In this document: one piece after another, positions 1 through 64,000 of the stretch
Layout: the number at the start of each line of letters is the position of its first letter
How positions within the stretch are numbered: the stretch's first letter is position 1
From: Hydrogenovibrio sp. SC-1
Lineage (GTDB): Bacteria > Pseudomonadota > Gammaproteobacteria > Thiomicrospirales > Thiomicrospiraceae
DNA length: 64,000 nucleotides
Direction: 5' to 3'
NCBI RefSeq assembly: GCF_002848135.1
Contig: NZ_PKGB01000002.1
Span: 1 to 64,000 of the forward strand
Program-made: the position numbers and the translations under genes
Notes under the pieces: model-generated
The model's input: only the letters and a program-made list of their open reading frames with translations
The model's database searches: none
What the model was told of the DNA's origin: nothing

Positions 1-93
1 CACCTGTTAATTGGAGTTCGATGCAATAGAAATTCGACTTTCTAAAACTTGAAGGCAGCATTTTTCCGATGTCTGTAATATTTAACAAAACAT

Positions 94-324
94 TTAGCCT
101 TTTGGTGGATGAGGATCATTCCCATGACTATCCTTTCGGGCAATCTTCCCATCTTTGTTATGAATAACTAGCTCTGTTTCTTGCTTCTTGCTGAGTTGCC
201 GTCCACGACTCTCAGCTTCTTTCTTCGTATCAAAATGACCCGATGACCTTTCTGAACCAGATTGACGAATATCCCAGCCACCACGTTCACTATTTGGTAC
301 CACATGAGTGCTTTTCTTTGACAT
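94..324 (-). CDS. DUF2188 small protein, transposon cargo
   Basis: A 76-residue protein with the DUF2188 pattern: an HVVP start, GGWDIRQSGSERSS, then DTKKEAESRGRQL and ELVIHNKDGKI, ending with a DSHGNDP tail. These small proteins are common in bacteria and on mobile elements, and their function is not established. A clear AAGGAG ribosome site lies about 10 bases before the ATG. It is on the same strand as the RelA/SpoT gene but 147 bp downstream of it, so it may have its own promoter. No membrane segment or signal peptide is visible. The family call is firm; the role is unknown. Confidence 0.8.
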   Translation of the reverse strand: MSKKSTHVVPNSERGGWDIRQSGSERSSGHFDTKKEAESRGRQLSKKQETELVIHNKDGKIARKDSHGNDPHPPKG

Positions 325-471
325 AAACTACAACTCCTTACAAGTTAATGATTTTAATCAGCTTAATTAACGTTCTCATCAGATCAGTGTACTCATGATT
401 AGCACCCTTTGTCTCATAATAATCATCTATTGTCATTTTCAAAATCTGGCTATTTCAATAATTGGCGAATT

Positions 472-1557
472 CTACCCTTTGGAACTTCCACTCGCGAGGT
501 CGTTCGGCCAAATAGCCAGTCTACTCGCCCTTAAAGCTTCCTCTTCTCGACAATAATCAGCGGCACTTTTACTAAAAACACTATCCAAAGCCTCTCTCGC
601 TGAAGTAATTTTATCCAAATATGCTGTATCTATCGTAGGATCATTAATAGATCCCAAAATTGACATAGGATCACGATTACTTTTTTTCAACTTATTAAGT
701 TCATCCCTAACTTCTGATAGTTTTTCTTTAGTGGCCTGAGATTGCGATTGCTCACTTTCCAGTTTACTCATCAGATCTTCGATTTTTTCAAGGTGTTCCT
801 GTCTCTCCTTGTCCACGCTTTCTCGTAATTGTTCATGAATCTGAATTTGAGTTGTTAAAGTTTTCACAAATGAACCCATTTCATCAGCGCTCCCTGCCAT
901 GCGATTAAAAACTCTCAAAAAGTAAGCCAGCACCTCATTGTCTGAAAAGTTTGGATACCTTACCTGGTGGTCAATCTCACTCCAAGCTTCTTCAAATAGC
1001 GTTCTTACCTGTATTTCGCACACAAACCTGTTTTTTGTGGGTGATGATTCAACTATATAGTGAATCGAGCGATATCCAGCATCGTGTTTTTTTATTTCAC
1101 AGCCCTTCCTCTCATAGACAGTTTCATCATCTCCATCTCTTACAAACGCAACGGTAGGTTCGTCGGTTGACCAGTTACTATTAACGAACAAATCAATTGT
1201 TTCCCAATCGTCTTTAAATAGGTGGAGCACTCTTACACCGATCAAATCCGTCACTTTTTCATGGTAATTTTCAACCGAAACATCCTGATACTTAACTGAA
1301 CCATCAAGCTTTTTACGAACAAGCTTTGCCATCAAGTGATCTGTATCTTTTACTCGCCACCTCACTGAGTGTACTTTGCTACAGGCTCTCAGGGATTTAG
1401 CAATAAACTCAGCGGAATCATTCAATGCCGAAAGACGAGAGTCATGGTGGGTGCCAATCTCTTTTAAATCATCCCAATCCAGCTCAGAAGCCTCCCACTT
1501 ATCACGTGAAAGATGACTCTTATCTAGAAATTTATCCAAATTCGTTTCAAATCCCAT
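472..1557 (-). CDS. RelA/SpoT-domain (p)ppGpp synthetase-like protein
   Basis: A protein of about 361 residues with a RelA/SpoT nucleotidyltransferase domain at roughly residues 50-200. Visible motifs are VTDLIGVRVL (metal-binding Asp), HDAGYRSIHY and CEIQVRTLFEEAW, so the synthetase core looks intact. There is no HD hydrolase domain before it and no TGS/ACT regulatory region. A coiled coil (about 235-300) and a short helical tail follow. I chose the ATG at 1557, preceded by GAGTGAGG; a GTG at 1569 directly abuts the upstream stop. The start sits at the end of the TnsE-like gene, so the two are probably translationally coupled. It may make an alarmone or, like toxic small alarmone synthetases, act in abortive defence; the sequence cannot decide between them. 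Confidence 0.8.
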   Translation of the reverse strand: MGFETNLDKFLDKSHLSRDKWEASELDWDDLKEIGTHHDSRLSALNDSAEFIAKSLRACSKVHSVRWRVKDTDHLMAKLVRKKLDGSVKYQDVSVENYHEKVTDLIGVRVLHLFKDDWETIDLFVNSNWSTDEPTVAFVRDGDDETVYERKGCEIKKHDAGYRSIHYIVESSPTKNRFVCEIQVRTLFEEAWSEIDHQVRYPNFSDNEVLAYFLRVFNRMAGSADEMGSFVKTLTTQIQIHEQLRESVDKERQEHLEKIEDLMSKLESEQSQSQATKEKLSEVRDELNKLKKSNRDPMSILGSINDPTIDTAYLDKITSAREALDSVFSKSAADYCREEEALRASRLAIWPNDLASGSSKG

Positions 1558-1569
1558 ATATGACCTCAC

Positions 1570-3390
1570 TCAATCCCTTAACTCATTAATATCTTCAAAA
1601 ATCCCACAAATAGCCCTATGCAATCGCTCCTCAAAGCTATCATTGTCACTTCCAGTATGCTTCATACTGGTCACCACAAAATCTTCAAGGATCTCATCTT
1701 TAATCTTGGAGCCGGAAGAATTAGCTATCTCAAACATCAATGATCGAGCACCATCAGAATGATCTAAGTAACCATGCTGACCACCTCTGAAAAGAAACAA
1801 CGAGTAACTGACCTCACCTTTGCCTTCGATTTCCAGCAAATAAATCGTTTGTCCGCTTTGGTTCGAGATAGCTAAAAACAAGGCTCTTCGACTTCTATCA
1901 CCGACCATATCCCATTCATAGCGTCCACTTTTTTCAGTAGGCCGTTCAAAGCTATACAAGCCAAATGGAAGAGTGGAATCCACCCGATTAACCGGTAACG
2001 CCTCAACAAACCATCCGCTCTCTTTTTCAAGCGCCGCAACCACAGCATTTGACACAGTAACCAACCTTTCCGAAATCGGTATTGGTTCGGAATCCATAAT
2101 GCGATTATTCCAAGCCTGTAAGTCATTGTCCTTTTTGTGATCACCCGGTAAAGTGCTTCCCTCATCAGAATCAGAGTCTTTTTCTTGCTGGTAGTGACGT
2201 TGCTTCTCTTTTTCAGATACTTTCTCAACTTTTTCAACCTCAACATCTTTTAAATGGCTAAACCGTTGCATCATAAACTTCAGCTCTTCTGGTGCTATGT
2301 TATTTGTCGGTCTTTCACCTTCTTTTAAATTTGGAGCATTAGACTTACCGTCATCACCTTCATCTTTTCTTTTTGGCTTGGAAGGCTTCGGGTCAGAATC
2401 TTCATCGACTGTACCACTGGACTTGAAGGAATCAACAGATTCAATTTTGATTTTTTTGAAAGGTAAAGGGTGATCGCAATCCTCGATTGTTCTGACCATA
2501 TAGGTTGTAAATTCTTCTTCGCCATCTCTTGGTGGCAACCACTGTCCGAAAACTTCCAAACTGGTATCACCAGAAAACGGCAAATAGGTTCTTGGGCAAA
2601 ATTCAGAAATCATACGGCCATCTTTGGTTTTAAACTTTTTCTTTGCATTCACTAGTGAAGCATAGATATAACTCATGGCACCCATTGCAGCTTTATCAGT
2701 CAAGGCACGGGCAATCATAAAAGCATCTGAGTCGTAACAGTTCCTTTTTAGCCAAATATAGGCACTCTTATCCGTTTCATCAAACTCATATTTAAAGAAC
2801 AGTCTGTTGGCTTGTTGGGAGTTCTTAAAGTCACTAAGCGCTCCATTGAAAAGCTCTTTTGTAAAGTAAGTAGAACCAGAAAAATAATAACGAATCACCT
2901 CGGTTGTAGGAATCAATACGGTGATAATTTTGCCATTGACTTTTGAGTTCGGGAACTTCAGAAACTGCACACCATAACCTTGGTAAATGAATGGTATTTT
3001 GGTACCAAGCTTTTCTTCATTGTAAAAAGAGATTACATCCGCTTCTGCTTGATTGATAGAAACATTGGTTAATTCAGAGGATTCCCATACTGGAGAACTA
3101 TTTCTCCAAACGGTACCGGGCTTTAAGAAGATAAGATTAGTTACATCGACTTTTATGGATAGGTTGGCTGTTTTGTCGATTTGTTTTGACTTGAAAATAT
3201 CTTTTGCGGGAATGGACTTTATTTTTTCGAGAGATTGATACTCATCTGAGTAGCGTGAGAAGTTAACGATTAAGGTTTTAAAGGGCATTGATGAGTCATG
3301 TGCATTTTCGAATGAAACACTTCTGACTATATCGAGGCGGTAAAAAGTATCGGGCTGAGCTTTTTCAATGAGGGCGTTTAGCGTGAACAT
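1570..3390 (-). CDS. Probable TnsE-like transposition protein
   Basis: A 606-residue soluble protein starting 139 bp inside the transposon end, with a strong AAGGAGG ribosome site. From memory of Tn7 TnsE I see the same layout. An N-terminal region contains IPTTEVIRYYFSGS. A segment with FGQWLPPRDG and YMVRTIEDCDHPLPF follows, then a long acidic low-complexity linker (about 325-425), then MMQRFSHL, and a C-terminal domain with RRALFLAISNQSGQTIYLLE that matches the TnsE C-terminal pattern. TnsE directs Tn7 into DNA being replicated, through the sliding clamp. In Tn7 itself tnsE is the innermost tns gene, whereas here it is the first gene from the end, which is odd. The similarity is remembered and not computed; otherwise it is a hypothetical transposon protein. 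Confidence 0.45.
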   Translation of the reverse strand: MFTLNALIEKAQPDTFYRLDIVRSVSFENAHDSSMPFKTLIVNFSRYSDEYQSLEKIKSIPAKDIFKSKQIDKTANLSIKVDVTNLIFLKPGTVWRNSSPVWESSELTNVSINQAEADVISFYNEEKLGTKIPFIYQGYGVQFLKFPNSKVNGKIITVLIPTTEVIRYYFSGSTYFTKELFNGALSDFKNSQQANRLFFKYEFDETDKSAYIWLKRNCYDSDAFMIARALTDKAAMGAMSYIYASLVNAKKKFKTKDGRMISEFCPRTYLPFSGDTSLEVFGQWLPPRDGEEEFTTYMVRTIEDCDHPLPFKKIKIESVDSFKSSGTVDEDSDPKPSKPKRKDEGDDGKSNAPNLKEGERPTNNIAPEELKFMMQRFSHLKDVEVEKVEKVSEKEKQRHYQQEKDSDSDEGSTLPGDHKKDNDLQAWNNRIMDSEPIPISERLVTVSNAVVAALEKESGWFVEALPVNRVDSTLPFGLYSFERPTEKSGRYEWDMVGDRSRRALFLAISNQSGQTIYLLEIEGKGEVSYSLFLFRGGQHGYLDHSDGARSLMFEIANSSGSKIKDEILEDFVVTSMKHTGSDNDSFEERLHRAICGIFEDINELRD

Positions 3391-3461
3391 TGGTATTCAG
3401 CCTCCTTTGATTAAGTTGACTGAATCTCAGCAAAAGTAAAAAGAAACTAAACCAGAACCCT

Positions 3462-3529
3462 ATTCTCAAATAATTCTGTAGATTCTCATTTAATTTTGGA
3501 ATTATCAAATAATTTTGGAGTTGACAACA
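3462..3529 (-). repeat. Transposon terminus with three 20-bp TnsB-like repeats
   Basis: Three direct repeats stand head to tail with exact 20-bp spacing at 3462-3481, 3482-3501 and 3502-3521. They share ATTCTCAAATAATT or a close variant, followed by YTGKAG or TTGGAR. They are followed by the terminal nine bases TTGACAACA (3521-3529), which read TGTTGTCAA from the end inward. Tn7-family ends carry several about 20-22-bp TnsB sites next to a terminal TGT, so this is the expected architecture of one element end. Confidence 0.8.
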
Positions 3530-4633
3530 GCGACCTTGCGGGTCATCCGCAAAAAAACCACTGGGTGTGGGGTTCATTGCACAAATTAATTGAACTCTAG
3601 CGGGATATCGAACCTTTTGATTTACCCGGGTAATATCAACGTGACCCGTTTCTAAAGGTTCACGTAAAGCCTCTAACACAGATCGACTAAATTCAGGGAG
3701 TTCATCTAAAAAAAGGATGGAGTGATGCGCCATTGAAATCGCACCCGGCTTGGGTTGAGAGCCACTGCCACCCCCAACCATTGCAGCCGCAGTTGCGGTG
3801 TGATGAGGCTGCACTAACTCACGGTGGAAAAACGCATCAGCAGCAACTTGCTCGCCGGCAACGGATCGAATGGAAGCAACTTCGATGGCTTGCTTCAACG
3901 ACAAATCCGGTAAGATGGTTAATAGTCGAGAGGCTAACATGCTCTTTCCCGCACCCGGCGGTCCAACCATCAACAAAGAATGTCCACCGGAAGCGCAGAT
4001 TTCCAATACACGTTTCGCTTGCTGTTGTCCACGAATATCCGCTAGGTCTTCTTCATAACGCGGTGGCGAAGGCGGGGTAGCGCTTGGCGGGACCAATGAT
4101 TTCCCTGCCATAAAGAATTGACACACGTCTAATAAATGCTCAGCCGCCAATACTGGGGCAGTATCAATTAAACTGGCCTCTGCCAAGTTTGCTTTTGGGA
4201 TAATCAAAATACGCTTTTGTGACTTAGCTTGTATCACAGCAGGCAAAATTCCCGGAACCGCTCTTAAACTGCCATCTAAAGACAATTCACCCAAAAATTC
4301 ATACCCGTTAAATGAGACCTCTGCTTCGGGAAGTTGCCCCGTGGCTTGTAATATCCCTAACGCAATCGGCAAATCGTAACGCCCACCTTGTTTGGGTGTG
4401 TCCGCAGGTGCTAAATTAATGGTGATACGTTTGGGCGGCAACGTAAAGCCACTATTCAATAGCGCACTGCGTACGCGGTCACGACTTTCTTTTACCGACG
4501 CTTCTGGCAAGCCCACCAAAGACAAGCTAGGAAGTCCATTCGTACTATGAACCTCAACTTGTACCTCTGGTGCTTGTATCCCCAGTACGGCTCTTGAATA
4601 AAGCGTTGCATAGTGACCCGTGTTTTGATTCAT
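3530..4633 (-). pseudogene. comM (yifB) 5' part, interrupted by transposon
   Basis: The first 368 residues of the Mg-chelatase-like AAA+ ATPase ComM/YifB, a helicase that promotes branch migration during natural transformation. It has the N-terminal domain, Walker A GPPGAGKS (224-231), Walker B SILFLDE (305-311) and arginine-rich VRYPARVQLICAMNPTPSGFF. The frame breaks after QGR, where the family continues CRC; full-length homologues are about 500 residues, so roughly 130 are missing and probably lie beyond the other end of the element. Reading through the transposon end adds about 54 foreign residues and overlaps the TnsE-like start. It follows ubiK by 12 bp in one operon. Transformation efficiency is probably reduced but not abolished, because dprA is intact. 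Confidence 0.88.
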
Positions 4634-4645
4634 AACAAGGAGACG

Positions 4646-4900
4646 TTACTCCGAATCGCTTTGACGGGCTTCAAGCTCAGCAACTTGCCTTTCAAGCGCC
4701 TCTAATTTAGAACGCGTTTTTGCTAAAACTGCTTTCTGAATATCAAATTCCTGTCGTGAAACCAAATCCAGTTTCTCAAACTGCACACTCATGGTTTGTT
4801 TTAAATTCTGTTGAACATTCTCAGGGATTTTACCGAGGCCAGGCGGAAAGACCTGAGTGATTGCTTCAACAAAAGATTCAAGCTGCTGCGCGTTAACCAT
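4646..4900 (-). CDS. Ubiquinone biosynthesis accessory factor UbiK
   Basis: An 84-residue BMFP-domain protein of the YqiC/UbiK family. Such proteins are small coiled-coil factors that help the soluble Ubi complex, with UbiJ, make ubiquinone under aerobic conditions. It shows an amphipathic N-terminal helix (SFVEAITQVFPPGL) and a C-terminal coiled coil (LAKTRSKLEALERQVAELEARQ). I chose the ATG at 4900, placed six bases after GGAGCGAG; a GTG one codon earlier is less likely. It lies directly upstream of comM, a pairing common in gammaproteobacteria, and is divergent from the diguanylate cyclase gene. Confidence 0.85.
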   Translation of the reverse strand: MVNAQQLESFVEAITQVFPPGLGKIPENVQQNLKQTMSVQFEKLDLVSRQEFDIQKAVLAKTRSKLEALERQVAELEARQSDSE

Positions 4901-5033
4901 CACTCGCTCCTAATTAATGAAATGGGCATTCAATATACCCGATTAGAGCCATTTTTTCTATTGTAACTCTAGGGTTTAGCTTTAAAGACGTGTAGAATAA
5001 TTGTAAATTTTAGAAACCTGAACAGGAAACCCT

Positions 5034-6095
5034 ATGCTTATTGATGTAAAAGATGCACCGGATAAAGCGCAACGCATTTTTGTTCAGCTGGTCGATGTAT
5101 TTGAAGATCAGGAAATTAACCCCACACCGCTTAACTATTATATTTGGTATCAATACTACAAAGGCAGTAACCCTAAATTTCGACAAGAAATGGACGCCGC
5201 CCTTCAAGACCCATTTGGCTACAATGATCGCCTTGGCCGTCGACTATACGATGAATATTTTGCCGAGGATGAAGGCACCAATGACTTTGACCGCGCCTTG
5301 AAACGACTCGTTGGTTCAGTCGTTAAGCGAATGAACGTTTGGAGTGCAAAACTCGAAAAACACACACAAGAACTGGATCAAAACTTACATACGCTATCCG
5401 AAGAATCACTCGATGCTGAAAAGTTAAAACAATTAACGAGTCACATGTTGAACACGGCGACTTCCATGAAGCAATCCAGCGAAGAATTTCAACATGAAAT
5501 GAACGAAAGTAACGCTGAAATCAACCGATTGCGGCAGGAATTAATCGAGGCTAAGGCTGAAACCCTGACAGATGAATTAACCGAACTAGGCAATCGAAAA
5601 GCCTTTAATAATACCCTTCAAGACTTAGTTGAACAAACGCCCGACAACCCTGAAAGCTTAATTCTGATACTGACCGACATCGATCACTTTAAGCGGTTTA
5701 ACGATACTTTTGGTCACTTGGTTGGCGACAGTGTTTTACGCTACTTTTCGAATATTATGAAAAAATCCAAACAGGAAAATGATTCTATTTGTCGCTATGG
5801 GGGAGAGGAATTTGCCATTATTCTCTCTCATAGCAGCCTTGAAAAAGGGCTTCAACGAGCTGAAAAAATTCGGCATTCACTGGAACACGCCGTACTGAAA
5901 CGGAAAGATTCAGATAAAACCTTGGGAACCATCACTGCTTCATTTGGGGTTGCTAGCTATAAAGGTATTGACACTGAAAGTATTGATGACTGGATTAAGC
6001 GAGCTGACGATGCCCTCTACAAAGCCAAGAGCAACGGCAGAAATCAAGTTGTGAGTGAAACTGAACTCAGTCGTGTAACGGATGCCCCAAAATAA
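5034..6095 (+). CDS. GGDEF diguanylate cyclase
   Basis: A 353-residue cytoplasmic protein expected to make cyclic di-GMP from GTP. The N-terminal 170 residues are helical, with a coiled coil around 105-175, and look like a sensor of no recognised family. The GGDEF domain follows: TDELTELGNRKAF (179-191), DIDHFKRFND, GGEEF at 256-260 and the final ADDALYKAKSNGRN. The position of the inhibitory RxxD site reads QEND, so product inhibition through the usual I-site is probably absent. No membrane segment is present. Its stop codon lies inside the palindromic terminator shared with the convergent SPOR gene. Confidence 0.9.
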   Translation: MLIDVKDAPDKAQRIFVQLVDVFEDQEINPTPLNYYIWYQYYKGSNPKFRQEMDAALQDPFGYNDRLGRRLYDEYFAEDEGTNDFDRALKRLVGSVVKRMNVWSAKLEKHTQELDQNLHTLSEESLDAEKLKQLTSHMLNTATSMKQSSEEFQHEMNESNAEINRLRQELIEAKAETLTDELTELGNRKAFNNTLQDLVEQTPDNPESLILILTDIDHFKRFNDTFGHLVGDSVLRYFSNIMKKSKQENDSICRYGGEEFAIILSHSSLEKGLQRAEKIRHSLEHAVLKRKDSDKTLGTITASFGVASYKGIDTESIDDWIKRADDALYKAKSNGRNQVVSETELSRVTDAPK

Positions 6096-6112
6096 CCAGG
6101 CCTGGTTATTTT
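6089..6112. terminator. Bidirectional terminator, CCAGGCCTGG palindrome
   Basis: A perfect 24-bp palindrome with arms of 12 bases ending in a run of T on both strands, centred on AGGCCT at 6098-6103. The stop codon of the diguanylate cyclase gene (6093-6095) and that of the convergent SPOR gene (6106-6108) are both inside it. It belongs to the dispersed palindrome family described in the findings. Confidence 0.75.
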
Positions 6113-6765
6113 TGGACGCGCATCAATAGCGTATCGGCTCCAAGAGACCTTAATACATTACGTTTTTTGTTAAGCTCTAACCGATCTTCAAAAGGCCCTG
6201 CTCTTAACCGATAATAGCGTTCTGTTTTGAAAAGTCTTAAGCTGACATCTTCCTGAGCTGAACTCAAACGCTCAAGCTCTTGACGTGCCATGGCTTCTGA
6301 ACCAAAGGTTCCTGCAACAATATAATAAGGGTCGGCCAATTTCACCGGAATCGGTTCAGCATCGACCACCACTTCGGTCTCTGCCAATCCTTCATAAAAG
6401 GTATACTGAATCGATTTTGGCTGCTCAACAGTCGGCATAGGTAAGCTCTCAACCACGATTGGCGCTACTTGTGCCGCCAGTTGTGGGGATTGAGACATGG
6501 TCACTTTAGGAGCTTTCGCCACCTCTGATGTCAAAATCTTTGAAGCTGGTTTTTCAGAATCTGATTTCAAACCCTGAGTAGCAAAATGCTGCGCGATCCA
6601 ATACCCCAACAACAGCAATACCGTTAATAGCACCACTAAGCTCATTAACCGTTTAAAACCCAATTTTGACTCGACCGCTACCGGCTGAGGAGCAACCTGA
6701 GAACGACGCTGATATGGCTTACGCTTAGAAGGGCCATGCCGATAATCTCGTGTTGCATGTTTCAT
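6106..6765 (-). CDS. SPOR-domain membrane protein (FtsN-like)
   Basis: A 219-residue single-pass inner membrane protein. A basic N-terminus is followed by a membrane segment at about 40-60 (LMSLVVLLTVLLLLGYWIA), a long periplasmic linker, and a C-terminal SPOR domain (about 145-217; YYIVAGTFGSEAMARQELERL to YYRLRAGPFEDRLELNKKR). SPOR domains bind denuded peptidoglycan at the division septum. Its position 16 bp downstream of argS matches the argS-SPOR arrangement of many gammaproteobacteria, where the protein is FtsN-like. I do not assign ftsN itself because the essential FtsN segment cannot be recognised by eye. Confidence 0.8.
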   Translation of the reverse strand: MKHATRDYRHGPSKRKPYQRRSQVAPQPVAVESKLGFKRLMSLVVLLTVLLLLGYWIAQHFATQGLKSDSEKPASKILTSEVAKAPKVTMSQSPQLAAQVAPIVVESLPMPTVEQPKSIQYTFYEGLAETEVVVDAEPIPVKLADPYYIVAGTFGSEAMARQELERLSSAQEDVSLRLFKTERYYRLRAGPFEDRLELNKKRNVLRSLGADTLLMRVQK

Positions 6766-6781
6766 TCAATCGTTCCTAATT

Positions 6782-8560
6782 TCACATTTTTTCTGGCGCA
6801 GACACGCCCAACACTTGTAACCCATTTTGTAAAACTTGACGAACGGCTAACACCAAGGTTAATCGAGCATGGCGTAATCCAGCCTCTTCGACAATAAACT
6901 GGCTGGCATTATAGTAGCTGTGAAGCCCTTGTGCTAAAGCCTTTAAATAATAGGCAATCTGATGAGGTTCATACGCCAAAGCGGCACGCGAGACAATATC
7001 AGGGTACTGGGCCAATAATGTTGCCAAATCAGTCTCCACCTCATCCGTCAAGAGGGACAAATTGGCCAACCCTTGTTGAATATCAACCGCCGCGCCTTTT
7101 TCCTCTGCCATAGACAACACCTGACAAATCCTCGCATGCGCATATTGAATGTAATAAACGGGGTTTTCATTGGATTTTGATTTCGCCAAATCCAGATCAA
7201 AGTCCATATGTTGCTCAGATTTACGTTGCACGTAGAAAAAGCGTGCCGCATCTTTACCCACTTCATCCCGTAACTCTCGCAAGGTGACAAATTGGCCAGA
7301 ACGCGTTGACATCGCCAGCTTTTCACCGCCTCGATACAAAATCGCAAACTGAACCAATAACACTTCTAACGCATCGGCATTGGTATCCAGTGCTTGCATC
7401 GCGGCTTTTACTCGCGGCACATAGCCATGATGATCCGAACCCCAAATATCGATGAGCAGATCAAACCCTCTTTCGAGTTTATTAAAATGGTAAGCAATAT
7501 CCGAGGCGAAATAAGTCTTGATACCATTATCACGCACCACGACTCGGTCTTTTTCATCACCATAGTCGGTGGACCTAAACCACAGAGCGCCGTTTTTTTC
7601 ATAAATTTTGCCAGATGCCTGCAGTTTTTCAATCGCAGCGTCAATAACTCCGCTGTCCATGAGTGATCTTTCAGAAAACCAGTTTTCAAACTCGACGCCA
7701 AAGCCGGCTAAATCTTCTCGAATGTCAGCCAAAATGGTCTCTAAGGCCAAATCAAAAATATAACGATAAGCCGCTTCCCCTAACAAGGATTTTGCGCGTG
7801 CAATCAAGGCATCAATATGGGCTTCTTTATCCCCCGTCTTTTCGCCAGAAGGTAGTTGTTTTTCATCTTCACAGATGCCGGTAAAAATCACATCGCTGGC
7901 ATGCCGTAAGGCCTCACCTTTATCTTCGTAAATCGTTTTGGCAATATCGAAGATGTAATCGCCTTTATAACCATTGCTCGGAAACACCAAGTCTTCACCA
8001 CAATGTTGGCAATAACGTAACCAAGTCGAAGTGGCCAGTATATCCATTTGCCGACCTGCATCATTAACATAGTATTCCCGTGCGACCTCGAACCCAGCAG
8101 TTTCCAGTAGGTTGGCAACACTGGCACCATAAGCGGCTCCGCGGCCATGTCCAACATGCAAAGGACCGGTTGGGTTAGCCGATACATATTCAACCAATAC
8201 CGACTTACCTTGACCCACATTACACCGACCAAACTCTGTTGTTTCAGCGAGCACTGTCTCCACTATGTCCAGTTTGGCAGCTTCGTTCATAAAGAAATTA
8301 ATAAAACCTGGCCCAGCAATTTCCACTTTCACCACAGCACGATTTTGAGGCAAACGTGTCACGATCATTTCAGCAATTTCACGCGGTGGTTTTCCGACCA
8401 GTTTTGTTAACATCATGGCCAGATTGGTTGCAAAATCTCCATGCGCCTTATCTCGAGTATTTTCTACATTCACCCTCGGACTGGCCTCTTCAGGCAAAAT
8501 GCTTTCTTGCTTCAAAATGGCGATAACGTCTACTAATAACTCTGCAACCTGCTGCTTCAT
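6782..8560 (-). CDS. argS: Arginine--tRNA ligase
   Basis: A 592-residue class I aminoacyl-tRNA synthetase charging tRNA-Arg with arginine. It has the N-terminal Arg-tRNA additional domain, the HIGH signature as HVGH (135-138, in SANPTGPLHVGHGRG), and the DALR anticodon-binding domain at the C-terminus (AYEPHQIAYYLKALAQGLHSYYN). The KMSKS loop is the degenerate form LAMSTRSGQ, as is normal for many bacterial ArgRS. Length fits the family (E. coli about 577). It is followed closely by the SPOR gene. Confidence 0.97.
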   Translation of the reverse strand: MKQQVAELLVDVIAILKQESILPEEASPRVNVENTRDKAHGDFATNLAMMLTKLVGKPPREIAEMIVTRLPQNRAVVKVEIAGPGFINFFMNEAAKLDIVETVLAETTEFGRCNVGQGKSVLVEYVSANPTGPLHVGHGRGAAYGASVANLLETAGFEVAREYYVNDAGRQMDILATSTWLRYCQHCGEDLVFPSNGYKGDYIFDIAKTIYEDKGEALRHASDVIFTGICEDEKQLPSGEKTGDKEAHIDALIARAKSLLGEAAYRYIFDLALETILADIREDLAGFGVEFENWFSERSLMDSGVIDAAIEKLQASGKIYEKNGALWFRSTDYGDEKDRVVVRDNGIKTYFASDIAYHFNKLERGFDLLIDIWGSDHHGYVPRVKAAMQALDTNADALEVLLVQFAILYRGGEKLAMSTRSGQFVTLRELRDEVGKDAARFFYVQRKSEQHMDFDLDLAKSKSNENPVYYIQYAHARICQVLSMAEEKGAAVDIQQGLANLSLLTDEVETDLATLLAQYPDIVSRAALAYEPHQIAYYLKALAQGLHSYYNASQFIVEEAGLRHARLTLVLAVRQVLQNGLQVLGVSAPEKM

Positions 8561-8601
8561 GCTAATGGTGTCTCTTTAATATATTTTGGAATGGAACTAT
8601 T

Positions 8602-11091
8602 TTACTCTTTAACAGCCTTTTTGGCGGGCGCTTTTTTAGAGGGTGTTTTTTTTGCGGGTGCCTTTTTCTTGGCTGGCTTTTTCGCTGCTGCCTTCGTTTT
8701 TGTCGTCTTTTTGGCTGGCGCTTTTTTGGCTCCTGCACGACCGCGTTTTTTCGGTTCGGGCGCCTCTTCTAAACGCTTGACACATTCATCAAAACTCAGG
8801 GTTAGCGCATCTTCATCTTTTTTGATTTTGGCATTCTTTTTGGTTTCAATATCGGTAATATAAGGTCCCCAACGGCCTTTTAAAATTTTAACATTGGTGC
8901 CTTCAAACACTTTAATGATTTTTTCAGCTTCCGTCACAATCTTCGCCTCAATTAACGCGACTGCTTCCTCTAAGGTAATACTTAAAGGATCTGTACCTTT
9001 GATCGGCGCATATTTTTTGGTGCCATATTCCAAATAAGGGCCAAAAGGGCCCTGTTTGGCAATAATCACTTGACCCTTCTCAACAGAAAACACCGTGCCA
9101 TCAACCGCTTCAGCAGAAAAGGATTCCGGCATTTCACCCACTTCACGCGGTAGCTTAAACAACTCCACCGCATCTTCAAGCTTTAAGGTATCCATTTTTT
9201 GGCCGGGCATTAAACTGGCAAAGGTCGGCTTTTCTTCATTTTCACCATCCCCCAATTGGACATAAGGACCAAATCGCCCAATCTTGACAAACATCGGCTT
9301 TCCGGTTTTGGGGTCTGTTCCCAATAGTCTGGCTTGTCCAGCTTCTTCTCGAGAAACATCTTCTGCGGCGACCACCTTTGGATGAAATTGACTGTAAAAC
9401 TTCGTCAACATTTGCTGCCAAGACTCTTTACCTTGCGCAATCACATCAAATTCAGACTCAACCATTGCCGTAAACTGATAATCTAAAACATCGCCAAAAT
9501 GCTTGACCAAAAAGCTGGTCACAATGCCGGCAATGTCCGTTGGAAACAGTTTGTTTTTCTCGGTTCCAGTCATTTCCGTCAAGGTTTCTTCAGCGATGTC
9601 GGTTGCCGACAAAGTCAATTGACGATAATCACGCGGCGTACCTTCACGATCCTCCTTAACGACATAGCCTCTTTGTTGAATGGTATCAATGGTCGGTGCG
9701 TAAGTTGACGGTCTACCAATTCCCATTTCTTCAAGTGTTCTGACTAAGCTGGCCTCATTATAGCGAGCTGGTGGACGAGAGAAGCTTTGACGCGAAGTGA
9801 GTTCACCTAACTTTAGGCTTTGTCCAACCGTCATCGGTGGCAGTTGGCTAGATTTAGCGTCATCGTCTAAGTCATACACTTTCAAAAACCCTTCAAAAGT
9901 GATGACCTCACCTTTTGCCGACAGCTTTTCTTTCGGTAAGCCGCTAATTGCAATATCCGCCGAAGTGCGTAAAAGTTTCGCATCGGCCATTTGCGAAGCG
10001 ATAGCGCGACGCCAAATTAATTGATACAGACGCTGCTCATTCCGTTCACCTTCAACGGAATTGACCGAAAATTCCGTAGGACGAATGGCTTCATGCGCTT
10101 CTTGGGCATCGGCATTCTTGGTTTTATAACGACGCGACTGCGCAAAAGATTCACCATAGTTACTGACAATCGTTTGATTGGCTTTTTGAATAGCTTCATC
10201 AGACAGATTCAATGAATCGGTACGCATATAGGTGATTTTCCCAGATTCATAAAGTCGTTGAGCAATCATCATGGTTTGTTTAACGGAAAACCCTAATTTC
10301 GCAGCGGCTTCCTGTTGCAAGGTTGAAGTGGTGAAAGGCGGTTTCGGTGACTTTTTAGCGGGTTTTTCTTGCAGATCCGCGACAGATAAGTCGCTAGACT
10401 GGACCGCTTGCAAATATTGCATGGCCTCTGCTTCTGTCTGAAAAGTCGCATTGCGTTTAACATCAACCGTGCCGACCTGCTTTTGCTGAGAATCCAATAT
10501 CGCCAACTGGCCCTGTAACCGATAAACAGTTTCAGGCGTAAACGCATCAATCTCTCTTTCCCGCTCCACAATCAGACGCACGGCAACGGACTGAACGCGC
10601 CCTGCTGACAGGCCTGTGCGGATTTTTTTCCAAAGAATGGGGGACAATTCAAAGCCGACAATTCGGTCTAAAATACGGCGCGCTTGCTGTGCTTCCACTA
10701 AATCCATATCAACCAAGCGTGGTTCTGCAATGGCCTTTTGAATAGCCGATTTGGTAATTTCATGAAACACTATGCGCTTGGTATCATTCACATTCAATTT
10801 TAAGGCTTCTGCAAGATGCCAAGCAATGGCTTCTCCTTCGCGGTCCTCATCCGTTGCCAGCCAGACAGTCTCGGCGGTTTTGGTTAATTTTCGCAATTCG
10901 GCAACGGTTTTTTTCTTATCTGCAGAGATTTCATAGTTTGGCAAAAATCCATTTTCGATTTCTATGCCCATCCCTTTTTTTTGAATATCGCGAATATGTC
11001 CATAGCTCGAGCGTACGGTAAATCCCTTGCCCAAATATTTTTCAATGGTTTTTGCTTTTGCAGGCGACTCTACTATTACCAAATTCGTCAT
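8602..11091 (-). CDS. topA: DNA topoisomerase I with Lys-rich tail
   Basis: An 829-residue type IA topoisomerase that relaxes negative supercoils. The TOPRIM domain has Glu8 and the acidic DEDREGE motif (81-87). The catalytic tyrosine is Tyr288 in GKITYMRTDSLNLS. The C-terminal part carries repeated glycine/aromatic topoisomerase C-terminal modules (GRFGPYVQLG, GPFGPYLEYG, GRWGPYI) and ends in about 50 residues rich in AKK/PAKK. The Cys4 zinc fingers of E. coli TopA are absent: almost no cysteine occurs in the C-terminal third. The basic tail is probably a DNA-binding substitute. It lies 186 bp downstream of dprA on the same strand. Confidence 0.97.
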   Translation of the reverse strand: MTNLVIVESPAKAKTIEKYLGKGFTVRSSYGHIRDIQKKGMGIEIENGFLPNYEISADKKKTVAELRKLTKTAETVWLATDEDREGEAIAWHLAEALKLNVNDTKRIVFHEITKSAIQKAIAEPRLVDMDLVEAQQARRILDRIVGFELSPILWKKIRTGLSAGRVQSVAVRLIVEREREIDAFTPETVYRLQGQLAILDSQQKQVGTVDVKRNATFQTEAEAMQYLQAVQSSDLSVADLQEKPAKKSPKPPFTTSTLQQEAAAKLGFSVKQTMMIAQRLYESGKITYMRTDSLNLSDEAIQKANQTIVSNYGESFAQSRRYKTKNADAQEAHEAIRPTEFSVNSVEGERNEQRLYQLIWRRAIASQMADAKLLRTSADIAISGLPKEKLSAKGEVITFEGFLKVYDLDDDAKSSQLPPMTVGQSLKLGELTSRQSFSRPPARYNEASLVRTLEEMGIGRPSTYAPTIDTIQQRGYVVKEDREGTPRDYRQLTLSATDIAEETLTEMTGTEKNKLFPTDIAGIVTSFLVKHFGDVLDYQFTAMVESEFDVIAQGKESWQQMLTKFYSQFHPKVVAAEDVSREEAGQARLLGTDPKTGKPMFVKIGRFGPYVQLGDGENEEKPTFASLMPGQKMDTLKLEDAVELFKLPREVGEMPESFSAEAVDGTVFSVEKGQVIIAKQGPFGPYLEYGTKKYAPIKGTDPLSITLEEAVALIEAKIVTEAEKIIKVFEGTNVKILKGRWGPYITDIETKKNAKIKKDEDALTLSFDECVKRLEEAPEPKKRGRAGAKKAPAKKTTKTKAAAKKPAKKKAPAKKTPSKKAPAKKAVKE

Positions 11092-11277
11092 AATCGTTGT
11101 CTCTTAAATGTGCATTGCTAAGGAGAATGCCCGTCCTTAATATTCGTGTCGATGACCCCAAATCATTTTTAGGGTGCAAAAAAAATGGATCAATTGCAAC
11201 TCTTTTTGTAAAGCTGCCTAAATGCGGCGCATTCTACCGCTAAATTTGAATAATTACCAAACAAACCTATGATTTCC

Positions 11278-12405
11278 TTAACGCAAGCGCCGCCAACGAC
11301 CTGCCGAAAGTGCTTCCAGTTCACCCCGCAATTCCAACATTAACAGCTCTGATTGCAGTTGCGCGACGCTCCAGCCCGTCAAACTCACCAGTTCATCTAA
11401 ACCGATTGGTTCAAAATCCAAATAGGCCATTAATGCGTTATCTGACAGTGCCGGTTCTTGATTCACACTTGGTTTTTTTGCAGATACCTTCAACTGCGAT
11501 TGCAGTATCGCCGATAACTCTTCTAATATGTCTTCACCGGATTCAACCAGCTTTGCGCCCTGACGAATCAATTGATGACACCCTTTAACTTGAGGGTTAT
11601 GAATCGAACCAGGAACCGCAAACACTTCTCTATCCTGCTCTAATGCTGTTCTGGCCGTGATTAAAGAGCCGCTCTTCAATGCAGCCTCAACCACCAGTGT
11701 CCCTAAACTCAACCCGGAAATAATTCGATTCCGTTGTGGAAAGTGATACGCCATCGGTTTAACCCCTAATGGATATTCCGAAACCATGGCGCCTGTCTCG
11801 GCGATCTGTCGCGCCAAATCTCGATTCGTTGCCGGATAAACCCGATCCAGTCCCGTCGCCACCACCGCAATAGTGGTGCCGCTAGACTGATTCGCATCGG
11901 CTTTCAAGGCATTTAAAGCCCCTTCATGCGCCGCCTTATCTATGCCAGATGCCAACCCGCTAGTTACGACTAAGCCCACACTGGCTAAATATTGTGCAAA
12001 ATCGCTAGCAATCAACCGGCCTGTTTTCGAGGCATTACGACTGCCGACCATTGCCAGTTGCGGCTGAGACAATAGCTGAATATCGCCTCTGACATAGAGT
12101 AAAAGCGGTGGATCAGCAATTTGTTTCAACAGCGGCGGATAGGCGCTATCCTGCCAAGTGACAATTCCCTGCCCTGATTGTTGAGCCCACTCAATAGCCT
12201 CATCGATTCTTTTCGGTTTATCGGCATCCAGCCACTTTTCAAATTGCTTAGGGGTTAGAATTTGTGCCTGTTGCCAAGCCGAACCTGACGCAACCATGGC
12301 TTGTTCAAGACTACCAAAATAACCTTCAATTTGGGCTATTTGCTTAAACCTGACCTGAGCAAAATGCAGATTCAATCCCTGTTTTAAGGTGTCTATATCA
12401 GACAT
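11278..12405 (-). CDS. dprA: DNA-processing protein DprA
   Basis: A 375-residue DprA/Smf protein that binds incoming single-stranded DNA and loads RecA during natural transformation. It has an N-terminal helical extension, a Rossmann-like core with GSRNASKTG, SGLASGIDKAAHEGAL and FPQRNRIISGLS, and a C-terminal winged-helix-like domain (about 310-375). The gene is divergent from def across about 130 bp, a frequent arrangement in gammaproteobacteria. It is intact, in contrast to the disrupted comM, so part of the transformation machinery remains. Confidence 0.95.
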   Translation of the reverse strand: MSDIDTLKQGLNLHFAQVRFKQIAQIEGYFGSLEQAMVASGSAWQQAQILTPKQFEKWLDADKPKRIDEAIEWAQQSGQGIVTWQDSAYPPLLKQIADPPLLLYVRGDIQLLSQPQLAMVGSRNASKTGRLIASDFAQYLASVGLVVTSGLASGIDKAAHEGALNALKADANQSSGTTIAVVATGLDRVYPATNRDLARQIAETGAMVSEYPLGVKPMAYHFPQRNRIISGLSLGTLVVEAALKSGSLITARTALEQDREVFAVPGSIHNPQVKGCHQLIRQGAKLVESGEDILEELSAILQSQLKVSAKKPSVNQEPALSDNALMAYLDFEPIGLDELVSLTGWSVAQLQSELLMLELRGELEALSAGRWRRLR

Positions 12406-12538
12406 AAGCCACTCAATCCGTTATAATTCTTTTAAGCAAAATCAGATGCAATCCCTTTGCTGTCAAGATGATGGGCTTAGTTTACCGTTACATTGCAGAC
12501 AAAGGTCTTTTAAACCATCAAAAAGTATACTCGTTATT

Positions 12539-13045
12539 ATGGACAAACTCGACATCGTTCTCTACCCAGATAGTGGTCTAAGAGAAACTTGCCAACCGAT
12601 TCCCGAAATGACCGATGCGCTTGATAAGCTCATTGATGATATGTTTTACACCATGTACGATGCGCCAGGCATTGGCTTAGCCGCCCCACAGGTCGCAGTA
12701 CAACAACGCCTTATCGTCGTGGATATTTCCGAATCAAAAGACCAACCCATTGCGCTATTAAATCCAGAAATTGTCAACAGCGCAGGTAAAATTACCTGGG
12801 AAGAAGGTTGTCTCTCCATTCCAGGCGTCTATGCCAAAGTCAATCGACCTTCAGAAATTCTGGTTCGAGGTATGGACCGAGATGGCAAATCCATTGAATT
12901 TGAAGCCAGCGATCTACTTGCTGTCTGCATTCAGCATGAAATTGATCACCTTAATGGCAAATTATTCATTGACCATTTATCGGGATTAAAACGCACACGT
13001 GCCATTCAAAAATTTAAAAAGGAAATGGCTCAAGATGCCCATTAA
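12539..13045 (+). CDS. def: Peptide deformylase
   Basis: A 168-residue metalloenzyme that removes the formyl group from nascent N-terminal methionine. All three motifs are present: GIGLAAPQV, EEGCLSIPG and the metal-binding QHEIDHLNG. I placed the start at the ATG at 12539; the frame is open 50 codons further upstream, but that stretch has no family counterpart and would run into the dprA promoter region. It is the first gene of a long forward run and overlaps fmt by 11 bp. Confidence 0.96.
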   Translation: MDKLDIVLYPDSGLRETCQPIPEMTDALDKLIDDMFYTMYDAPGIGLAAPQVAVQQRLIVVDISESKDQPIALLNPEIVNSAGKITWEEGCLSIPGVYAKVNRPSEILVRGMDRDGKSIEFEASDLLAVCIQHEIDHLNGKLFIDHLSGLKRTRAIQKFKKEMAQDAH

Positions 13046-14012
13046 TGCACCATCGCCATCTCAACCGCTCAAGATTATTTTTGCCGGCACACCCGAATTT
13101 TCGGTGGCGCCATTACAGGCTTTATTAGATTCACCCCATCAAGTGATTGGCGTCTATACCCAGCCAGATCGTCCAGCCGGACGCGGCCGAAAATTGACAG
13201 CTAGCCCCGTCAAACAACTTGCTCAACAGCACGACCTGCCGGTTTACCAACCAGAATCACTCAAGGATTCAGACGCACAAGCAGAGCTCAAGGCCTTAAA
13301 TGCTGATGTCATGGTGGTCGTGGCCTATGGCTTAATTCTGCCAAAAGCGGTATTGGAGATGCCAACCTACGGTTGCTACAATATCCATGCCTCACTACTG
13401 CCACGCTGGCGGGGTGCAGCACCGATTCAAAGGGCCATTCAAATGGGAGATGCCGAAACCGGCGTCACCATTATGCAAATGGACGAAGGACTGGATACTG
13501 GCGATATGCTAACGACCTTAACCACCGCCATTCAAGCGGATGATACGGCTCAAACCTTACACGATCGGCTCAGCCAGATGGGTTCAACCGCGCTCATGAA
13601 AACCTTAGCAGATTTACAAGCTGATAATCTTTCGCCTATTGCGCAAAATGCTGATTCGGCGACCTATGCCCAAAAACTGACTAAAGCAGAAGCCCAGGTT
13701 CATTGGCAAAGCCCAGCGTCCACGTTAGTTCGGCAAATTCAGGCCTTTAACCCTTGGCCAGTTGCGTTTACGCAACTACAAGGTCAACCGCTCAGACTTT
13801 GGCAAGCCACCCAAGGACAAAAGAGCACCCAAGAACCACCAGGCCTGGTTGTTTCTGTAGACAAACAAGGCATGGAAGTGGCAACTGGCGAAGGGACTCT
13901 ATGGATTACGCAACTCCAACCTGCCGGTAAAAAACCCATGTCAGCCTATGATTTTGCCCAAGCGCGCCAGTTAGTCGGACAAACGTTGGGGCTCGACAAT
14001 GACAACCACTGA
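13035..14012 (+). CDS. fmt: Methionyl-tRNA formyltransferase
   Basis: A 325-residue enzyme that formylates initiator Met-tRNA with 10-formyl-tetrahydrofolate. The catalytic domain shows IIFAGTPEFSV, GRGRKLTASPVKQLA and the folate-binding SLLPRWRGAAPIQRAI; the C-terminal OB-fold domain follows. I chose the ATG at 13035 overlapping the end of def; an in-frame ATG 36 bases earlier would add residues lacking in homologues. It overlaps rsmB by 14 bp, so def-fmt-rsmB are probably coupled. A copy of the CCAGGCCTGG palindrome lies inside the C-terminal domain. Confidence 0.96.
   Translation: MPINAPSPSQPLKIIFAGTPEFSVAPLQALLDSPHQVIGVYTQPDRPAGRGRKLTASPVKQLAQQHDLPVYQPESLKDSDAQAELKALNADVMVVVAYGLILPKAVLEMPTYGCYNIHASLLPRWRGAAPIQRAIQMGDAETGVTIMQMDEGLDTGDMLTTLTTAIQADDTAQTLHDRLSQMGSTALMKTLADLQADNLSPIAQNADSATYAQKLTKAEAQVHWQSPASTLVRQIQAFNPWPVAFTQLQGQPLRLWQATQGQKSTQEPPGLVVSVDKQGMEVATGEGTLWITQLQPAGKKPMSAYDFAQARQLVGQTLGLDNDNH
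13838..13849. repeat. CCAGGCCTGG palindrome inside fmt
   Basis: A 12-bp perfect palindrome ACCAGGCCTGGT in the fmt coding sequence, read in the frame giving Pro-Gly-Leu-Val. It is a member of the dispersed family. Confidence 0.8.
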
Positions 14013-15330
14013 TACTCGGTTTATTGCATTAAAAATCTGTCTAACCGTCATTGAACAGGGCCGGTCATTGAGCCAATCGTTAAACGAAGGATTAGCGCAG
14101 TTTGATGATCGACGCGAGCGTGCCTTTGCCCAGAATTTGGTGCTTGGCACCTTACGCTGGCAACTGCGACTCGAAGCCATCCGAGAACAGCTTTTAAAAA
14201 AACCGCTCAAAGCCAAAGATGCCGACCTGAACCAACTGATTTGTTTAGGACTCTACCAAATTCTGTATATGGACACCCCCGAACATGCCGCGGTGTCGGA
14301 AACGGTGCAACTCACCAAGCGTCTTAAAAAACCTTGGGCTAAAGCGCTGGTCAATGGCGTGTTAAGAAATTTTTTACGCGACAAAGATCGCATTTGTGGG
14401 GAAGTTGATAAAAAACCTGCCTATTGCTACTCACACCCTCAGTGGTTTACCAAGACCATGCGCCAAGCTTACCCAGATGACTGGCAAGCGATTTTAACGG
14501 CCAATAACCAACCCGCCCCCTTAACCCTCAGAGTAAATGGCCTGCAACAAACCCGAGACCAACTGATAACACGGCTGTCTGAAGCCGGTGTGAGGGCCAG
14601 CCCTCATTCGTTTGCACCGCAAGGCATCTTGTTGGAACACAGCACCGATGTCAGCCAATTACCGACTTATGAATCTGGCGGCTTCAGTGTTCAAGATGGG
14701 GCAGCGCAAATGGCAGCATGTCTGCTCGACCCAAAACCCCATGAAAGTATCCTTGATGCTTGCGCCGCGCCAGGCGGCAAAACGGGACACTTGTTAGAAT
14801 TGAGTCAAAATCAAGCTCAAGTGTTTGCGCTGGAAAAAGACCCTAGCCGCATTGACCGTTTATCAGAAAACCTACACCGTTTATCCTTAACACCGAGTGC
14901 GATCAACCAAGGCGATGCTGCTGATTTAGCAGAGCTTTGGCCAGAGATTCAATTTGATAAAATCTTACTGGATGCGCCCTGCTCGGCTACCGGAATCATT
15001 CGACGTCACCCAGACATCAAGTGGCATCGAACCCCTGAAGACATCACTGCGCTAACCGAATTGCAATCGCAAATTTTGAAATCGGTTTGGTCACGTCTAA
15101 AGCCAGGCGGCTTACTGTTATATGCGACCTGTTCCGTTTTGCCCCAGGAGAACCGTTTGCAAATGACACAGTTCTTAGAAGACACTCAGGATGCTGCCGA
15201 GATGCCTTATCTGATTAACCAACAACCCGTTGAGTGGGGGCGTTCATTTGACGGGCCTGGATTACAAATCCTACCAGGCCTGGCCAATATGGACGGTTTC
15301 TACTATTGTTTACTCCGTAAAAAGGACTGA
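13999..15330 (+). CDS. rsmB: 16S rRNA m5C967 methyltransferase RsmB
   Basis: A 443-residue SAM-dependent enzyme that makes 5-methylcytosine at position 967 (E. coli numbering) of 16S rRNA. A NusB-like RNA-binding domain covers about 1-135. The Rossmann methyltransferase part has DACAAPGGKTGHLLEL, DAPCSATGIIRRHPDIKW (first catalytic Cys) and ATCSVLPQEN (the nucleophile Cys). It is the third gene of the def-fmt-rsmB group, overlapping fmt. A palindrome copy lies near its 3' end. Confidence 0.96.
   Translation: MTTTDTRFIALKICLTVIEQGRSLSQSLNEGLAQFDDRRERAFAQNLVLGTLRWQLRLEAIREQLLKKPLKAKDADLNQLICLGLYQILYMDTPEHAAVSETVQLTKRLKKPWAKALVNGVLRNFLRDKDRICGEVDKKPAYCYSHPQWFTKTMRQAYPDDWQAILTANNQPAPLTLRVNGLQQTRDQLITRLSEAGVRASPHSFAPQGILLEHSTDVSQLPTYESGGFSVQDGAAQMAACLLDPKPHESILDACAAPGGKTGHLLELSQNQAQVFALEKDPSRIDRLSENLHRLSLTPSAINQGDAADLAELWPEIQFDKILLDAPCSATGIIRRHPDIKWHRTPEDITALTELQSQILKSVWSRLKPGGLLLYATCSVLPQENRLQMTQFLEDTQDAAEMPYLINQQPVEWGRSFDGPGLQILPGLANMDGFYYCLLRKKD
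15273..15284. repeat. CCAGGCCTGG palindrome inside rsmB
   Basis: The exact core CCAGGCCTGG is at 15274-15283, read as Pro-Gly-Leu-Ala near the RsmB C-terminus. The arms do not extend beyond the core. Confidence 0.7.
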
Positions 15331-15333
15331 TGC

Positions 15334-15918
15334 ATGCGACTGACTCTGCTCAAATGGTTACAGCTCAGTCTGATCATGACTTTTGTTGGGACACCTATTG
15401 CGCAGGCCGATATTCACATTCGTTATTTAAATGACTACCAAATAGATCAACAGCTGGTACTAGATGCCCAAGTTGACTTTAAACTGGACCCCATCATTAC
15501 CAAAGCTGTCAACCATGAAATCCCCTTGAACTTTATCACTGAAATTGAGTTGAATGAAAGTTACTCATTAATGGGATTTAGCCTCTCCCGCAATCGGGTA
15601 AAAATCGTTTACGAATCACAACTGAACTATTTTGGTTTTAATCAAATTTACGTCATCACCAATAAGCGCAACCAAAAAGTACAATCCTTTTCCAGCCTAT
15701 CGGAAGCCTTGCGAACCATGGGCACCTTATCCAATTTTAATCTAGCAAATCTGTCTGACTTACACCCAAATACGCTTTACACCATTAAAATACGGGTCTC
15801 ACTCAATCAATGGAAACTACCGACACCGCTCATTTTAGATGCGTTGTGGAATTCAGCTTGGCAACTGGACAGTGGCTGGCATCAAATCCAAATCCAATCC
15901 CCTAAAAGTTGGCTATAA
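15334..15918 (+). CDS. DUF4390 exported protein
   Basis: A 194-residue protein with an N-terminal signal peptide (cleavage after about AQA, residue 25) and a DUF4390 body rich in beta strands (LVLDAQVDFKLDPIITKAVNHEIPLNFITEIEL; LREAL-type SLSEALRTMG; YTIKIRVSLNQWKLPTPLIL). The function is unknown. DUF4390 genes regularly sit between rsmB and ntrY in gammaproteobacteria, as here (gap of 3 bp on each side). It is therefore a candidate periplasmic partner of the NtrY-like sensor, which is inferred from gene order only. Confidence 0.85.
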   Translation: MRLTLLKWLQLSLIMTFVGTPIAQADIHIRYLNDYQIDQQLVLDAQVDFKLDPIITKAVNHEIPLNFITEIELNESYSLMGFSLSRNRVKIVYESQLNYFGFNQIYVITNKRNQKVQSFSSLSEALRTMGTLSNFNLANLSDLHPNTLYTIKIRVSLNQWKLPTPLILDALWNSAWQLDSGWHQIQIQSPKSWL

Positions 15919-15921
15919 ACC

Positions 15922-18096
15922 ATGAAAAAACGCATCAAACTTTTTCTATCAAGTCAGTACGGTTGGTTAAGCGTTATTTCGAGCATCTTGCTGGTCATAC
16001 TCATGGTGATGAGTCAAATTTTGCAGAATGCTTCTCAGTTTGCAGAGAGCTATTCAACGTTACTGTTTATTGCTTTTTTTGGGATTATTCTACTGGTTAT
16101 TATTTTAGTCAAAACCCTGCTCAAACTCCGCCAACAGTATCGTCAAAAAGTGGCCGGGATCAAACTCACAACCCGCCTTACCCTCATTATCAGTGCCTTG
16201 CTGGGCATTCCGCTCACCATCGTCTTTTACTTCTCGATGAGTTTTGTCCATCAAGGTATCGACCAATGGTTTGATGTCAAAACCGAAACGGCACTCAGCA
16301 ATGCGGTTAAGTTGGTACAAACCTCTTTAGACGACCAAACACGGCGCAAACTCAACAGTACCCAACAAGCGCTAAAACGCTACCAGCAAGACCTCATCAA
16401 CTCCCCTATCCTCACCCTCAATAAAATTGGCGAACAACTGAATGCGCGTGAACTGTCACTCTATAACTCGGATGGACAACTGATTGCTTATAACAGCCAA
16501 GAAAACATTGGTATCTTGCCGACGGCCCCAGCTCCTAGACTCTTTCAACAAATTCGAAAACGGCTAAGCTACGCCGCTATTGAAACCCAACCCGGTGCCA
16601 ATTCTCAACATCAATTCATTCACGTCATTCTGCCGGTCAACGACCTGTTGAACAATAAACTCTATGCTCTTCAAGTCATTTTTCCGATTCCGGACCAACT
16701 CAGTAATCTGGCCAACACAGTTCAAGTCGCTTCAGGTCAGTATCAAGAACTCTCCTATTTACGAGCCCCCCTCAAAACCAGCTTCACCGTAATATTAACC
16801 ATGGTATTACTGCTGACCTTAATCAGTGCCTTGCTATTTACCATTCGCACCATTGAAAACATTACTCGTCCGATTAGAACCTTAGCAGAAGGGACAGAGG
16901 AAGTTTCCAAGGGGAATTACTCACTGACAATGCCGATTGATCGACAAGATGAGATGGGGCAGTTGATTCAGTCTTTTAATGACATGATTCAGCAAATCGC
17001 AAAGGCTCGAAATGAAATCAAATTTGGTCAGCAGCAGGCCGAAATGCAAAAACTTTATCTGCAAGCCATTATCAAAAACCTCAATAGTGGCGTGCTGACT
17101 TTTGATAATCACATGCGCCTAAAAACACTCAATGACGCCACCAACCTGATTCTAAATACCGACTTGTTTTCTCAGGTTGGCAATGAAATCGGCGACATTC
17201 TAAACCAACCCGATTACCAAGCCTTAAACGGCTTCTTTGAACAGGTTTTTCCATTGTTTCGAGAGGATGCCAAGCCTTGGAGTCAACAATTGAGTTATGA
17301 TGATTTTCATGGTCGAAAAATGCTGTTGGTTCATGGATCAACCTTACCCAGTCTTGACCAAAAATTTAATGGTTACGTTATCGTGATTGAGGACATTACC
17401 AAACTCATCAAAGCTCAATTGCATGCGGCTTGGAGTGACGTCGCCCAGCGGCTTGCCCATGAAATTAAAAACCCTTTGACGCCCATTCAGCTTTCTGCTG
17501 AGCGACTTAATTTCAAGCTATCGAGTAAGTTGGAAGATTCCGATCAAAAACTCCTTGCGCGTATGACCGATACCATTATTGAGCAGGTATTGGCCATGCA
17601 AAACCTAGTGGATGCCTTTACCGAATATGCGGATACCCCTGAGTTGGAATTAACTCAACTTGATTTGAATGGTCTTGTTAAAGATGTCGTAAACATGTAT
17701 AAAGACCCTAAAGCCAATTGGCGTGTCAGCTATGAGATTGACCCTCAGTGCCCAACACTTTCGGCCGATCCCGCTAAGCTCAGACAACTGCTTCACAATC
17801 TCATTAAAAACGGTCTTGAAGCTTGTGAAACCATTCCTCAAGGGCGGGTAAGAGTCATGACGCAAAGCCTGGACGAACACCATATTCAATTGCGTGTCTG
17901 TGACAATGGCAATGGCATACCAGAAACCATTAAAAACTGGATTTTTGAACCCTATGCTACCGGTAAACCCAAGGGGACAGGACTGGGGCTTTCAATCGTG
18001 AAAAAAATTGTCGATGAACATCATGGGCAAATTCAGGTAGAATCTTCACCTGATACAGGAACCTGTTTTATCATCAAACTTCCACAAACCCAATAA
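15922..18096 (+). CDS. ntrY: NtrY-like membrane sensor histidine kinase
   Basis: A 724-residue sensor. Three membrane segments near the N-terminus (about 12-30, 38-65 and 90-105) precede a periplasmic region of about 180 residues. A fourth segment (about 285-308) leads to a HAMP domain, a PAS domain (about 380-490), a HisKA domain with the phosphorylated His513 in LAHEIKNPLTPIQLSAERL, and a HATPase domain (LHNLIKNGLEAC, VCDNGNGIP, GTGLGLSIVKKIV). The family senses nitrogen or redox state; the signal here is unknown. The ntrX partner follows by 27 bp. Confidence 0.92.
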   Translation: MKKRIKLFLSSQYGWLSVISSILLVILMVMSQILQNASQFAESYSTLLFIAFFGIILLVIILVKTLLKLRQQYRQKVAGIKLTTRLTLIISALLGIPLTIVFYFSMSFVHQGIDQWFDVKTETALSNAVKLVQTSLDDQTRRKLNSTQQALKRYQQDLINSPILTLNKIGEQLNARELSLYNSDGQLIAYNSQENIGILPTAPAPRLFQQIRKRLSYAAIETQPGANSQHQFIHVILPVNDLLNNKLYALQVIFPIPDQLSNLANTVQVASGQYQELSYLRAPLKTSFTVILTMVLLLTLISALLFTIRTIENITRPIRTLAEGTEEVSKGNYSLTMPIDRQDEMGQLIQSFNDMIQQIAKARNEIKFGQQQAEMQKLYLQAIIKNLNSGVLTFDNHMRLKTLNDATNLILNTDLFSQVGNEIGDILNQPDYQALNGFFEQVFPLFREDAKPWSQQLSYDDFHGRKMLLVHGSTLPSLDQKFNGYVIVIEDITKLIKAQLHAAWSDVAQRLAHEIKNPLTPIQLSAERLNFKLSSKLEDSDQKLLARMTDTIIEQVLAMQNLVDAFTEYADTPELELTQLDLNGLVKDVVNMYKDPKANWRVSYEIDPQCPTLSADPAKLRQLLHNLIKNGLEACETIPQGRVRVMTQSLDEHHIQLRVCDNGNGIPETIKNWIFEPYATGKPKGTGLGLSIVKKIVDEHHGQIQVESSPDTGTCFIIKLPQTQ

Positions 18097-18123
18097 ATGA
18101 CAATCGCAAGGATATAGGCTTTA

Positions 18124-19482
18124 ATGATAAAACCCAGCAAAATTCTCATTGTTGATGATGAAAAAGACATCCGAAACCTCATGCAGGAAATCTTTACTGA
18201 GGAAGGTTACCAAGTCATGCTGGCGGCTAATGGGCAACAAGCACAAGCAATCTGGCGGGATAAATCGCCTGACATCATCTTTTTAGATATCTGGATGCCA
18301 GATATTGATGGCATTAGCTTGCTAAAGAAAATGAAAACCGAAAAAATTCTTGATCACAGCTGTGTCATTATGATGTCTGGGCATGGCACGATTGAAACTG
18401 CGATTGAAGCAACCAAGCTCGGTGCTTACGACTTTTTAGAGAAACCCTTATCTCTGGCCAAACTGTTAATTACTGCAGAAAGGGCCATGACGCATTTCCA
18501 GCTACACCACGAAAACCGTCATTTAAAACAAAAGCTACCAGAACAAATTTTGCCGATTGGCAAAAGCAAACTGATTGGCGACCTGAGCGACACCATTAAA
18601 CGATTATCGCAGTACACCATGCCTATTTTAATTGAAGGGGAACCAGGGACTGGCAAAAAACGAATTGCCAATGCCATTCACAAACTGAGCGCACGCAAAG
18701 ATCACCCGCTCTTTACCATTAATGGCGCAGATTTTGCCGATCAGGAAAAGCGAATTCTTGGCGAGAAGTCACCGGAAACCACCATTACCGGCGAACTCAT
18801 TCATGCCACTGGCGGAACCTTGGTGATCGAAAATGCCGAACAGCTCGACACCAAAGGGCAAGCCTTTTTAAGTCAACTGATTTTTGAAAACGGTTTTATT
18901 CGCCCTGGCAGCCACCAAAAAACCACGGTGGATTTGCGCATTATTGTGCTATCACAAGGTGGATTGGCACAACTGGTGGAACAAAATAAATTTCGTGAAG
19001 ACCTATTACACCGTTTACAAGTAATGCCGATTCAAGTGCCGTCCCTGCGTCAACATACTGAGGATATTCCTGAATTAGTGGACCACTTCTTGGATTATTT
19101 CTTAACACATGAAGGGTTAGAATACCGCGAATTTACCGTTGCCGCTCAAAATGTACTACGCCAATATAGCTGGCCTGGAAACTATCGAGAGCTGCAAAAC
19201 CTCATTCAACGGCTACTCATTTTAGGAGATGGAGATGTCGGCGCAGATGAAGTCCGTTATGCGCTGGAAAGGCGACGCAGTGAGGCAGGTGCCTTCAATG
19301 CAGTGGATACCTCTACCAATTTAAAACAAGCCAAAGAACAATTTGAGGCCGCTTATCTCAGTCAATTACTCAGAGAAACGGGGGGCAATGTCACAGAAAC
19401 AGCACGATTGTCAGGGGTTGAGCGTACCAATTTATACCGCAAACTCAAGGCCTTGAACATTGACCCGAAAAACCCAAAATAG
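18124..19482 (+). CDS. ntrX: NtrX-like response regulator with degenerate AAA+
   Basis: A 452-residue NtrC-family regulator. The receiver domain has its phosphoacceptor Asp55 in IIFLDIWMPD and Lys107. The central AAA+ domain keeps a P-loop, GEPGTGKK (172-179). The sigma54-contact GAFTGA loop is missing (the region reads EKSPETTITGEL), and the Walker B position reads GGTLVIEN, not GGTLFLDE. The C-terminal Fis-type HTH is intact (GGNVTETARLSGVERTNLYRKLKAL). It is therefore likely a DNA-binding regulator that does not remodel sigma54 RNA polymerase. Loss of GAFTGA is known in some NtrX proteins; loss of the Walker B acidic pair is less usual. Confidence 0.9.
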   Translation: MIKPSKILIVDDEKDIRNLMQEIFTEEGYQVMLAANGQQAQAIWRDKSPDIIFLDIWMPDIDGISLLKKMKTEKILDHSCVIMMSGHGTIETAIEATKLGAYDFLEKPLSLAKLLITAERAMTHFQLHHENRHLKQKLPEQILPIGKSKLIGDLSDTIKRLSQYTMPILIEGEPGTGKKRIANAIHKLSARKDHPLFTINGADFADQEKRILGEKSPETTITGELIHATGGTLVIENAEQLDTKGQAFLSQLIFENGFIRPGSHQKTTVDLRIIVLSQGGLAQLVEQNKFREDLLHRLQVMPIQVPSLRQHTEDIPELVDHFLDYFLTHEGLEYREFTVAAQNVLRQYSWPGNYRELQNLIQRLLILGDGDVGADEVRYALERRRSEAGAFNAVDTSTNLKQAKEQFEAAYLSQLLRETGGNVTETARLSGVERTNLYRKLKALNIDPKNPK

Positions 19483-19546
19483 CGCCATATAGTCAGCTTA
19501 TGCAAGTTAAAATATTGCTTATTACACGAATGCAAAGTGATTCATT

Positions 19547-20944
19547 ATGAACATTCTTATCCTCGGAGCAGGTCAAGTCGGCAGCTCGCTGGCAGAGCTT
19601 TTAGCCCATTCAAATAACGATGTAACGGTCGTGGATTTAGATCAAACCAGTTTACAGCGACTCCAGGATCGGTTGGATATTCGCACCGTAAATGGCCATG
19701 CGTCTGACCCTGACATTCTGAATCAAGCCGGCATAGAAGATGCCGACATGTTAATTGCGGCAACCCATGAAGATGACACCAATATCGTAGCCTGCCAATT
19801 AGCGCACATTATGCATAAGACCCAAACTAAAATTGCACGTGTTCGGAGTCCCAGCTATCTGAATCATCCAGAATTATTTGACCGAAATCAAAACTCAGAT
19901 GCCATTCCCATTAATGTTTTAATCAGTCCTGAAACCTTAGTAAAAGACTACATCCTACAATTAATTGACTACCCTGGCTCCTTGCAAGTGGTTGACTTCG
20001 CCGATGGTAAAGTTCGGCTGGTTGCCATTCGAGCCTATGAAGGGGGCTTACTGGTCGGTAAAAAGATTCGTGAAATCAAGCATCACTTGCCAGATGGCGT
20101 CATGCACCGTATTGTGGCCATTTACCGTCAAAATGAGATCGTGATTCCAACCGGGGAAGTCACCATTCAAGTTGGGGATGAGGTCTTTTTCTTGGCAGAG
20201 CCCTCTCATATTCCCAAAATCGTGCAAGAACTACGACGGGATAAACTGCGACCTTCCCGTAATATTATGATTGCAGGGGGCGGTAATATTGGCTTTAACC
20301 TAGCCAAAGAACTTGAAAAACAACACAACGTTAAAATCATTGACCGTAGCATTACCCAAGCCCGTAAAATTTCCGAAACGCTTGAAGAAGCCATTGTTAT
20401 TCATGGCGACGTGGCAGATCGTTCCCTACTAATTGAAGAAAATATTGATGAAATTGATTTGTTTGTCGGCCTAACCAATTCCGACGAAGCCAATATTATC
20501 TCGGGCATGTTGGCTAAAAAGCTGGGCGTACGCCGTGTTATTGCATTGGTCAACAATCAATCTTATGTCGACTTAATTCAATTAAACAGTATTGATATTG
20601 CCTTGTCGGCAGACCAAATTACCACCAGTCGCCTATTACATTACATGCGACAAGGGGATACGGTGAAAGCCTTTACACTCAGACGCGGAACCGCAGAAGC
20701 AATGGAAGTCATCGTTCATGGCAGTGAAAACTCTTCCCGTATTATCGGTAAGCGCATAGGTGAAATCGCTTGGCCCAGCAGCATTACCATCGGCTGCATC
20801 ATCCGAGAAGAAGAGGTCCTTTTCTCGCACCGTGATCTCACCATTGAAGCCGAAGATCATGTCATTCTATTTTTGAATGACCCTTCACAAGCAACCGAAA
20901 TAACCGAGTTGTTCACCCCACAAGAAGTTAAGAGTTGGTTTTAG
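19547..20944 (+). CDS. trkA: Trk potassium uptake regulator TrkA
   Basis: A 465-residue peripheral membrane protein with two tandem RCK modules. Each has an NAD-binding Rossmann half (MNILILGAGQVGSSLAELL; IMIAGGGNIGFNLAKELE) and a TrkA-C half. It gates the TrkH potassium channel. Length matches E. coli TrkA (458). trkH starts 21 bp downstream, so the two form an operon. The linkage ntrYX-trkAH is a common gammaproteobacterial order. Confidence 0.95.
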   Translation: MNILILGAGQVGSSLAELLAHSNNDVTVVDLDQTSLQRLQDRLDIRTVNGHASDPDILNQAGIEDADMLIAATHEDDTNIVACQLAHIMHKTQTKIARVRSPSYLNHPELFDRNQNSDAIPINVLISPETLVKDYILQLIDYPGSLQVVDFADGKVRLVAIRAYEGGLLVGKKIREIKHHLPDGVMHRIVAIYRQNEIVIPTGEVTIQVGDEVFFLAEPSHIPKIVQELRRDKLRPSRNIMIAGGGNIGFNLAKELEKQHNVKIIDRSITQARKISETLEEAIVIHGDVADRSLLIEENIDEIDLFVGLTNSDEANIISGMLAKKLGVRRVIALVNNQSYVDLIQLNSIDIALSADQITTSRLLHYMRQGDTVKAFTLRRGTAEAMEVIVHGSENSSRIIGKRIGEIAWPSSITIGCIIREEEVLFSHRDLTIEAEDHVILFLNDPSQATEITELFTPQEVKSWF

Positions 20945-20964
20945 AACTACAATAGGCTGATGCA

Positions 20965-22416
20965 ATGCATACCAATATCATTTTAAAAGTTCTGGGATTG
21001 CTGCTGATGGTCTTCAGCGTATCATTGATCCCGCCCGTGCTAATCTCTTTCTACTATCAAGATGGTGGCACCCAAGATTTTCTGCTGTCTGCACTCGCCT
21101 TATTGAGCTTAGGATCATTACTATGGTTTCCATCCCGCCATGTGCAGCGCGACCTTAAAATCCGAGATGGCTTTATTATCGTGGTCATGTTCTGGGTGGT
21201 GCTGGGATTCGCTGGGTCTGTGCCCATGTATTTCACCTCTAATCTCTCCATTTCACTAACCGATGCCATCTTTGAATCCTTTTCTGGCTTAACCACCACC
21301 GGTGCAACCGTGATGAGCGGTATTGAAAACCTGCCCCATTCTATGCTGTGGTATCGTCAGCAACTGCAATGGCTAGGCGGTATGGGAATCATTGTCTTGG
21401 CGGTCGCCATCCTGCCGATGCTGGGCATTGGGGGCATGCAGCTTTACCGCGCCGAAAGCCCTGGCCCGGTCAAAGATAACAAACTGGCACCTCGAATTTC
21501 TGAAACCGCCAAAGCGCTTTGGTATATTTATCTCGGTATCACTTTAGCCTGTGCATTCAGTTTTAAAATAGCGGGCATGAACTGGTTTGATGCCTTTGCC
21601 CATAGTTTTTCTACCGTTGCGATTGGCGGTTTTTCTACTTATGATGCCAGTATTGGTCACTTTGACAGTGTTGAGATCGAAATCATTGCCATGCTGTTTA
21701 TGTATATTGCCGGCATCAATTTTGCGCTCCATTTTACCGCTTTTCGTCACCTCACCTTTAAACGCTATTTGTCTGATCCGGAATACAAAGGCTACACGAT
21801 GATTCTGTTTACCAGCATTGTGATTGTCTCCAGCTACCTCTATTTCAATGAGATTACCACCAGCTGGCAAGAAGCATTACGTTACGGCAGCTTTCAAGTC
21901 ATCTCAATTGGCAGCACGGCAGGATTTGCCAGCACCGACTTTACTGTTTGGCCAGCCTTCCTACCCATTTTCTTAATCCTGATGAGTTATATAGGTGGTT
22001 CCGCCTACTCCACAGGGGGCGGCATGAAAGTAATTCGAGTCATGCTACTGTTTAAGCAGGGCATGCGTGAGATCCATCAACTGCTCCACCCCAATGCATT
22101 GATGCCGGTTAAGCTTAATGGTAAACCCATTTCAGAAAAGATTATGACGGCTGTGTGGGGCTTCTTCTCGCTATATGTGTTTATCGTCGTGATCCTCACC
22201 TTAGTGTTGTTGGCGATGGGGCTGGATGGGTTAACTGCCTTTTCGGCTGTGACCGCCACCATTACCAACCTTGGCCCTGGCCTAGGAGATGTCTCTTCCA
22301 ATTTTTCAGCATTAAGTGACCCGGTCAAATGGGTACTGACCTTTACCATGCTGCTTGGACGGCTAGAACTGTTTACCCTCTTAGTCCTCTTTACCGCAGC
22401 TTTCTGGCGTAAATAA
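20965..22416 (+). CDS. trkH: Trk potassium channel subunit TrkH
   Basis: A 483-residue polytopic potassium transporter with the four pore-loop repeats of the TrkH/KtrB family, seen as SGLTTTGATV, HSFSTVAIGGFSTYDAS, SIGSTAGFASTDF and ATITNLGPGLGDVSSNF. The filter glycines are present in each. It works with TrkA encoded just upstream. The next gene starts four bases after its stop. Confidence 0.95.
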   Translation: MHTNIILKVLGLLLMVFSVSLIPPVLISFYYQDGGTQDFLLSALALLSLGSLLWFPSRHVQRDLKIRDGFIIVVMFWVVLGFAGSVPMYFTSNLSISLTDAIFESFSGLTTTGATVMSGIENLPHSMLWYRQQLQWLGGMGIIVLAVAILPMLGIGGMQLYRAESPGPVKDNKLAPRISETAKALWYIYLGITLACAFSFKIAGMNWFDAFAHSFSTVAIGGFSTYDASIGHFDSVEIEIIAMLFMYIAGINFALHFTAFRHLTFKRYLSDPEYKGYTMILFTSIVIVSSYLYFNEITTSWQEALRYGSFQVISIGSTAGFASTDFTVWPAFLPIFLILMSYIGGSAYSTGGGMKVIRVMLLFKQGMREIHQLLHPNALMPVKLNGKPISEKIMTAVWGFFSLYVFIVVILTLVLLAMGLDGLTAFSAVTATITNLGPGLGDVSSNFSALSDPVKWVLTFTMLLGRLELFTLLVLFTAAFWRK

Positions 22417-22419
22417 ATC

Positions 22420-23022
22420 ATGAATCAGCCATCACTGTCTGAAAAATGGGATCAACATTATGCTGAACAACCGGCGAATAAACCGGTAGCAGCCGCTTGG
22501 GTCTTAAAACAACATTTATCCGAACTGCCCTTACGTGGCAAGGCTCTTGACCTTGCTTGTGGCCTGGGCGGCAATGCTCGTTTATTGGCCCAATGTGGCT
22601 TTAAAGTCGACGCTTGGGATATATCCGATACCGCGCTCACCCAACTGAATAACTGGGCTGCGGTCAATCGACTGCCCATCAACCCTATGCTCTGTGACTT
22701 TGAACAAATGCTATTTCCCTATCAACAATACGATGTCATTGTCATTAGCCGTTACCTCAATCGTGATCTTTGGCCGCAAATCTGCCAAGCACTCAAACCA
22801 AACGGTAAACTTTTTTTCCAAACTTTCTTGGCACCTGTTCAAATCCATGCACCTAAGAATCCAGCCTATTATTTACAAGCAGGTGAGCTGCAAAAATGGG
22901 TTGATTCTGACCAGGCCTGGTCAGAATTTCGCCTGAACATCTATGGTGAGGGTTGGTTAACAGAGTCAAAATCCACCCATCGTTATGCGTGGATGATTGC
23001 GCAAAAACGACCTTCTCAGTAA
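22420..23022 (+). CDS. Class I SAM-dependent methyltransferase
   Basis: A 200-residue cytoplasmic methyltransferase with motif I ALDLACGLGGNARLLA (about residues 38-53), an acidic residue after VDAWDISD, and YDVIVISRYLNRDLWPQICQALKPNGKLFFQTF for motifs II-III. It resembles the TehB-like/small-molecule methyltransferase group, but the substrate cannot be assigned. It is four bases after trkH and four before the EamA gene. A perfect 22-bp palindrome copy lies within the coding sequence and encodes Asp-Gln-Ala-Trp-Ser. Confidence 0.8.
   Translation: MNQPSLSEKWDQHYAEQPANKPVAAAWVLKQHLSELPLRGKALDLACGLGGNARLLAQCGFKVDAWDISDTALTQLNNWAAVNRLPINPMLCDFEQMLFPYQQYDVIVISRYLNRDLWPQICQALKPNGKLFFQTFLAPVQIHAPKNPAYYLQAGELQKWVDSDQAWSEFRLNIYGEGWLTESKSTHRYAWMIAQKRPSQ
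22905..22926. repeat. 22-bp perfect CCAGGCCTGG palindrome in methyltransferase gene
   Basis: Arms of 11 bases (TTCTGACCAGG and its complement) meet at 22915/22916. It is the longest perfect copy found inside a coding sequence, in the frame giving Gln-Ala-Trp. Confidence 0.85.
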
Positions 23023-23026
23023 CGCC

Positions 23027-23935
23027 ATGCTTGCCCAACGACTAAAACTTTCGCCGATTCATCTCGGCATGTTATTGGCTACCTTTGGTACAGCACTCTT
23101 CTCGCTCAAGTCCATTTTCATTAAACTGGCCTACCTAGAAGGGCTCAATACCGACAGTGTGCTGGTATTGCGCATGGCGATTTCATTACCGATTTATCTG
23201 GGCATTTTGATTTGGCTTATTCGCCGACAAGCCCATACTGACGTCCGATTAAACCAATTTCCAATGATTTTATTGCTCGGTTTTTTAGGCTATTTTTTAT
23301 CCTCCTGGCTGGATTTGAAAGGCCTGGAAACCATTACTGCGCAACTAGAGCGTCTCACCCTATTCACCTACCCCATTTTGGTGGCCTTACTCGGCACGTT
23401 ATTTTTTAAAACGCCAATTACTGCTAAAATTGGCTGGTCGCTGCTCATTACCTATGGTGGTCTCTGGGTGGTGTTTTATCAAGAATTGCAATTGATTGGC
23501 GATGGCACCGTTTTTGGTACCTTAATGGTCTTTTTGGCTGCGCTTAGCTTTTCGGTCTATGTGCTGTTAGGTAAACGTGTTATTCATCAAGTCGGCAGCT
23601 TAATGTTCACCTCGCTGGCCATGTCCTCATCCAGCATTATTACACTCATTTACTTCAATACCTGGGTAGGGTTTGGTGGGTTAGAAGTCACCCAGATGGC
23701 TTGGCTATGGCTGTTTCTACTGGCCATTTTCAGTACCGTTATTCCCAGCTTTATGATTGCCGAAGCCATTGCCCTAATCGGCCCGACTCAAACAGGCATC
23801 GTCGGCACTTTAGGCCCTATATTCACCATTCTGTTAGCCGTTTGGTGGCTGAATGAACCTTTTGGTTTAGCCCATCTAATTGGTCTGGCACTTGTCGTCA
23901 GCGGGGTGCTCTTACTGACATTCAAGCGAGCATAA
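23027..23935 (+). CDS. EamA/DMT family transporter
   Basis: A 302-residue inner membrane protein with about ten membrane segments arranged as two EamA repeats. Typical repeat features are the glycine-rich LLATFGTALFSLKSIFIKLAY start and the end segment IGPTQTGIVGTLGPIFTILLAVWWLNEPF. This superfamily exports amino acids or other metabolites; the substrate is unknown. I chose the ATG at 23027, four bases after the methyltransferase stop; an upstream ATG at 22997 would overlap that gene. It is the last gene of the forward run that starts at def. Confidence 0.85.
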   Translation: MLAQRLKLSPIHLGMLLATFGTALFSLKSIFIKLAYLEGLNTDSVLVLRMAISLPIYLGILIWLIRRQAHTDVRLNQFPMILLLGFLGYFLSSWLDLKGLETITAQLERLTLFTYPILVALLGTLFFKTPITAKIGWSLLITYGGLWVVFYQELQLIGDGTVFGTLMVFLAALSFSVYVLLGKRVIHQVGSLMFTSLAMSSSSIITLIYFNTWVGFGGLEVTQMAWLWLFLLAIFSTVIPSFMIAEAIALIGPTQTGIVGTLGPIFTILLAVWWLNEPFGLAHLIGLALVVSGVLLLTFKRA

Positions 23936-23996
23936 TCATTTAAATCTATTTTTAATCTCTCAACATCTTCCTTAAAAAACAAAACCTTAGTTTTTG

Positions 23997-24013
23997 TGCG
24001 ACAATTTGTCGCA
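23997..24013. promoter_or_regulatory. Inverted repeat upstream of TonB receptor operon
   Basis: A perfect 8-1-8 inverted repeat TGCGACAA-T-TTGTCGCA lies 59 bp before the receptor start. This is a size and place fitting a dimeric repressor. The regulator is not known, and the sequence does not resemble the AT-rich Fur consensus. Confidence 0.5.
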
Positions 24014-24072
24014 TTGTCATGCACTGTTCCCTCTCCTAAAATCTATTTATTTTTTAAATTGAGAGTACAAAC

Positions 24073-26169
24073 ATGAAGAAACAACCACTCTATCTAGCGA
24101 TAGCCGCTGTCCTGTTGAATCCGACCTACACCCAAGCCGAATCGGTGCACCAGCTGGATAGCATTAGTGTTACAGCAACCAAAATTGAACGTGAATCGAA
24201 AACTGTTCCGCAAAGTGTGTATGTGGTAGATGAAAAGCAAATCGAAAGCGAAAACGCCACCAGTGTCAATGAACTTATTAGTAAAATCCCAGGCGTCACG
24301 GCAGTCAGCAAAAACAATGGCTATGATTCACGCTTGATTATTCGTGGTGCCGGCTTAAAAGCGCCGTATGGCGTTCGTGAAATCATGGTGATTCGTGACG
24401 GCGTACCGATGACCGACCCAGACAGTTTTACCCGTTTTGATGTGATTGATATTGATGATATTGAATCAGTCGAAGTTTATAAAGGACCGGGTTCAATTTT
24501 CGCTAGCAACGCCAGCGGCGGCGTGGTGTTTATTCAATCAAAATCCGTGTTTGACGACCAACAGGACCGAGTTAAAGTCGGTTACGGCAGTTTTGGCACT
24601 GCAAAGTTAAATGTAAAAAAATCGATTCAAGCGTCCGAGACTGACAACTTAGCGATTAACTTTTCCCGTCGTCAATCAGACAATAGCTGGCGCGACTGGA
24701 ACCAGTTTGATACCACACAGTTAAGTCTCAAACACGGTCATTTTTTCAACGATGACTCGGTGCTTGAAACCGAAATTGCCTATACCCAAGCCAATTTGCA
24801 ACTGCCGCAATCTTTAAGTGCTGCCGAGTTCGATGCCTATAAAGATACCGGCGAAACCACAAATACCAGCAGTGCTTGGCAAAAAAGTGGCCGTTACTCC
24901 AACACCCTGTTTATTAACAGCCGTTATGAAACCTCCATGGGTGAATTTGACTTTAAACCGCAAGTTTATATGACACGCTGGGACCATTTTCACCCAGTAA
25001 CCGGCATGATTAACGACTCTCAAGATAATGCCGTCATTGGTACCGACCTAGCTTGGAGTCGTAGTCACGAGTTCTTGAATATGCCGTCGGAACAAATTTT
25101 TGGTATTGGCTTACGTGCAGATATTCAAAACAGTGCAAAAAAGTACCAGTATGCCGATGTGACGACCATCCCGAGTGGACGAATTGTTCAAGTGAATTCG
25201 GATGAAAAAGGTGCTTTAGCCAATACCGAAGACAGCGACAGTCAAATCTATAGCGCTTATTTCCAAGAGTCCTTTTCGCCCAATTCAAAATGGGTAATCG
25301 ACTTGGGGGCTCGCGCCGACCTGCTTAATATGCGCATTAAAGGCACCGAATACTCAAGTTATGACTTTGCAACTGGCGTATACCAATCCGGAACTGGTGA
25401 TTTTAAATACCAAGAAACCTACCAGCTTTTCTCTCCGAAAATTGGCGCCAGTTATGCCCTGACAGATACACTCAATATTTTTGCAATGGCAGTTTCCGCC
25501 AATCAAGCACCAACTGTCAGTGAGATGCAAGCCAACCAAACCTACAACAAAGCGGACTTAAAAGGCTCAACCTCAAGTAATATTGAATTTGGTTTAAAAC
25601 AGCGCGGCTCAAAACTGAGTGCGGATATTAATATCTATTACACTCAGCTCACTGACGAAATTGTTTCAGTAAAAGGAGGCAGCTATCCAAACCTTTATAC
25701 CTATTATGAAAATGCTGGGCGGTCCGAACGCAAAGGCATTGAGCTCAGTGCGCAGTATAAACTAACATCTGCTTTAAGCGTTGGCGCCAATGCCAGTGCC
25801 ACCGACTATCAATATCTTGACTATGTCAGCTCTGGCAGTGATTACTCCGGCAATCGTCCGCGCTTTATTCCCGACTATCAATATGCGTTATTTGCAAATT
25901 TGCAAAAACAAGCCTATTCCGCTCGTTTAGAAGCAATTGGTTTCGGTTCTTACTATATTGATGACGCCAATACCGAACGCAATGGCGGCTATGACGGCGT
26001 ATTTAACCTAATGCTTGGCTATAGTAAGCAAGCACACCTATTTAACCTAAGTATTCGCAATCTATTGGACAAACGTTATGCGCAAGAAGTCTCTGCTTCC
26101 TATGGCGGAAACCTGTATACACCGGGCACACCAAGAAGCGTAATGTTGACCTATCAATATAAATACTAG
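24073..26169 (+). CDS. TonB-dependent outer membrane receptor
   Basis: A 698-residue receptor with a signal peptide (cleavage near TQA-ES, residue 22-23), a plug domain (about 25-160: SISVTATKIERESKTVPQSVYVVD, PGVTAVSKNNGYDSRLIIRGAG, VEVYKGPGSIFASNASGGVVFI) and a 22-strand-type barrel ending in aromatic YQYKY. These receptors import iron chelates, cobalamin or other scarce solutes using TonB energy. The ligand cannot be told. The next gene, 10 bp downstream, is a membrane polyferredoxin, so a metal complex that must be reduced is an attractive guess. An inverted repeat before the gene suggests repression by a metal or redox sensor. Confidence 0.9.
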   Translation: MKKQPLYLAIAAVLLNPTYTQAESVHQLDSISVTATKIERESKTVPQSVYVVDEKQIESENATSVNELISKIPGVTAVSKNNGYDSRLIIRGAGLKAPYGVREIMVIRDGVPMTDPDSFTRFDVIDIDDIESVEVYKGPGSIFASNASGGVVFIQSKSVFDDQQDRVKVGYGSFGTAKLNVKKSIQASETDNLAINFSRRQSDNSWRDWNQFDTTQLSLKHGHFFNDDSVLETEIAYTQANLQLPQSLSAAEFDAYKDTGETTNTSSAWQKSGRYSNTLFINSRYETSMGEFDFKPQVYMTRWDHFHPVTGMINDSQDNAVIGTDLAWSRSHEFLNMPSEQIFGIGLRADIQNSAKKYQYADVTTIPSGRIVQVNSDEKGALANTEDSDSQIYSAYFQESFSPNSKWVIDLGARADLLNMRIKGTEYSSYDFATGVYQSGTGDFKYQETYQLFSPKIGASYALTDTLNIFAMAVSANQAPTVSEMQANQTYNKADLKGSTSSNIEFGLKQRGSKLSADINIYYTQLTDEIVSVKGGSYPNLYTYYENAGRSERKGIELSAQYKLTSALSVGANASATDYQYLDYVSSGSDYSGNRPRFIPDYQYALFANLQKQAYSARLEAIGFGSYYIDDANTERNGGYDGVFNLMLGYSKQAHLFNLSIRNLLDKRYAQEVSASYGGNLYTPGTPRSVMLTYQYKY

Positions 26170-26178
26170 GAGCCAGAT

Positions 26179-27558
26179 ATGAAAATTGTTGAACGCCAAT
26201 CTAGTCGTTTAAATCTGTTACGTTGGCCAGTTATTGGTTGGTTTTTCAACCATACTCCAACCATGCAAGTGATGCGAGTGATTGTATTAGCAATGTTGGT
26301 TAGCGCCATTTATTTCGGCTTAGTGTATCCCACCGAAGAAACCAACCCATACACTGGTGCAATTTTTTGGTCGCTATTTTGGCCGTTTTTCTTAATTGTG
26401 AGTATGGCGACATTAGGCCCTATTTTTTGCGGTATTTGCCCCCATAGTTTTATTGGTAAATATCTCAATAGAATGGGGCCAAAAAAACCAATCCCTAGTT
26501 GGCTAAAGAACCGTTGGATTGGTTTTGGCTTATTATTGACCGCTTACTGGGTGCCGATTTACGCCTTTCCGGATTTATTAAAAACCCCGTGGATTACCGC
26601 GCTGTTTTTTTTGGTGTTAACGATTTTTGCCTGGACAAGTTTTTATTTATTTAGAAACATGGCCTACTGCTCAAACCTGTGCCCAATTGGTTCGGTCACC
26701 AGCGCGTTTGGTAAAGTCGGATTTGCCAAACTCACCACAGATCAAGACCACTGCCGCTCGTGCCGTAGTTTTGATTGTATGAAAGCCTGCCAATGGAACC
26801 TAAAGCCCTATTTGTTTGAACCCAAAAACTCGATTGGTGACTGCACCCTTTGCATGGACTGTTCAAAGGCCTGCAATGCGGTGGAATTCAAGTTAACCAA
26901 GCCATCAATACAACTATGGCAACCCTCAAAAGCCAAAGAGCCGATGAACGTGTGGGTGTATGTATGGCTGTTGGCCGTGATTTCGATTACCATGCGCTTT
27001 CATCATTCACTGGGTCATTCTTCGATTAAGGAACAATTGCCATGGGTGCAGGCGGGAACTTGGATGGATCAGCTTTGGCCGGTGCCACTTTTTGATTGGG
27101 TTGGCGCGATTGCCCTCGGCATGGCGGTTGCGATCACATTTGCCATCTTCTACGCCAGCTTTGCAATCAGCGCCAAACTGACCAATAAACCTTTTAAAGA
27201 ATACGCCCAATCAGTCGGTCAAATGTTAGCGCCATTGATGTTGATTGGCGGTTTAAGCCATGTCGGCAGTTTCTTTTTCCTGCATTATGCATCAGATCTC
27301 GCCAACGCGTGGTATTGGCTCACTGGCTCTGTTAACCAAATGCAACCTCTAGCGAGCTTCCGCGATGGCTGGGTTCATCTGTTCAATTTATTTAATTATG
27401 TAGCCGTGATCTGGGCCATGTTTATTTTGCACAAACGCTTAGGATTATTGGCATTAAATGGGCCAAAACGTTTCGCGATGTTTATGATCAGTGGCTCCAT
27501 GATTTGGTTCTATTTATATCTGATTATATTGCGCGCTATGATTCCAAGTGGCCATTAA
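26179..27558 (+). CDS. Membrane polyferredoxin, NapH/RdxA-like
   Basis: A 459-residue inner membrane protein. Membrane segments around 35-55, 65-85, 110-130 and 140-160 come with cysteine pairs GPIFCGICPHSF and YCSNLCPIG, the CxxxCP motifs of the NosR/NapH/RdxA group. They are followed by two 4Fe-4S ferredoxin-like motifs (CRSCRSFDCMKAC; CTLCMDCSKAC) and four to six more segments. Such proteins pass electrons across or along the membrane. Co-transcription with a TonB-dependent receptor suggests a role in reducing the imported metal complex; this is inference. It could instead serve an unrelated respiratory reductase. Confidence 0.75.
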   Translation: MKIVERQSSRLNLLRWPVIGWFFNHTPTMQVMRVIVLAMLVSAIYFGLVYPTEETNPYTGAIFWSLFWPFFLIVSMATLGPIFCGICPHSFIGKYLNRMGPKKPIPSWLKNRWIGFGLLLTAYWVPIYAFPDLLKTPWITALFFLVLTIFAWTSFYLFRNMAYCSNLCPIGSVTSAFGKVGFAKLTTDQDHCRSCRSFDCMKACQWNLKPYLFEPKNSIGDCTLCMDCSKACNAVEFKLTKPSIQLWQPSKAKEPMNVWVYVWLLAVISITMRFHHSLGHSSIKEQLPWVQAGTWMDQLWPVPLFDWVGAIALGMAVAITFAIFYASFAISAKLTNKPFKEYAQSVGQMLAPLMLIGGLSHVGSFFFLHYASDLANAWYWLTGSVNQMQPLASFRDGWVHLFNLFNYVAVIWAMFILHKRLGLLALNGPKRFAMFMISGSMIWFYLYLIILRAMIPSGH

Positions 27559-27577
27559 ACTCAAGCTAGACCACTGA

Positions 27578-27619
27578 GCCTAATTACCCAAGCTGATTTG
27601 CAGCCAGCGGTAATTAGGC
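27578..27619. other. Structured hairpin between convergent genes
   Basis: An 11-bp perfect stem, GCCTAATTACC at 27578-27588 with GGTAATTAGGC at 27609-27619, encloses a smaller GCTG/CAGC hairpin. It lies between the polyferredoxin gene and the convergent phosphohexomutase gene. There is no long T run, so it may be a weak terminator or an mRNA-stabilising structure. Confidence 0.5.
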
Positions 27620-27672
27620 ATCATGCCGCTCCAAACATTGGAGACAGTTATCCTGCCTAAAAACATTTAGGG

Positions 27673-29220
27673 CTATGTCGTCGCAGAGGTTTCGATTGAA
27701 CGGCTATATTTTGGGGATTTGAGTTGTTCGAATTGGTTCAGAAAGCTTTTGGCTTGGGTGGCGATTTGGGCGACACCACCCGTTTGTTCGCTTTCGATAT
27801 TGATGGGTAACACTGGGTCGTGTAACGATTTTCGAATCAGAAACCAGCCATGGCCATGTGCCGCATCCACGGTCACATGAACGCCTTCAACATTATTGGG
27901 GGTGAGCGACCAGCCAGGTTGCTTTGCCGCAAACAGCTCGAACTGTTTGAGCACCTTATCGGCCTCTGCGCCAAAACCCTCCGTAGTGATTTTTACACGA
28001 TATTCTTTGGCTTCAACTGGCTCAGGTAATCCGGCAATCAGTTCGTCCACACTGCCTTTGCCCTCGGCATGCAGCTGTGCGGCCTTAATAAGGATTTTGG
28101 CAATTTGATAAGCGCCGTCATCAAGAAAGTAGTTTTCTTTTAGAGCGCCATGTCCCGAGGTTTCCATCGCCAGCCAACTGGCTTGGCCTTCTCGATTTAA
28201 GCGAATGGATTCGTTAATCACATTTTTATAGCCGCGTTTAAATCGATAATGAACGCCACCCAAGGTGTTTTCAATCCATTGCTTTAGCCCCGTAGAGGTC
28301 ACCGAGTCGGTGACGATGACCGTGCCGGGATGCTGTTCGAGCACGATGGCAGCCATCAGCGCAATAAAACGATTACGGTTTATAGGGTGGCCGTTTTTAT
28401 CCACTGCGCCAGCACGGTCGACATCGGTATCGAAAATAATCCCTAGGTCGGCCTGATGATGATTGACTGCAGCCATAATCGCATCCATTGCTGCCGAATC
28501 TTCAGGATTGGGAATGTGATTTGGAAAAGCCCCATCGGGTTGCAGAAACTGGCTACCGTGGGTGTCGGCGCCCAACGGTTTCAATACCTTTTCCACAAAA
28601 AAACCGCCTGCACCATTGCCCGCATCTACCACAATTTTCAACCCTGACAAGGGCTTGTTACCCTGCCCCGCACCTTGGCGAATGGTCGCTACCAGCGAAG
28701 CGGCGTAATCGTCCATTAACGGAATTTTTTGAATTTTTGAAGTTGGGGGAGCTTCAAATGTCCCGATTTCAGTGGCAAGCGTGAGTAGCGCGGTGATCTC
28801 ATCTTTCTCTAACCCGCCGTTGCGGGTAAAAAACTTGAGCCCGTTTCGATTAAATGGCAGATGGCTTGCAGTGAGCATAATGGTGCCATCGTAGGCATGG
28901 TTTTCAAACACCGTTGCCATAAACATCGCTGGGGTGGAGGAAAGTCCGCTGTCGGCAATGAACCGACAACCCGCTTTTGCCAACCCTTGAAAAACAGCGG
29001 TCTTCAGCGTGTCTGATGATAAACGAGAATCATGGCCTACGGCCACTTTCAATTCAGTAATGGGCTTACCGATTTGCTGTGAAAGCCATTGCGCAAACGC
29101 CAAACCAATGGAGCGCACAATCTCTGGCGTTAGATTGACTGTTTCGCCAACAACGCCATCTAACGCGACACCCCGTATATCGCTGCCATTCTGTAATTTC
29201 AGCCAAGCCTGGTTCATCAT
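27673..29220 (-). CDS. Phosphomannomutase/phosphoglucomutase
   Basis: A 515-residue alpha-D-phosphohexomutase interconverting the 1- and 6-phosphates of glucose or mannose. Domain 1 has the phosphoserine loop TASHLPFNRNGLKFF (usual form TASHNP), domain 2 the metal loop DTDVDRAGAVD, and domain 3 the sugar loop METSGHGALKENYFLDDGAY. A C-terminal domain follows with KITTEGFG and VHVTVDAAHGHGWFLIRKSLHDP. The Leu after Ser-His in the active loop is a variant seen in some members. It supplies sugar nucleotides for the envelope or glycogen. An ATG pair at the start follows GGAACGAG. Confidence 0.9.
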   Translation of the reverse strand: MMNQAWLKLQNGSDIRGVALDGVVGETVNLTPEIVRSIGLAFAQWLSQQIGKPITELKVAVGHDSRLSSDTLKTAVFQGLAKAGCRFIADSGLSSTPAMFMATVFENHAYDGTIMLTASHLPFNRNGLKFFTRNGGLEKDEITALLTLATEIGTFEAPPTSKIQKIPLMDDYAASLVATIRQGAGQGNKPLSGLKIVVDAGNGAGGFFVEKVLKPLGADTHGSQFLQPDGAFPNHIPNPEDSAAMDAIMAAVNHHQADLGIIFDTDVDRAGAVDKNGHPINRNRFIALMAAIVLEQHPGTVIVTDSVTSTGLKQWIENTLGGVHYRFKRGYKNVINESIRLNREGQASWLAMETSGHGALKENYFLDDGAYQIAKILIKAAQLHAEGKGSVDELIAGLPEPVEAKEYRVKITTEGFGAEADKVLKQFELFAAKQPGWSLTPNNVEGVHVTVDAAHGHGWFLIRKSLHDPVLPINIESEQTGGVAQIATQAKSFLNQFEQLKSPKYSRSIETSATT

Positions 29221-29249
29221 TTTCTCGTTCCATTAAAGGTTTAAAATGC

Positions 29250-29259
29250 CCAGGCCTGG
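29250..29259. repeat. CCAGGCCTGG palindrome, intergenic
   Basis: An exact core copy between the CopD-like gene and the phosphohexomutase gene, both on the minus strand. The right side continues GGTCAATATTT, like other copies; the left arm is shorter. Confidence 0.7.
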
Positions 29260-29271
29260 TCAATATTTGGG

Positions 29272-29745
29272 CTAAATTGGCCAATAAGCGCCGGTAGCGC
29301 CGATAATAAATTCAATCGTGCCGAGCATGAGGTTCAGTGCGATTAAGGGGCGCATCTGACCATTCATGATTTGCCCCGCTTCTGCCAGTTCGTATTGCTC
29401 AATGCGAATGTTAAATTTTGCATAAGGACCAAAAAACAGCCAAGCAAAAACAATAACCATTAACCAGCCAATTCCACTCATTACTTTAAGGTATAAGGGG
29501 GTTTGTTCCAATCCGCCAAAGTCTTTCATGATCAGCCAATAACCGCTAATCACAATTAAGCCGATAAACAGCCAAACCCAAACGAAAAAGCGGCGAAAGA
29601 CTTTTTGCCAAAGCTGAACCCTATCAGTGGGCTCAAGCATCATTGCAGAGGGTCGAAGTACGCGATAAGCAAAGAAGATTCCGCCCACCCATAACATGGC
29701 GGCAACAGCGTGAAGGGAGATTGCGATTTGGCTTTCAACAGACAT
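29272..29745 (-). CDS. CopD-like four-helix membrane protein
   Basis: A 157-residue integral membrane protein with four segments (about 5-25, 48-68, 85-103 and 130-152). The pattern ISLHAVAAMLWVGGIFFAYRVLRPS with conserved His and Trp is typical of CopD-family and related small membrane proteins. These are linked to copper uptake or haem-like cofactors, but the function of stand-alone members is uncertain. It lies upstream of the phosphohexomutase gene on the same strand, separated by a palindrome copy, and is divergent from the arsenic cluster. Confidence 0.75.
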   Translation of the reverse strand: MSVESQIAISLHAVAAMLWVGGIFFAYRVLRPSAMMLEPTDRVQLWQKVFRRFFVWVWLFIGLIVISGYWLIMKDFGGLEQTPLYLKVMSGIGWLMVIVFAWLFFGPYAKFNIRIEQYELAEAGQIMNGQMRPLIALNLMLGTIEFIIGATGAYWPI

Positions 29746-29945
29746 GGGATTCCTTTTATTTAAGTCTTTGGATAATTCATTAAACTGATTAAACCTTAAC
29801 CGCTGCTTAAAATCAAACTAATCCAACCCCTTTGATTTTCACAACGAAAGTTAACCTGATCATCCGTGACGGTGATTGCGTGTTTGAGTTCTCAATTTTG
29901 AGTGGATAACACCCTTTTTTGATAAGACTCGTTTTTTCATTGAAT

Positions 29946-29965
29946 ATATCCGCCTACACGGATAT
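29946..29965. promoter_or_regulatory. Putative ArsR operator before arsP-like operon
   Basis: A perfect inverted repeat ATATCCG-CCTACA-CGGATAT lies 38 bp before the permease start. It is nearly identical to the repeat between arsR and gap at 35141-35160. Two copies in one arsenic cluster suggest both promoters answer to the ArsR encoded here. Confidence 0.75.
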
Positions 29966-30002
29966 ACTATTTTTTTAGCGAAATTTCTCCGTGGGGTAAA
30001 GG

Positions 30003-30965
30003 ATGTTTGAGCAACTGGCAAATTGGATCGCTTACGATTTGTTACAACTGAGTGCCGAGTCACAAACCGGAAGTGCCGTGCAATTCTTTGTCATGGATAG
30101 CGTCAAGATTTTCGTGATGCTGGTAGTGATTATTTATGTGATGGGATTGTTGCGAGCCTATGTTTCGACCGAACGTATTCGCGAGATCGTTACGGGCAAA
30201 CCTAAGTGGATGGGACGCTCATTAGCGATCAGCTTAGGCTCAGTGACGCCTTTTTGCTCTTGTTCTTCTGTGCCACTATTTATTGGATTTGTTGAAGCGC
30301 GTATTCCGCTAGGCATTACCTTCGCATTTTTAATTGCCAGCCCCATGATTAACGAAGTCGCCGTGGTCTTGCTAATTAGCATTCTAGGCTGGGAAATTGC
30401 GGCGTTGTATGTCCTTGCGGGCGTAGTGGTTGCCTATATTGGCTCCATCGTCATGGAATGGTTCAAACCAGAACGGTGGGTAGAGTCTTATGTTTGGGAT
30501 ATTAAAATGCGCCATCAGCAGGAACTAGAAGCCCAAACCGGAGGGCTGAGCGCTCGCCACGAATTTGCTTGGAACGAAGTCAAGGTCATTGTAAAACGTA
30601 TTTGGCATTGGGTGTTTATCGGTATTGGATTGGGAGCCTTATTTCATGGTTATGTACCTGAAGCTTGGGTGAGCACCTATTTAGCAGATGCCTCCAATTG
30701 GTGGAGTGTACCAGCAGCCGTCGCTTTAGGGGTGCCTTTATATTCAAATGCCACCGGCGTAATTCCAGTGATTGAAGCCATGCTGGGCAAAGGGGTTCCG
30801 ATTGGAACCAGTTTGGCTTTAATGATGAGTATTGCAGCGCTGTCCTTACCGGAACTACTCATCCTGCGCAAAGTCATTCGCTGGCCTGCGTTAATGGTGT
30901 TTGCGTCGGTATTAGTAGTTGCATTTATTTTCGTGGGTTATCTGTTTAATTTTTTGTATGCATAA
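30003..30965 (+). CDS. ArsP-like permease
   Basis: A 320-residue inner membrane permease of the DUF318/ArsP_1 family, with two repeats of about four membrane segments. The first repeat has the TPFCSCSSVPLFIGF cysteine motif and the second PLYSNATGVIPVIEAML. ArsP exports trivalent organoarsenicals such as methylarsenite in characterised cases; other members are linked to copper or zinc. A good ribosome site (GGGGTAAAGG) is present. An ArsR-type operator lies upstream, and a thioredoxin-like protein is encoded 20 bp downstream, a frequent pairing. The arsenic role rests on operator sharing and family; the substrate is not proven. Confidence 0.8.
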   Translation: MFEQLANWIAYDLLQLSAESQTGSAVQFFVMDSVKIFVMLVVIIYVMGLLRAYVSTERIREIVTGKPKWMGRSLAISLGSVTPFCSCSSVPLFIGFVEARIPLGITFAFLIASPMINEVAVVLLISILGWEIAALYVLAGVVVAYIGSIVMEWFKPERWVESYVWDIKMRHQQELEAQTGGLSARHEFAWNEVKVIVKRIWHWVFIGIGLGALFHGYVPEAWVSTYLADASNWWSVPAAVALGVPLYSNATGVIPVIEAMLGKGVPIGTSLALMMSIAALSLPELLILRKVIRWPALMVFASVLVVAFIFVGYLFNFLYA

Positions 30966-30985
30966 AATAGTAAAGGAAGTTCAGA

Positions 30986-31648
30986 ATGAAAAATAATTTA
31001 ATGGTGCGTTTAATGACGCTGTTTATTTTAGTGGGCATCGCTTTAGCGCATTTCTCCGGACAAACGGATTTGTGGTCGGCTAACTGGCTTTGGTTGGCAA
31101 TTATGCCCGCATTTATGGGCTTTCAAGCGACCTTTACTGGATTTTGTCCAGCAGGATTTATTGGTAAGTTATCCAAATCCGGCGAATGTTGTCCGGGCGG
31201 AAGTTGTGGAACTGACAAGGCTTCTACACCAGAAAAAGCCACAACTAAAAAATCCGACAACGCCTGTTGTATCGGTTCTTCGGAAAGCCAAGCAGACCAA
31301 AACACGGGCTGCTGTGGTTCAAATGCTAGCGAAAAGACACCGACTACATCCAGTTGTTGCGGCTCAGATGATCAGTCTAAATCAACTGACTGTTGTAGCG
31401 GTTCAACTGAGGGATTGGAAATCAAAGTATTGGGCACTGGCTGCGCAAACTGTAATAACACCGTTAAAGTGATTCAGGCAACAGCAGATGAGCTTGGCGT
31501 GAGCGTCAAGGTCATTAAAATTGAAGACATTGCCGAAATCGCCGCCTATGGCGTGATGACAACCCCGGCCGTCGTGATTAACGAACAAGTAGTTCATTCA
31601 GGGGGTATTCCATCGAAAAAAGTCATTACCGAGTGGTTATCGGCTTAA
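30986..31648 (+). CDS. DUF2892 - CysCys-rich - thioredoxin-like fusion
   Basis: A 220-residue protein in three parts. Residues 1-60 form a DUF2892-type membrane hairpin ending in GFCPAGFIGKL. Residues 65-140 are a low-complexity linker with six clustered cysteine motifs: CCPGGSCG, CCIGSS, GCCGSN, SCCGSD and DCCSGS. Residues 142-220 are a MTH895-type redox-active disulfide domain with GTGCANCNN (CxxC) and TTPAVVINEQVVHSGG. Such Trx-like domains often follow DUF318 permeases. The linker may bind arsenite or another soft metal and hand it to the permease; that is inference. Ribosome site AAAGGAAG. Confidence 0.8.
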   Translation: MKNNLMVRLMTLFILVGIALAHFSGQTDLWSANWLWLAIMPAFMGFQATFTGFCPAGFIGKLSKSGECCPGGSCGTDKASTPEKATTKKSDNACCIGSSESQADQNTGCCGSNASEKTPTTSSCCGSDDQSKSTDCCSGSTEGLEIKVLGTGCANCNNTVKVIQATADELGVSVKVIKIEDIAEIAAYGVMTTPAVVINEQVVHSGGIPSKKVITEWLSA

Positions 31649-31720
31649 GCTAGGGCAAACTGTAAACCCCCAGCTATTTGACCTGAAGGTACCAAAACAT
31701 GGATTCTATAGGAGGGCGAT

Positions 31721-32137
31721 ATGACAATCAGGACGATAGGCACCGCTAAACTTTTCCATGTTTTTATGATGTTTGTGCTTGCAGGACTATTATCGGTTGC
31801 ATCGGCAGAAGACTGGATGGATTATGGCGATGCCATGGTGCCAGAGGGCACTCAAAAAGTCACCTTTATTGAATTGGGTGCCAATCGCTGTCTTCCTTGT
31901 CGGATGATGCAGCCCATTTTAAAAACCCTTGAAGAACGCTATCCTCAAGACCTTAAAGTGGTGTTTATTGATGTTTGGAAAGAGAACGGCGAAATAGCTG
32001 GCAAGAAATACCAACTTAGATCAATTCCCACTCAAATATTCTACAATGCCCAAGGCGAAGAAATATTTCGTCATGAGGGCTTTTTCGCGCAAAAACAAAT
32101 TGAAGACCTGCTGAAAAAACAGGGGGTCACTCAATGA
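31721..32137 (+). CDS. Exported thioredoxin-like protein
   Basis: A 138-residue protein with an N-terminal signal or anchor (cleavage near ASA-ED, residue 29-30) and a thioredoxin fold with active site CLPC in GANRCLPCRMMQP and the cis-proline loop RSIPTQIFYN. It probably works in the periplasm as a thiol reductase. Its stop overlaps the start of the CcdA-like gene (ATGA), so the two are coupled and the membrane protein is the likely electron donor. It continues the arsenic operon; a strong AGGAGGGCG ribosome site precedes the start. Confidence 0.85.
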   Translation: MTIRTIGTAKLFHVFMMFVLAGLLSVASAEDWMDYGDAMVPEGTQKVTFIELGANRCLPCRMMQPILKTLEERYPQDLKVVFIDVWKENGEIAGKKYQLRSIPTQIFYNAQGEEIFRHEGFFAQKQIEDLLKKQGVTQ

Positions 32138-32838
32138 TTTTAGACATCTTAACAACCCTCTCCAATGCACTGACAGAGGCTCCTCATTGGGCGTTAATCG
32201 CTGCATTTTTCTGGGGCGTGATCAGCGTATTGTTTTCCCCTTGTCACTTAGCCAGCATTCCTTTGGTCATGAGTTTTGTGGGCGCACAAAGTGATTGCAA
32301 CGCCCGCCGCGCTTTTTGGCTTTCCTCACTATTTGCTTTGGGCATTTTAATCATTATTGCAATACTGGGTGTGATTACCAGTAGTTTGGGTCGCATGTTA
32401 GGCGATGTGGGACCATGGATTGATTGGGGAGCAGCCCTCATTTTTATCTTGGCAGGACTACTGTTTTTGGACTGGATTCGACTACCCAACTTTTCTAATG
32501 CTGTCTTAAAGGGCGTAACATCCAAAGGCTATTCTGCTGCGTTGGGTCTAGGTATGTTATTTGGAACCATCTTAGGCCCTTGTGCGTTCGGCTTTATGAT
32601 GCCAGTGCTCGCCCTGTCACTCAGTGTTGCTTCCCAAGACTTTGGCTTTGCCATTTCACTGATGCTACTTTATGGTCTCGGGCACTCCGCCCCCATTATG
32701 GCACTGGGAACCTCAACTGCAAAAATACAGAAAGTGCTGAATGCCTTACCCAATGATCAACTATTACAACGTCTTAAAAAAGGGTTTGGTTGGCTGATGA
32801 TTGCCATCGGCATTTGGTGGTTATTTAAAGTCTTCTGA
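32134..32838 (+). CDS. CcdA/DsbD-like membrane electron carrier
   Basis: A 234-residue protein with about six membrane segments and the two conserved Pro-Cys sites of the CcdA family, FSPCHLASIPLVMSF and GPCAFGFMMPVL, at the starts of helices 1 and 4. It moves reducing equivalents from cytoplasmic thioredoxin to periplasmic thiol proteins, here most likely to the thioredoxin-like product encoded just before it. In an arsenic operon this pair may keep a periplasmic or membrane metal-binding thiol reduced. It ends 25 bp from the convergent arsJ gene. Confidence 0.85.
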   Translation: MILDILTTLSNALTEAPHWALIAAFFWGVISVLFSPCHLASIPLVMSFVGAQSDCNARRAFWLSSLFALGILIIIAILGVITSSLGRMLGDVGPWIDWGAALIFILAGLLFLDWIRLPNFSNAVLKGVTSKGYSAALGLGMLFGTILGPCAFGFMMPVLALSLSVASQDFGFAISLMLLYGLGHSAPIMALGTSTAKIQKVLNALPNDQLLQRLKKGFGWLMIAIGIWWLFKVF

Positions 32839-32863
32839 CCAGTTCAAATAACTTCAATCGTCG

Positions 32864-34039
32864 CTAGGCGTGATTAATTTTTAGTGTCAGTCCTCCGGCC
32901 ATTAGAATCATCGCAGCAGATGCGATTAAGCACCCCTCCAGCCCAACCGTTTGATATAGATACCCTGATAAGACCGTTCCAGCCAAGCGCCCACCGGCAT
33001 TGGCCATATAATAGAAGCCGACTTGTTTGGAGGTGCCATCCTGATCGGCATAAGCAACGATTAAGTAAGAATGAACAGCAGAATTCAGTGCAAATAAAAC
33101 ACCAAATAAACCTAAGCCAATCATGATGATCCATTGTGGGTTCAGCTCAAGCGAATAGGCAATTGCTAGGGGCACACCCGCCAAAACAATCGCCAACCCA
33201 AAGGCGGTACGATGGGTTGGATTACGATTTTTACCAATGAATTTAGGCGAAACTGCCTGCACAATGCCATAACCGATAATCCAAAGCGCCATAAAGGTTC
33301 CAATTTGTAGATGCGTCCAGTCCAGCACGCTGGCTGCGAAAACGGGGAGTGCGACCACAAACCAAACATCACGAGCGCCAAACAGAAAGAATCGAGCGAA
33401 AGATAGCCAATTGATCGCTTGAGAATGCGAAAACATCTGGGAAAATTTGGGGGCATTTTTAGATTTGCCCAAAGCTCCCTCCAACTTTATCCAAGAAATC
33501 ATTAACGCAACAGACAGCAGCGCCGCCATAATCCACATGGCATTAACAAACCCAAACACTTCAAGCAGCAGCGCCCCCAAAAAGAAACCCACCCCTTTAA
33601 GGGCATTTTTAGAGCCGGTTAACCCCGAAACCCAGCGATACAACTTACCATCGCCATCACTGGCTAAGGATTTGACGGCGCTTTTGGCACTCATTTTATT
33701 CAGGTCTTTGGCAATCCCCGAAAGGGCTTGAGCCACCATCACATAAAGCACACTGAGCCATTCGGCAGGAACCGTCAGCATCACCAATGCCAATATTTGT
33801 ATCGACAAACCAATATTCATGGTGACATTGAGACCCGCTCGAGCACCCAGCCAACCACCCAATAGATTCGTGACAATACCAAAAAATTCATAAAACAAGA
33901 ACAACATGGCGAGTTCTAACGGACTGTAACCCAGTTGGTAGAAATACAATAAAACCAACATTCTTAAAGCGCCATCTGTTAGGGTAAACGCCCAGTAATT
34001 TCCGGTCACGATTGCATATTGTTTTTGGCTGTTCGTCAT
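32864..34039 (-). CDS. arsJ: ArsJ organoarsenical efflux MFS transporter
   Basis: A 391-residue major facilitator protein with about twelve segments. It starts ITGNYWAFTLTDGALRMLVLLYFYQLGYSPLELAMLFLFYEFFG, matching the ArsJ family as I know it. ArsJ exports 1-arseno-3-phosphoglycerate, made from arsenate by glyceraldehyde-3-phosphate dehydrogenase. The gap gene lies 34 bp upstream on the same strand, which is the diagnostic gap-arsJ pair. It is transcribed from the arsR/gap intergenic region, which carries an ArsR-type operator. Confidence 0.9.
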   Translation of the reverse strand: MTNSQKQYAIVTGNYWAFTLTDGALRMLVLLYFYQLGYSPLELAMLFLFYEFFGIVTNLLGGWLGARAGLNVTMNIGLSIQILALVMLTVPAEWLSVLYVMVAQALSGIAKDLNKMSAKSAVKSLASDGDGKLYRWVSGLTGSKNALKGVGFFLGALLLEVFGFVNAMWIMAALLSVALMISWIKLEGALGKSKNAPKFSQMFSHSQAINWLSFARFFLFGARDVWFVVALPVFAASVLDWTHLQIGTFMALWIIGYGIVQAVSPKFIGKNRNPTHRTAFGLAIVLAGVPLAIAYSLELNPQWIIMIGLGLFGVLFALNSAVHSYLIVAYADQDGTSKQVGFYYMANAGGRLAGTVLSGYLYQTVGLEGCLIASAAMILMAGGLTLKINHA

Positions 34040-34073
34040 AGATTTCTCATTCCGTTCTTTTAAGGCGACAGTT

Positions 34074-35090
34074 TTACGACAAATCTCGATTGGCTGAACC
34101 CACCTTTAATGCCAGTTCCATCATCCGTTGCACATAACCAATTTCATTGTCATACCAAGCCAAAACTTTTACATGAGTGCCATTAATAACACGGGTTGAA
34201 AGAGCATCTATCACCGAAGAACAGGTCTCCCCTTCAAAATCAACTGAGACTAAAGGCAAGTCCTCATAGCCTAAGATATTTTTTAAATCACCTTCAGAGG
34301 CTTCTTTAAAAAAGTGATTCACTTCATCAACCGAGGTAGGGCGCTTCATTTCCATCACTAAGTCGGTCAAAGAGGCATTCATAAAAGGAACCCGAACCGC
34401 AATGCCATCCAATCGTCCATTTAATTCAGGAAAGATGGTGCCAATGGCGGTGGCGGAACCAGTGGAAGTTGGAATAAGCGATTCAAAACTGGAGCGTGCA
34501 CGTCGCCAATCTTTATGGCCATGATCGACCACTTTTTGGGTATTGGTACGATCATGCATCGTCGTGATAGACCCATGAGAAATGCCTATTTTTTCATGCA
34601 AAACCTTTATCACAGGAGCGATACAGTTGGTGGTACAAGAAGCTGCGGTGATCAGCTTGTCTTCACCCGCAACAAAAATATCATCGTTTATCCCCATGAC
34701 AATATTTTTAACATCTTCCTTTAAAGGCGCGGCCACAATTACCTGTTTGACCCCTTGATCAAAATACGGTTGTAACTGCGCTCGCGTACGAAAAGCACCC
34801 GTGCACTCCAATACCACATCAACCTTTAGCGCACCCCAGTCAAAGTCTTCAATCGCTTGCTGAGAACTGTATCCAATGGGATGGTGATTAATCAAAATCT
34901 GGCCTTTCTCTTCTGTGGCTTTGTGTTGCCAACGACCATGTGCCGAATCATAATTCAACAAATGGGCTGAGCCTGCCGCATCGGTGGCAATCTCATTAAT
35001 ATGTACAAATTCAACATCTTTCCAACCAAAAGCTTGACGCAAGCCCAGCCGACCCATACGACCAAAACCATTTATTGCTATACGAATCAC
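34074..35090 (-). CDS. ArsJ-associated glyceraldehyde-3-phosphate dehydrogenase
   Basis: A 338-residue GAPDH. The NAD domain starts [20 protein letters not shown], the catalytic Cys lies in [11 protein letters not shown], and the catalytic His in [11 protein letters not shown]. It is immediately upstream of arsJ and divergent from arsR, so it is the arsenate-detoxifying paralogue and probably not the glycolytic enzyme. Using arsenate in place of phosphate it forms 1-arseno-3-phosphoglycerate, which ArsJ exports. The ArsR-type operator lies about 50 bp before its start. Confidence 0.92.
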
Positions 35091-35140
35091 GGAAAGCTCC
35101 TTATAATTAAAATCTGTTTAAACGGCTTTTGATAACTTTC

Positions 35141-35160
35141 ATATTCGCCTATACGGATAT
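35141..35160. promoter_or_regulatory. Putative ArsR operator, arsR/gap intergenic
   Basis: The inverted repeat ATATTCG-CCTATA-CGGATAT lies between the divergent arsR and gap genes, differing by one arm mismatch from the copy at 29946-29965. It is placed to control both arsR and gap-arsJ. Confidence 0.75.
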
Positions 35161-35201
35161 AGAATTATAGCAATAACCCCAAAAGATCAACTGAAACTTT
35201 T

Positions 35202-35552
35202 ATGACAACCCCTTTATTAGAAGACTATGCACTCTTTCACAAAGCGCTAGCTGAACCGATTCGCTTACGCATATTGGCTTTATTGAATTCAAGAGATTTT
35301 TTGTGTGTTTGCGACCTTGTCTCTGTTTTGGATATATCACAAAGCACCGTTTCAAGACACCTTGCCTACCTAAAGAACAAACAGCTATTAAACTCTTGGA
35401 GGGAAGGCACCTGGATTCATTACGCCATCAATGAAAATCATACTGCTTACGCCATCTTACAAACCATCCTGATCGAGCTAGCGACGCTAGATGAGATTAT
35501 CAATGACGAGCAAAAACTCAACACCTACGAACAAACGCCCAGACAGTGCTAA
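35202..35552 (+). CDS. arsR: ArsR-family arsenic-responsive repressor
   Basis: A 116-residue winged-helix repressor. It starts with HKALAEPIRLRILALL, and the arsenite-sensing cysteines sit in the DNA-binding helix region as FLCVCDLVSVLDISQSTVSRHLAYLK. The Cys-x-Cys in that helix is the classical ArsR As(III) site. It is divergent from gap-arsJ, with an inverted repeat in between. The same repeat precedes the permease operon 5 kb away, which suggests one regulon. Confidence 0.93.
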   Translation: MTTPLLEDYALFHKALAEPIRLRILALLNSRDFLCVCDLVSVLDISQSTVSRHLAYLKNKQLLNSWREGTWIHYAINENHTAYAILQTILIELATLDEIINDEQKLNTYEQTPRQC

Positions 35553-35601
35553 CCAAAAATAGCTAATCTTAAAATCAGCTATGCTAGAATAGCTTCCATC
35601 T

Positions 35602-35704
35602 CTCGGGGTGCACACCTAAGTGCTGAGACGACAAAGTGAAATCTATTTTCCGGCAGTCGGGCCCGTTGAACTTGATCTGGTTAAAGCCAGCGTAGGGAAG
35701 AGAA
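35602..35704 (+). ncRNA. TPP riboswitch (thi box)
   Basis: The conserved core of the thiamine pyrophosphate riboswitch is present: GGGGTGC at 35605-35611, GTGCTGAGA near 35620, CCCGTTGAACTTGATCTGG at 35662-35680, and the closing AGCGTAGGGAAG. It precedes thiC and the thiOSGED genes. TPP binding should lower their expression, presumably through the hairpins that follow. Confidence 0.95.
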
Positions 35705-35712
35705 GATTCTTT

Positions 35713-35740
35713 GGGTACCCATTTCTTTGGGTGCCTTCTG
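35713..35740 (+). terminator. Hairpin after TPP riboswitch
   Basis: The stem GGTACCCA (35714-35721) pairs with TGGGTGCC (35728-35735) around a six-base loop. AGAAG at 35701-35705 can extend it with CTTCT at 35735-35739. AGAAG overlaps the 3' edge of the aptamer, so pairing could compete with ligand binding. The following T run is weak. Confidence 0.5.
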
Positions 35741-35777
35741 ATTGCTTTTAAATACCTTTGAACTTGTATCAAGTCGA

Positions 35778-35823
35778 GACAGGAACTTTAAAAGCCATCG
35801 CCTTCCTGTTTTGTCTTTTTTTT
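35778..35823 (+). terminator. Possible rho-independent attenuator in thiC leader
   Basis: An imperfect stem of GAC-AGGAA (35778-35785) with TTCCT...GTC (35803-35815) is followed directly by eight T residues (35816-35823). It lies about 100 bp before thiC and is a reasonable candidate for the expression platform of the riboswitch. Confidence 0.5.
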
Positions 35824-35905
35824 ACATTTCAGCGGATAACTAGTGCACGGTCTTTTAATTTTGACCTTTGCCCATCTTTTTACGCGGTTTTTTTCATCCT
35901 TTTAA

Positions 35906-37819
<1,914 letters not shown>

Positions 37820-37868
37820 ACGACTTTGCGATCAGCTTGCGGCCATGCCGCAACACTAGGAGAAAATA

Positions 37869-38948
37869 ATGACTCAATTAACCATTGGCATTGCCGGGGC
37901 GGGGTTGGTGGGGCGCGTGCTCGCACTGAAGCTGCTCGAACTTGGACATTCCGTGACCCTGTTTGAAAAAGACTCCCCTGAAGCCGAAAATGCCGCAGGG
38001 CAAGTGGCGGCTGGGATGTTAGCGCCCTTTGCAGAATTGGAAACCGCTGAATCGGCGATTTTCGATACCGGATTGCGCTCAATTCAACTTTGGCCGAAGC
38101 TACTGGCACAATTGTCCATTCCACAGGCATTTCAAAATCAAGGCAGTTTGGTTACCGCCCACACCGCCGATATGCCTGAACTCAACCATTTTATGCAGCA
38201 ACTGAAATGCAAGATGACTGCCGCCTCAGAGATTCAATCGCTCAATCAGGCGCAAATTCAAGTCTTGGAGCCGGATTTGACCCACCTAACCCACGGCTAC
38301 TTTTTACCCTTAGAAGCCCAAGTCAATGCACAGCAGTTTATGGACGTGAGCACACGCTTTCTACAAAACCACCCTGACGTAGAATGGAAACCCCATCAAA
38401 CGGTCACGGAAATTGCGAAAGGTCACATTAAAACCGCCAAAGAAACCGTCGGTTTTGATTGGGTGTTTGACACCAGAGGACTGGGAGCAAAAGCCGATAT
38501 GAGTGACTTACGCGGTGTGCGTGGTGAAGTCTTTTGGTTGGATGCACCGGATGTGTCTCTTTCTCGTCCTATCCGTTTAATGCATCCACGCTACCGGATT
38601 TATATTGTGCCACGCCCCAATCATCGTTATGTAGTGGGCGCAACCGAAATCGAGAGTGAAGATTTAAGCCCAATGTCGGTTCGCTCCAGTTTGGAACTGC
38701 TTTCGGCCGTTTACAGCGTCCATTCCGGGTTTGGTGAAGCGCGCATTGTTAAAATGCTCACCCAGTGCCGCCCCGCATTAAAAGACAACTTGCCACGCAT
38801 TGAACATGCCACTCAGACCACGCGGATTAACGGACTCTATCGACACGGATATTTATTAGCCCCCGCCGTAGTCGAGCAGGCGTTAAACGAATTATCCATA
38901 TTTACCCCTTCTGCAACCGAATCTGATTTAAAAAGGAAAGCGATATGA
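37869..38948 (+). CDS. thiO: Glycine oxidase ThiO
   Basis: A 359-residue FAD-dependent enzyme that oxidises glycine to the imine used by ThiG for the thiazole ring. The dinucleotide-binding motif GIAGAGLVGRVLALKLLELG is at the N-terminus, followed by AAGQVAAGMLAPFAE, and the C-terminal part has VVGATEIES and YRHGYLLAP. It is third-codon coupled to thiS (4-bp overlap). The presence of thiO points to aerobic thiazole synthesis. A ribosome site AGGAGAA precedes the start. Confidence 0.92.
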   Translation: MTQLTIGIAGAGLVGRVLALKLLELGHSVTLFEKDSPEAENAAGQVAAGMLAPFAELETAESAIFDTGLRSIQLWPKLLAQLSIPQAFQNQGSLVTAHTADMPELNHFMQQLKCKMTAASEIQSLNQAQIQVLEPDLTHLTHGYFLPLEAQVNAQQFMDVSTRFLQNHPDVEWKPHQTVTEIAKGHIKTAKETVGFDWVFDTRGLGAKADMSDLRGVRGEVFWLDAPDVSLSRPIRLMHPRYRIYIVPRPNHRYVVGATEIESEDLSPMSVRSSLELLSAVYSVHSGFGEARIVKMLTQCRPALKDNLPRIEHATQTTRINGLYRHGYLLAPAVVEQALNELSIFTPSATESDLKRKAI

Positions 38949-39154
38949 CAACGATTTCTGTGCGAATCAACGATGAAATAATGACCCTTCCCTGCGGTTT
39001 ATCCATATCTGAGTTATTAACCCAGTTGGATTATCAGCAACAAAATTTTGCGGTTGCACTAAACGAAACCTTTGTACCCCGCAGTCAACATGCAACCACA
39101 CCCATTCAGGCCGACGATTCCATTGAAATTGTCGCCCCCATGCAAGGAGGCTAA
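38945..39154 (+). CDS. thiS: Sulfur carrier protein ThiS
   Basis: A 69-residue ubiquitin-fold protein ending in the Gly-Gly required for thiocarboxylation (VAPMQGG). It carries sulfur to ThiG. The gene overlaps thiO by four bases and abuts thiG directly. The adenylating partner ThiF is not encoded in the window, so it must be elsewhere or be replaced by a MoeB-like enzyme. Confidence 0.95.
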   Translation: MTTISVRINDEIMTLPCGLSISELLTQLDYQQQNFAVALNETFVPRSQHATTPIQADDSIEIVAPMQGG

Positions 39155-39967
39155 ATGAACCCTTTATCAGAATTATCGAATCCAATGCAATGGGATATTG
39201 GCGGGAAACGTCTTAACAGTCGTTTACTGATCGGCTCTGCGCTTTATCCATCTCCGCAAGCAATGCAAGGTGCTATTGAAGCTTCTGGTGCTGAAATTGT
39301 AACCGTCTCCTTGCGCCGGCAATCTGCTGGTGATCAAGCTGGCAAAACTTTTTGGAACATGATTAAGACTTTAGAGTGCCATATCTTGCCAAATACGGCA
39401 GGCTGTCATTCCGCCAAAGAGGCCATTACCACTGCGCACATGGCACGAGAGGTTTTTGAAACCAATTGGATTAAGCTCGAGGTGATTGGCGACCAATATA
39501 ATTTACAGCCTGATCCGTTTGAATTGGTAAAAGCCACTGAAGTGTTGGTCAATGATGGGTTTGAGGTTTTTCCATACACCACGGATGATTTGGTGCTCGC
39601 CCAACGATTAGTGGATGCTGGTTGTCGTATTTTAATGCCGTGGGGGTCTCCGATTGGTTCGGGCAAAGGGCTCATGAATCCCTATAATTTAAAGACCATC
39701 CGCAAACGCTTTCCCGAGTTGACACTGATTGTCGATGCTGGCATTGGCAAACCCTCTCATGCTGTTCAAGCCCTAGAAATGGGCTATGATGGCGTATTGC
39801 TCAATTCGGCCGTTGCTCTATCACCCAACCCGATTGCCATGGCAAAGGCCTTTCAATCCGCTGTAAAAGCAGGCGTTTATGGCTATCAAGCCGGCACCAT
39901 GCCCGAAAGAGACTTAGCGACCCCCTCAACACCGGTCATTGGCACCCCATTTTGGCACCAAAAATGA
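39155..39967 (+). CDS. thiG: Thiazole synthase ThiG
   Basis: A 270-residue TIM-barrel enzyme that joins 1-deoxyxylulose-5-phosphate, the glycine imine and ThiS thiocarboxylate into the thiazole ring. Family signatures are [14 protein letters not shown]-like [49 protein letters not shown] and [25 protein letters not shown]. The TGA stop falls inside a palindrome-family hairpin. Confidence 0.96.
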
Positions 39968-39985
39968 CCAGGACTGGTTATTTTT
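39960..39985 (+). terminator. Degenerate CCAGGACTGG hairpin after thiG
   Basis: Arms of 12 bases (39960-39971 with 39974-39985) pair with one G-U and end in five T residues. The core reads CCAGGACTGG, one base off the family consensus. It contains the thiG stop codon and precedes thiE, so it may attenuate thiED relative to thiCOSG. Confidence 0.6.
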
Positions 39986-40019
39986 GCGCGCCAAAGATCA
40001 ACTTAAACAGGAATAATGA

Positions 40020-40676
40020 ATGCAATTTTTAGCTTGCCAAACGCCGGAAAAACCCTTGGGAATTTACCCTTTAGTAGACCGTGCAGACAAACTCCGCCCG
40101 CTGTTTGAAGCGGGCATTACCACCGCGCAAATTCGCATTAAAGATTTGACAGGCGCGACACTAGAGCAGGAGCTCGCGGATGCGGATGCACTCGCTAAAG
40201 CCCATCAAGCTCGATTGTTTATCAATGATTATTGGCAAATTGCATTAAAACTCGACAGCTATGGGGTTCACTTGGGACAAGAAGATTTGGCCATCGCCGA
40301 TTTACACGCTTTATCTCATGCCGGCATACGACTCGGCATTAGCAGCCATAACCCATCAGAATTACGTCGCGCTTTAGCCATACAACCGTCATATATCGCC
40401 ATCGGCCCCATTTTTGAGACCAGTAGCAAGCACTTGACCTACCATCCTGTTGGCCTAGCGAATTTTCGCCAATGGACACAAGGTCTTGATCTACCTGTGG
40501 TGGCAATTGGCGGCATTCCACAACAACACCTTGCCGAAACGGTGCAAGCAGGAGCCGATGGCATCGCCATGATTAATGGCCTTCATCTGAATCAAACCAA
40601 CCAACAGAAGTCGCTTAAAACAGTGATTGAAACCTTCAACCAAGCCTATCAAAACTGGAGCTTTGGAAATGCCTAA
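40020..40676 (+). CDS. thiE: Thiamine-phosphate synthase ThiE
   Basis: A 218-residue TIM-barrel enzyme that joins HMP pyrophosphate and thiazole phosphate to thiamine phosphate. It shows YPLVDR at the N-terminus, AQIRIKD, FINDYWQIA, YGVHLGQEDL, ISSHNPSE, YIAIGPIFETSSK and PVVAIGGI, with the phosphate-binding C-terminus ADGIAMINGL. It overlaps thiD by eight bases. It is separated from thiG by the palindromic hairpin but belongs to the same thi operon. Confidence 0.94.
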   Translation: MQFLACQTPEKPLGIYPLVDRADKLRPLFEAGITTAQIRIKDLTGATLEQELADADALAKAHQARLFINDYWQIALKLDSYGVHLGQEDLAIADLHALSHAGIRLGISSHNPSELRRALAIQPSYIAIGPIFETSSKHLTYHPVGLANFRQWTQGLDLPVVAIGGIPQQHLAETVQAGADGIAMINGLHLNQTNQQKSLKTVIETFNQAYQNWSFGNA

Positions 40677-41493
40677 ACCAACCGTATTATGCATCGCTGG
40701 ATCAGATCCTTATGGCGGCGCGGGCATTCAAGCCGACTTAAAGAGTGTTCACGCACTTGGCGGCTATGCGCTGACCTGTGTTACCGCTTTAACCGCTCAA
40801 AATAGCCAAGGAGTTTTCTGTAGTCAAGCGACATCTGCGACCTTGTTACGCTCGCAGGTGACCACCTTATTAGACGATATGGTAGTGGATGCGGTCAAAA
40901 TTGGCATGCTTGCCAATGCTGAATTAATTGAAGTGGTTGCAGAGATTATTTGCAATTATCAACTCTCCAATGTGGCTTTGGATACACCCATTATCAGTTC
41001 CAGTGGCCATCCACTTTTAGAAAAGGATGCCATTGAAACACTTAAACAGCGCCTTTTACCCTTAGCTACGGTCATCACCCCCAACCTGCCGGAGGTCAAT
41101 TCTCTGCTTGGTAAAGACGTTAATGATGGCTATCAAGGCACCGACGATGAAATGCCGACGATTGGCAAAGAATTTTTTGAATTAGGTGTTCAAGCGGTAG
41201 TCGTGAAAGGTGGTCATATCCAAAGCCAAGATCTCGTAACGGATACATTGCTTCAAGCGGATGCTGACGCCATCCGCTTTTCCAGTCCACGCATCCTGAC
41301 TCAACATACGCATGGCACGGGATGCAGCTTTTCATCCGCCATGGCTTGCTTGTTAGCAAAAGGCATCCCGCTGGATTTAGCAGTAAAACAGACCAAACAA
41401 CAAATGCAGCAATGGCTTTCTCAAAGTGACCAGCTTCATCTGCGCTACCTCGACAATCAAAAACCCCGCAAAGAGCCCCTTCTTCATCTCTAG
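40669..41493 (+). CDS. thiD: HMP/HMP-P kinase ThiD
   Basis: A 274-residue ribokinase-fold enzyme that phosphorylates hydroxymethylpyrimidine and its monophosphate. Motifs are IAGSDPYGGAGIQADLK, ALTAQNSQGV, KIGMLAN, VITPNLPEVNSLLG and the anion-hole/catalytic HGTGCSFSSAMA. I chose the ATG at 40669, inside the thiE end; an in-frame ATG 42 bases earlier gives a tail absent from homologues. It is the last gene of the thiamine operon. Confidence 0.94.
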   Translation: MPKPTVLCIAGSDPYGGAGIQADLKSVHALGGYALTCVTALTAQNSQGVFCSQATSATLLRSQVTTLLDDMVVDAVKIGMLANAELIEVVAEIICNYQLSNVALDTPIISSSGHPLLEKDAIETLKQRLLPLATVITPNLPEVNSLLGKDVNDGYQGTDDEMPTIGKEFFELGVQAVVVKGGHIQSQDLVTDTLLQADADAIRFSSPRILTQHTHGTGCSFSSAMACLLAKGIPLDLAVKQTKQQMQQWLSQSDQLHLRYLDNQKPRKEPLLHL

Positions 41494-41547
41494 TCGTTAG
41501 TCAATTTCGTCAAGATCGATTCTGCGAGACTAACAGTCCACTGATGG

Positions 41548-41901
41548 TTATAGCTCTGACCAAACGGCATATTCATTGCCATTTGGATCGGTAAAATGAA
41601 AGCGACGTCCCCCTGGAAAAGTAAAAATGGCTTGAACAATGGTTCCGCCTGCCGCTTCAACCTGGTCAACGGAGGCCTCTAAATCCGCACTGTACAGAAC
41701 CACCAGTACACTTCCATTGTTGGGTGTTGCAACTTTGTCTGACTGATAGAAGCCGCCATCTAGTCCGGCATTTTCAATGGCGATATAATCTGGGCCATAA
41801 TCAACAAAAGACCAGTCAAAAGCAGTTTTAAAAAACTTTTTCGTGACTTCAAGGTTCCGTGAAGGCATTTCAATATAGTTAATTTTTCCAGTTTCTTTCA
41901 T
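41548..41901 (-). CDS. VOC-family (glyoxalase-like) protein
   Basis: A 117-residue small protein of the vicinal-oxygen-chelate superfamily. It starts INYIEMPSRNLEVTKKFFKTAFDW and ends GGRRFHFTDPNGNEYAVWSEL, as in many uncharacterised glyoxalase/bleomycin-resistance-like proteins. The ATG at 41901 follows GGAGGAAGG; a TTG four codons upstream overlaps that ribosome site and is not used. The substrate is unknown. It lies 15 bp downstream of the sodium/calcium antiporter gene, so it is probably co-transcribed. Confidence 0.85.
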   Translation of the reverse strand: MKETGKINYIEMPSRNLEVTKKFFKTAFDWSFVDYGPDYIAIENAGLDGGFYQSDKVATPNNGSVLVVLYSADLEASVDQVEAAGGTIVQAIFTFPGGRRFHFTDPNGNEYAVWSEL

Positions 41902-41916
41902 TCCTTCCTCCAATTG

Positions 41917-42936
41917 TTACCCCATCATAACAACAATACTGATTGCTGTTGCGTAGACGCCTAAAATGAGAGTGCTCTCGAAACCAATCCGACCAAGACC
42001 ATAGGTTTCGCGTCGTACTAAGCCAAGTAGCAGAATCGCCGTCATTAAAATACTGACCAATCCCCAGGTCATTTGTATTGACGCCATATCCTGATAGATG
42101 GAGCCATTCGGATAGCCCACATCAGCGGCGGCCACCACCAGCATATTAAAACAGTTGGTCCCAAAAATATTACTGACACTCAAGGTTAGGGCACCATAGC
42201 GGATGGCAGCAATTGTCGTCACCAATTCTGGCGTGGAGGTTGCCAAGGCGGTAAAAATCCCTCCAACTAACGTATCGGACAAGTCTGCTTGGTCAGCAAT
42301 GACCTTAGCGGCTTCCATTAACACCCAACCGGCAATACAGGTAACGATGGCTAGAACACTAAAGCGCCCCCATGCTTCAGGCAAACTCCCATGATATTTT
42401 TGTGAGGGTGTATCAGCAACCGTTTGACGTGTTAAGCGGGGAAACCACATGGGCTTGGCTTGTGTTTTGAGAACCAGGTGCAGCCCAAATAAATAAGCAA
42501 CCACGATCACTGGGGTAATGGGGTGAATTCGCCAGCCAGAGACGTTTGGCGTGACGATCGCCAGTAAGGGCAGAGTTAATAATACGATTAATAGTCCTGC
42601 TAACATCAAATTGACCGACGATGCAGCAGCATGTTCTAAATTGGCTTTTCGATAAAAAATGTCTGCAATGCCGAGAAACAATAAATTAACGGCCATGCTT
42701 CCCATCACATTACTCATTGCCAAATCAGGACGCAAGTCGATTGCCGCACTCAGAGTGGCCGCAAAGTCGGGTAAGGAAGTGACGCCTGCGAGCAATAAGA
42801 CACCAAACAGTGCTTCACCCATGCCAGTCCGATCTGCCAATTCATCTGCCAAATGCGCTAACCGGCTACCCGCCACAACAATGACCAGTGCAGCCATTGT
42901 AAAACTGATAATACCGAGGGTCAGCGATGACAACAT
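41917..42936 (-). CDS. Sodium/calcium antiporter (CaCA family)
   Basis: A 339-residue inner membrane exchanger with ten or so segments and the two inverted alpha repeats. The first is GMGEALFGVLLLAGVTSLPDFAATLSA and the second LSDTLVGGIFTALATSTPELVTTIAAI. The acidic residue in the first repeat is Asp (SLPD) where many members have Glu (SLPE); the second keeps STPE. A cation exchange role is likely, and the ion is not certain. Confidence 0.85.
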   Translation of the reverse strand: MLSSLTLGIISFTMAALVIVVAGSRLAHLADELADRTGMGEALFGVLLLAGVTSLPDFAATLSAAIDLRPDLAMSNVMGSMAVNLLFLGIADIFYRKANLEHAAASSVNLMLAGLLIVLLTLPLLAIVTPNVSGWRIHPITPVIVVAYLFGLHLVLKTQAKPMWFPRLTRQTVADTPSQKYHGSLPEAWGRFSVLAIVTCIAGWVLMEAAKVIADQADLSDTLVGGIFTALATSTPELVTTIAAIRYGALTLSVSNIFGTNCFNMLVVAAADVGYPNGSIYQDMASIQMTWGLVSILMTAILLLGLVRRETYGLGRIGFESTLILGVYATAISIVVMMG

Positions 42937-42997
42937 TTAAGGCCCCACTATTTGCACATTGTGTTTGGAAACGTCAAATGCCTAGGCAAAAAACCTT

Positions 42998-44410
42998 TTA
43001 AAACTCACCCGCTTCGTCCAGTAAGTCTGCAGAATTGAACGCATCAATAATCTCTTGCCCTTGCAGCGCATTATTGATGACCATGCGAGTTTCTTCATCC
43101 GCCATTAAGAAGTGGCAAGCAATTAAATAACACTCCATTTCCGGTTTTTCTTCAATACGAACCACTTTCACCCGTTGTTGAATAATCTCCAACTTTTCCA
43201 CTTTAGGATCGGGAGACACATTCACTTGCATAAAGATTTCCAAAATATCATTCACGTCAACCAAGAACTCGGTGTAAAAGGCAAAGCCTCCAGGCGATAA
43301 GTCCTTGTATGGTTCCAGCCAATATTCTGGGAAAATGATGATGTAGTTACTACTCGAAATGCTGTTATAAATTTTTTCGATTAATAAAATGTAATGATAC
43401 AAGTTAATGAAAGCCGATAGCAGTTCTGAGGGAGACGCCTTATTCTTGTCGACATAACCGCGGATATCCTGATCGATTTTGAGTTTTTTTAGGACAGGGC
43501 CTTCGTATAGGGTATGCGGTGTGGATTTTTCAACCAATTCTAATGTGTGTCTATTAATTTGATTTAGCTTTTCTTCAAAATCGCGTAATATCGATTCAGT
43601 TCGCGCATTCCTTGCCAGTGAAGCATAATCTAAATGATGGTCCAAATTCTCTGCTAAAAAACGTTTTGCATTAGCGATGTCCAATTGCCCTACTGAAACC
43701 CCATTAATCACTTCTCTGAGATATTCCAGCTTATCCAATACATCCATAAATAGATCATAGGCTTCGGGAAAGCGTTCTTGTAACGCCGTTTTAATATTTC
43801 CCAAGTATTCCATCACCAAGCCATCAAGCTTGTTATTGACGATTTTCGAAAAATGCTGGATACCGGTCGTAAATATATTGCCCTGGATAACCTTATTGCT
43901 ATCATGACTGCCTATACGAATAAAATGATATCGAATTTTCACTTTATAACGAAAGTAGCGTCGCGTGTTTTCTCGTCGACTACGTATCGCTAATGAGTGC
44001 TTCCCGTTATCATGTTTGTCTTTCGTCAACCAATGATGGGTCTTGGGCGCTTCCTGAGACAAGATATCAAATACGGCTTTTCTAGGTAACCCATCAATGT
44101 CTAGTAAATTATGAAGCGCTTTGAATAAAGCTTCTTCAACAAAGCGAAACTCTACCGGAGAAACATAGCTTTCTTTTGAAAAAGACGTAATCTTAGCTAC
44201 GATGCAAGCGCTAATCGTGCGCGTTACCAATTTGGAATTGATGGATTGCGGATCAGGAAAAATATTAAAGTGTTCAGAGTAACCCGCGTCCAAGTCTCTC
44301 AACAATATCTGAAAAGGATCCTGCCTCAGAATACGAAAGGCCACCCTTTTATATTGAAAGGGTAATAACTCAATAAAAAAATGATCGCTATCGTAATGAG
44401 TACCGGGCAT
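42998..44410 (-). CDS. PilZ-like domain protein, function unknown
   Basis: A 470-residue soluble protein. The C-terminal region (about 370-465) has the look of a PilZ domain: DLSPGGFAFYTEFLVDVNDILEIFMQV corresponds to the D/NxSxxG motif, followed by beta strands and the helix DEETRMVINNALQ. An arginine-rich stretch RSRRENTRRYFRYKVK lies at about 142-157, far from it. PilZ domains bind cyclic di-GMP through RxxxR and D/NxSxxG, so binding by parts distant in sequence is possible. The N-terminal half is unrecognised. It follows the c-di-GMP theme of the window (GGDEF, HD-GYP, EAL). It is a single gene, 168 bp downstream of the glutathione reductase gene. Confidence 0.55.
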   Translation of the reverse strand: MPGTHYDSDHFFIELLPFQYKRVAFRILRQDPFQILLRDLDAGYSEHFNIFPDPQSINSKLVTRTISACIVAKITSFSKESYVSPVEFRFVEEALFKALHNLLDIDGLPRKAVFDILSQEAPKTHHWLTKDKHDNGKHSLAIRSRRENTRRYFRYKVKIRYHFIRIGSHDSNKVIQGNIFTTGIQHFSKIVNNKLDGLVMEYLGNIKTALQERFPEAYDLFMDVLDKLEYLREVINGVSVGQLDIANAKRFLAENLDHHLDYASLARNARTESILRDFEEKLNQINRHTLELVEKSTPHTLYEGPVLKKLKIDQDIRGYVDKNKASPSELLSAFINLYHYILLIEKIYNSISSSNYIIIFPEYWLEPYKDLSPGGFAFYTEFLVDVNDILEIFMQVNVSPDPKVEKLEIIQQRVKVVRIEEKPEMECYLIACHFLMADEETRMVINNALQGQEIIDAFNSADLLDEAGEF

Positions 44411-44578
44411 GAAGTCACCTTATTTCTATGCGGTTTTTTAGCTAAACAACCTTGCTTCGCGTTTTGTTGACACTAATAATGTGGTTATCATAACACCGAA
44501 CACCTTATCCGTACCTTAACGAAGCAGAGGTCATAAATAAAAATTGCAAGGGATGTGCCGACTGCCCATCGCCAAGGA

Positions 44579-45949
44579 TTATTTCAAAATCATCGGTCGC
44601 ATCGTCACTAATTCTTCTGAAGAGGTCGGATGAATTGCGATAGTCGCATCAAAATCGGCTTTAGTGGCTCCCATTTGAATGGCAACGGCAAACCCTTGCA
44701 ACATTTCATCGGCACCCTCTCCAATAATATGAATCCCGACAATTTTTTGGTCATCACCCACACAAACCAACTTCATTGCCGTTTTGATTTGGTGCTTGGT
44801 AAAGGCATAACGCATAGGTGTAAAGTCTGTTTGATATATGCGAACAGCGTCACGACCATACTGCTGATAGGCTTCATGCTCAGCCAAGCCCATCACCCCA
44901 ATAGGTGGATGAGAAAATACCACTGTGGGCACTTTCGACAAGTCCATCTTTAGGTCGGGTTGATGATTGTATAGCCTTTCTGCCAGATAACGCCCCGCAC
45001 GAATGGCGACAGGGGTTAGTTGAGCTTGCCCAGTAACATCGCCCAGTGCGTATACATTAGGAACTTGCGTTTGGTGAGAGTCATCTACTTCAATAAACCC
45101 CTTTCCATTGGTTTGAATACCAATATTTTCCAGCGCAAGCGGCTCCGCCACCGTTTCTCGACCAACGGCCCAAATGACTTGGTCAAACCCATCCAATTGC
45201 TGACCATCTTCAGATTCAATAGAAAGTGTTCCAGATTCAGTACGCATCAACTTTTTAACTTTAAAGTGATATTCCTTGGTAATACCACTTTCAATCATTG
45301 CATCGGTTAATGTTTGTCGAATTAAATCATCAAAGCCTCGTAACACCAAATCTTTACGACTGATTAAAGTAGTTTGAGTCCCTAAAGCTTGTAGAACACC
45401 GGCAATTTCCACAGCAATATAGCCACTGCCAATTACCGCCACGTTTTTGGGTTGCTCAGTGAGTGCAAAAAAACCATCTGAAGATATGCCCAAATCGGCG
45501 TTTTCTGTTTCACTTGGGATGAGTGGGCGCCCGCCAGGTGCAATTACGATTGTTTCTGCCGTGAACAATTTCCCGTCAACGGAAACCGTATGCTCGTCTA
45601 CAAAACTGCCCCATCCTTGCAGCAGATCAATGCCGAGATCCTTTATGTAACCTCTGTACCAGGTATTGATATTGCTAATGAACGTTTCACGTCGTTTGAC
45701 CAATTCTGACCAATCAAAGCCCTTGCGTTCCACGTGAAACCCAAAATCGGGTGCATCACGCAACGCTTCGGCGATATGTGCGCCAAACCACATCACCTTC
45801 TTGGGAACACAGCCGATATTGACACAAGTTCCACCGAGTTTTTGAGCTTCGACCACCGCACATTTCTTGCCATATTCTACAGCACGCTCAACGACGGATA
45901 AGCCGCCACTTCCGGCTCCAATTGCAATCAAGTCATAATCGTATTGCAT
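44579..45949 (-). CDS. gor: Glutathione-disulfide reductase
   Basis: A 456-residue flavoprotein that reduces GSSG with NADPH. It has the FAD motif [16 protein letters not shown], the redox disulfide [13 protein letters not shown], the NADPH motif [15 protein letters not shown] and the C-terminal catalytic [12 protein letters not shown] chose the ATG at 45949 after GGGAGA; an ATG six codons earlier is possible but less conserved. It lies downstream of the peroxiredoxin-glutaredoxin gene, which needs glutathione, with a palindromic terminator between them. Confidence 0.92.
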
Positions 45950-45986
45950 CTGTTTTCTCCCATCCATTTTTGGTTATTGTGATAAC

Positions 45987-46014
45987 AAAAAACCACCAGG
46001 CCTGGTGGTTTTTT
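45987..46014. terminator. 28-bp perfect CCAGGCCTGG palindrome with T6 ends
   Basis: A perfect 28-bp palindrome, arms of 14 bases ending in six A or T, sits between the prx-grx gene and gor (both minus strand). On the minus transcript it is a strong GC hairpin followed by U6, a textbook intrinsic terminator. Part of the transcription may read through to gor. Confidence 0.85.
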
Positions 46015-46036
46015 AATGTCGATTGTGAACGATTTA

Positions 46037-46765
46037 TTAACCCAAGAAAGCGGCTAAATCATCTGACCCACCAACCAACTTGCCTTCAATAAACACCTGT
46101 GGAACGGTATCAGCATTGGCAACGGCTCTTAAAGTCCGCGAAGTGACATCTGAATGTGAAATCGTAATTTCTTCATACTCAATCCCCGCATCTTCCAGCG
46201 CCGCTTTGGCTTTTGCACAGAATGGACATCCTGGCTTAGTGAAAATGGTCGCAACTTTCTTCGGTTTTGCATTCGGGTTGATATAGTTCAACATAGTATC
46301 GGCATCGGACACTTCAAATGGATCACCAGGCACATTCGGCTCGATAAACATTTTTTCAACCACGCCGTCCTTAACCAGCATCGAATAGCGCCATGAGCGC
46401 TTTCCAAACCCTAAGTCGGCTTTATCAACCAGCATCCCCATGCCTTCGGTAAATTCCCCATTGCCATCCGGAATTAAAGTGACATTCTTAGATTCTTGAT
46501 CTTGTGCCCACTCATTCATAACAAAGGTATCATTCACTGATAAGCAAACAATTTCATCTACGCCATTTTCAAAGAAAACGGGCGCAAGCTCGTTATATCT
46601 CGGTAAGTGACTGGAAGAGCAGGTAGGTGTGAACGCGCCTGGCAATGAAAAGACCACAACCGTGCGGCCCTTAAAAATATCATCACTATTCACGTTAACC
46701 CATTCATTGTTTTGACGGGTTGGCCAGATAACACTGGGAACTTTTTGACCTTCTTTATTATCCAT
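46037..46765 (-). CDS. Peroxiredoxin-glutaredoxin fusion
   Basis: A 242-residue hybrid peroxidase. Residues 1-160 are a Prx5-type peroxiredoxin with the peroxidatic Cys in [16 protein letters not shown]. Residues about 170-242 are a glutaredoxin with [15 protein letters not shown] (CPFC). The glutaredoxin recycles the peroxidatic cysteine with glutathione, as in the Haemophilus hybrid Prx5. The glutathione reductase gene follows, completing the NADPH-GSH-peroxide pathway. The ATG at 46765 follows AGGAG by six bases. Confidence 0.93.
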
Positions 46766-46884
46766 TTTCAACTCCTATTGGTGTGCGTTTACGTTTAATT
46801 CAGAGTCTATTCTACAAGGCTTTATTGATAAGTAAATTTAATTGTTACTAACGACATGATAGCCTAAAACTATCAGGGTCCTCG

Positions 46885-47334
46885 CTATTGAATCGGTGCC
46901 GACTGTAGTTCTCGCATAAAGGTTTCAAGCCCACCAACTTCCTGAGCATACTTCATCATGACCCCCAACAAACCTTGGTCTTCTTGTTTGGAGGCAATGC
47001 GCGCGGCCAACTGAAATTCTCGATCACACACATCTCCTTGGAAAGCATGTGACTCTAGCAGAGCGGCCAGCGCTCCCACGTTTCCCAACAAGCATGCTGC
47101 TTGCATGGGTTTCACAGTTTCGCCAGCTGCATCCTTTGCCACTTCCTGTTGAGGCGAAACAAAATGCTCTTGAATTAAGACTTTCATCATCCAATAATTC
47201 ATTTCAGGGGCTTCTTGGCTTTCCAACACATTCATAAAGATTTCTTGTGGATCCAAGCCATGCTTTTGAATTAAGGTTTGCACAGTCTTTGAAAAGGGTG
47301 ACCGTGTCTCTGGCTCTAATGCTAATAAATTCAT
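46885..47334 (-). CDS. Conserved hypothetical protein
   Basis: A 149-residue, probably cytoplasmic and mostly helical protein that I do not recognise. Visible features are an N-terminal RSPFSKTVQTLIQKHGLDPQEIF and a central KPMQAACLLGNVGALAALLESHAF stretch with an ankyrin-like feel, too short to call. The start is the ATG at 47334, six bases after AAGGAAA; a TTG seven codons earlier is also in frame. It lies 31 bp downstream of the flavoprotein gene on the same strand. Confidence 0.6.
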   Translation of the reverse strand: MNLLALEPETRSPFSKTVQTLIQKHGLDPQEIFMNVLESQEAPEMNYWMMKVLIQEHFVSPQQEVAKDAAGETVKPMQAACLLGNVGALAALLESHAFQGDVCDREFQLAARIASKQEDQGLLGVMMKYAQEVGGLETFMRELQSAPIQ

Positions 47335-47365
47335 TATGCTATTTTCCTTTAACAATAACAGTTAG

Positions 47366-48577
47366 TTAAACCACTTGCCCTGCGGCCACTGCTGAGGCCC
47401 AAGCCCATTGAAAATTGTAACCGCCAAGCTGCCCAGTCACATCGAGAACCTCGCCAATAAAATACAAATGCGGTTGTTGGAGGCATTCCATGGTTTTTGA
47501 AGAGATGGCGTCCGTATCAACGCCACCCAAGGTAACCTCAGCCTTATCATAACCCGCCGTTTTGGCAGGATAGAGCTGCCAATTTTGAATTTGCTTTGCC
47601 ATTGCAATCAGCTGTTCATTGGGCACTTCTGCCAGTTTATCAGGCTGGGGATAAGAATTCAGCCAGGCCTGGGTAAATTTCTTAGGCCATCGTTGATTAA
47701 GCCAGGTTTTCAAACGTCCATTTTCGGCTTTTAACGTCTCTAGTTCAGCCAATACCGGACAGTTGGGCATCAAGTTAATGGCTATGGGCGCCCCTGTTTG
47801 CCAATAATTAGAAATTTTTAACACCGCTGGACCGCTAATGCCGAAATGCGTAAAGAGCATAGCCTCGTTGACACTTTGAACACCGTTAGGGGTTTCAATG
47901 GAAAGCGAGACATCTAAAGACAAACCACTTAAACTTTGACAAAGAACCAAGGCCTTATCCGCCATCACTAACGGAACCAAGCCAGGTCGTTGCGGAATGA
48001 CCGAAATCCCAAATTGTTGGGCAATGTCATAGCCGAAACGGCTGGCTTTTAATTTTGGGAATGATAAACCGCCAGTGGCAATCACCAAAGAGTGGCATTG
48101 GATGACATCCGTGTCGGTTTGAACCTGATAGCGATAGGGAGATGCTTGTTGCGAACCGAGAAGAGCTTCCACTCGCTGAATGGTTTGCTTAAGCTTGATT
48201 TCGACACCAGCCCAATCGCACTCGGTTAATAGCAAGTGAATTAAGTCACCGGCACGATTGGTACAAAAATATTTTCCTGCATCACGAACTTCATAGTCTA
48301 TGCCATGACGTTCAACCAGCTCAATAAAATCTTGAGGCTGATATCGGGCTAGTGCACTTTTAACAAAGTGGGGATTCTGACAAAGATAATCTTCAGGCGT
48401 TACATTTTGGTTCGTGAAATTACAGTTACCGCCGCCAGAAATACGAATTTTAGCAGCCGCTTTCGGCGCATGATCCAAAACCCAAACCGAGCGTCCTCGA
48501 TAACCAGCAGTCGCCGCACACATCAGTCCGGCTGCGCCCGCGCCGATGATCAATACATCCAGCTGTTTTAAAGCCAC
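47366..48577 (-). CDS. BaiN/HI0933-like flavoprotein
   Basis: A 403-residue NAD(P)/FAD-dependent oxidoreductase of the HI0933/YhiN family. It has an N-terminal FAD site DVLIIGAGAAGLMCAATAGYRG, then ISGGGNCNFTNQ, VIATGGLSFPKLKASRFGYDIA, and C-terminal EVLDVTGQLGGYNFQWAWASAVAAG. The physiological reaction is not established. A CCAGGCCTGG palindrome lies within it, encoding Gln-Ala-Trp. Confidence 0.9.
   Translation of the reverse strand: MALKQLDVLIIGAGAAGLMCAATAGYRGRSVWVLDHAPKAAAKIRISGGGNCNFTNQNVTPEDYLCQNPHFVKSALARYQPQDFIELVERHGIDYEVRDAGKYFCTNRAGDLIHLLLTECDWAGVEIKLKQTIQRVEALLGSQQASPYRYQVQTDTDVIQCHSLVIATGGLSFPKLKASRFGYDIAQQFGISVIPQRPGLVPLVMADKALVLCQSLSGLSLDVSLSIETPNGVQSVNEAMLFTHFGISGPAVLKISNYWQTGAPIAINLMPNCPVLAELETLKAENGRLKTWLNQRWPKKFTQAWLNSYPQPDKLAEVPNEQLIAMAKQIQNWQLYPAKTAGYDKAEVTLGGVDTDAISSKTMECLQQPHLYFIGEVLDVTGQLGGYNFQWAWASAVAAGQVV
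47663..47672. repeat. CCAGGCCTGG palindrome inside flavoprotein gene
   Basis: An exact core copy, read on the minus strand as Thr-Gln-Ala-Trp-Leu. It has the same Gln-Ala-Trp frame as copies in the methyltransferase and MnmC-like genes. Confidence 0.7.
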
Positions 48578-48586
48578 AGAACGCCT

Positions 48587-49333
48587 TTATAACAGTTCAT
48601 ACGGGTGCTGACGGCGTTCGGCTTCTTCAATAAGCGCTTTCAACCCTCTTTCAGCCACTTCTGACAAACCTTCAACGCCCATTTCGATGGTTCTATCCCC
48701 ATTTTTGGCAATGCTAGGCAAGCTAAATAATCTCAGTTGAGGGAACTGCTGCTCAAAGTGTTCCATAAAGGCCACCCACTCCGATTCCTGACCATTGATT
48801 AAGCGAAGCGTCTTCTCGACAGTCGGGGTTGAGGTCATGTCAGCATAATAGTGACTCAGCACCCATTCCATCATTGGTTTTGCCATCATCGGAAACCCAG
48901 GCATAAAGTGATGACCACAAATACTAAAGCCGGGAACACGGTTATAAGCATTCGGAATAATGTCAGCACCTTGCGGGTACTCAGCCATGTGAATACGTTG
49001 CGGATAGGCATCTTCGCCAAACTGAGCTTCGATTTCTTTGACTGCATCAGGATGACGTTCAATCGGCACACCCAATGCCTTGGCAGCTGCTTGCCGAGTG
49101 CGGTCATCCGGCGTGGCGCCAATCCCGCCAAAACAAAAAACGATATCGCCGCTGCGAAAACTATTTGACAACACCTCCGTTAGAAAAGACGGTTCATCCC
49201 CAACGATTTGTACCCAGCTCAACGCCAAGCCTCTTGGCTTTAAAAGGGCATTGGCTTGCTGTAAGTGTTTGTCTTGACGCTTACCCGAGAGGACTTCATC
49301 TCCAATAATAATCAATCCAATTTTGGGAATCAT
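48587..49333 (-). CDS. MoaB/CinA-N-like molybdopterin-binding protein
   Basis: A 248-residue protein with a MoCF (molybdopterin-binding) fold. It starts PKIGLIIIGDEVLSGKRQDKHLQQ, and the loop FCFGGIGATPDDRTRQAAAKALG is the MPT-binding motif; a C-terminal CinA-type extension covers about 180-248. The amidase part of full CinA is absent. Members of this class may act in pyridine-nucleotide repair or be uncharacterised. It sits between the flavoprotein and metallohydrolase genes on the same strand, with gaps of 9 and 13 bp. Confidence 0.8.
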   Translation of the reverse strand: MIPKIGLIIIGDEVLSGKRQDKHLQQANALLKPRGLALSWVQIVGDEPSFLTEVLSNSFRSGDIVFCFGGIGATPDDRTRQAAAKALGVPIERHPDAVKEIEAQFGEDAYPQRIHMAEYPQGADIIPNAYNRVPGFSICGHHFMPGFPMMAKPMMEWVLSHYYADMTSTPTVEKTLRLINGQESEWVAFMEHFEQQFPQLRLFSLPSIAKNGDRTIEMGVEGLSEVAERGLKALIEEAERRQHPYELL

Positions 49334-49346
49334 CCGTCAAAACACC

Positions 49347-50159
49347 TCAGAGTGGTTGTGCAACTGTTTCAGAGTCAGGCTGATCAACTTTTGCAGCAAG
49401 TTGGTAACGGTGCCCCGTCATCAATACCTTCGGAGACCAGCTAGCCAGATCACAGTTTATTTCCGTAATCACAGCATCGGTATTGACTGTCGGTAAGTGA
49501 GAGATATAGACAGGGGGGTAATAGGTCAGTTTTCGTAAATCTTCAGCCAAAGAAGCTGGATAATAATGTTTCGCCAAGGCACTAATGCCCTTTTCTTCAT
49601 CTGTGTATTGATTATCGACAATCAACATATCCACTGGCGGTAAATTATTGAGCGCCTCCCAAAACACATCATTTTGAGAACAATCCCCGCTGAAGGCAAA
49701 GGCCGCTTGCTCATTCCCCACCCAATAGCCGACAGCCGGTACCGAATGAAAGGCGGGTAAAACCACTACCTGCTTGTCCCCAACCGTTATGGTCTGACCG
49801 ATTTCAATCGTGTTGAGCCTGACTGATGGAGCGGCCTTTGAAGGCAGTTGAGTAAAGTCAGGCCAGATAATGTTATTAAAGATATGATCTTGTAACGCTT
49901 CAAGCGTTTCTCTCAAGGCATAAACTTCAATTGTTGGGTGACCAAGTCCAATTAAGGTATTGAGTAAAAAGGGCAAATGGGAAATATGATCCAAGTGGCT
50001 ATGAGTCAATAGAATGGAATCAATTTTCGACATTTCATGAGGCTGTAAAGAGCCAACACCCGTTCCAGCATCGACTAGAAGCGTATGATCGACTAAAAAT
50101 GCCGTCGTGGCTTGCCCTGATGCAATGCCACCGCTACACCCCAAAACCCTTAGTTCCAT
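49347..50159 (-). CDS. Metallo-beta-lactamase-fold phosphodiesterase-like protein
   Basis: A 270-residue hydrolase with the metal motif THSHLDHISHLPF (HxHxDH), a further His after VLPAFHSVPAVGYW, FSGDCSQN and the final HLPT/MTGHRYQL. The overall pattern, including the start RVLGCSGGIASGQATTAFLVDHTLLVDAGTG, resembles class II cyclic nucleotide phosphodiesterases. The substrate is not proven. It is divergent from the HD-GYP gene, 97 bp away, and begins a minus-strand run of four genes down to 46885. Confidence 0.8.
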   Translation of the reverse strand: MELRVLGCSGGIASGQATTAFLVDHTLLVDAGTGVGSLQPHEMSKIDSILLTHSHLDHISHLPFLLNTLIGLGHPTIEVYALRETLEALQDHIFNNIIWPDFTQLPSKAAPSVRLNTIEIGQTITVGDKQVVVLPAFHSVPAVGYWVGNEQAAFAFSGDCSQNDVFWEALNNLPPVDMLIVDNQYTDEEKGISALAKHYYPASLAEDLRKLTYYPPVYISHLPTVNTDAVITEINCDLASWSPKVLMTGHRYQLAAKVDQPDSETVAQPL

Positions 50160-50256
50160 ATTCTCAAAACCCTTTCAGCCGCGCAAAAATTCATAATAAT
50201 TTACAGTATAAACAAAATATGTCAAACTAGAGTTTACTTTTTAAGGTTAAATCGCT

Positions 50257-51828
50257 ATGAGTGCATCCCTTTTTAATAAAATTGAACAACTAAATCAAGT
50301 CGGTATTGCACTTTCCGCACAAAGCGATACCGCAAAGTTATTAGAGCAAATTTTAACGAGTGCACAACAATTAACCAATGCCGATGGCGGAACCTTATAT
50401 CGACTGGTAAACAATAGTCAGCTTCACTTTGATGTGATTCAAAATGACAGCCTAAAAATTCAACTGGGGGGCACCCACCCAGATCCCGTTACTCTCCCAC
50501 CGATATCTCTTCGGAATCCAGATGACTCCGACAATTTGTCAACCGTTGCCAGCTATGCGGCCATTCGAAAACAAACGGTCAATATTTCAGACATTTATGC
50601 GGATGAAAAATTTGATTTTACTGGCGCTCTAAACTTTGATCAGGCCATGCATTACCGCACCCAATCCATGCTAGCAATTCCTCTCAAGAACTTTGAAAAC
50701 GATACCATCGGCGTGTTACAGCTTATTAATGCGAAGGATGAAGAAAACCAAACCATTCCTTTTTCAGAAGAATCAGAAAGTTTAGCGCGTTCACTTGCCT
50801 CTCAGGCTTCTGTAGCCTTAACCAATCGTCAGCTCATCAATGAGCATAAACAATTGTTTGCAGCCTTCAGCCACTTGGTTGCTGATGCCATCGATAAAAA
50901 ATCGCCTTATACGGGGTTACATTGTAAGCGAGTACCGATTTTAACCATGCTTTTGGCACAAGCGGCTAGTCGTTCACAGCACCCAGACTTTCAAGACTTT
51001 TCGCTCAATGAAGCACAGCTATTTGAAATCAAAACCGCAGCGTTACTTCACGACTGCGGCAAGCTGGCCACCCCTGAATACATCATGGATAAGTCCACGA
51101 AACTGGAAACCATTTTTGACCGCATTGATGAAATTGAAACCCGCTTCAACCTAAAAGCCTTCCAAGACTTGGCTGCCAAATATGACATCCCCGAAGCAGA
51201 AATCAATTCGGTTCAACAGTACTACGTTGAACAGTATCAACATATGAACCAAATTAATTTAGGCGGCGAGTTCTTAGATCAAAAAGACCATGCGTTCATT
51301 GAGCACTGGCAACAGCAGCGCATTCGAAACCTAAAAGGCGAAGAGGTTGCTTTCTTAAGTGATGAAGAAGCCACCAACCTTAAAATTGAACGCGGCACCT
51401 TGAATGATGAGGAGCGCGAAATCATGCAAGACCATGCCGCCATGTCAATTCACATGCTGAGCATTCTACCCTTTCCAAAAGAGTTGGCTCGTGTTGCTGA
51501 AATCGCAGGGGGGCACCATGAACGTATGGATGGTCAGGGTTATCCAAACCACCTAACCGAAGCCCAGCTTTCGATTCCTGCTAGAATGATGGGCATTGCC
51601 GATATTTTTGAAGCACTTTCGGCAGGGGATCGCCCCTATAAAAAAGCCAAAACTTTATCGGAAAGTTTACGAATTTTAGGGTTTATGAAAAAGGAAGGTC
51701 ACATCAACGGCAAACTCTTTAACCTCTTTGTTCGAGATAAAATCTACCTTGACTATGCCAAAGCCCACTTAAAACCGGAACAAATCGATGACGTCGACCA
51801 CGACAAGATTCCAGGGTTTGACGGTTAA
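50257..51828 (+). CDS. GAF - HD-GYP c-di-GMP phosphodiesterase
   Basis: A 523-residue cytoplasmic protein. A GAF domain covers about 20-190 (NADGGTLYRL to QASVALTNRQL). An HD-GYP domain follows, with HD in ALLHDCGKLATPEYIMDK (265-266), later HD-type QDHAAMSIHML and HHERMDGQGYP (GYP at 428-430), and ARMMGIADIFEALSAGDRPYK. About 100 residues between the HD motif and the next metal ligand region form an insertion that is longer than usual. It should hydrolyse cyclic di-GMP in response to a GAF signal. It opposes the diguanylate cyclase at 5034. Confidence 0.92.
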   Translation: MSASLFNKIEQLNQVGIALSAQSDTAKLLEQILTSAQQLTNADGGTLYRLVNNSQLHFDVIQNDSLKIQLGGTHPDPVTLPPISLRNPDDSDNLSTVASYAAIRKQTVNISDIYADEKFDFTGALNFDQAMHYRTQSMLAIPLKNFENDTIGVLQLINAKDEENQTIPFSEESESLARSLASQASVALTNRQLINEHKQLFAAFSHLVADAIDKKSPYTGLHCKRVPILTMLLAQAASRSQHPDFQDFSLNEAQLFEIKTAALLHDCGKLATPEYIMDKSTKLETIFDRIDEIETRFNLKAFQDLAAKYDIPEAEINSVQQYYVEQYQHMNQINLGGEFLDQKDHAFIEHWQQQRIRNLKGEEVAFLSDEEATNLKIERGTLNDEEREIMQDHAAMSIHMLSILPFPKELARVAEIAGGHHERMDGQGYPNHLTEAQLSIPARMMGIADIFEALSAGDRPYKKAKTLSESLRILGFMKKEGHINGKLFNLFVRDKIYLDYAKAHLKPEQIDDVDHDKIPGFDG

Positions 51829-51856
51829 AAGCGCCGTAACCGGCTAGAACCCCCGC

Positions 51857-51866
51857 CCAGGCCTGG
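51857..51866. repeat. CCAGGCCTGG palindrome between convergent genes
   Basis: An exact core copy in the 72-bp gap between the HD-GYP gene and the convergent yfaZ-like gene. The arms extend only by a few imperfect bases. It lies beside a GGTCG/CGACC hairpin that shares its right arm. Confidence 0.7.
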
Positions 51867-51900
51867 TCGCTTTGTCGACCAGAAAGCCCTATATTAGCCA

Positions 51901-52506
51901 TTAATAGCCATCAAAAGAAATGGTCACCCCTACGTGCGGATTGCCATCGACTTTGTAACTGCCTGGCAAACCAAAATCCGCAAGAATTTTGCGATAGCCA
52001 ACATAGGCGATCGCACTCGGTAAAATTCTCAACTCAGCTCGAAACCCGTATTCCATTGTCGATTGGCCATCACCCGCAGTGACGATATTGGGCGAATAAA
52101 GGTAGTCTGCAGCAATCGATGTGGGCACACTGGTTGGCAACCAATAACGCGCAATCCCACCAATCATCAATCCATAAGAGTTACGCCCAGTCGAGTTTTG
52201 GTCTAAGTAATATAGTTTTGCTTTTAAACCCAACTCTAAATTATTGTTAGACAGCATCCCCTTTCGAGTCAAAGTGCCCATCACGTCGATCATGCGATCA
52301 TCATTACTGGTAAACAATAAGTTGGAGCTCAAATTGGTAATTTCGGTTGGTGTTTCTCTTAATGAATAGAGACCGACCTTGCCGACATTATTTGCTAAGG
52401 ACAAGTCCAATCCAGCATGCCCCTCAATCGCATGGGCAGGAAGTAGACTCGCCCCCAACCCGATTGCCAAAATCTGCGAAAACAACTTTGTTCCCTTGTT
52501 TATCAT
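51901..52506 (-). CDS. YfaZ-family outer membrane protein
   Basis: A 201-residue protein with a signal peptide (cleavage near AHA-IE, residue 26-27) and a beta-rich body ending in VGVTISFDGY, typical of a small outer membrane barrel. The pattern LELGLKAKLYYLD, GGIARYWLP and EYGFRAELRILPSAIAYVGYRKI fits the YfaZ family, whose role is unknown. Its start overlaps the stop of the next upstream gene by one base (ATGA type), so the three minus-strand genes 53719-51901 form an operon. Confidence 0.8.
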   Translation of the reverse strand: MINKGTKLFSQILAIGLGASLLPAHAIEGHAGLDLSLANNVGKVGLYSLRETPTEITNLSSNLLFTSNDDRMIDVMGTLTRKGMLSNNNLELGLKAKLYYLDQNSTGRNSYGLMIGGIARYWLPTSVPTSIAADYLYSPNIVTAGDGQSTMEYGFRAELRILPSAIAYVGYRKILADFGLPGSYKVDGNPHVGVTISFDGY

Positions 52507-52703
52507 TATTCATTCCCTTCTTTAAGATTCTTGAGTGTTTGTAAAGAGTCTTTGAGGTCATCCCCTGTTTGTTGAACCTGATCAACAACCGACTGCGCTT
52601 CATTCATCTTTTCGTCTAGCCAGCCTCGACTGCCAAACCAGTCAAACATAATGGCTAAGGCACCAAACCCCATTAACAGTATTAACAGTAATAATTTATT
52701 CAT
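52506..52703 (-). CDS. Small single-pass membrane protein
   Basis: A 65-residue protein: an N-terminal membrane anchor (residues 3-22, LLLLILLMGFGALAIMFDWF) followed by a helical, coiled-coil-like tail (MNEAQSVVDQVQQTGDDLKDSLQTLKNL). I do not recognise it. It is translationally coupled to the YfaZ-like gene and follows the lipoprotein gene by 11 bp, so it is probably a small envelope partner. The short length lowers confidence, but the coupling supports it as real. Confidence 0.65.
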   Translation of the reverse strand: MNKLLLLILLMGFGALAIMFDWFGSRGWLDEKMNEAQSVVDQVQQTGDDLKDSLQTLKNLKEGNE

Positions 52704-52714
52704 TTTCAGAACTC

Positions 52715-53719
52715 TCAGACCTTTTCAAAATAAGAATCTTTTAACAACTCTGTGTGACGTACTTTAATGATTCGGTTCATCGATTTGATCATGGAGATCA
52801 CCAGTTGCTTCAAAGATTCTTCTGCCAAAGCTTCCATCGCATGTTCTTGGTATTGACCTGAAACGGTCGCATAGGTTTCACTCGAAGCATTTAGCATTTC
52901 AATATCGCCGATAACCTCTGTACCTTCAAGCTCAATAAAATACTTAAAGGTCAAATCGGGCTTTCTGGCCGACATGTTAAACCCCTTTTCCGCCAGAGCT
53001 TTTTTGAACCCTGACTCAAAAGCCGCTGATTCAGGTGTCATCGCATCTAAGCTAACCACCAACTGCCCCATCAATCGTTCAATCTGGTTTTCCATCATAG
53101 ATGCCAAACGCTCATTGGGTAAAGACACCTTCTCTCCACTAATGCTTTCCATATCCGCTATCAGTAAACGTCTTTCCATCAGCACGGGGGCGGTCGGCAA
53201 CAAGGCGATTAACTGCTTCAACTTAAAGCCTTTTCCGGTCGCATGTAAATGTTGCCTTAGCTTGCCATCCAGTGCATACAAACGACTCATTTGTGACTTC
53301 ATCACATCCGCTCGTGTCACTTTCACCACCGCTGAGACATCGCCCGTTTCAACGTCTTGTACCGGCTCTTCAATGAGCACTTTCGGTAGACGGGGTTTGG
53401 GAATTTCCGCAAAAATCGCTTTGGTTAAGGCTCGCTCAAATTCGGTTGCACCTTCACTGTTCATCACAACATCAGGATTTTGATAGTGTCGAAATATCTT
53501 TGCGTTGAGTTTCTGCTTAGCAAGCTCAATCGCTTTTTCCTTTGATTCTGGTGTTTTTGGTTGTGCCTTTAAGTTGACTTCGCCATAAATCATCGCTGGC
53601 AAATCAACCTTTTCAATTTTGACAACTTTTTTTTCTTTTTCTCCAAACGAAAATAAAGAGGACATGGAAGCACATCCAGCCAGGGCCACACTCAACCCTA
53701 AAATCAATATTGTCTTCAT
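52715..53719 (-). CDS. Putative outer membrane lipoprotein
   Basis: A 334-residue lipoprotein with lipobox LAGC (Cys at about 16) after a short signal. The mature part has two similar-looking halves rich in Ala/Lys helices: KAIELAKQKLNAKIFRHYQNPDVVMNSEG, then KSQMSRLYALDGKLRQHL and SAAFESGFKKALAEKGFNM. The pattern with repeated transport-like motifs (FKYFIELEGTEVIGDIEMLNASSETYATVSG) recalls LPP20/FlgO-type lipoproteins, but I cannot assign it. It is the first gene of the lipoprotein-small membrane protein-YfaZ operon. Confidence 0.75.
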   Translation of the reverse strand: MKTILILGLSVALAGCASMSSLFSFGEKEKKVVKIEKVDLPAMIYGEVNLKAQPKTPESKEKAIELAKQKLNAKIFRHYQNPDVVMNSEGATEFERALTKAIFAEIPKPRLPKVLIEEPVQDVETGDVSAVVKVTRADVMKSQMSRLYALDGKLRQHLHATGKGFKLKQLIALLPTAPVLMERRLLIADMESISGEKVSLPNERLASMMENQIERLMGQLVVSLDAMTPESAAFESGFKKALAEKGFNMSARKPDLTFKYFIELEGTEVIGDIEMLNASSETYATVSGQYQEHAMEALAEESLKQLVISMIKSMNRIIKVRHTELLKDSYFEKV

Positions 53720-53857
53720 TTGACCTCCTTACTGAGAACGTTAAATCTAGGAAAATAAAACACTTTCGTCCGTTTTCCCTGAATTGATTGGTATTTTATT
53801 ATAAATAGCTTTAATAAATAAAAAGAATCCGCACTAGGTTATCAATCTATTGGCAAG

Positions 53858-55189
53858 TCATCGGTTTTCAAGATTCTCGACAGACTCACCCTTGCGCCAC
53901 TGGCGAATTAAAAATCTAGCTGGGTGCACTGCATGGCGTAACTTTGCAGACAAGATCGGAGGGGCCCCTGCCACACTGTTAGCAATCGTATCTGCTGCTA
54001 AAAATGCCGACATTAAGCCCCTTGCCCCATGACCATTTGAAACGTATAAACCCGCTTGATACCGTTGATTCGGGTAAAAGCGTACCGCATGGGTATGTTT
54101 CCTTTGTAAATAGGCTTCTGTCACCCAGCTCCAATCTGGCACCGCACCAAAAATTGGCAAATGATCTGGCGTGGTGGGGCGAAACCCGACCTTACCCAGT
54201 AAGATCTCTGTGCTGTCGAAATCTGTAAGCCAATTTGGCATCGCTTTGGCTGCCAAGGCTTCATTATGATGCTGTGAAGCCAGTGACAAACTGGCAGTCA
54301 TATCCGGTGCTTCAAAAGTCGCGCCACTGATCGCGACCACCTCGTCCCCCAAACCAAAGTCTCCTGAGACACTGTATCCTTCATGGGTTACTGTGGTTTT
54401 TAACGGCGTCTTAACCTTATCTTTAGCAAGGTGTGTTACTTGGCCTTTGACTGGCCGAATGGGTAACTGCAGCTGGCTGTTGAATGGTTCATCCAGTGCG
54501 CCAGTCGCCACCACCACGACGGATGCATCATAATGATGGTTTGCTGTCGAAACCCGCCAGGCCTGGTCATTTTTTTTGCTGGAATTCACTTGAAAAGCCG
54601 CGATATCCTCAACCTTTTGTTGCCGCATCACTTCGATATTGTCATGACTTATACACGTTTCAACCACCGATTTGGGTTGTACCCAGCCGCCTTGCGGAAA
54701 AAAAAGGCCACCATAGTCGGTCTGCACGCCAATACGCTCACTGGCTTGTTTTGGTGTTTGCCAAATAGCAAAGTTTTCCGGCATCACCCTAAGGCTCGAT
54801 TGTAAACGCTTTTCCATGGACGGCGACATGGCCAATTGCATTAAGCCATTGTGTTCACCCTTTATTAAACCGGCGTGCCACCAAGGTTTCAGCCAACGCA
54901 ATGTGGCTTGCAACCCTTCAAGATAAAATTGACTTCGTAAATTCCAGTCAGCAGTGACCAATGGATGAATTGCACCCGCCAAATTACCTGAGGCTTGTTG
55001 AGACACCTCGTCTTCAGCTTCGAGCAAAGTCACCTTAAATCCCAATTGTGCCAACCGATAAGCCGCCGTGGCACCCGCTAAGCCGCCACCAACCACCACC
55101 GCCGTTTTAGACTGGGAGCTTGCCATAGGCAAGGCGCCTTCCAATGAGAACCAAGGGGGCGCGGATGAAGGTTGGGCCGAGTCTGTCAC
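53858..55189 (-). CDS. MnmC oxidase-domain protein (stand-alone)
   Basis: A 443-residue FAD-dependent oxidoreductase that matches the C-terminal half of MnmC, which oxidises cmnm5(s2)U34 of tRNA to nm5(s2)U. It starts near an inter-domain linker (PPWF), then VVVGGGLAGATAAYRLAQLG, QQASGNLAGAIHPLV, GGWVQPKSVVETC, VGFRPTTPDHLPIFG and SNGHGARGLMSAFLAAD. The N-terminal methyltransferase domain of fused MnmC is not encoded here. Either a separate MnmC1-like enzyme exists or only the oxidase step operates. A later Met (residue 22) is an alternative start. A palindrome copy lies in the gene. Confidence 0.8.
   Translation of the reverse strand: MTDSAQPSSAPPWFSLEGALPMASSQSKTAVVVGGGLAGATAAYRLAQLGFKVTLLEAEDEVSQQASGNLAGAIHPLVTADWNLRSQFYLEGLQATLRWLKPWWHAGLIKGEHNGLMQLAMSPSMEKRLQSSLRVMPENFAIWQTPKQASERIGVQTDYGGLFFPQGGWVQPKSVVETCISHDNIEVMRQQKVEDIAAFQVNSSKKNDQAWRVSTANHHYDASVVVVATGALDEPFNSQLQLPIRPVKGQVTHLAKDKVKTPLKTTVTHEGYSVSGDFGLGDEVVAISGATFEAPDMTASLSLASQHHNEALAAKAMPNWLTDFDSTEILLGKVGFRPTTPDHLPIFGAVPDWSWVTEAYLQRKHTHAVRFYPNQRYQAGLYVSNGHGARGLMSAFLAADTIANSVAGAPPILSAKLRHAVHPARFLIRQWRKGESVENLENR
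54557..54566. repeat. CCAGGCCTGG palindrome inside mnmC-like gene
   Basis: An exact core copy, continued GGTCATTTTTT on the plus strand and read on the minus strand as Asp-Gln-Ala-Trp-Arg. The right half is the same as the 62-kb terminator copy. Confidence 0.7.
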
Positions 55190-55229
55190 TCACGCCATCC
55201 AGTTAAGGTGCAATAAAACATATTTAAAA

Positions 55230-57446
55230 TCAACACTTTTCCAGTTTAGCAAAAGCCGTTACTAACCATTTAGTACCCGCATGTTTAAAATTCACCTGTA
55301 CTCGAGCATGCTCACCTGCGCCTTCAGTTGCCATAATGGTGCCTTGACCAAACTTTTGATGAAGAACATTTTCACCCACCGCAAAACCGGTTTCATTGAA
55401 CTTGACCGATTGACCGATTGACTGATGATGATTGGCTTGGCCATAGGTCTGAACTGACCCTGTCAGCCTGACTGCTTGCACACAATGAGTCGGTAACTCT
55501 TTAATAAACCGCGATGGCATTGGATAAAACTCAGAGCCATGCAATCGGCGCCGGTTGGCATAACAAATCACCAATTTTTGCTCTGCCCGGGTAATACCAA
55601 CATAGGCCAAACGCCGCTCTTCTTCCAAACGATAGGCATCTTCCTGCGATTGTTGCGAAGGGAACAAACCTTCTTCCAAGCCAATCATAAACACCAGTGG
55701 AAACTCCAAGCCTTTTGCAGCATGCAGCGTCATCAATTGCACACACTCGTCCCACTTATCAGCTTGCTGTTCACCGGCTTCTAACGCAGCCTGCGCTAAA
55801 AACTCCGCCAAAGGCGAGTCGTACTGATTCACCTCAAATGCAGCCATTGTTTCAGCTTGTTCCTCTGAGACATCAGAAGGTGTGGCCGGCTTAAAGCCAG
55901 TCACAGCATTAATTAATTCATCAATATTTTCTAAACGACTCTGCCCTTGTTCAGAGGTATCCTTTTCAAAATGCAACTGTAAACCGGAACGCCCAATGAC
56001 TTGAATCATCAGGTCTTGCAAAGTGGCACCGGTCGTTTGTTCGTCTAGAGCCTCTATCAACGAGACGAACCCTTTCACTGCCGTTTTTGCCCTTGCAGTT
56101 AACCCATTGTCTGCTAAATGGTTAGCCGCCTGCCACAGAGACACCTGCTCCGCTCTGGCATAAACACGAACCTGTTCTATGGTTTTATTACCAATACCGC
56201 GTGGCGGATGGTTGTAAACTCGCTCGAAAGCCGCATCATCAGTTCGATTCACCAAGAGTCGACAATAGGCTAATACATCTTTTATTTCTGCACGATCATA
56301 AAACCGCAAGCCACCATAGACTCGATAGGGAATTTGCGCTTGAATCAGTGCTTGTTCCATATTTCGAGATTGTGCATTAGAGCGGTACAACACTGCCACA
56401 TCAGAACGCTTACCACCCTGCTCGCACCAGGTTTCAATTCGATTACAGACATACCGTACCTCATCAATCTCATTAAAGGCTTCATACAGTTGAATCGGCT
56501 CACCGGTTTCTCCTGCACTCCACAAGTGCTTGCCCATACGATCCTGGTTATGCGCAATTAAATGGTTCGCAGCTTCCAAAATGATGCCCGTTGAGCGATA
56601 GTTTTGCTCTAATCGAACCGTTTTAACATCCATAAAGTCTTCAGAAAAACGGCGGATATTTTCAATTTTAGCACCACGCCAACCGTAGATAGATTGGTCA
56701 TCATCGCCCACAATAAACAGCTTGCCGGTTCCACCTGCCAACACTCTTAACCAAGCGTATTGCAAGCTATTGGTATCTTGAAACTCATCCACTAAAATAT
56801 GCTTAAACCGTGCTTGATAATGCGCTAAAACCTGGGGATTCTTTAACCACAGTTCATGCGCCCGTAATAATAGCTCAGCAAAATCGACCAGGCCTGATCG
56901 CTGACATTGAGTTTCATAAGCCTCATACAAAGCTACCATTTGCCTGACATAGGGATTGTGGCCGGGGTCAATGTGGTGCGGACGCCGCCCTTCTTCTTTT
57001 TCGCCATTGATAAAGGCCTGAACCTGACGATGCGGCCATTGCGCCTCATCCAATTCATGCGACTTTAATAGCCTTTTGATGACACGTTTTTGGTCATCTG
57101 CATCCAGAATTTGAAACGACTGGGGAAGCCCGACATCTTGATAGTGAGCACGCAATAAACGATATGCAATGCCATGAAAGGTGCCCAAGGTGATACCTTG
57201 TGACTCCGTGCCTACCAAAGCCTCAACCCGACCTCGCATCTCACTCGCCGCTTTATTGGTGAAGGTCACGGCTAAAATATGATAAGCGGACACCTTGAGC
57301 ACCTCAGTTAACCATGCAATGCGATGCACCAATACTCGCGTTTTACCGCTGCCTGCACCCGCCAAGATCAGACCATGCTGATCGTCCAGGGTAACTGCCT
57401 CACGCTGCGCATCATTCAAATCATCTAATATATGAGAAATGTCCAT
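55230..57446 (-). CDS. uvrD: DNA helicase II UvrD
   Basis: A 738-residue superfamily 1 3'-5' helicase for nucleotide excision and mismatch repair. Motifs are Q-motif LNDAQREAV, Walker A AGAGSGKT (29-36), Ia AVTFTNKAA, II VDEFQDTN, III VGDDDQSIYGWRGA, IV RLEQNYRST, V LMTLHAAKGLEFPLVF and VI RLAYVGITRAEQ. The C-terminal Tudor-like segment (FAVGENVLHQKFGQGTI) is present. Length fits UvrD (E. coli 720). A degenerate palindrome copy lies inside. Confidence 0.96.
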   Translation of the reverse strand: MDISHILDDLNDAQREAVTLDDQHGLILAGAGSGKTRVLVHRIAWLTEVLKVSAYHILAVTFTNKAASEMRGRVEALVGTESQGITLGTFHGIAYRLLRAHYQDVGLPQSFQILDADDQKRVIKRLLKSHELDEAQWPHRQVQAFINGEKEEGRRPHHIDPGHNPYVRQMVALYEAYETQCQRSGLVDFAELLLRAHELWLKNPQVLAHYQARFKHILVDEFQDTNSLQYAWLRVLAGGTGKLFIVGDDDQSIYGWRGAKIENIRRFSEDFMDVKTVRLEQNYRSTGIILEAANHLIAHNQDRMGKHLWSAGETGEPIQLYEAFNEIDEVRYVCNRIETWCEQGGKRSDVAVLYRSNAQSRNMEQALIQAQIPYRVYGGLRFYDRAEIKDVLAYCRLLVNRTDDAAFERVYNHPPRGIGNKTIEQVRVYARAEQVSLWQAANHLADNGLTARAKTAVKGFVSLIEALDEQTTGATLQDLMIQVIGRSGLQLHFEKDTSEQGQSRLENIDELINAVTGFKPATPSDVSEEQAETMAAFEVNQYDSPLAEFLAQAALEAGEQQADKWDECVQLMTLHAAKGLEFPLVFMIGLEEGLFPSQQSQEDAYRLEEERRLAYVGITRAEQKLVICYANRRRLHGSEFYPMPSRFIKELPTHCVQAVRLTGSVQTYGQANHHQSIGQSVKFNETGFAVGENVLHQKFGQGTIMATEGAGEHARVQVNFKHAGTKWLVTAFAKLEKC
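56886..56899. repeat. Degenerate CCAGGCCTGA palindrome inside uvrD
   Basis: One base off the family core (56888-56897). It is read on the minus strand as Ser-Gly-Leu-Val, the same frame as the fmt and rsmB copies. Confidence 0.55.
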
Positions 57447-57761
57447 TACTGTCGCCGTTCCTTTTTGCTATGCTGCATATCCTAAGGGATTTAACCCCAA
57501 CTCGCTGATGAAATTAAAAACCTCTAAAAAATATTTCAAATATTTCTTGCAATCTTTCTCGGGAGAATGTAATAATTATCAAAATTAAAAAATTTAACCT
57601 TCACCCTACTATTTGAATACAGTCATTTTCGACTCAGTTAGGTTTCTGTTGGTGAATTCTTACCTTCAATTCTGGCACCCCCTCTTAATTAAGGCATAAC
57701 TTATCCAGTTTATGGGTTCGTATCGGTTCCAGAAATTATTTTATTTTAAGGAGAAAATTCT
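57447..57761. other. AT-rich divergent promoter region uvrD/trxA
   Basis: A 315-bp gap between divergent uvrD and trxA with no convincing coding frame. It must hold both promoters. I could not pick a certain -35/-10 pair. A good trxA ribosome site (AAGGAG) ends it. No palindrome copy is present. Confidence 0.5.
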
Positions 57762-58088
57762 ATGAGTGACAACATGATCGCAACCTCTGATGCAAGTTTT
57801 GACAGCGAAGTACTACAATCTGATACACCCGTATTAGTGGATTTTTGGGCAGAATGGTGTGGTCCATGTAAAATGATTTCACCAATCTTAGATGAAGTTG
57901 CTGGCGAGTATGCTGGTAAAGTGAAAGTCGCAAAACTGAACATCGATGAAAACCCTGCAACCCCACCAAAATATGGTGTGAGAGGCATTCCAACACTGGT
58001 TCTCTTCAAGAATGGTGAAGTCGATGCTACCCAAGTCGGTGCACTTTCAAAATCGCAGTTAACTGCCTTTTTGGATGACAATCTTTAA
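57762..58088 (+). CDS. trxA: Thioredoxin TrxA
   Basis: A 108-residue thioredoxin with the active site [13 protein letters not shown] and cis-proline [12 protein letters not shown]. It is the general cytoplasmic disulfide reductase for ribonucleotide reductase and others, and the probable donor for the CcdA-like protein of the arsenic cluster. It lies upstream of rho, the order found in many gammaproteobacteria. Confidence 0.96.
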
Positions 58089-58109
58089 GCCACACTCTGT
58101 CAAGATCAG

Positions 58110-58127
58110 CGCCCAATGTATTGGGCG
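58110..58127 (+). other. Hairpin between trxA and rho
   Basis: A perfect 8-bp stem (CGCCCAAT with ATTGGGCG) and a two-base spacer 22 bp after trxA. There is no T run, so it is more likely a partial terminator or mRNA 3'-end stabiliser than a full stop. Confidence 0.5.
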
Positions 58128-58219
58128 TTGCACAAACCGAATCAACAGCCATACACATTCCCTTTTAGCCACCAATTCCAACCCTTTTCCAAGCCATAAA
58201 ATTCAAAGAAGTTAATCCT

Positions 58220-59479
58220 ATGAACTTAAATGATCTAAAAAAAATGTCAGCCGCCGCACTGTTAGAGACAGCTGCTGAAAAAGGACTAGATAACCTAGCT
58301 CGATTAAAAAAACAAGACATTATCTTTGCCATTTTGAAAGCGCATGCTAAAAGTGGTGAGGACATCTATGGCGAAGGCGTTTTGGAAATTCTACCAGATG
58401 GTTTTGGTTTCTTACGCGCTGGAGATGGTTCTTATCTAGCAGGACCAGATGACCTTTATGTGTCTCCAAGCCAAATTAGACGCTTTGGACTACGCAAAGG
58501 GGATACCATCCAAGGCAAAATCCGCCCACCTAAAGAAGGCGAACGTTATTTCGCTTTATTAAAGGTTGAAAAAATCAACTTTGAAGATCCGGATGTTGCT
58601 CGTAAGAAAATCGCTTTTGAAAACCTAACGCCGCTCCATGCACAAGATCGTTTAAAAATGGAATTGGGAAATGGTAGCACAGAAGACATTACCACCCGTA
58701 TCATTGATATCGCTGCCCCCTTTGGTAAAGGACAGCGTGGTTTGATTGTCGCTCCGCCAAAATCGGGTAAAACCGTTATTTTGCAGCAAATCGCACAATC
58801 CATCGCTGAGAATTACCCAAACGCCTATTTAATCGTTTTGTTAATCGATGAACGCCCAGAAGAAGTGACTGAAATGCAACGTACCGTCAAAGGTGAAGTC
58901 ATTTCCTCAACCTTTGATGAGCCAGCGACACGTCATGTACAAGTTGCAGAAATGGTCATTGAAAAAGCAAAACGCTTGGTAGAACACAAAACAGACGTGG
59001 TCATTTTGCTAGACTCTATTACTCGTCTTGCTCGAGCTTACAATACCGTGGTTCCTTCTTCAGGTAAGATCTTAACGGGTGGTGTTGATGCTAATGCTCT
59101 ACACCGACCAAAGCGCTTTTTCGGTGCGGCTCGCAATATTGAAGAAGGTGGTTCCTTGACGATCATTGCTACCGCATTAGTGGATACTGGTTCAAAAATG
59201 GATGAAGTCATTTTTGAAGAATTTAAGGGTACTGGAAATATGGAACTGCATTTATCTCGCTCTATTGCTGAGAGACGCATTTTCCCTGCCATTAATATTG
59301 AAAAATCCGGCACGCGTAAAGAAGAATTGTTGACAACACAAGATGAGTTGCAAAATATTTGGATTTTGCGCCGCTTCCTTCAAGGCCTCAATAATGAAGT
59401 CGAAGCCATTGAAACTTTAATTGACCAACTGAAAGTCACTAAAACCAATGAAGAACTCTTTACAGCGATGAAACGCTAA
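58220..59479 (+). CDS. rho: Transcription termination factor Rho
   Basis: A 419-residue hexameric RNA helicase. It has an N-terminal helical domain, a cold-shock RNA-binding domain (about 50-120, [16 protein letters not shown]), Walker A APPKSGKT (178-185), Walker [17 protein letters not shown] and the Q/R loops ([20 protein letters not shown]). Length equals E. coli Rho. The leader is about 130 bp and holds a hairpin. Confidence 0.98.
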
Positions 59480-59612
59480 TTTTCAAGCAAAATCGTTAAT
59501 TTAGATCGGATTTTCCTTGCAATTTTATTTTTTAGCTCTATAATTTCGCTTTCTTTTTTAAACAACTGTAGTTAACTTTTGTTTGGCAGGCTCAAAATTA
59601 GCCGATAGCTCC

Positions 59613-59632
59613 CTTTCAAATTCGTTTGAAAG
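59613..59632 (+). promoter_or_regulatory. TTCG-loop hairpin in rpmE2 leader
   Basis: An 8-bp perfect stem (CTTTCAAA with TTTGAAAG) closed by a TTCG tetraloop, 42 bp before rpmE2. It is a candidate mRNA regulatory hairpin, for example for autocontrol by L31; there is no T run for termination. Confidence 0.45.
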
Positions 59633-59674
59633 TAGAGTCAACCGAAGAAACTACTAAAACAATGGACCGTCATC

Positions 59675-59926
59675 ATGCAAGCAGGCATTCATCCAGAATA
59701 TAAAGACGTCGTTTTCCAGGACATTTCAACTGGTGAAACTTTTCTAACGCGTTCTACGATTGAAAAAACATCTGGCGAGACCATTACTTTAGACGGCAAT
59801 GAATATCCTGTCGTTCGTATCGAAGTCTCCAGTGCATCTCACCCATTCTTTACTGGGAAGCAATCATTGGTTGATACCGAAGGACGCGTTGAAAAATTCC
59901 GTCAGAAATACGGGTTACGCAAATAA
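59675..59926 (+). CDS. rpmE2: Ribosomal protein L31 type B
   Basis: An 83-residue ribosomal protein of the zinc-free (C-minus) L31 form: it has no cysteine, in contrast to the Cys4 form. Signatures are [27 protein letters not shown] and the C-terminal [10 protein letters not shown]. The type B form usually replaces the zinc form under zinc limitation, but in this position next to rho it may be the main copy. It is followed by a strong terminator. Confidence 0.95.
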
Positions 59927-59959
59927 ACGATTTCACAAATTTCTTTGTGCAATTATTTC

Positions 59960-59983
59960 AAAAGGCCTATTTAGGCCTTTTTT
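59960..59983 (+). terminator. Rho-independent terminator after rpmE2
   Basis: A stem AAAAGGCCTA (59960-59969) with TAGGCCTTTT (59972-59981), followed by further T residues. The inverted repeat has AGGCCT in each arm and is not a member of the CCAGGCCTGG family. Confidence 0.85.
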
Positions 59984-60013
59984 CGTTTTCCAATCGACTC
60001 AAAAGTCGTTACA

Positions 60014-60847
60014 ATGTTTTTTATGAAACACGTACCGACGACCTACCTCAAAGCTGTATTGTTACTTTTTCTCAGCACCACAACTTTTTTAGTAAAAGCA
60101 GATGATTGTGCGCCCAAGAAAATTGATGTTTGGGTTAATGCGTCTTTTGCTCTCAGTGGCGACTCAATCAACATTCAGAACCAGAAATACCGTTTAATTG
60201 GTGTTGAAGCCCCACAAATAGAAATTAAAACCAAATTTAATACCAATGGCCAACCGTTGGCCAAAGCCGCTCAGAAGAACTTAAACCGATTACTGGCTAA
60301 TCACAACACCTACGTCGGCGTTGAATACGATTTATCACGTGTCGACAATTTTAATCGCCCTTATGCCCACCTATTTGTCAAACAAGGTGAGAAGATTGTC
60401 AATTTGCAAAAACTGGTGCTCGAAAGTGGTTATGCGCTCGCTAAATCAACTCCTCCAAATAATCTACACCAAAAATGCTATTACCAAGCCGAAGCGAAAG
60501 CGCGCCGTAACCAATTGGGTATTTGGTCTTTGCAAGAAAACAACCCACTGCTCAATTATCCCATTGCCGAATCTTCAAAATTGAATACGGAAACAGTGGG
60601 GTATCATATTTACCGTGGCAAAATTTTAAAGGTCATGAAAACAGGCAGTAATTACATTCTCAATATGGATACCACAGGCGTGCGTATTCGAAAAGAAGAT
60701 TGGGATAAATTTGACTATGATGCCATTAAGGCATTAGAGGGACAAGTCATTGAAGCACGGGGGTTTGGTTTTATCTATCAACGTGCCATGTATGTCAAAG
60801 TACACTCTCCATTTGCCATTGACCGGTTAAACCCAATCAATCAATAA
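60014..60847 (+). CDS. Thermonuclease-family exported protein
   Basis: A 277-residue protein with an N-terminal signal (about 1-30, ending VKADD) and a staphylococcal-nuclease-like domain (about 45-170). This has KYRLIGVEAPQIE, GVEYDLSRVDNFNRPYAHLFV and LQKLVLESGYALAK, matching the SNase fold with its catalytic Arg/Asp pattern. The C-terminal 100 residues form an extra beta-rich domain that I do not recognise. Its role may be nucleic acid breakdown outside the cytoplasm. Two ATG codons (60014 and 60023) are possible starts, and neither has a strong ribosome site. Confidence 0.75.
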   Translation: MFFMKHVPTTYLKAVLLLFLSTTTFLVKADDCAPKKIDVWVNASFALSGDSINIQNQKYRLIGVEAPQIEIKTKFNTNGQPLAKAAQKNLNRLLANHNTYVGVEYDLSRVDNFNRPYAHLFVKQGEKIVNLQKLVLESGYALAKSTPPNNLHQKCYYQAEAKARRNQLGIWSLQENNPLLNYPIAESSKLNTETVGYHIYRGKILKVMKTGSNYILNMDTTGVRIRKEDWDKFDYDAIKALEGQVIEARGFGFIYQRAMYVKVHSPFAIDRLNPINQ

Positions 60848-60966
60848 GCTTTTCATTTTACAATTCCGCATTAAGTTCCTGTCTTAACACGATTTACTAA
60901 CACATCTTCTGTCGCAACCGTTAAAATACTCGTTATTTTTAAAATTGGAACTGAAAGGACTTCCCT

Positions 60967-62034
60967 ATGGCGGAACTACAAAATGATCGTTTTTTGCGTG
61001 CCCTACTAAGAGAACCAGTAGATCGCACGCCAGTATGGATGATGCGTCAAGCAGGGCGATATCTGCCAGAGTATCGTGCAACCCGTCAGCAAGCGGGCTC
61101 ATTTATGGATCTCTGCCGCAATAAAGAGTTAGCCTGTGAAGTAACACTGCAACCCTTAGAGCGCTTTCCTTTAGATGCCGCTATCTTATTTTCCGACATT
61201 CTTACTATTCCAGATGCCATGGGCTTAGGGCTTCGATTTGAAACGGGTGAAGGCCCTGTTTTCGACAAGCCTGTCAGAACCCTAGCGGATGCAAAAAAAC
61301 TGTTTGTACCCGATATGGCTTCAGAACTTGGCTATGTCATGGATGCGGTTAGCACCATCCGTAAAGAACTGAATGGTCGCGTGCCGTTAATCGGTTTTTC
61401 GGGTAGCCCATGGACCTTGGCGACCTATATGGTTGAGGGAGGGTCAAGTAAGACCTATTCTAAGATTAAAGCGATGATGTACGATGAACCCGCAACACTT
61501 CACCATATTTTGGATGTGCTCGCCGATTCAGTCATTGCTTATTTAAACGCTCAAATCGAAGCTGGCGCCCAAGCGGTACAAATCTTCGACACATGGGGTG
61601 GCGTTTTAACCCCTCGAGACTACAAAGCTTTCTCTTTGCACTATATGGCAAAAATCGTTAATGGCTTAAAGCGTGAATATGATGGCCGAAAAGTCCCCGT
61701 TATTCTCTTTACCAAGGGCGGTGGTCAATGGCTGGAAAGTTTAGCGCAAACCGGTTGTGATGCATTAGGCTTAGACTGGACCACCGATATTGATGATGCA
61801 AGAGTGCGCGTGGGCCATCAAGTTGCTTTGCAAGGTAATATGGATCCGTGTATTTTGTATGCATCACCTGAGCGCATTCGTGAAGAAGTGGCAGTGATTT
61901 TAGAAAAATATGGTCAAGGTTCTGGTCATGTTTTCAATTTAGGACACGGTATTCATCCTGAAGTTGATCCTGAACACGCGGGCGCCTTTATTAAAGCGGT
62001 TACCGAGTTAAGCCCAGCTTACCACACCAAATAA
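60967..62034 (+). CDS. hemE: Uroporphyrinogen decarboxylase HemE
   Basis: A 355-residue enzyme that converts uroporphyrinogen III to coproporphyrinogen III in haem synthesis. Signatures are [31 protein letters not shown] with the catalytic Asp, [20 protein letters not shown] and [15 protein letters not shown]. Length matches the family (E. coli 354). It ends at the terminator palindrome shared with the convergent EAL/HDOD gene. Ribosome site AAAGGAC. Confidence 0.97.
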
Positions 62035-62047
62035 AGACCTACCTGAA

Positions 62048-62079
62048 GCTAAAAATGACCAGGCCTGGTCATTTTTAGC
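62048..62079. terminator. 32-bp perfect CCAGGCCTGG palindrome
   Basis: A perfect 32-bp palindrome with arms of 16 bases meeting at 62063/62064. Each arm has A5 or T5, so it can terminate transcription from both sides. It lies between hemE and the convergent EAL/HDOD gene, whose stop codon (62075-62077) is inside it. It is the longest copy of the family. Confidence 0.88.
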
Positions 62080-63280
62080 CGTCTAAATCAATACTCTGAC
62101 TAAATTCCATCGCCATTAAATACAACCTAGACAATTCAGATGGCGTCAGGTTCTTAGGTAATTCAAAATCCGTTTGCCCCTGCTCTATCGCCTTAACTGC
62201 ATTCAAGGCTACCCCTAAAGAACCATGATCTTCCAGTAACGCTCGTTTAATAGACTCTTCAAAGTTCAACTCTTTTAACAAATCATCCAACGATGAATCC
62301 ATGACTGCATCTAAGCAAGAAAACAGCCCAACCGTAAAGTAACTATCTTTAGAAAAATCATTGACTCGACCACCAACCAACTCACAGAATTTTGCTCGGG
62401 CCAATGCCGTTCGAAATAACTCAGACGGCTTATCCTTGGCACCGGATAACATCAACAAACTTGTCCAGCTTTGCAAACGATTCAAACCAAATCGAAGCAC
62501 AACATCATGAATAGAACTTATCTGATGAGCGGATCCTTGAGCAGATGCAAACTTTAACAATTTTTGGCTTAAACTCACATCCCGACTAATGGTTTCAGCG
62601 AGGGACTTCATATCAATATTGGGATCATAAACCTGCCCCATCAGTTGCATCATCGCTAACTTACTTGGTGGCAATGAGTGACCTTTGATAATCACTGGCT
62701 TGGCAAAGAAATAGCCCTGAAAAAAGTCAAAACCAAGCTGATGGCAGAAATCATATTGTTGTTGCGTTTCGACCTTCTCAGCTAACAAGCGGATTCCTTG
62801 TGATTTTAGACGAGGAATATGCCTAGCAAGTTGGGAAGGCGGGACATCCAGTATTTCAACTTTAATCAAATCGGCATACTGTTCTAATACAGCTAAATCT
62901 GGATTAAAAATGTAATCATCTAATGCAATCCGATACCCCTGTTTACGTAAGGCCTTTAAAGACTCAATCAGACTGGGGGAAACCTTAACATCTTCTAATA
63001 CTTCAATCACAACCTGATTGCGAGGAAAAAACGGCTCGTTTTCACTCAACAACATGGCCTCGGTAAAGTTAATAAAAGCTTTGTGATCCCCGACCACATT
63101 TTTAAGGCCGAGGTCGCCGAATAGATTCATCATTACCTGAGCGGTAGCTGCATCCGGCTCAAGAATAATGGCTTCATTATGATCAGTATTGGCACGGAAC
63201 AAAAGTTCGTAGGCATAAACCTGTTTTTTGCGATCAAAAATCGGTTGACGCCCAATAAAGATGTCTACAAGCTCAGCCAT
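62075..63280 (-). CDS. EAL-HDOD signalling protein
   Basis: A 401-residue protein with a degenerate EAL domain (about 5-200) and a HDOD domain (about 200-400). The EAL signature reads YELLFR, and further expected residues occur as ALDDY and LLAEKVET. The motif is incomplete, so c-di-GMP hydrolysis is doubtful and binding or regulation more likely. The HDOD part has LPPSKLAMMQLMGQV and ISRDVSLSQKLLKFASAQG. It is of the YuxH/CdgJ type known to affect motility or adhesion. It belongs to the window's c-di-GMP set. Confidence 0.85.
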   Translation of the reverse strand: MAELVDIFIGRQPIFDRKKQVYAYELLFRANTDHNEAIILEPDAATAQVMMNLFGDLGLKNVVGDHKAFINFTEAMLLSENEPFFPRNQVVIEVLEDVKVSPSLIESLKALRKQGYRIALDDYIFNPDLAVLEQYADLIKVEILDVPPSQLARHIPRLKSQGIRLLAEKVETQQQYDFCHQLGFDFFQGYFFAKPVIIKGHSLPPSKLAMMQLMGQVYDPNIDMKSLAETISRDVSLSQKLLKFASAQGSAHQISSIHDVVLRFGLNRLQSWTSLLMLSGAKDKPSELFRTALARAKFCELVGGRVNDFSKDSYFTVGLFSCLDAVMDSSLDDLLKELNFEESIKRALLEDHGSLGVALNAVKAIEQGQTDFELPKNLTPSELSRLYLMAMEFSQSIDLDG

Positions 63281-63388
63281 TTAACACTCTCATTTTAAGT
63301 CCGCACCAGATAAAAGGTATTTTTATATAAGAATTATAACGGTTTTCAACAACTTATGAGCCTAATGTCTGAATTATTTCAAACCGGG

Positions 63389-63661
63389 CTACTCAACAGA
63401 TTGATAGGCTTCAGGCAGATCAATCTCTTCGCCACCGAATAAGAATTTTTGCATTTCTTCTTTTAAGAAATTTTGAGCTTTTTGGTCTAAACTGGATAAA
63501 CGGTATTCATTAATCAGAATCGTTTGTTGAGCCAACCACTGCTTCCAAGCCTCCTTAGATATGGTCTCAAACACTTTTTTTCCTAAAGGCCCAGGAAAAG
63601 GTTGGAAATCCAATCCTTCTAGTTCTTGCCCCAATTTTGCGCAATTAACAGTTCTAGACAT
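63389..63661 (-). CDS. Probable Fe(2+)-trafficking protein YggX
   Basis: A 90-residue YggX-family protein with the start [31 protein letters not shown] and the tail [19 protein letters not shown], as expected. It is thought to protect iron-sulfur proteins from oxidative damage and to help iron traffic. It is two bases downstream of mutY, the usual mutY-yggX pair. Confidence 0.95.
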
Positions 63662-63663
63662 AA

Positions 63664-64000
63664 TTATTCTCCAAGTTTTTCAATTAGTTTGCGTATCGGT
63701 GCCGGCAACCCTCGTTTAAGTGCCGACGGCAAAGAAACCCACTCCCCTTCAAGCGAAACGCTTAGTGCATTTGTTACTACCAGTGGCTGAATCAATAAAT
63801 GATAGTGGGTAAATGTATGTTTGAATTCAGGCCATTTTATCAGATTGTTAGGATTCAAAACTGGGCTTTCCACCGCCGATAGGATTTGATCCAGGTCACG
63901 ATCGCCGGTAAATTCTGGAAGACTCCACAACCCGCCCCAAATCCCGCTTTGTGGGCGTTGCTGCAACCAGACATCTCCCTGCTCATTACAACACAGCAAC
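63664..64000 (-). CDS. mutY: Adenine DNA glycosylase MutY, C-terminal part
   Basis: The last 111 residues of MutY, which removes adenine mispaired with 8-oxoguanine; the gene continues beyond the window end. The visible part is the NUDIX-like 8-oxoG recognition domain: [47 protein letters not shown] and [13 protein letters not shown]. The catalytic HhH and iron-sulfur domains lie outside. Linkage to yggX supports the call. Confidence 0.93.

Follow-up and report, generated by a model that had tools for sequence, protein, structure and literature searches.

The window analyzed, a stretch of 64,000 nucleotides (bases 1-64000 of contig C2 in the 41-contig draft assembly of Hydrogenovibrio sp. SC-1), begins inside a mobile element that interrupts comM, a bacterial gene of DNA recombination. 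The 5' part of comM, codons 1-369, occupies positions 3527-4633 on the minus strand and was identified by matches to TIGR00368 and PF13541/PF01078. Its frame runs from 4633 down to 3527 and stops at the insertion, the gene being cut at 3526/3527, after codon 369 (QGRC). Among the relatives searched, the top match to these 369 residues was the uninterrupted ComM of genome G003, with 83% identity. In comM sense the sequence reads GGT CGC TGT up to the join and TGTCAACTCC beyond it, with TGTCAA as the first foreign bases. A preliminary description of this DNA had placed the join between the Arg and Cys codons; it lies 3 bp away, after the Cys codon. The element ends in a terminal hexamer, TGTCAA in comM sense and TTGACA on the plus strand (3521-3526). 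Positions 3527-3531 on the minus strand, within the comM part, hold one copy of the duplicated 5-bp target site, which reads ACAGC on the plus strand and GCTGT in the sense of comM. The three 20-bp repeats reported earlier on the foreign side are real: repeat comparison and a core-pattern scan placed three adjoining repeats of ~20 bp on the plus strand at 3462-3520 (3462-3481, 3482-3501 and 3501-3520), repeats of the comM-5' end to which TnsB probably binds. A 17-bp repeat-core pattern, with at most two mismatches allowed, matched three times in the whole 64 kb, each time at 3462-3520, compared to 0.45 matches expected; three matches were reached in 1 of 100 shuffles.

The part of the element that lies in the window spans positions 1-3526. 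Reading inward from the comM-5' end on the minus strand is a gene for a 606-aa protein (1570-3390), a candidate TnsE-like gene by the position of its homologues in other elements and by a weak C-terminal similarity. It is accompanied by cargo genes on the same strand, encoding a 365-aa RelA/SpoT-domain protein with a C-terminal coiled coil (472-1569; PF04607, E 1.6e-19), possibly an alarmone enzyme of stress or defense, and a 76-aa DUF2188 protein (97-324; PF09954, E 1.4e-20), of which an 89% identical copy is found inside the element of G008, a member of the same genus.

Because the window starts at base 1 of contig C2, the second end of the element, which was to be sought to the left, cannot lie upstream on the same contig. 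It was found on another contig, C35 (6469 bp; locus L032), which also holds the only match to the comM C-terminal domain in this genome. C35 contains, in order, a cargo fragment, tniQ (910-2052; Pfam TniQ), tnsC (2055-2966; Pfam TniB), tnsB (2963-4900; Pfam Mu-transpos_C, the Mu-type transposase C-terminal domain), tnsA (4897-5607; both Pfam TnsA domains), the element end, GCTGT and the 3' part of comM. The element occupies bases 1-5721 of this locus, its terminus is the inverted repeat of the hexamer in the window, and GCTGT follows directly. The core-pattern scan gave three matches here (5600-5616, 5654-5670 and 5696-5712, one of them with two mismatches), compared to 0.05 expected, and three were reached in 0 of 200 shuffles. 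When the element and one GCTGT were removed, an open ComM of 512 aa resulted, identical to that of G003 in 417 of 514 aligned columns. The expectation of a Tn7-like element end inside comM was thereby borne out, since both comM parts, matching ends, a target duplication and the tnsABC and tniQ genes are all present; the duplication is GCTGT at both ends and not GCGAC as proposed. The middle of the element, between the C2 and C35 parts, is unplaced and could hold further genes.

Tn7 is characterized by a TnsA/TnsB/TnsC/TniQ core, arrays of ~20-bp end repeats, a 5-bp duplication and a conserved target gene, glmS. The focal family shares this organization, with tnsA, tnsB, tnsC and tniQ in one run, repeat arrays, TGT/ACA-type ends, a 5-bp duplication and a conserved target gene. 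However, in contrast to Tn7 (TnsABCD+E), the focal element sits inside its target gene and breaks it, its TniQ/TnsD protein is short, and the TnsE-like gene lies at the other end and gives no PF18623 match. The focal locus is a Tn7-like element in comM, spread over two contigs in this genome. A simple deletion or assembly join at the comM end, which the position of the comM halves on separate contigs of a draft genome might have suggested, has a negligible probability and was ruled out, as the ends match and are flanked by a 5-bp duplication, the 512-aa ComM frame is restored, and the same structure lies on single contigs in G008, G009 and Thiomicrorhabdus cannonii.

Focal-type elements were found at codon 369 of comM in six hosts from two genera, the focal host included. 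G008 and G009, of the focal genus (loci L033 and L034), and T. cannonii (G439, L042) hold complete elements of 17,858, 17,834 and 18,161 bp, each on one contig, and two Thiomicrorhabdus metagenome-assembled genomes hold parts (G438, L041; G440, L043). The three Thiomicrorhabdus carriers, which belong to another genus of the same family, correspond, judged by contig number and coordinates, to G447 (G438), G462 (G439) and G464 (G440) of our survey of the order. Homologues of tnsA, tnsB, tnsC and tniQ are present in the same order at all five further loci, L043 being cut inside tniQ by a contig end, and the tnsA side faces the comM 3' part in 6/6 carriers. TniQ of the carriers has ~370-390 aa. 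An all-against-all comparison of the ORFs of at least 50 aa in the three complete elements, with overlapping shadow frames set aside, identified only tnsA, tnsB, tnsC, tniQ and the 606-aa TnsE-like gene as equivalents common to all three. In a TniQ search of 62 genomes of the order, nine had a match at E<=1e-30. Six of them are the carriers (one contig-cut); of the others, G002 holds a remnant, G442 a fragment at a contig end and G001 a distinct element. One more fragment, containing a stop, is present in G008. Among 369 genomes drawn from the class, the focal genome alone passed at E<=1e-40. A scan of all species for TniQ returned three Thiomicrorhabdus records and nothing else, but the two peptide patterns searched with were strict, and the true host range may be wider.

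The preliminary description had also put the join at the codons used by Tn6022/AbaR elements in Acinetobacter. With the same query, comM of A. baumannii NZ_CP104448 proved to be split at residue 288-290, whereas the focal break is at residue 369, 80 codons downstream of the Tn6022 site (residue ~289); the suggested kinship was right in kind, as both are Tn7-like and in comM, and wrong in place. The A. baumannii element contains tnsABC, tniQ and TnsF, and the duplication read from its junctions is GCGGT. This agrees with the 5-bp accgc repeat given for AbaR25 in a passage of PMC3691203, accgc being the reverse complement of GCGGT. G002, a genus mate of the focal host, carries a ~31-kb TnsABC-TniQ element at the Tn6022 residue; it encodes a TnsF-like protein of 482 aa, and its duplication is GCGGT. 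That the focal element is a Tn6022/AbaR element (TnsA, TnsB, TnsC, TniQ, TnsF, TnsE) at the known site is highly improbable. The two share the gene, the tnsA-tnsB-tnsC-tniQ order, the 5-bp duplication and the tnsA side adjoining comM 3', and each has another gene, oppositely oriented, at its far end. However, the residue broken differs, the focal TnsB and TnsA are only 35% and 28% identical to those of the Tn6022-like element in G002 (TnsB 33% to the A. baumannii comM copy), and Tn6022/AbaR has TnsF (tniE/orf3) beside tniQ, whereas no TnsF was found in focal-type elements. The G002 TnsF-like query gave no match at E<1e-4 at the focal C35 locus or the five further loci (L032, L033, L034, L041, L042 and L043). 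Queries from G002 and A. baumannii gave a best E of 0.23 in the complete G008, G009 and G439 elements and the focal and G438 parts, a search by sequence that could miss a distant TnsF and that covered the focal element minus its unplaced middle. Both queries matched the A. baumannii comM element (2.9e-48 and 7e-134). The Tn6022 codon was refuted for the focal insertion by position, and the absence of TnsF agrees.

Further breaks at the Tn6022 residue were seen in G178 and G141, with duplication GCGGC; the TnsF match covers most of the length in G178 and 123 residues only in G141; comM of G429 and G423 is also broken near residue 287-292. A third position is occupied in G159 (L056), where a Tn7-like element with duplication GAGTT interrupts the Walker B codons at residue ~316. 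It holds tnsABC and encodes a TniQ of 374 aa; the adjoining gene, of 628 aa, is taken for TnsE-like on the basis of its C-terminus. One TnsF query gave no match in this element. Like the focal element it combines tnsABC with a short TniQ in comM, but it uses another codon and its TniQ is 25% identical. A PDB sequence search with the 628-aa protein gave nothing useful, and a plasmid scan with it gave no match. Given breaks at residues ~289, ~316 and 369, Tn7-like elements use three comM positions in the material examined. The focal insertion, at a spot other than that of the well-known Acinetobacter resistance islands and with no sign of their known targeting protein, suggests that mobile elements settled on comM as a target on more than one occasion. 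The material is a sample: 332 of 370 genomes of the class had a comM match, 32 genomes drawn from among the matches listed were re-searched (25 that had at least two matches and 7 whose best match was weak, selected by eye), and 10 of these 32 loci were opened beside the focal one. Tn7 proteins were present in three of the ten (G159, G178 and G141); five others (G049, G194, G130, G254 and G023) gave no Tn7 protein matches in short stretches near contig ends or comM. The remaining two hold large comM inserts, of 35 kb in G322 (L050-L051) and 23 kb in G185 (L057-L058), with no matches to the Tn7 proteins used. Within G002, the Tn6022-like element contains part of a focal-type element (L035 4367-9392 and L036 4284-4568), with its comM-5' end repeats, a remnant of tniQ and stretches ~97% identical to G009 in which the 606-aa gene lies. 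The two families that target comM came together in this host.

We compared target duplications and comM phylogeny between carriers. The duplication is GCTGT in the focal host and G009, GTTGT in G008 and G438, and GTTGC in G439; the pair is identical within the host in 5/5 hosts with both ends visible, the sixth carrier, G440, showing one end. Agreement of the two copies inside a host, together with three distinct sequences between hosts, speaks for repeated insertion of the focal-type family at the same comM codon. In a tree of 17 comM N-terminal regions, five carriers need five changes, and the well-supported branches alone (3 of 14 inner branches) force at least three. A single ancient insertion passed down vertically to all carriers would fit the finding that every carrier falls in one taxonomic family, and the comM tree has a weakly supported backbone. 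Even so, we consider it very unlikely, and it was rejected on the differing duplications together with the tree, in which the well-supported nearest relative of the focal host, G000, is the uninterrupted G003, and G009 pairs, again with good support, with G002, the holder of the other element.

TnsD of Tn7 recognizes glmS. By analogy, and since the tnsA end faces comM 3' in the six carriers, recognition is expected on the comM 3' side. The KISGPLLDRID codons, which lie there at 42-74 bp counted from the duplication's first base, are identical in 6/6 carriers, an identity that reflects coding conservation and is no proof of recognition. An RNA guide for comM was rejected: the best 32-mer in the three complete elements had 21-22 matches to a 600-bp stretch of host comM surrounding the insertion, no better than the 21-24 matches obtained with shuffled comM flanks (5 shuffles each). 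No Cas effector was present among the cargo proteins scanned from G008 and G009 (8 by Pfam, 10 by PADLOC). The G008 cargo has CARF and PRTase_III-A model matches and the G009 cargo a PRTase_III-A match, names of CRISPR-accessory proteins. Structure prediction for TniQ from three sequences gave a mean pLDDT of 38, too poor for use.

We regard as probable a model in which a Tn7-like transposon with TnsA, TnsB, TnsC, TniQ and, at the opposite end, a TnsE-like protein was inserted into comM by its own transposase, with a short TniQ and TnsC selecting the site without TnsF. In this model TnsB would bind the end repeats, and TnsA together with TnsB would provide cut-and-paste movement. We infer that TniQ itself finds comM, probably through the conserved KISGPLLDRID codons ~40-75 bp beyond the tnsA end, much as TnsD reads glmS. 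A second route, directed to plasmids, would be served by the TnsE-like protein, and a host that has lost ComM would be predicted to be less able to recombine transformed DNA. The broader proposition, that comM was taken at least three separate times at three codons and, in the focal lineage, with a ~380-aa TniQ alone, without a TnsD extension, TnsF or guide RNA, seems to us evenly poised between true and false.

The other candidate selector is the 606-aa protein. In 5/5 elements in which the comM-5' end was seen, a homologue is located close to it, at a distance of 130-140 bp in four and 1.5 kb in G009; in G438 the contig breaks off after the first ~105 residues of the protein. The gene is oriented oppositely to tnsABC-tniQ and sits at the element's far end, the place also occupied by the TnsE candidates of the A. 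baumannii comM element and G002. In Tn6022, according to a passage of PMC10293859, tnsE is likewise on the opposite strand. TnsE_C (PF18623) was not matched by Pfam in 4/4 members of the 606-aa family at E<=10, nor do the Tn6022-type TnsE candidates of G002 and an A. baumannii plasmid contain it. When the family was aligned by hhalign to Tn6022-type candidates (two, later three, chosen by position or mutual similarity), the C-termini were colinear, with P values of 0.018, 0.0021 and 0.00038 as rows were added and probabilities of only 3, 13 and 36%. In pairwise comparisons, 6/12 pairs of 606-type members with Tn6022-type candidates scored above all 100 shuffles. The profile of the 606-aa family gave no meaningful match to a canonical TnsE with PF18623 (G163); pairwise scores against G163 TnsE were above all 200 shuffles in 2/4 members, partly via a low-complexity linker, and in 1/3 Tn6022-type candidates. 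A TnsE-like identity of the 606-aa protein is unproven. Structure prediction from its single sequence gave a mean pLDDT of 33, too poor for use, PDB searches with the protein and its alignment returned nothing useful, and a scan of viral contigs for the family found none; a plasmid scan gave three weak partial matches at 26% identity.

It is possible, though we think it unlikely, that in the same transposon this 606-aa protein or a host factor acting in trans finds comM, TniQ being a mere bridge as it is for TnsF in Tn6022. Passages in PMC10293859 regard a short TniQ as a sign of another selector and describe many short-TniQ loci without an identifiable partner, perhaps using one in trans; on that reading TniQ alone may not suffice, and the carrier TniQ has only ~370-390 aa. 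The 606-aa gene is, moreover, the only other gene with equivalents in all three complete elements. Against its role as selector, a homologue (24% identity over 330 residues) occurs in the G001 element at another site, beside hslO, and the protein weakly resembles candidates for TnsE, which is a replication/plasmid selector. The G001 element (L089 4496-18213) is Tn7-like and encodes this homologue, of 559 aa, at its far end; hslO was named by eye, and comM of this host is intact. A second 606-type gene copy, with an internal stop, is present in G009 (L034 4599-6257) and by eye resembles the 559-aa protein.

That mobile elements also use comM in hosts other than Acinetobacter has been described in passages of PMC10293859 and PMC4774983. 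The gene is given there and elsewhere as a target of Tn6022 and its relatives (PMC10293859, PMC12904642), of the transposon Tsy (PMC10293859), of integrase-type elements (PMC4774983) and of a CRISPR-guided element (PMC11406308). Tsy, a tyrosine-recombinase transposon with TnsF, and the integrase-type elements share the target gene with the focal family, but they are recombinase-based and do not use TnsABC. The word comM is absent from the main text of a large survey (PMC8649781). In the open-licence literature searched, no account was seen of the codon-369 site or of a Tn7-like element that targets comM with neither TnsF nor a guide, and large published Tn7 tables may contain such loci. Sections of PMC4774983 and PMC11472951 propose that mobile elements may gain by lowering transformation-mediated removal, and the focal family adds cases of comM-breaking elements in line with that idea. 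PMC10293859 left open how short-TniQ elements with no identifiable partner choose their target. The focal family is an example for which the site is defined, and because this site is precise and repeatedly used and five genes are shared, the question of target choice becomes directly testable. If TniQ does act alone, a ~380-aa TniQ can read a chromosomal site without a TnsD extension, TnsF or guide RNA.

Beyond the five shared genes, the cargo differs between the complete elements. Their DNA-methylase genes are weakly alike in all three (22-34% identity, E 1e-4 to 1e-6) and not otherwise equivalent, and both G008 and G009 have genes matching type IIG restriction models. A cassette with PRTase-CE, ORC-CDC6-like, CARF-like and methylase genes lies in the G008 element (L033 3875-8973) and in a matching stretch of G439, two elements from hosts of different genera.
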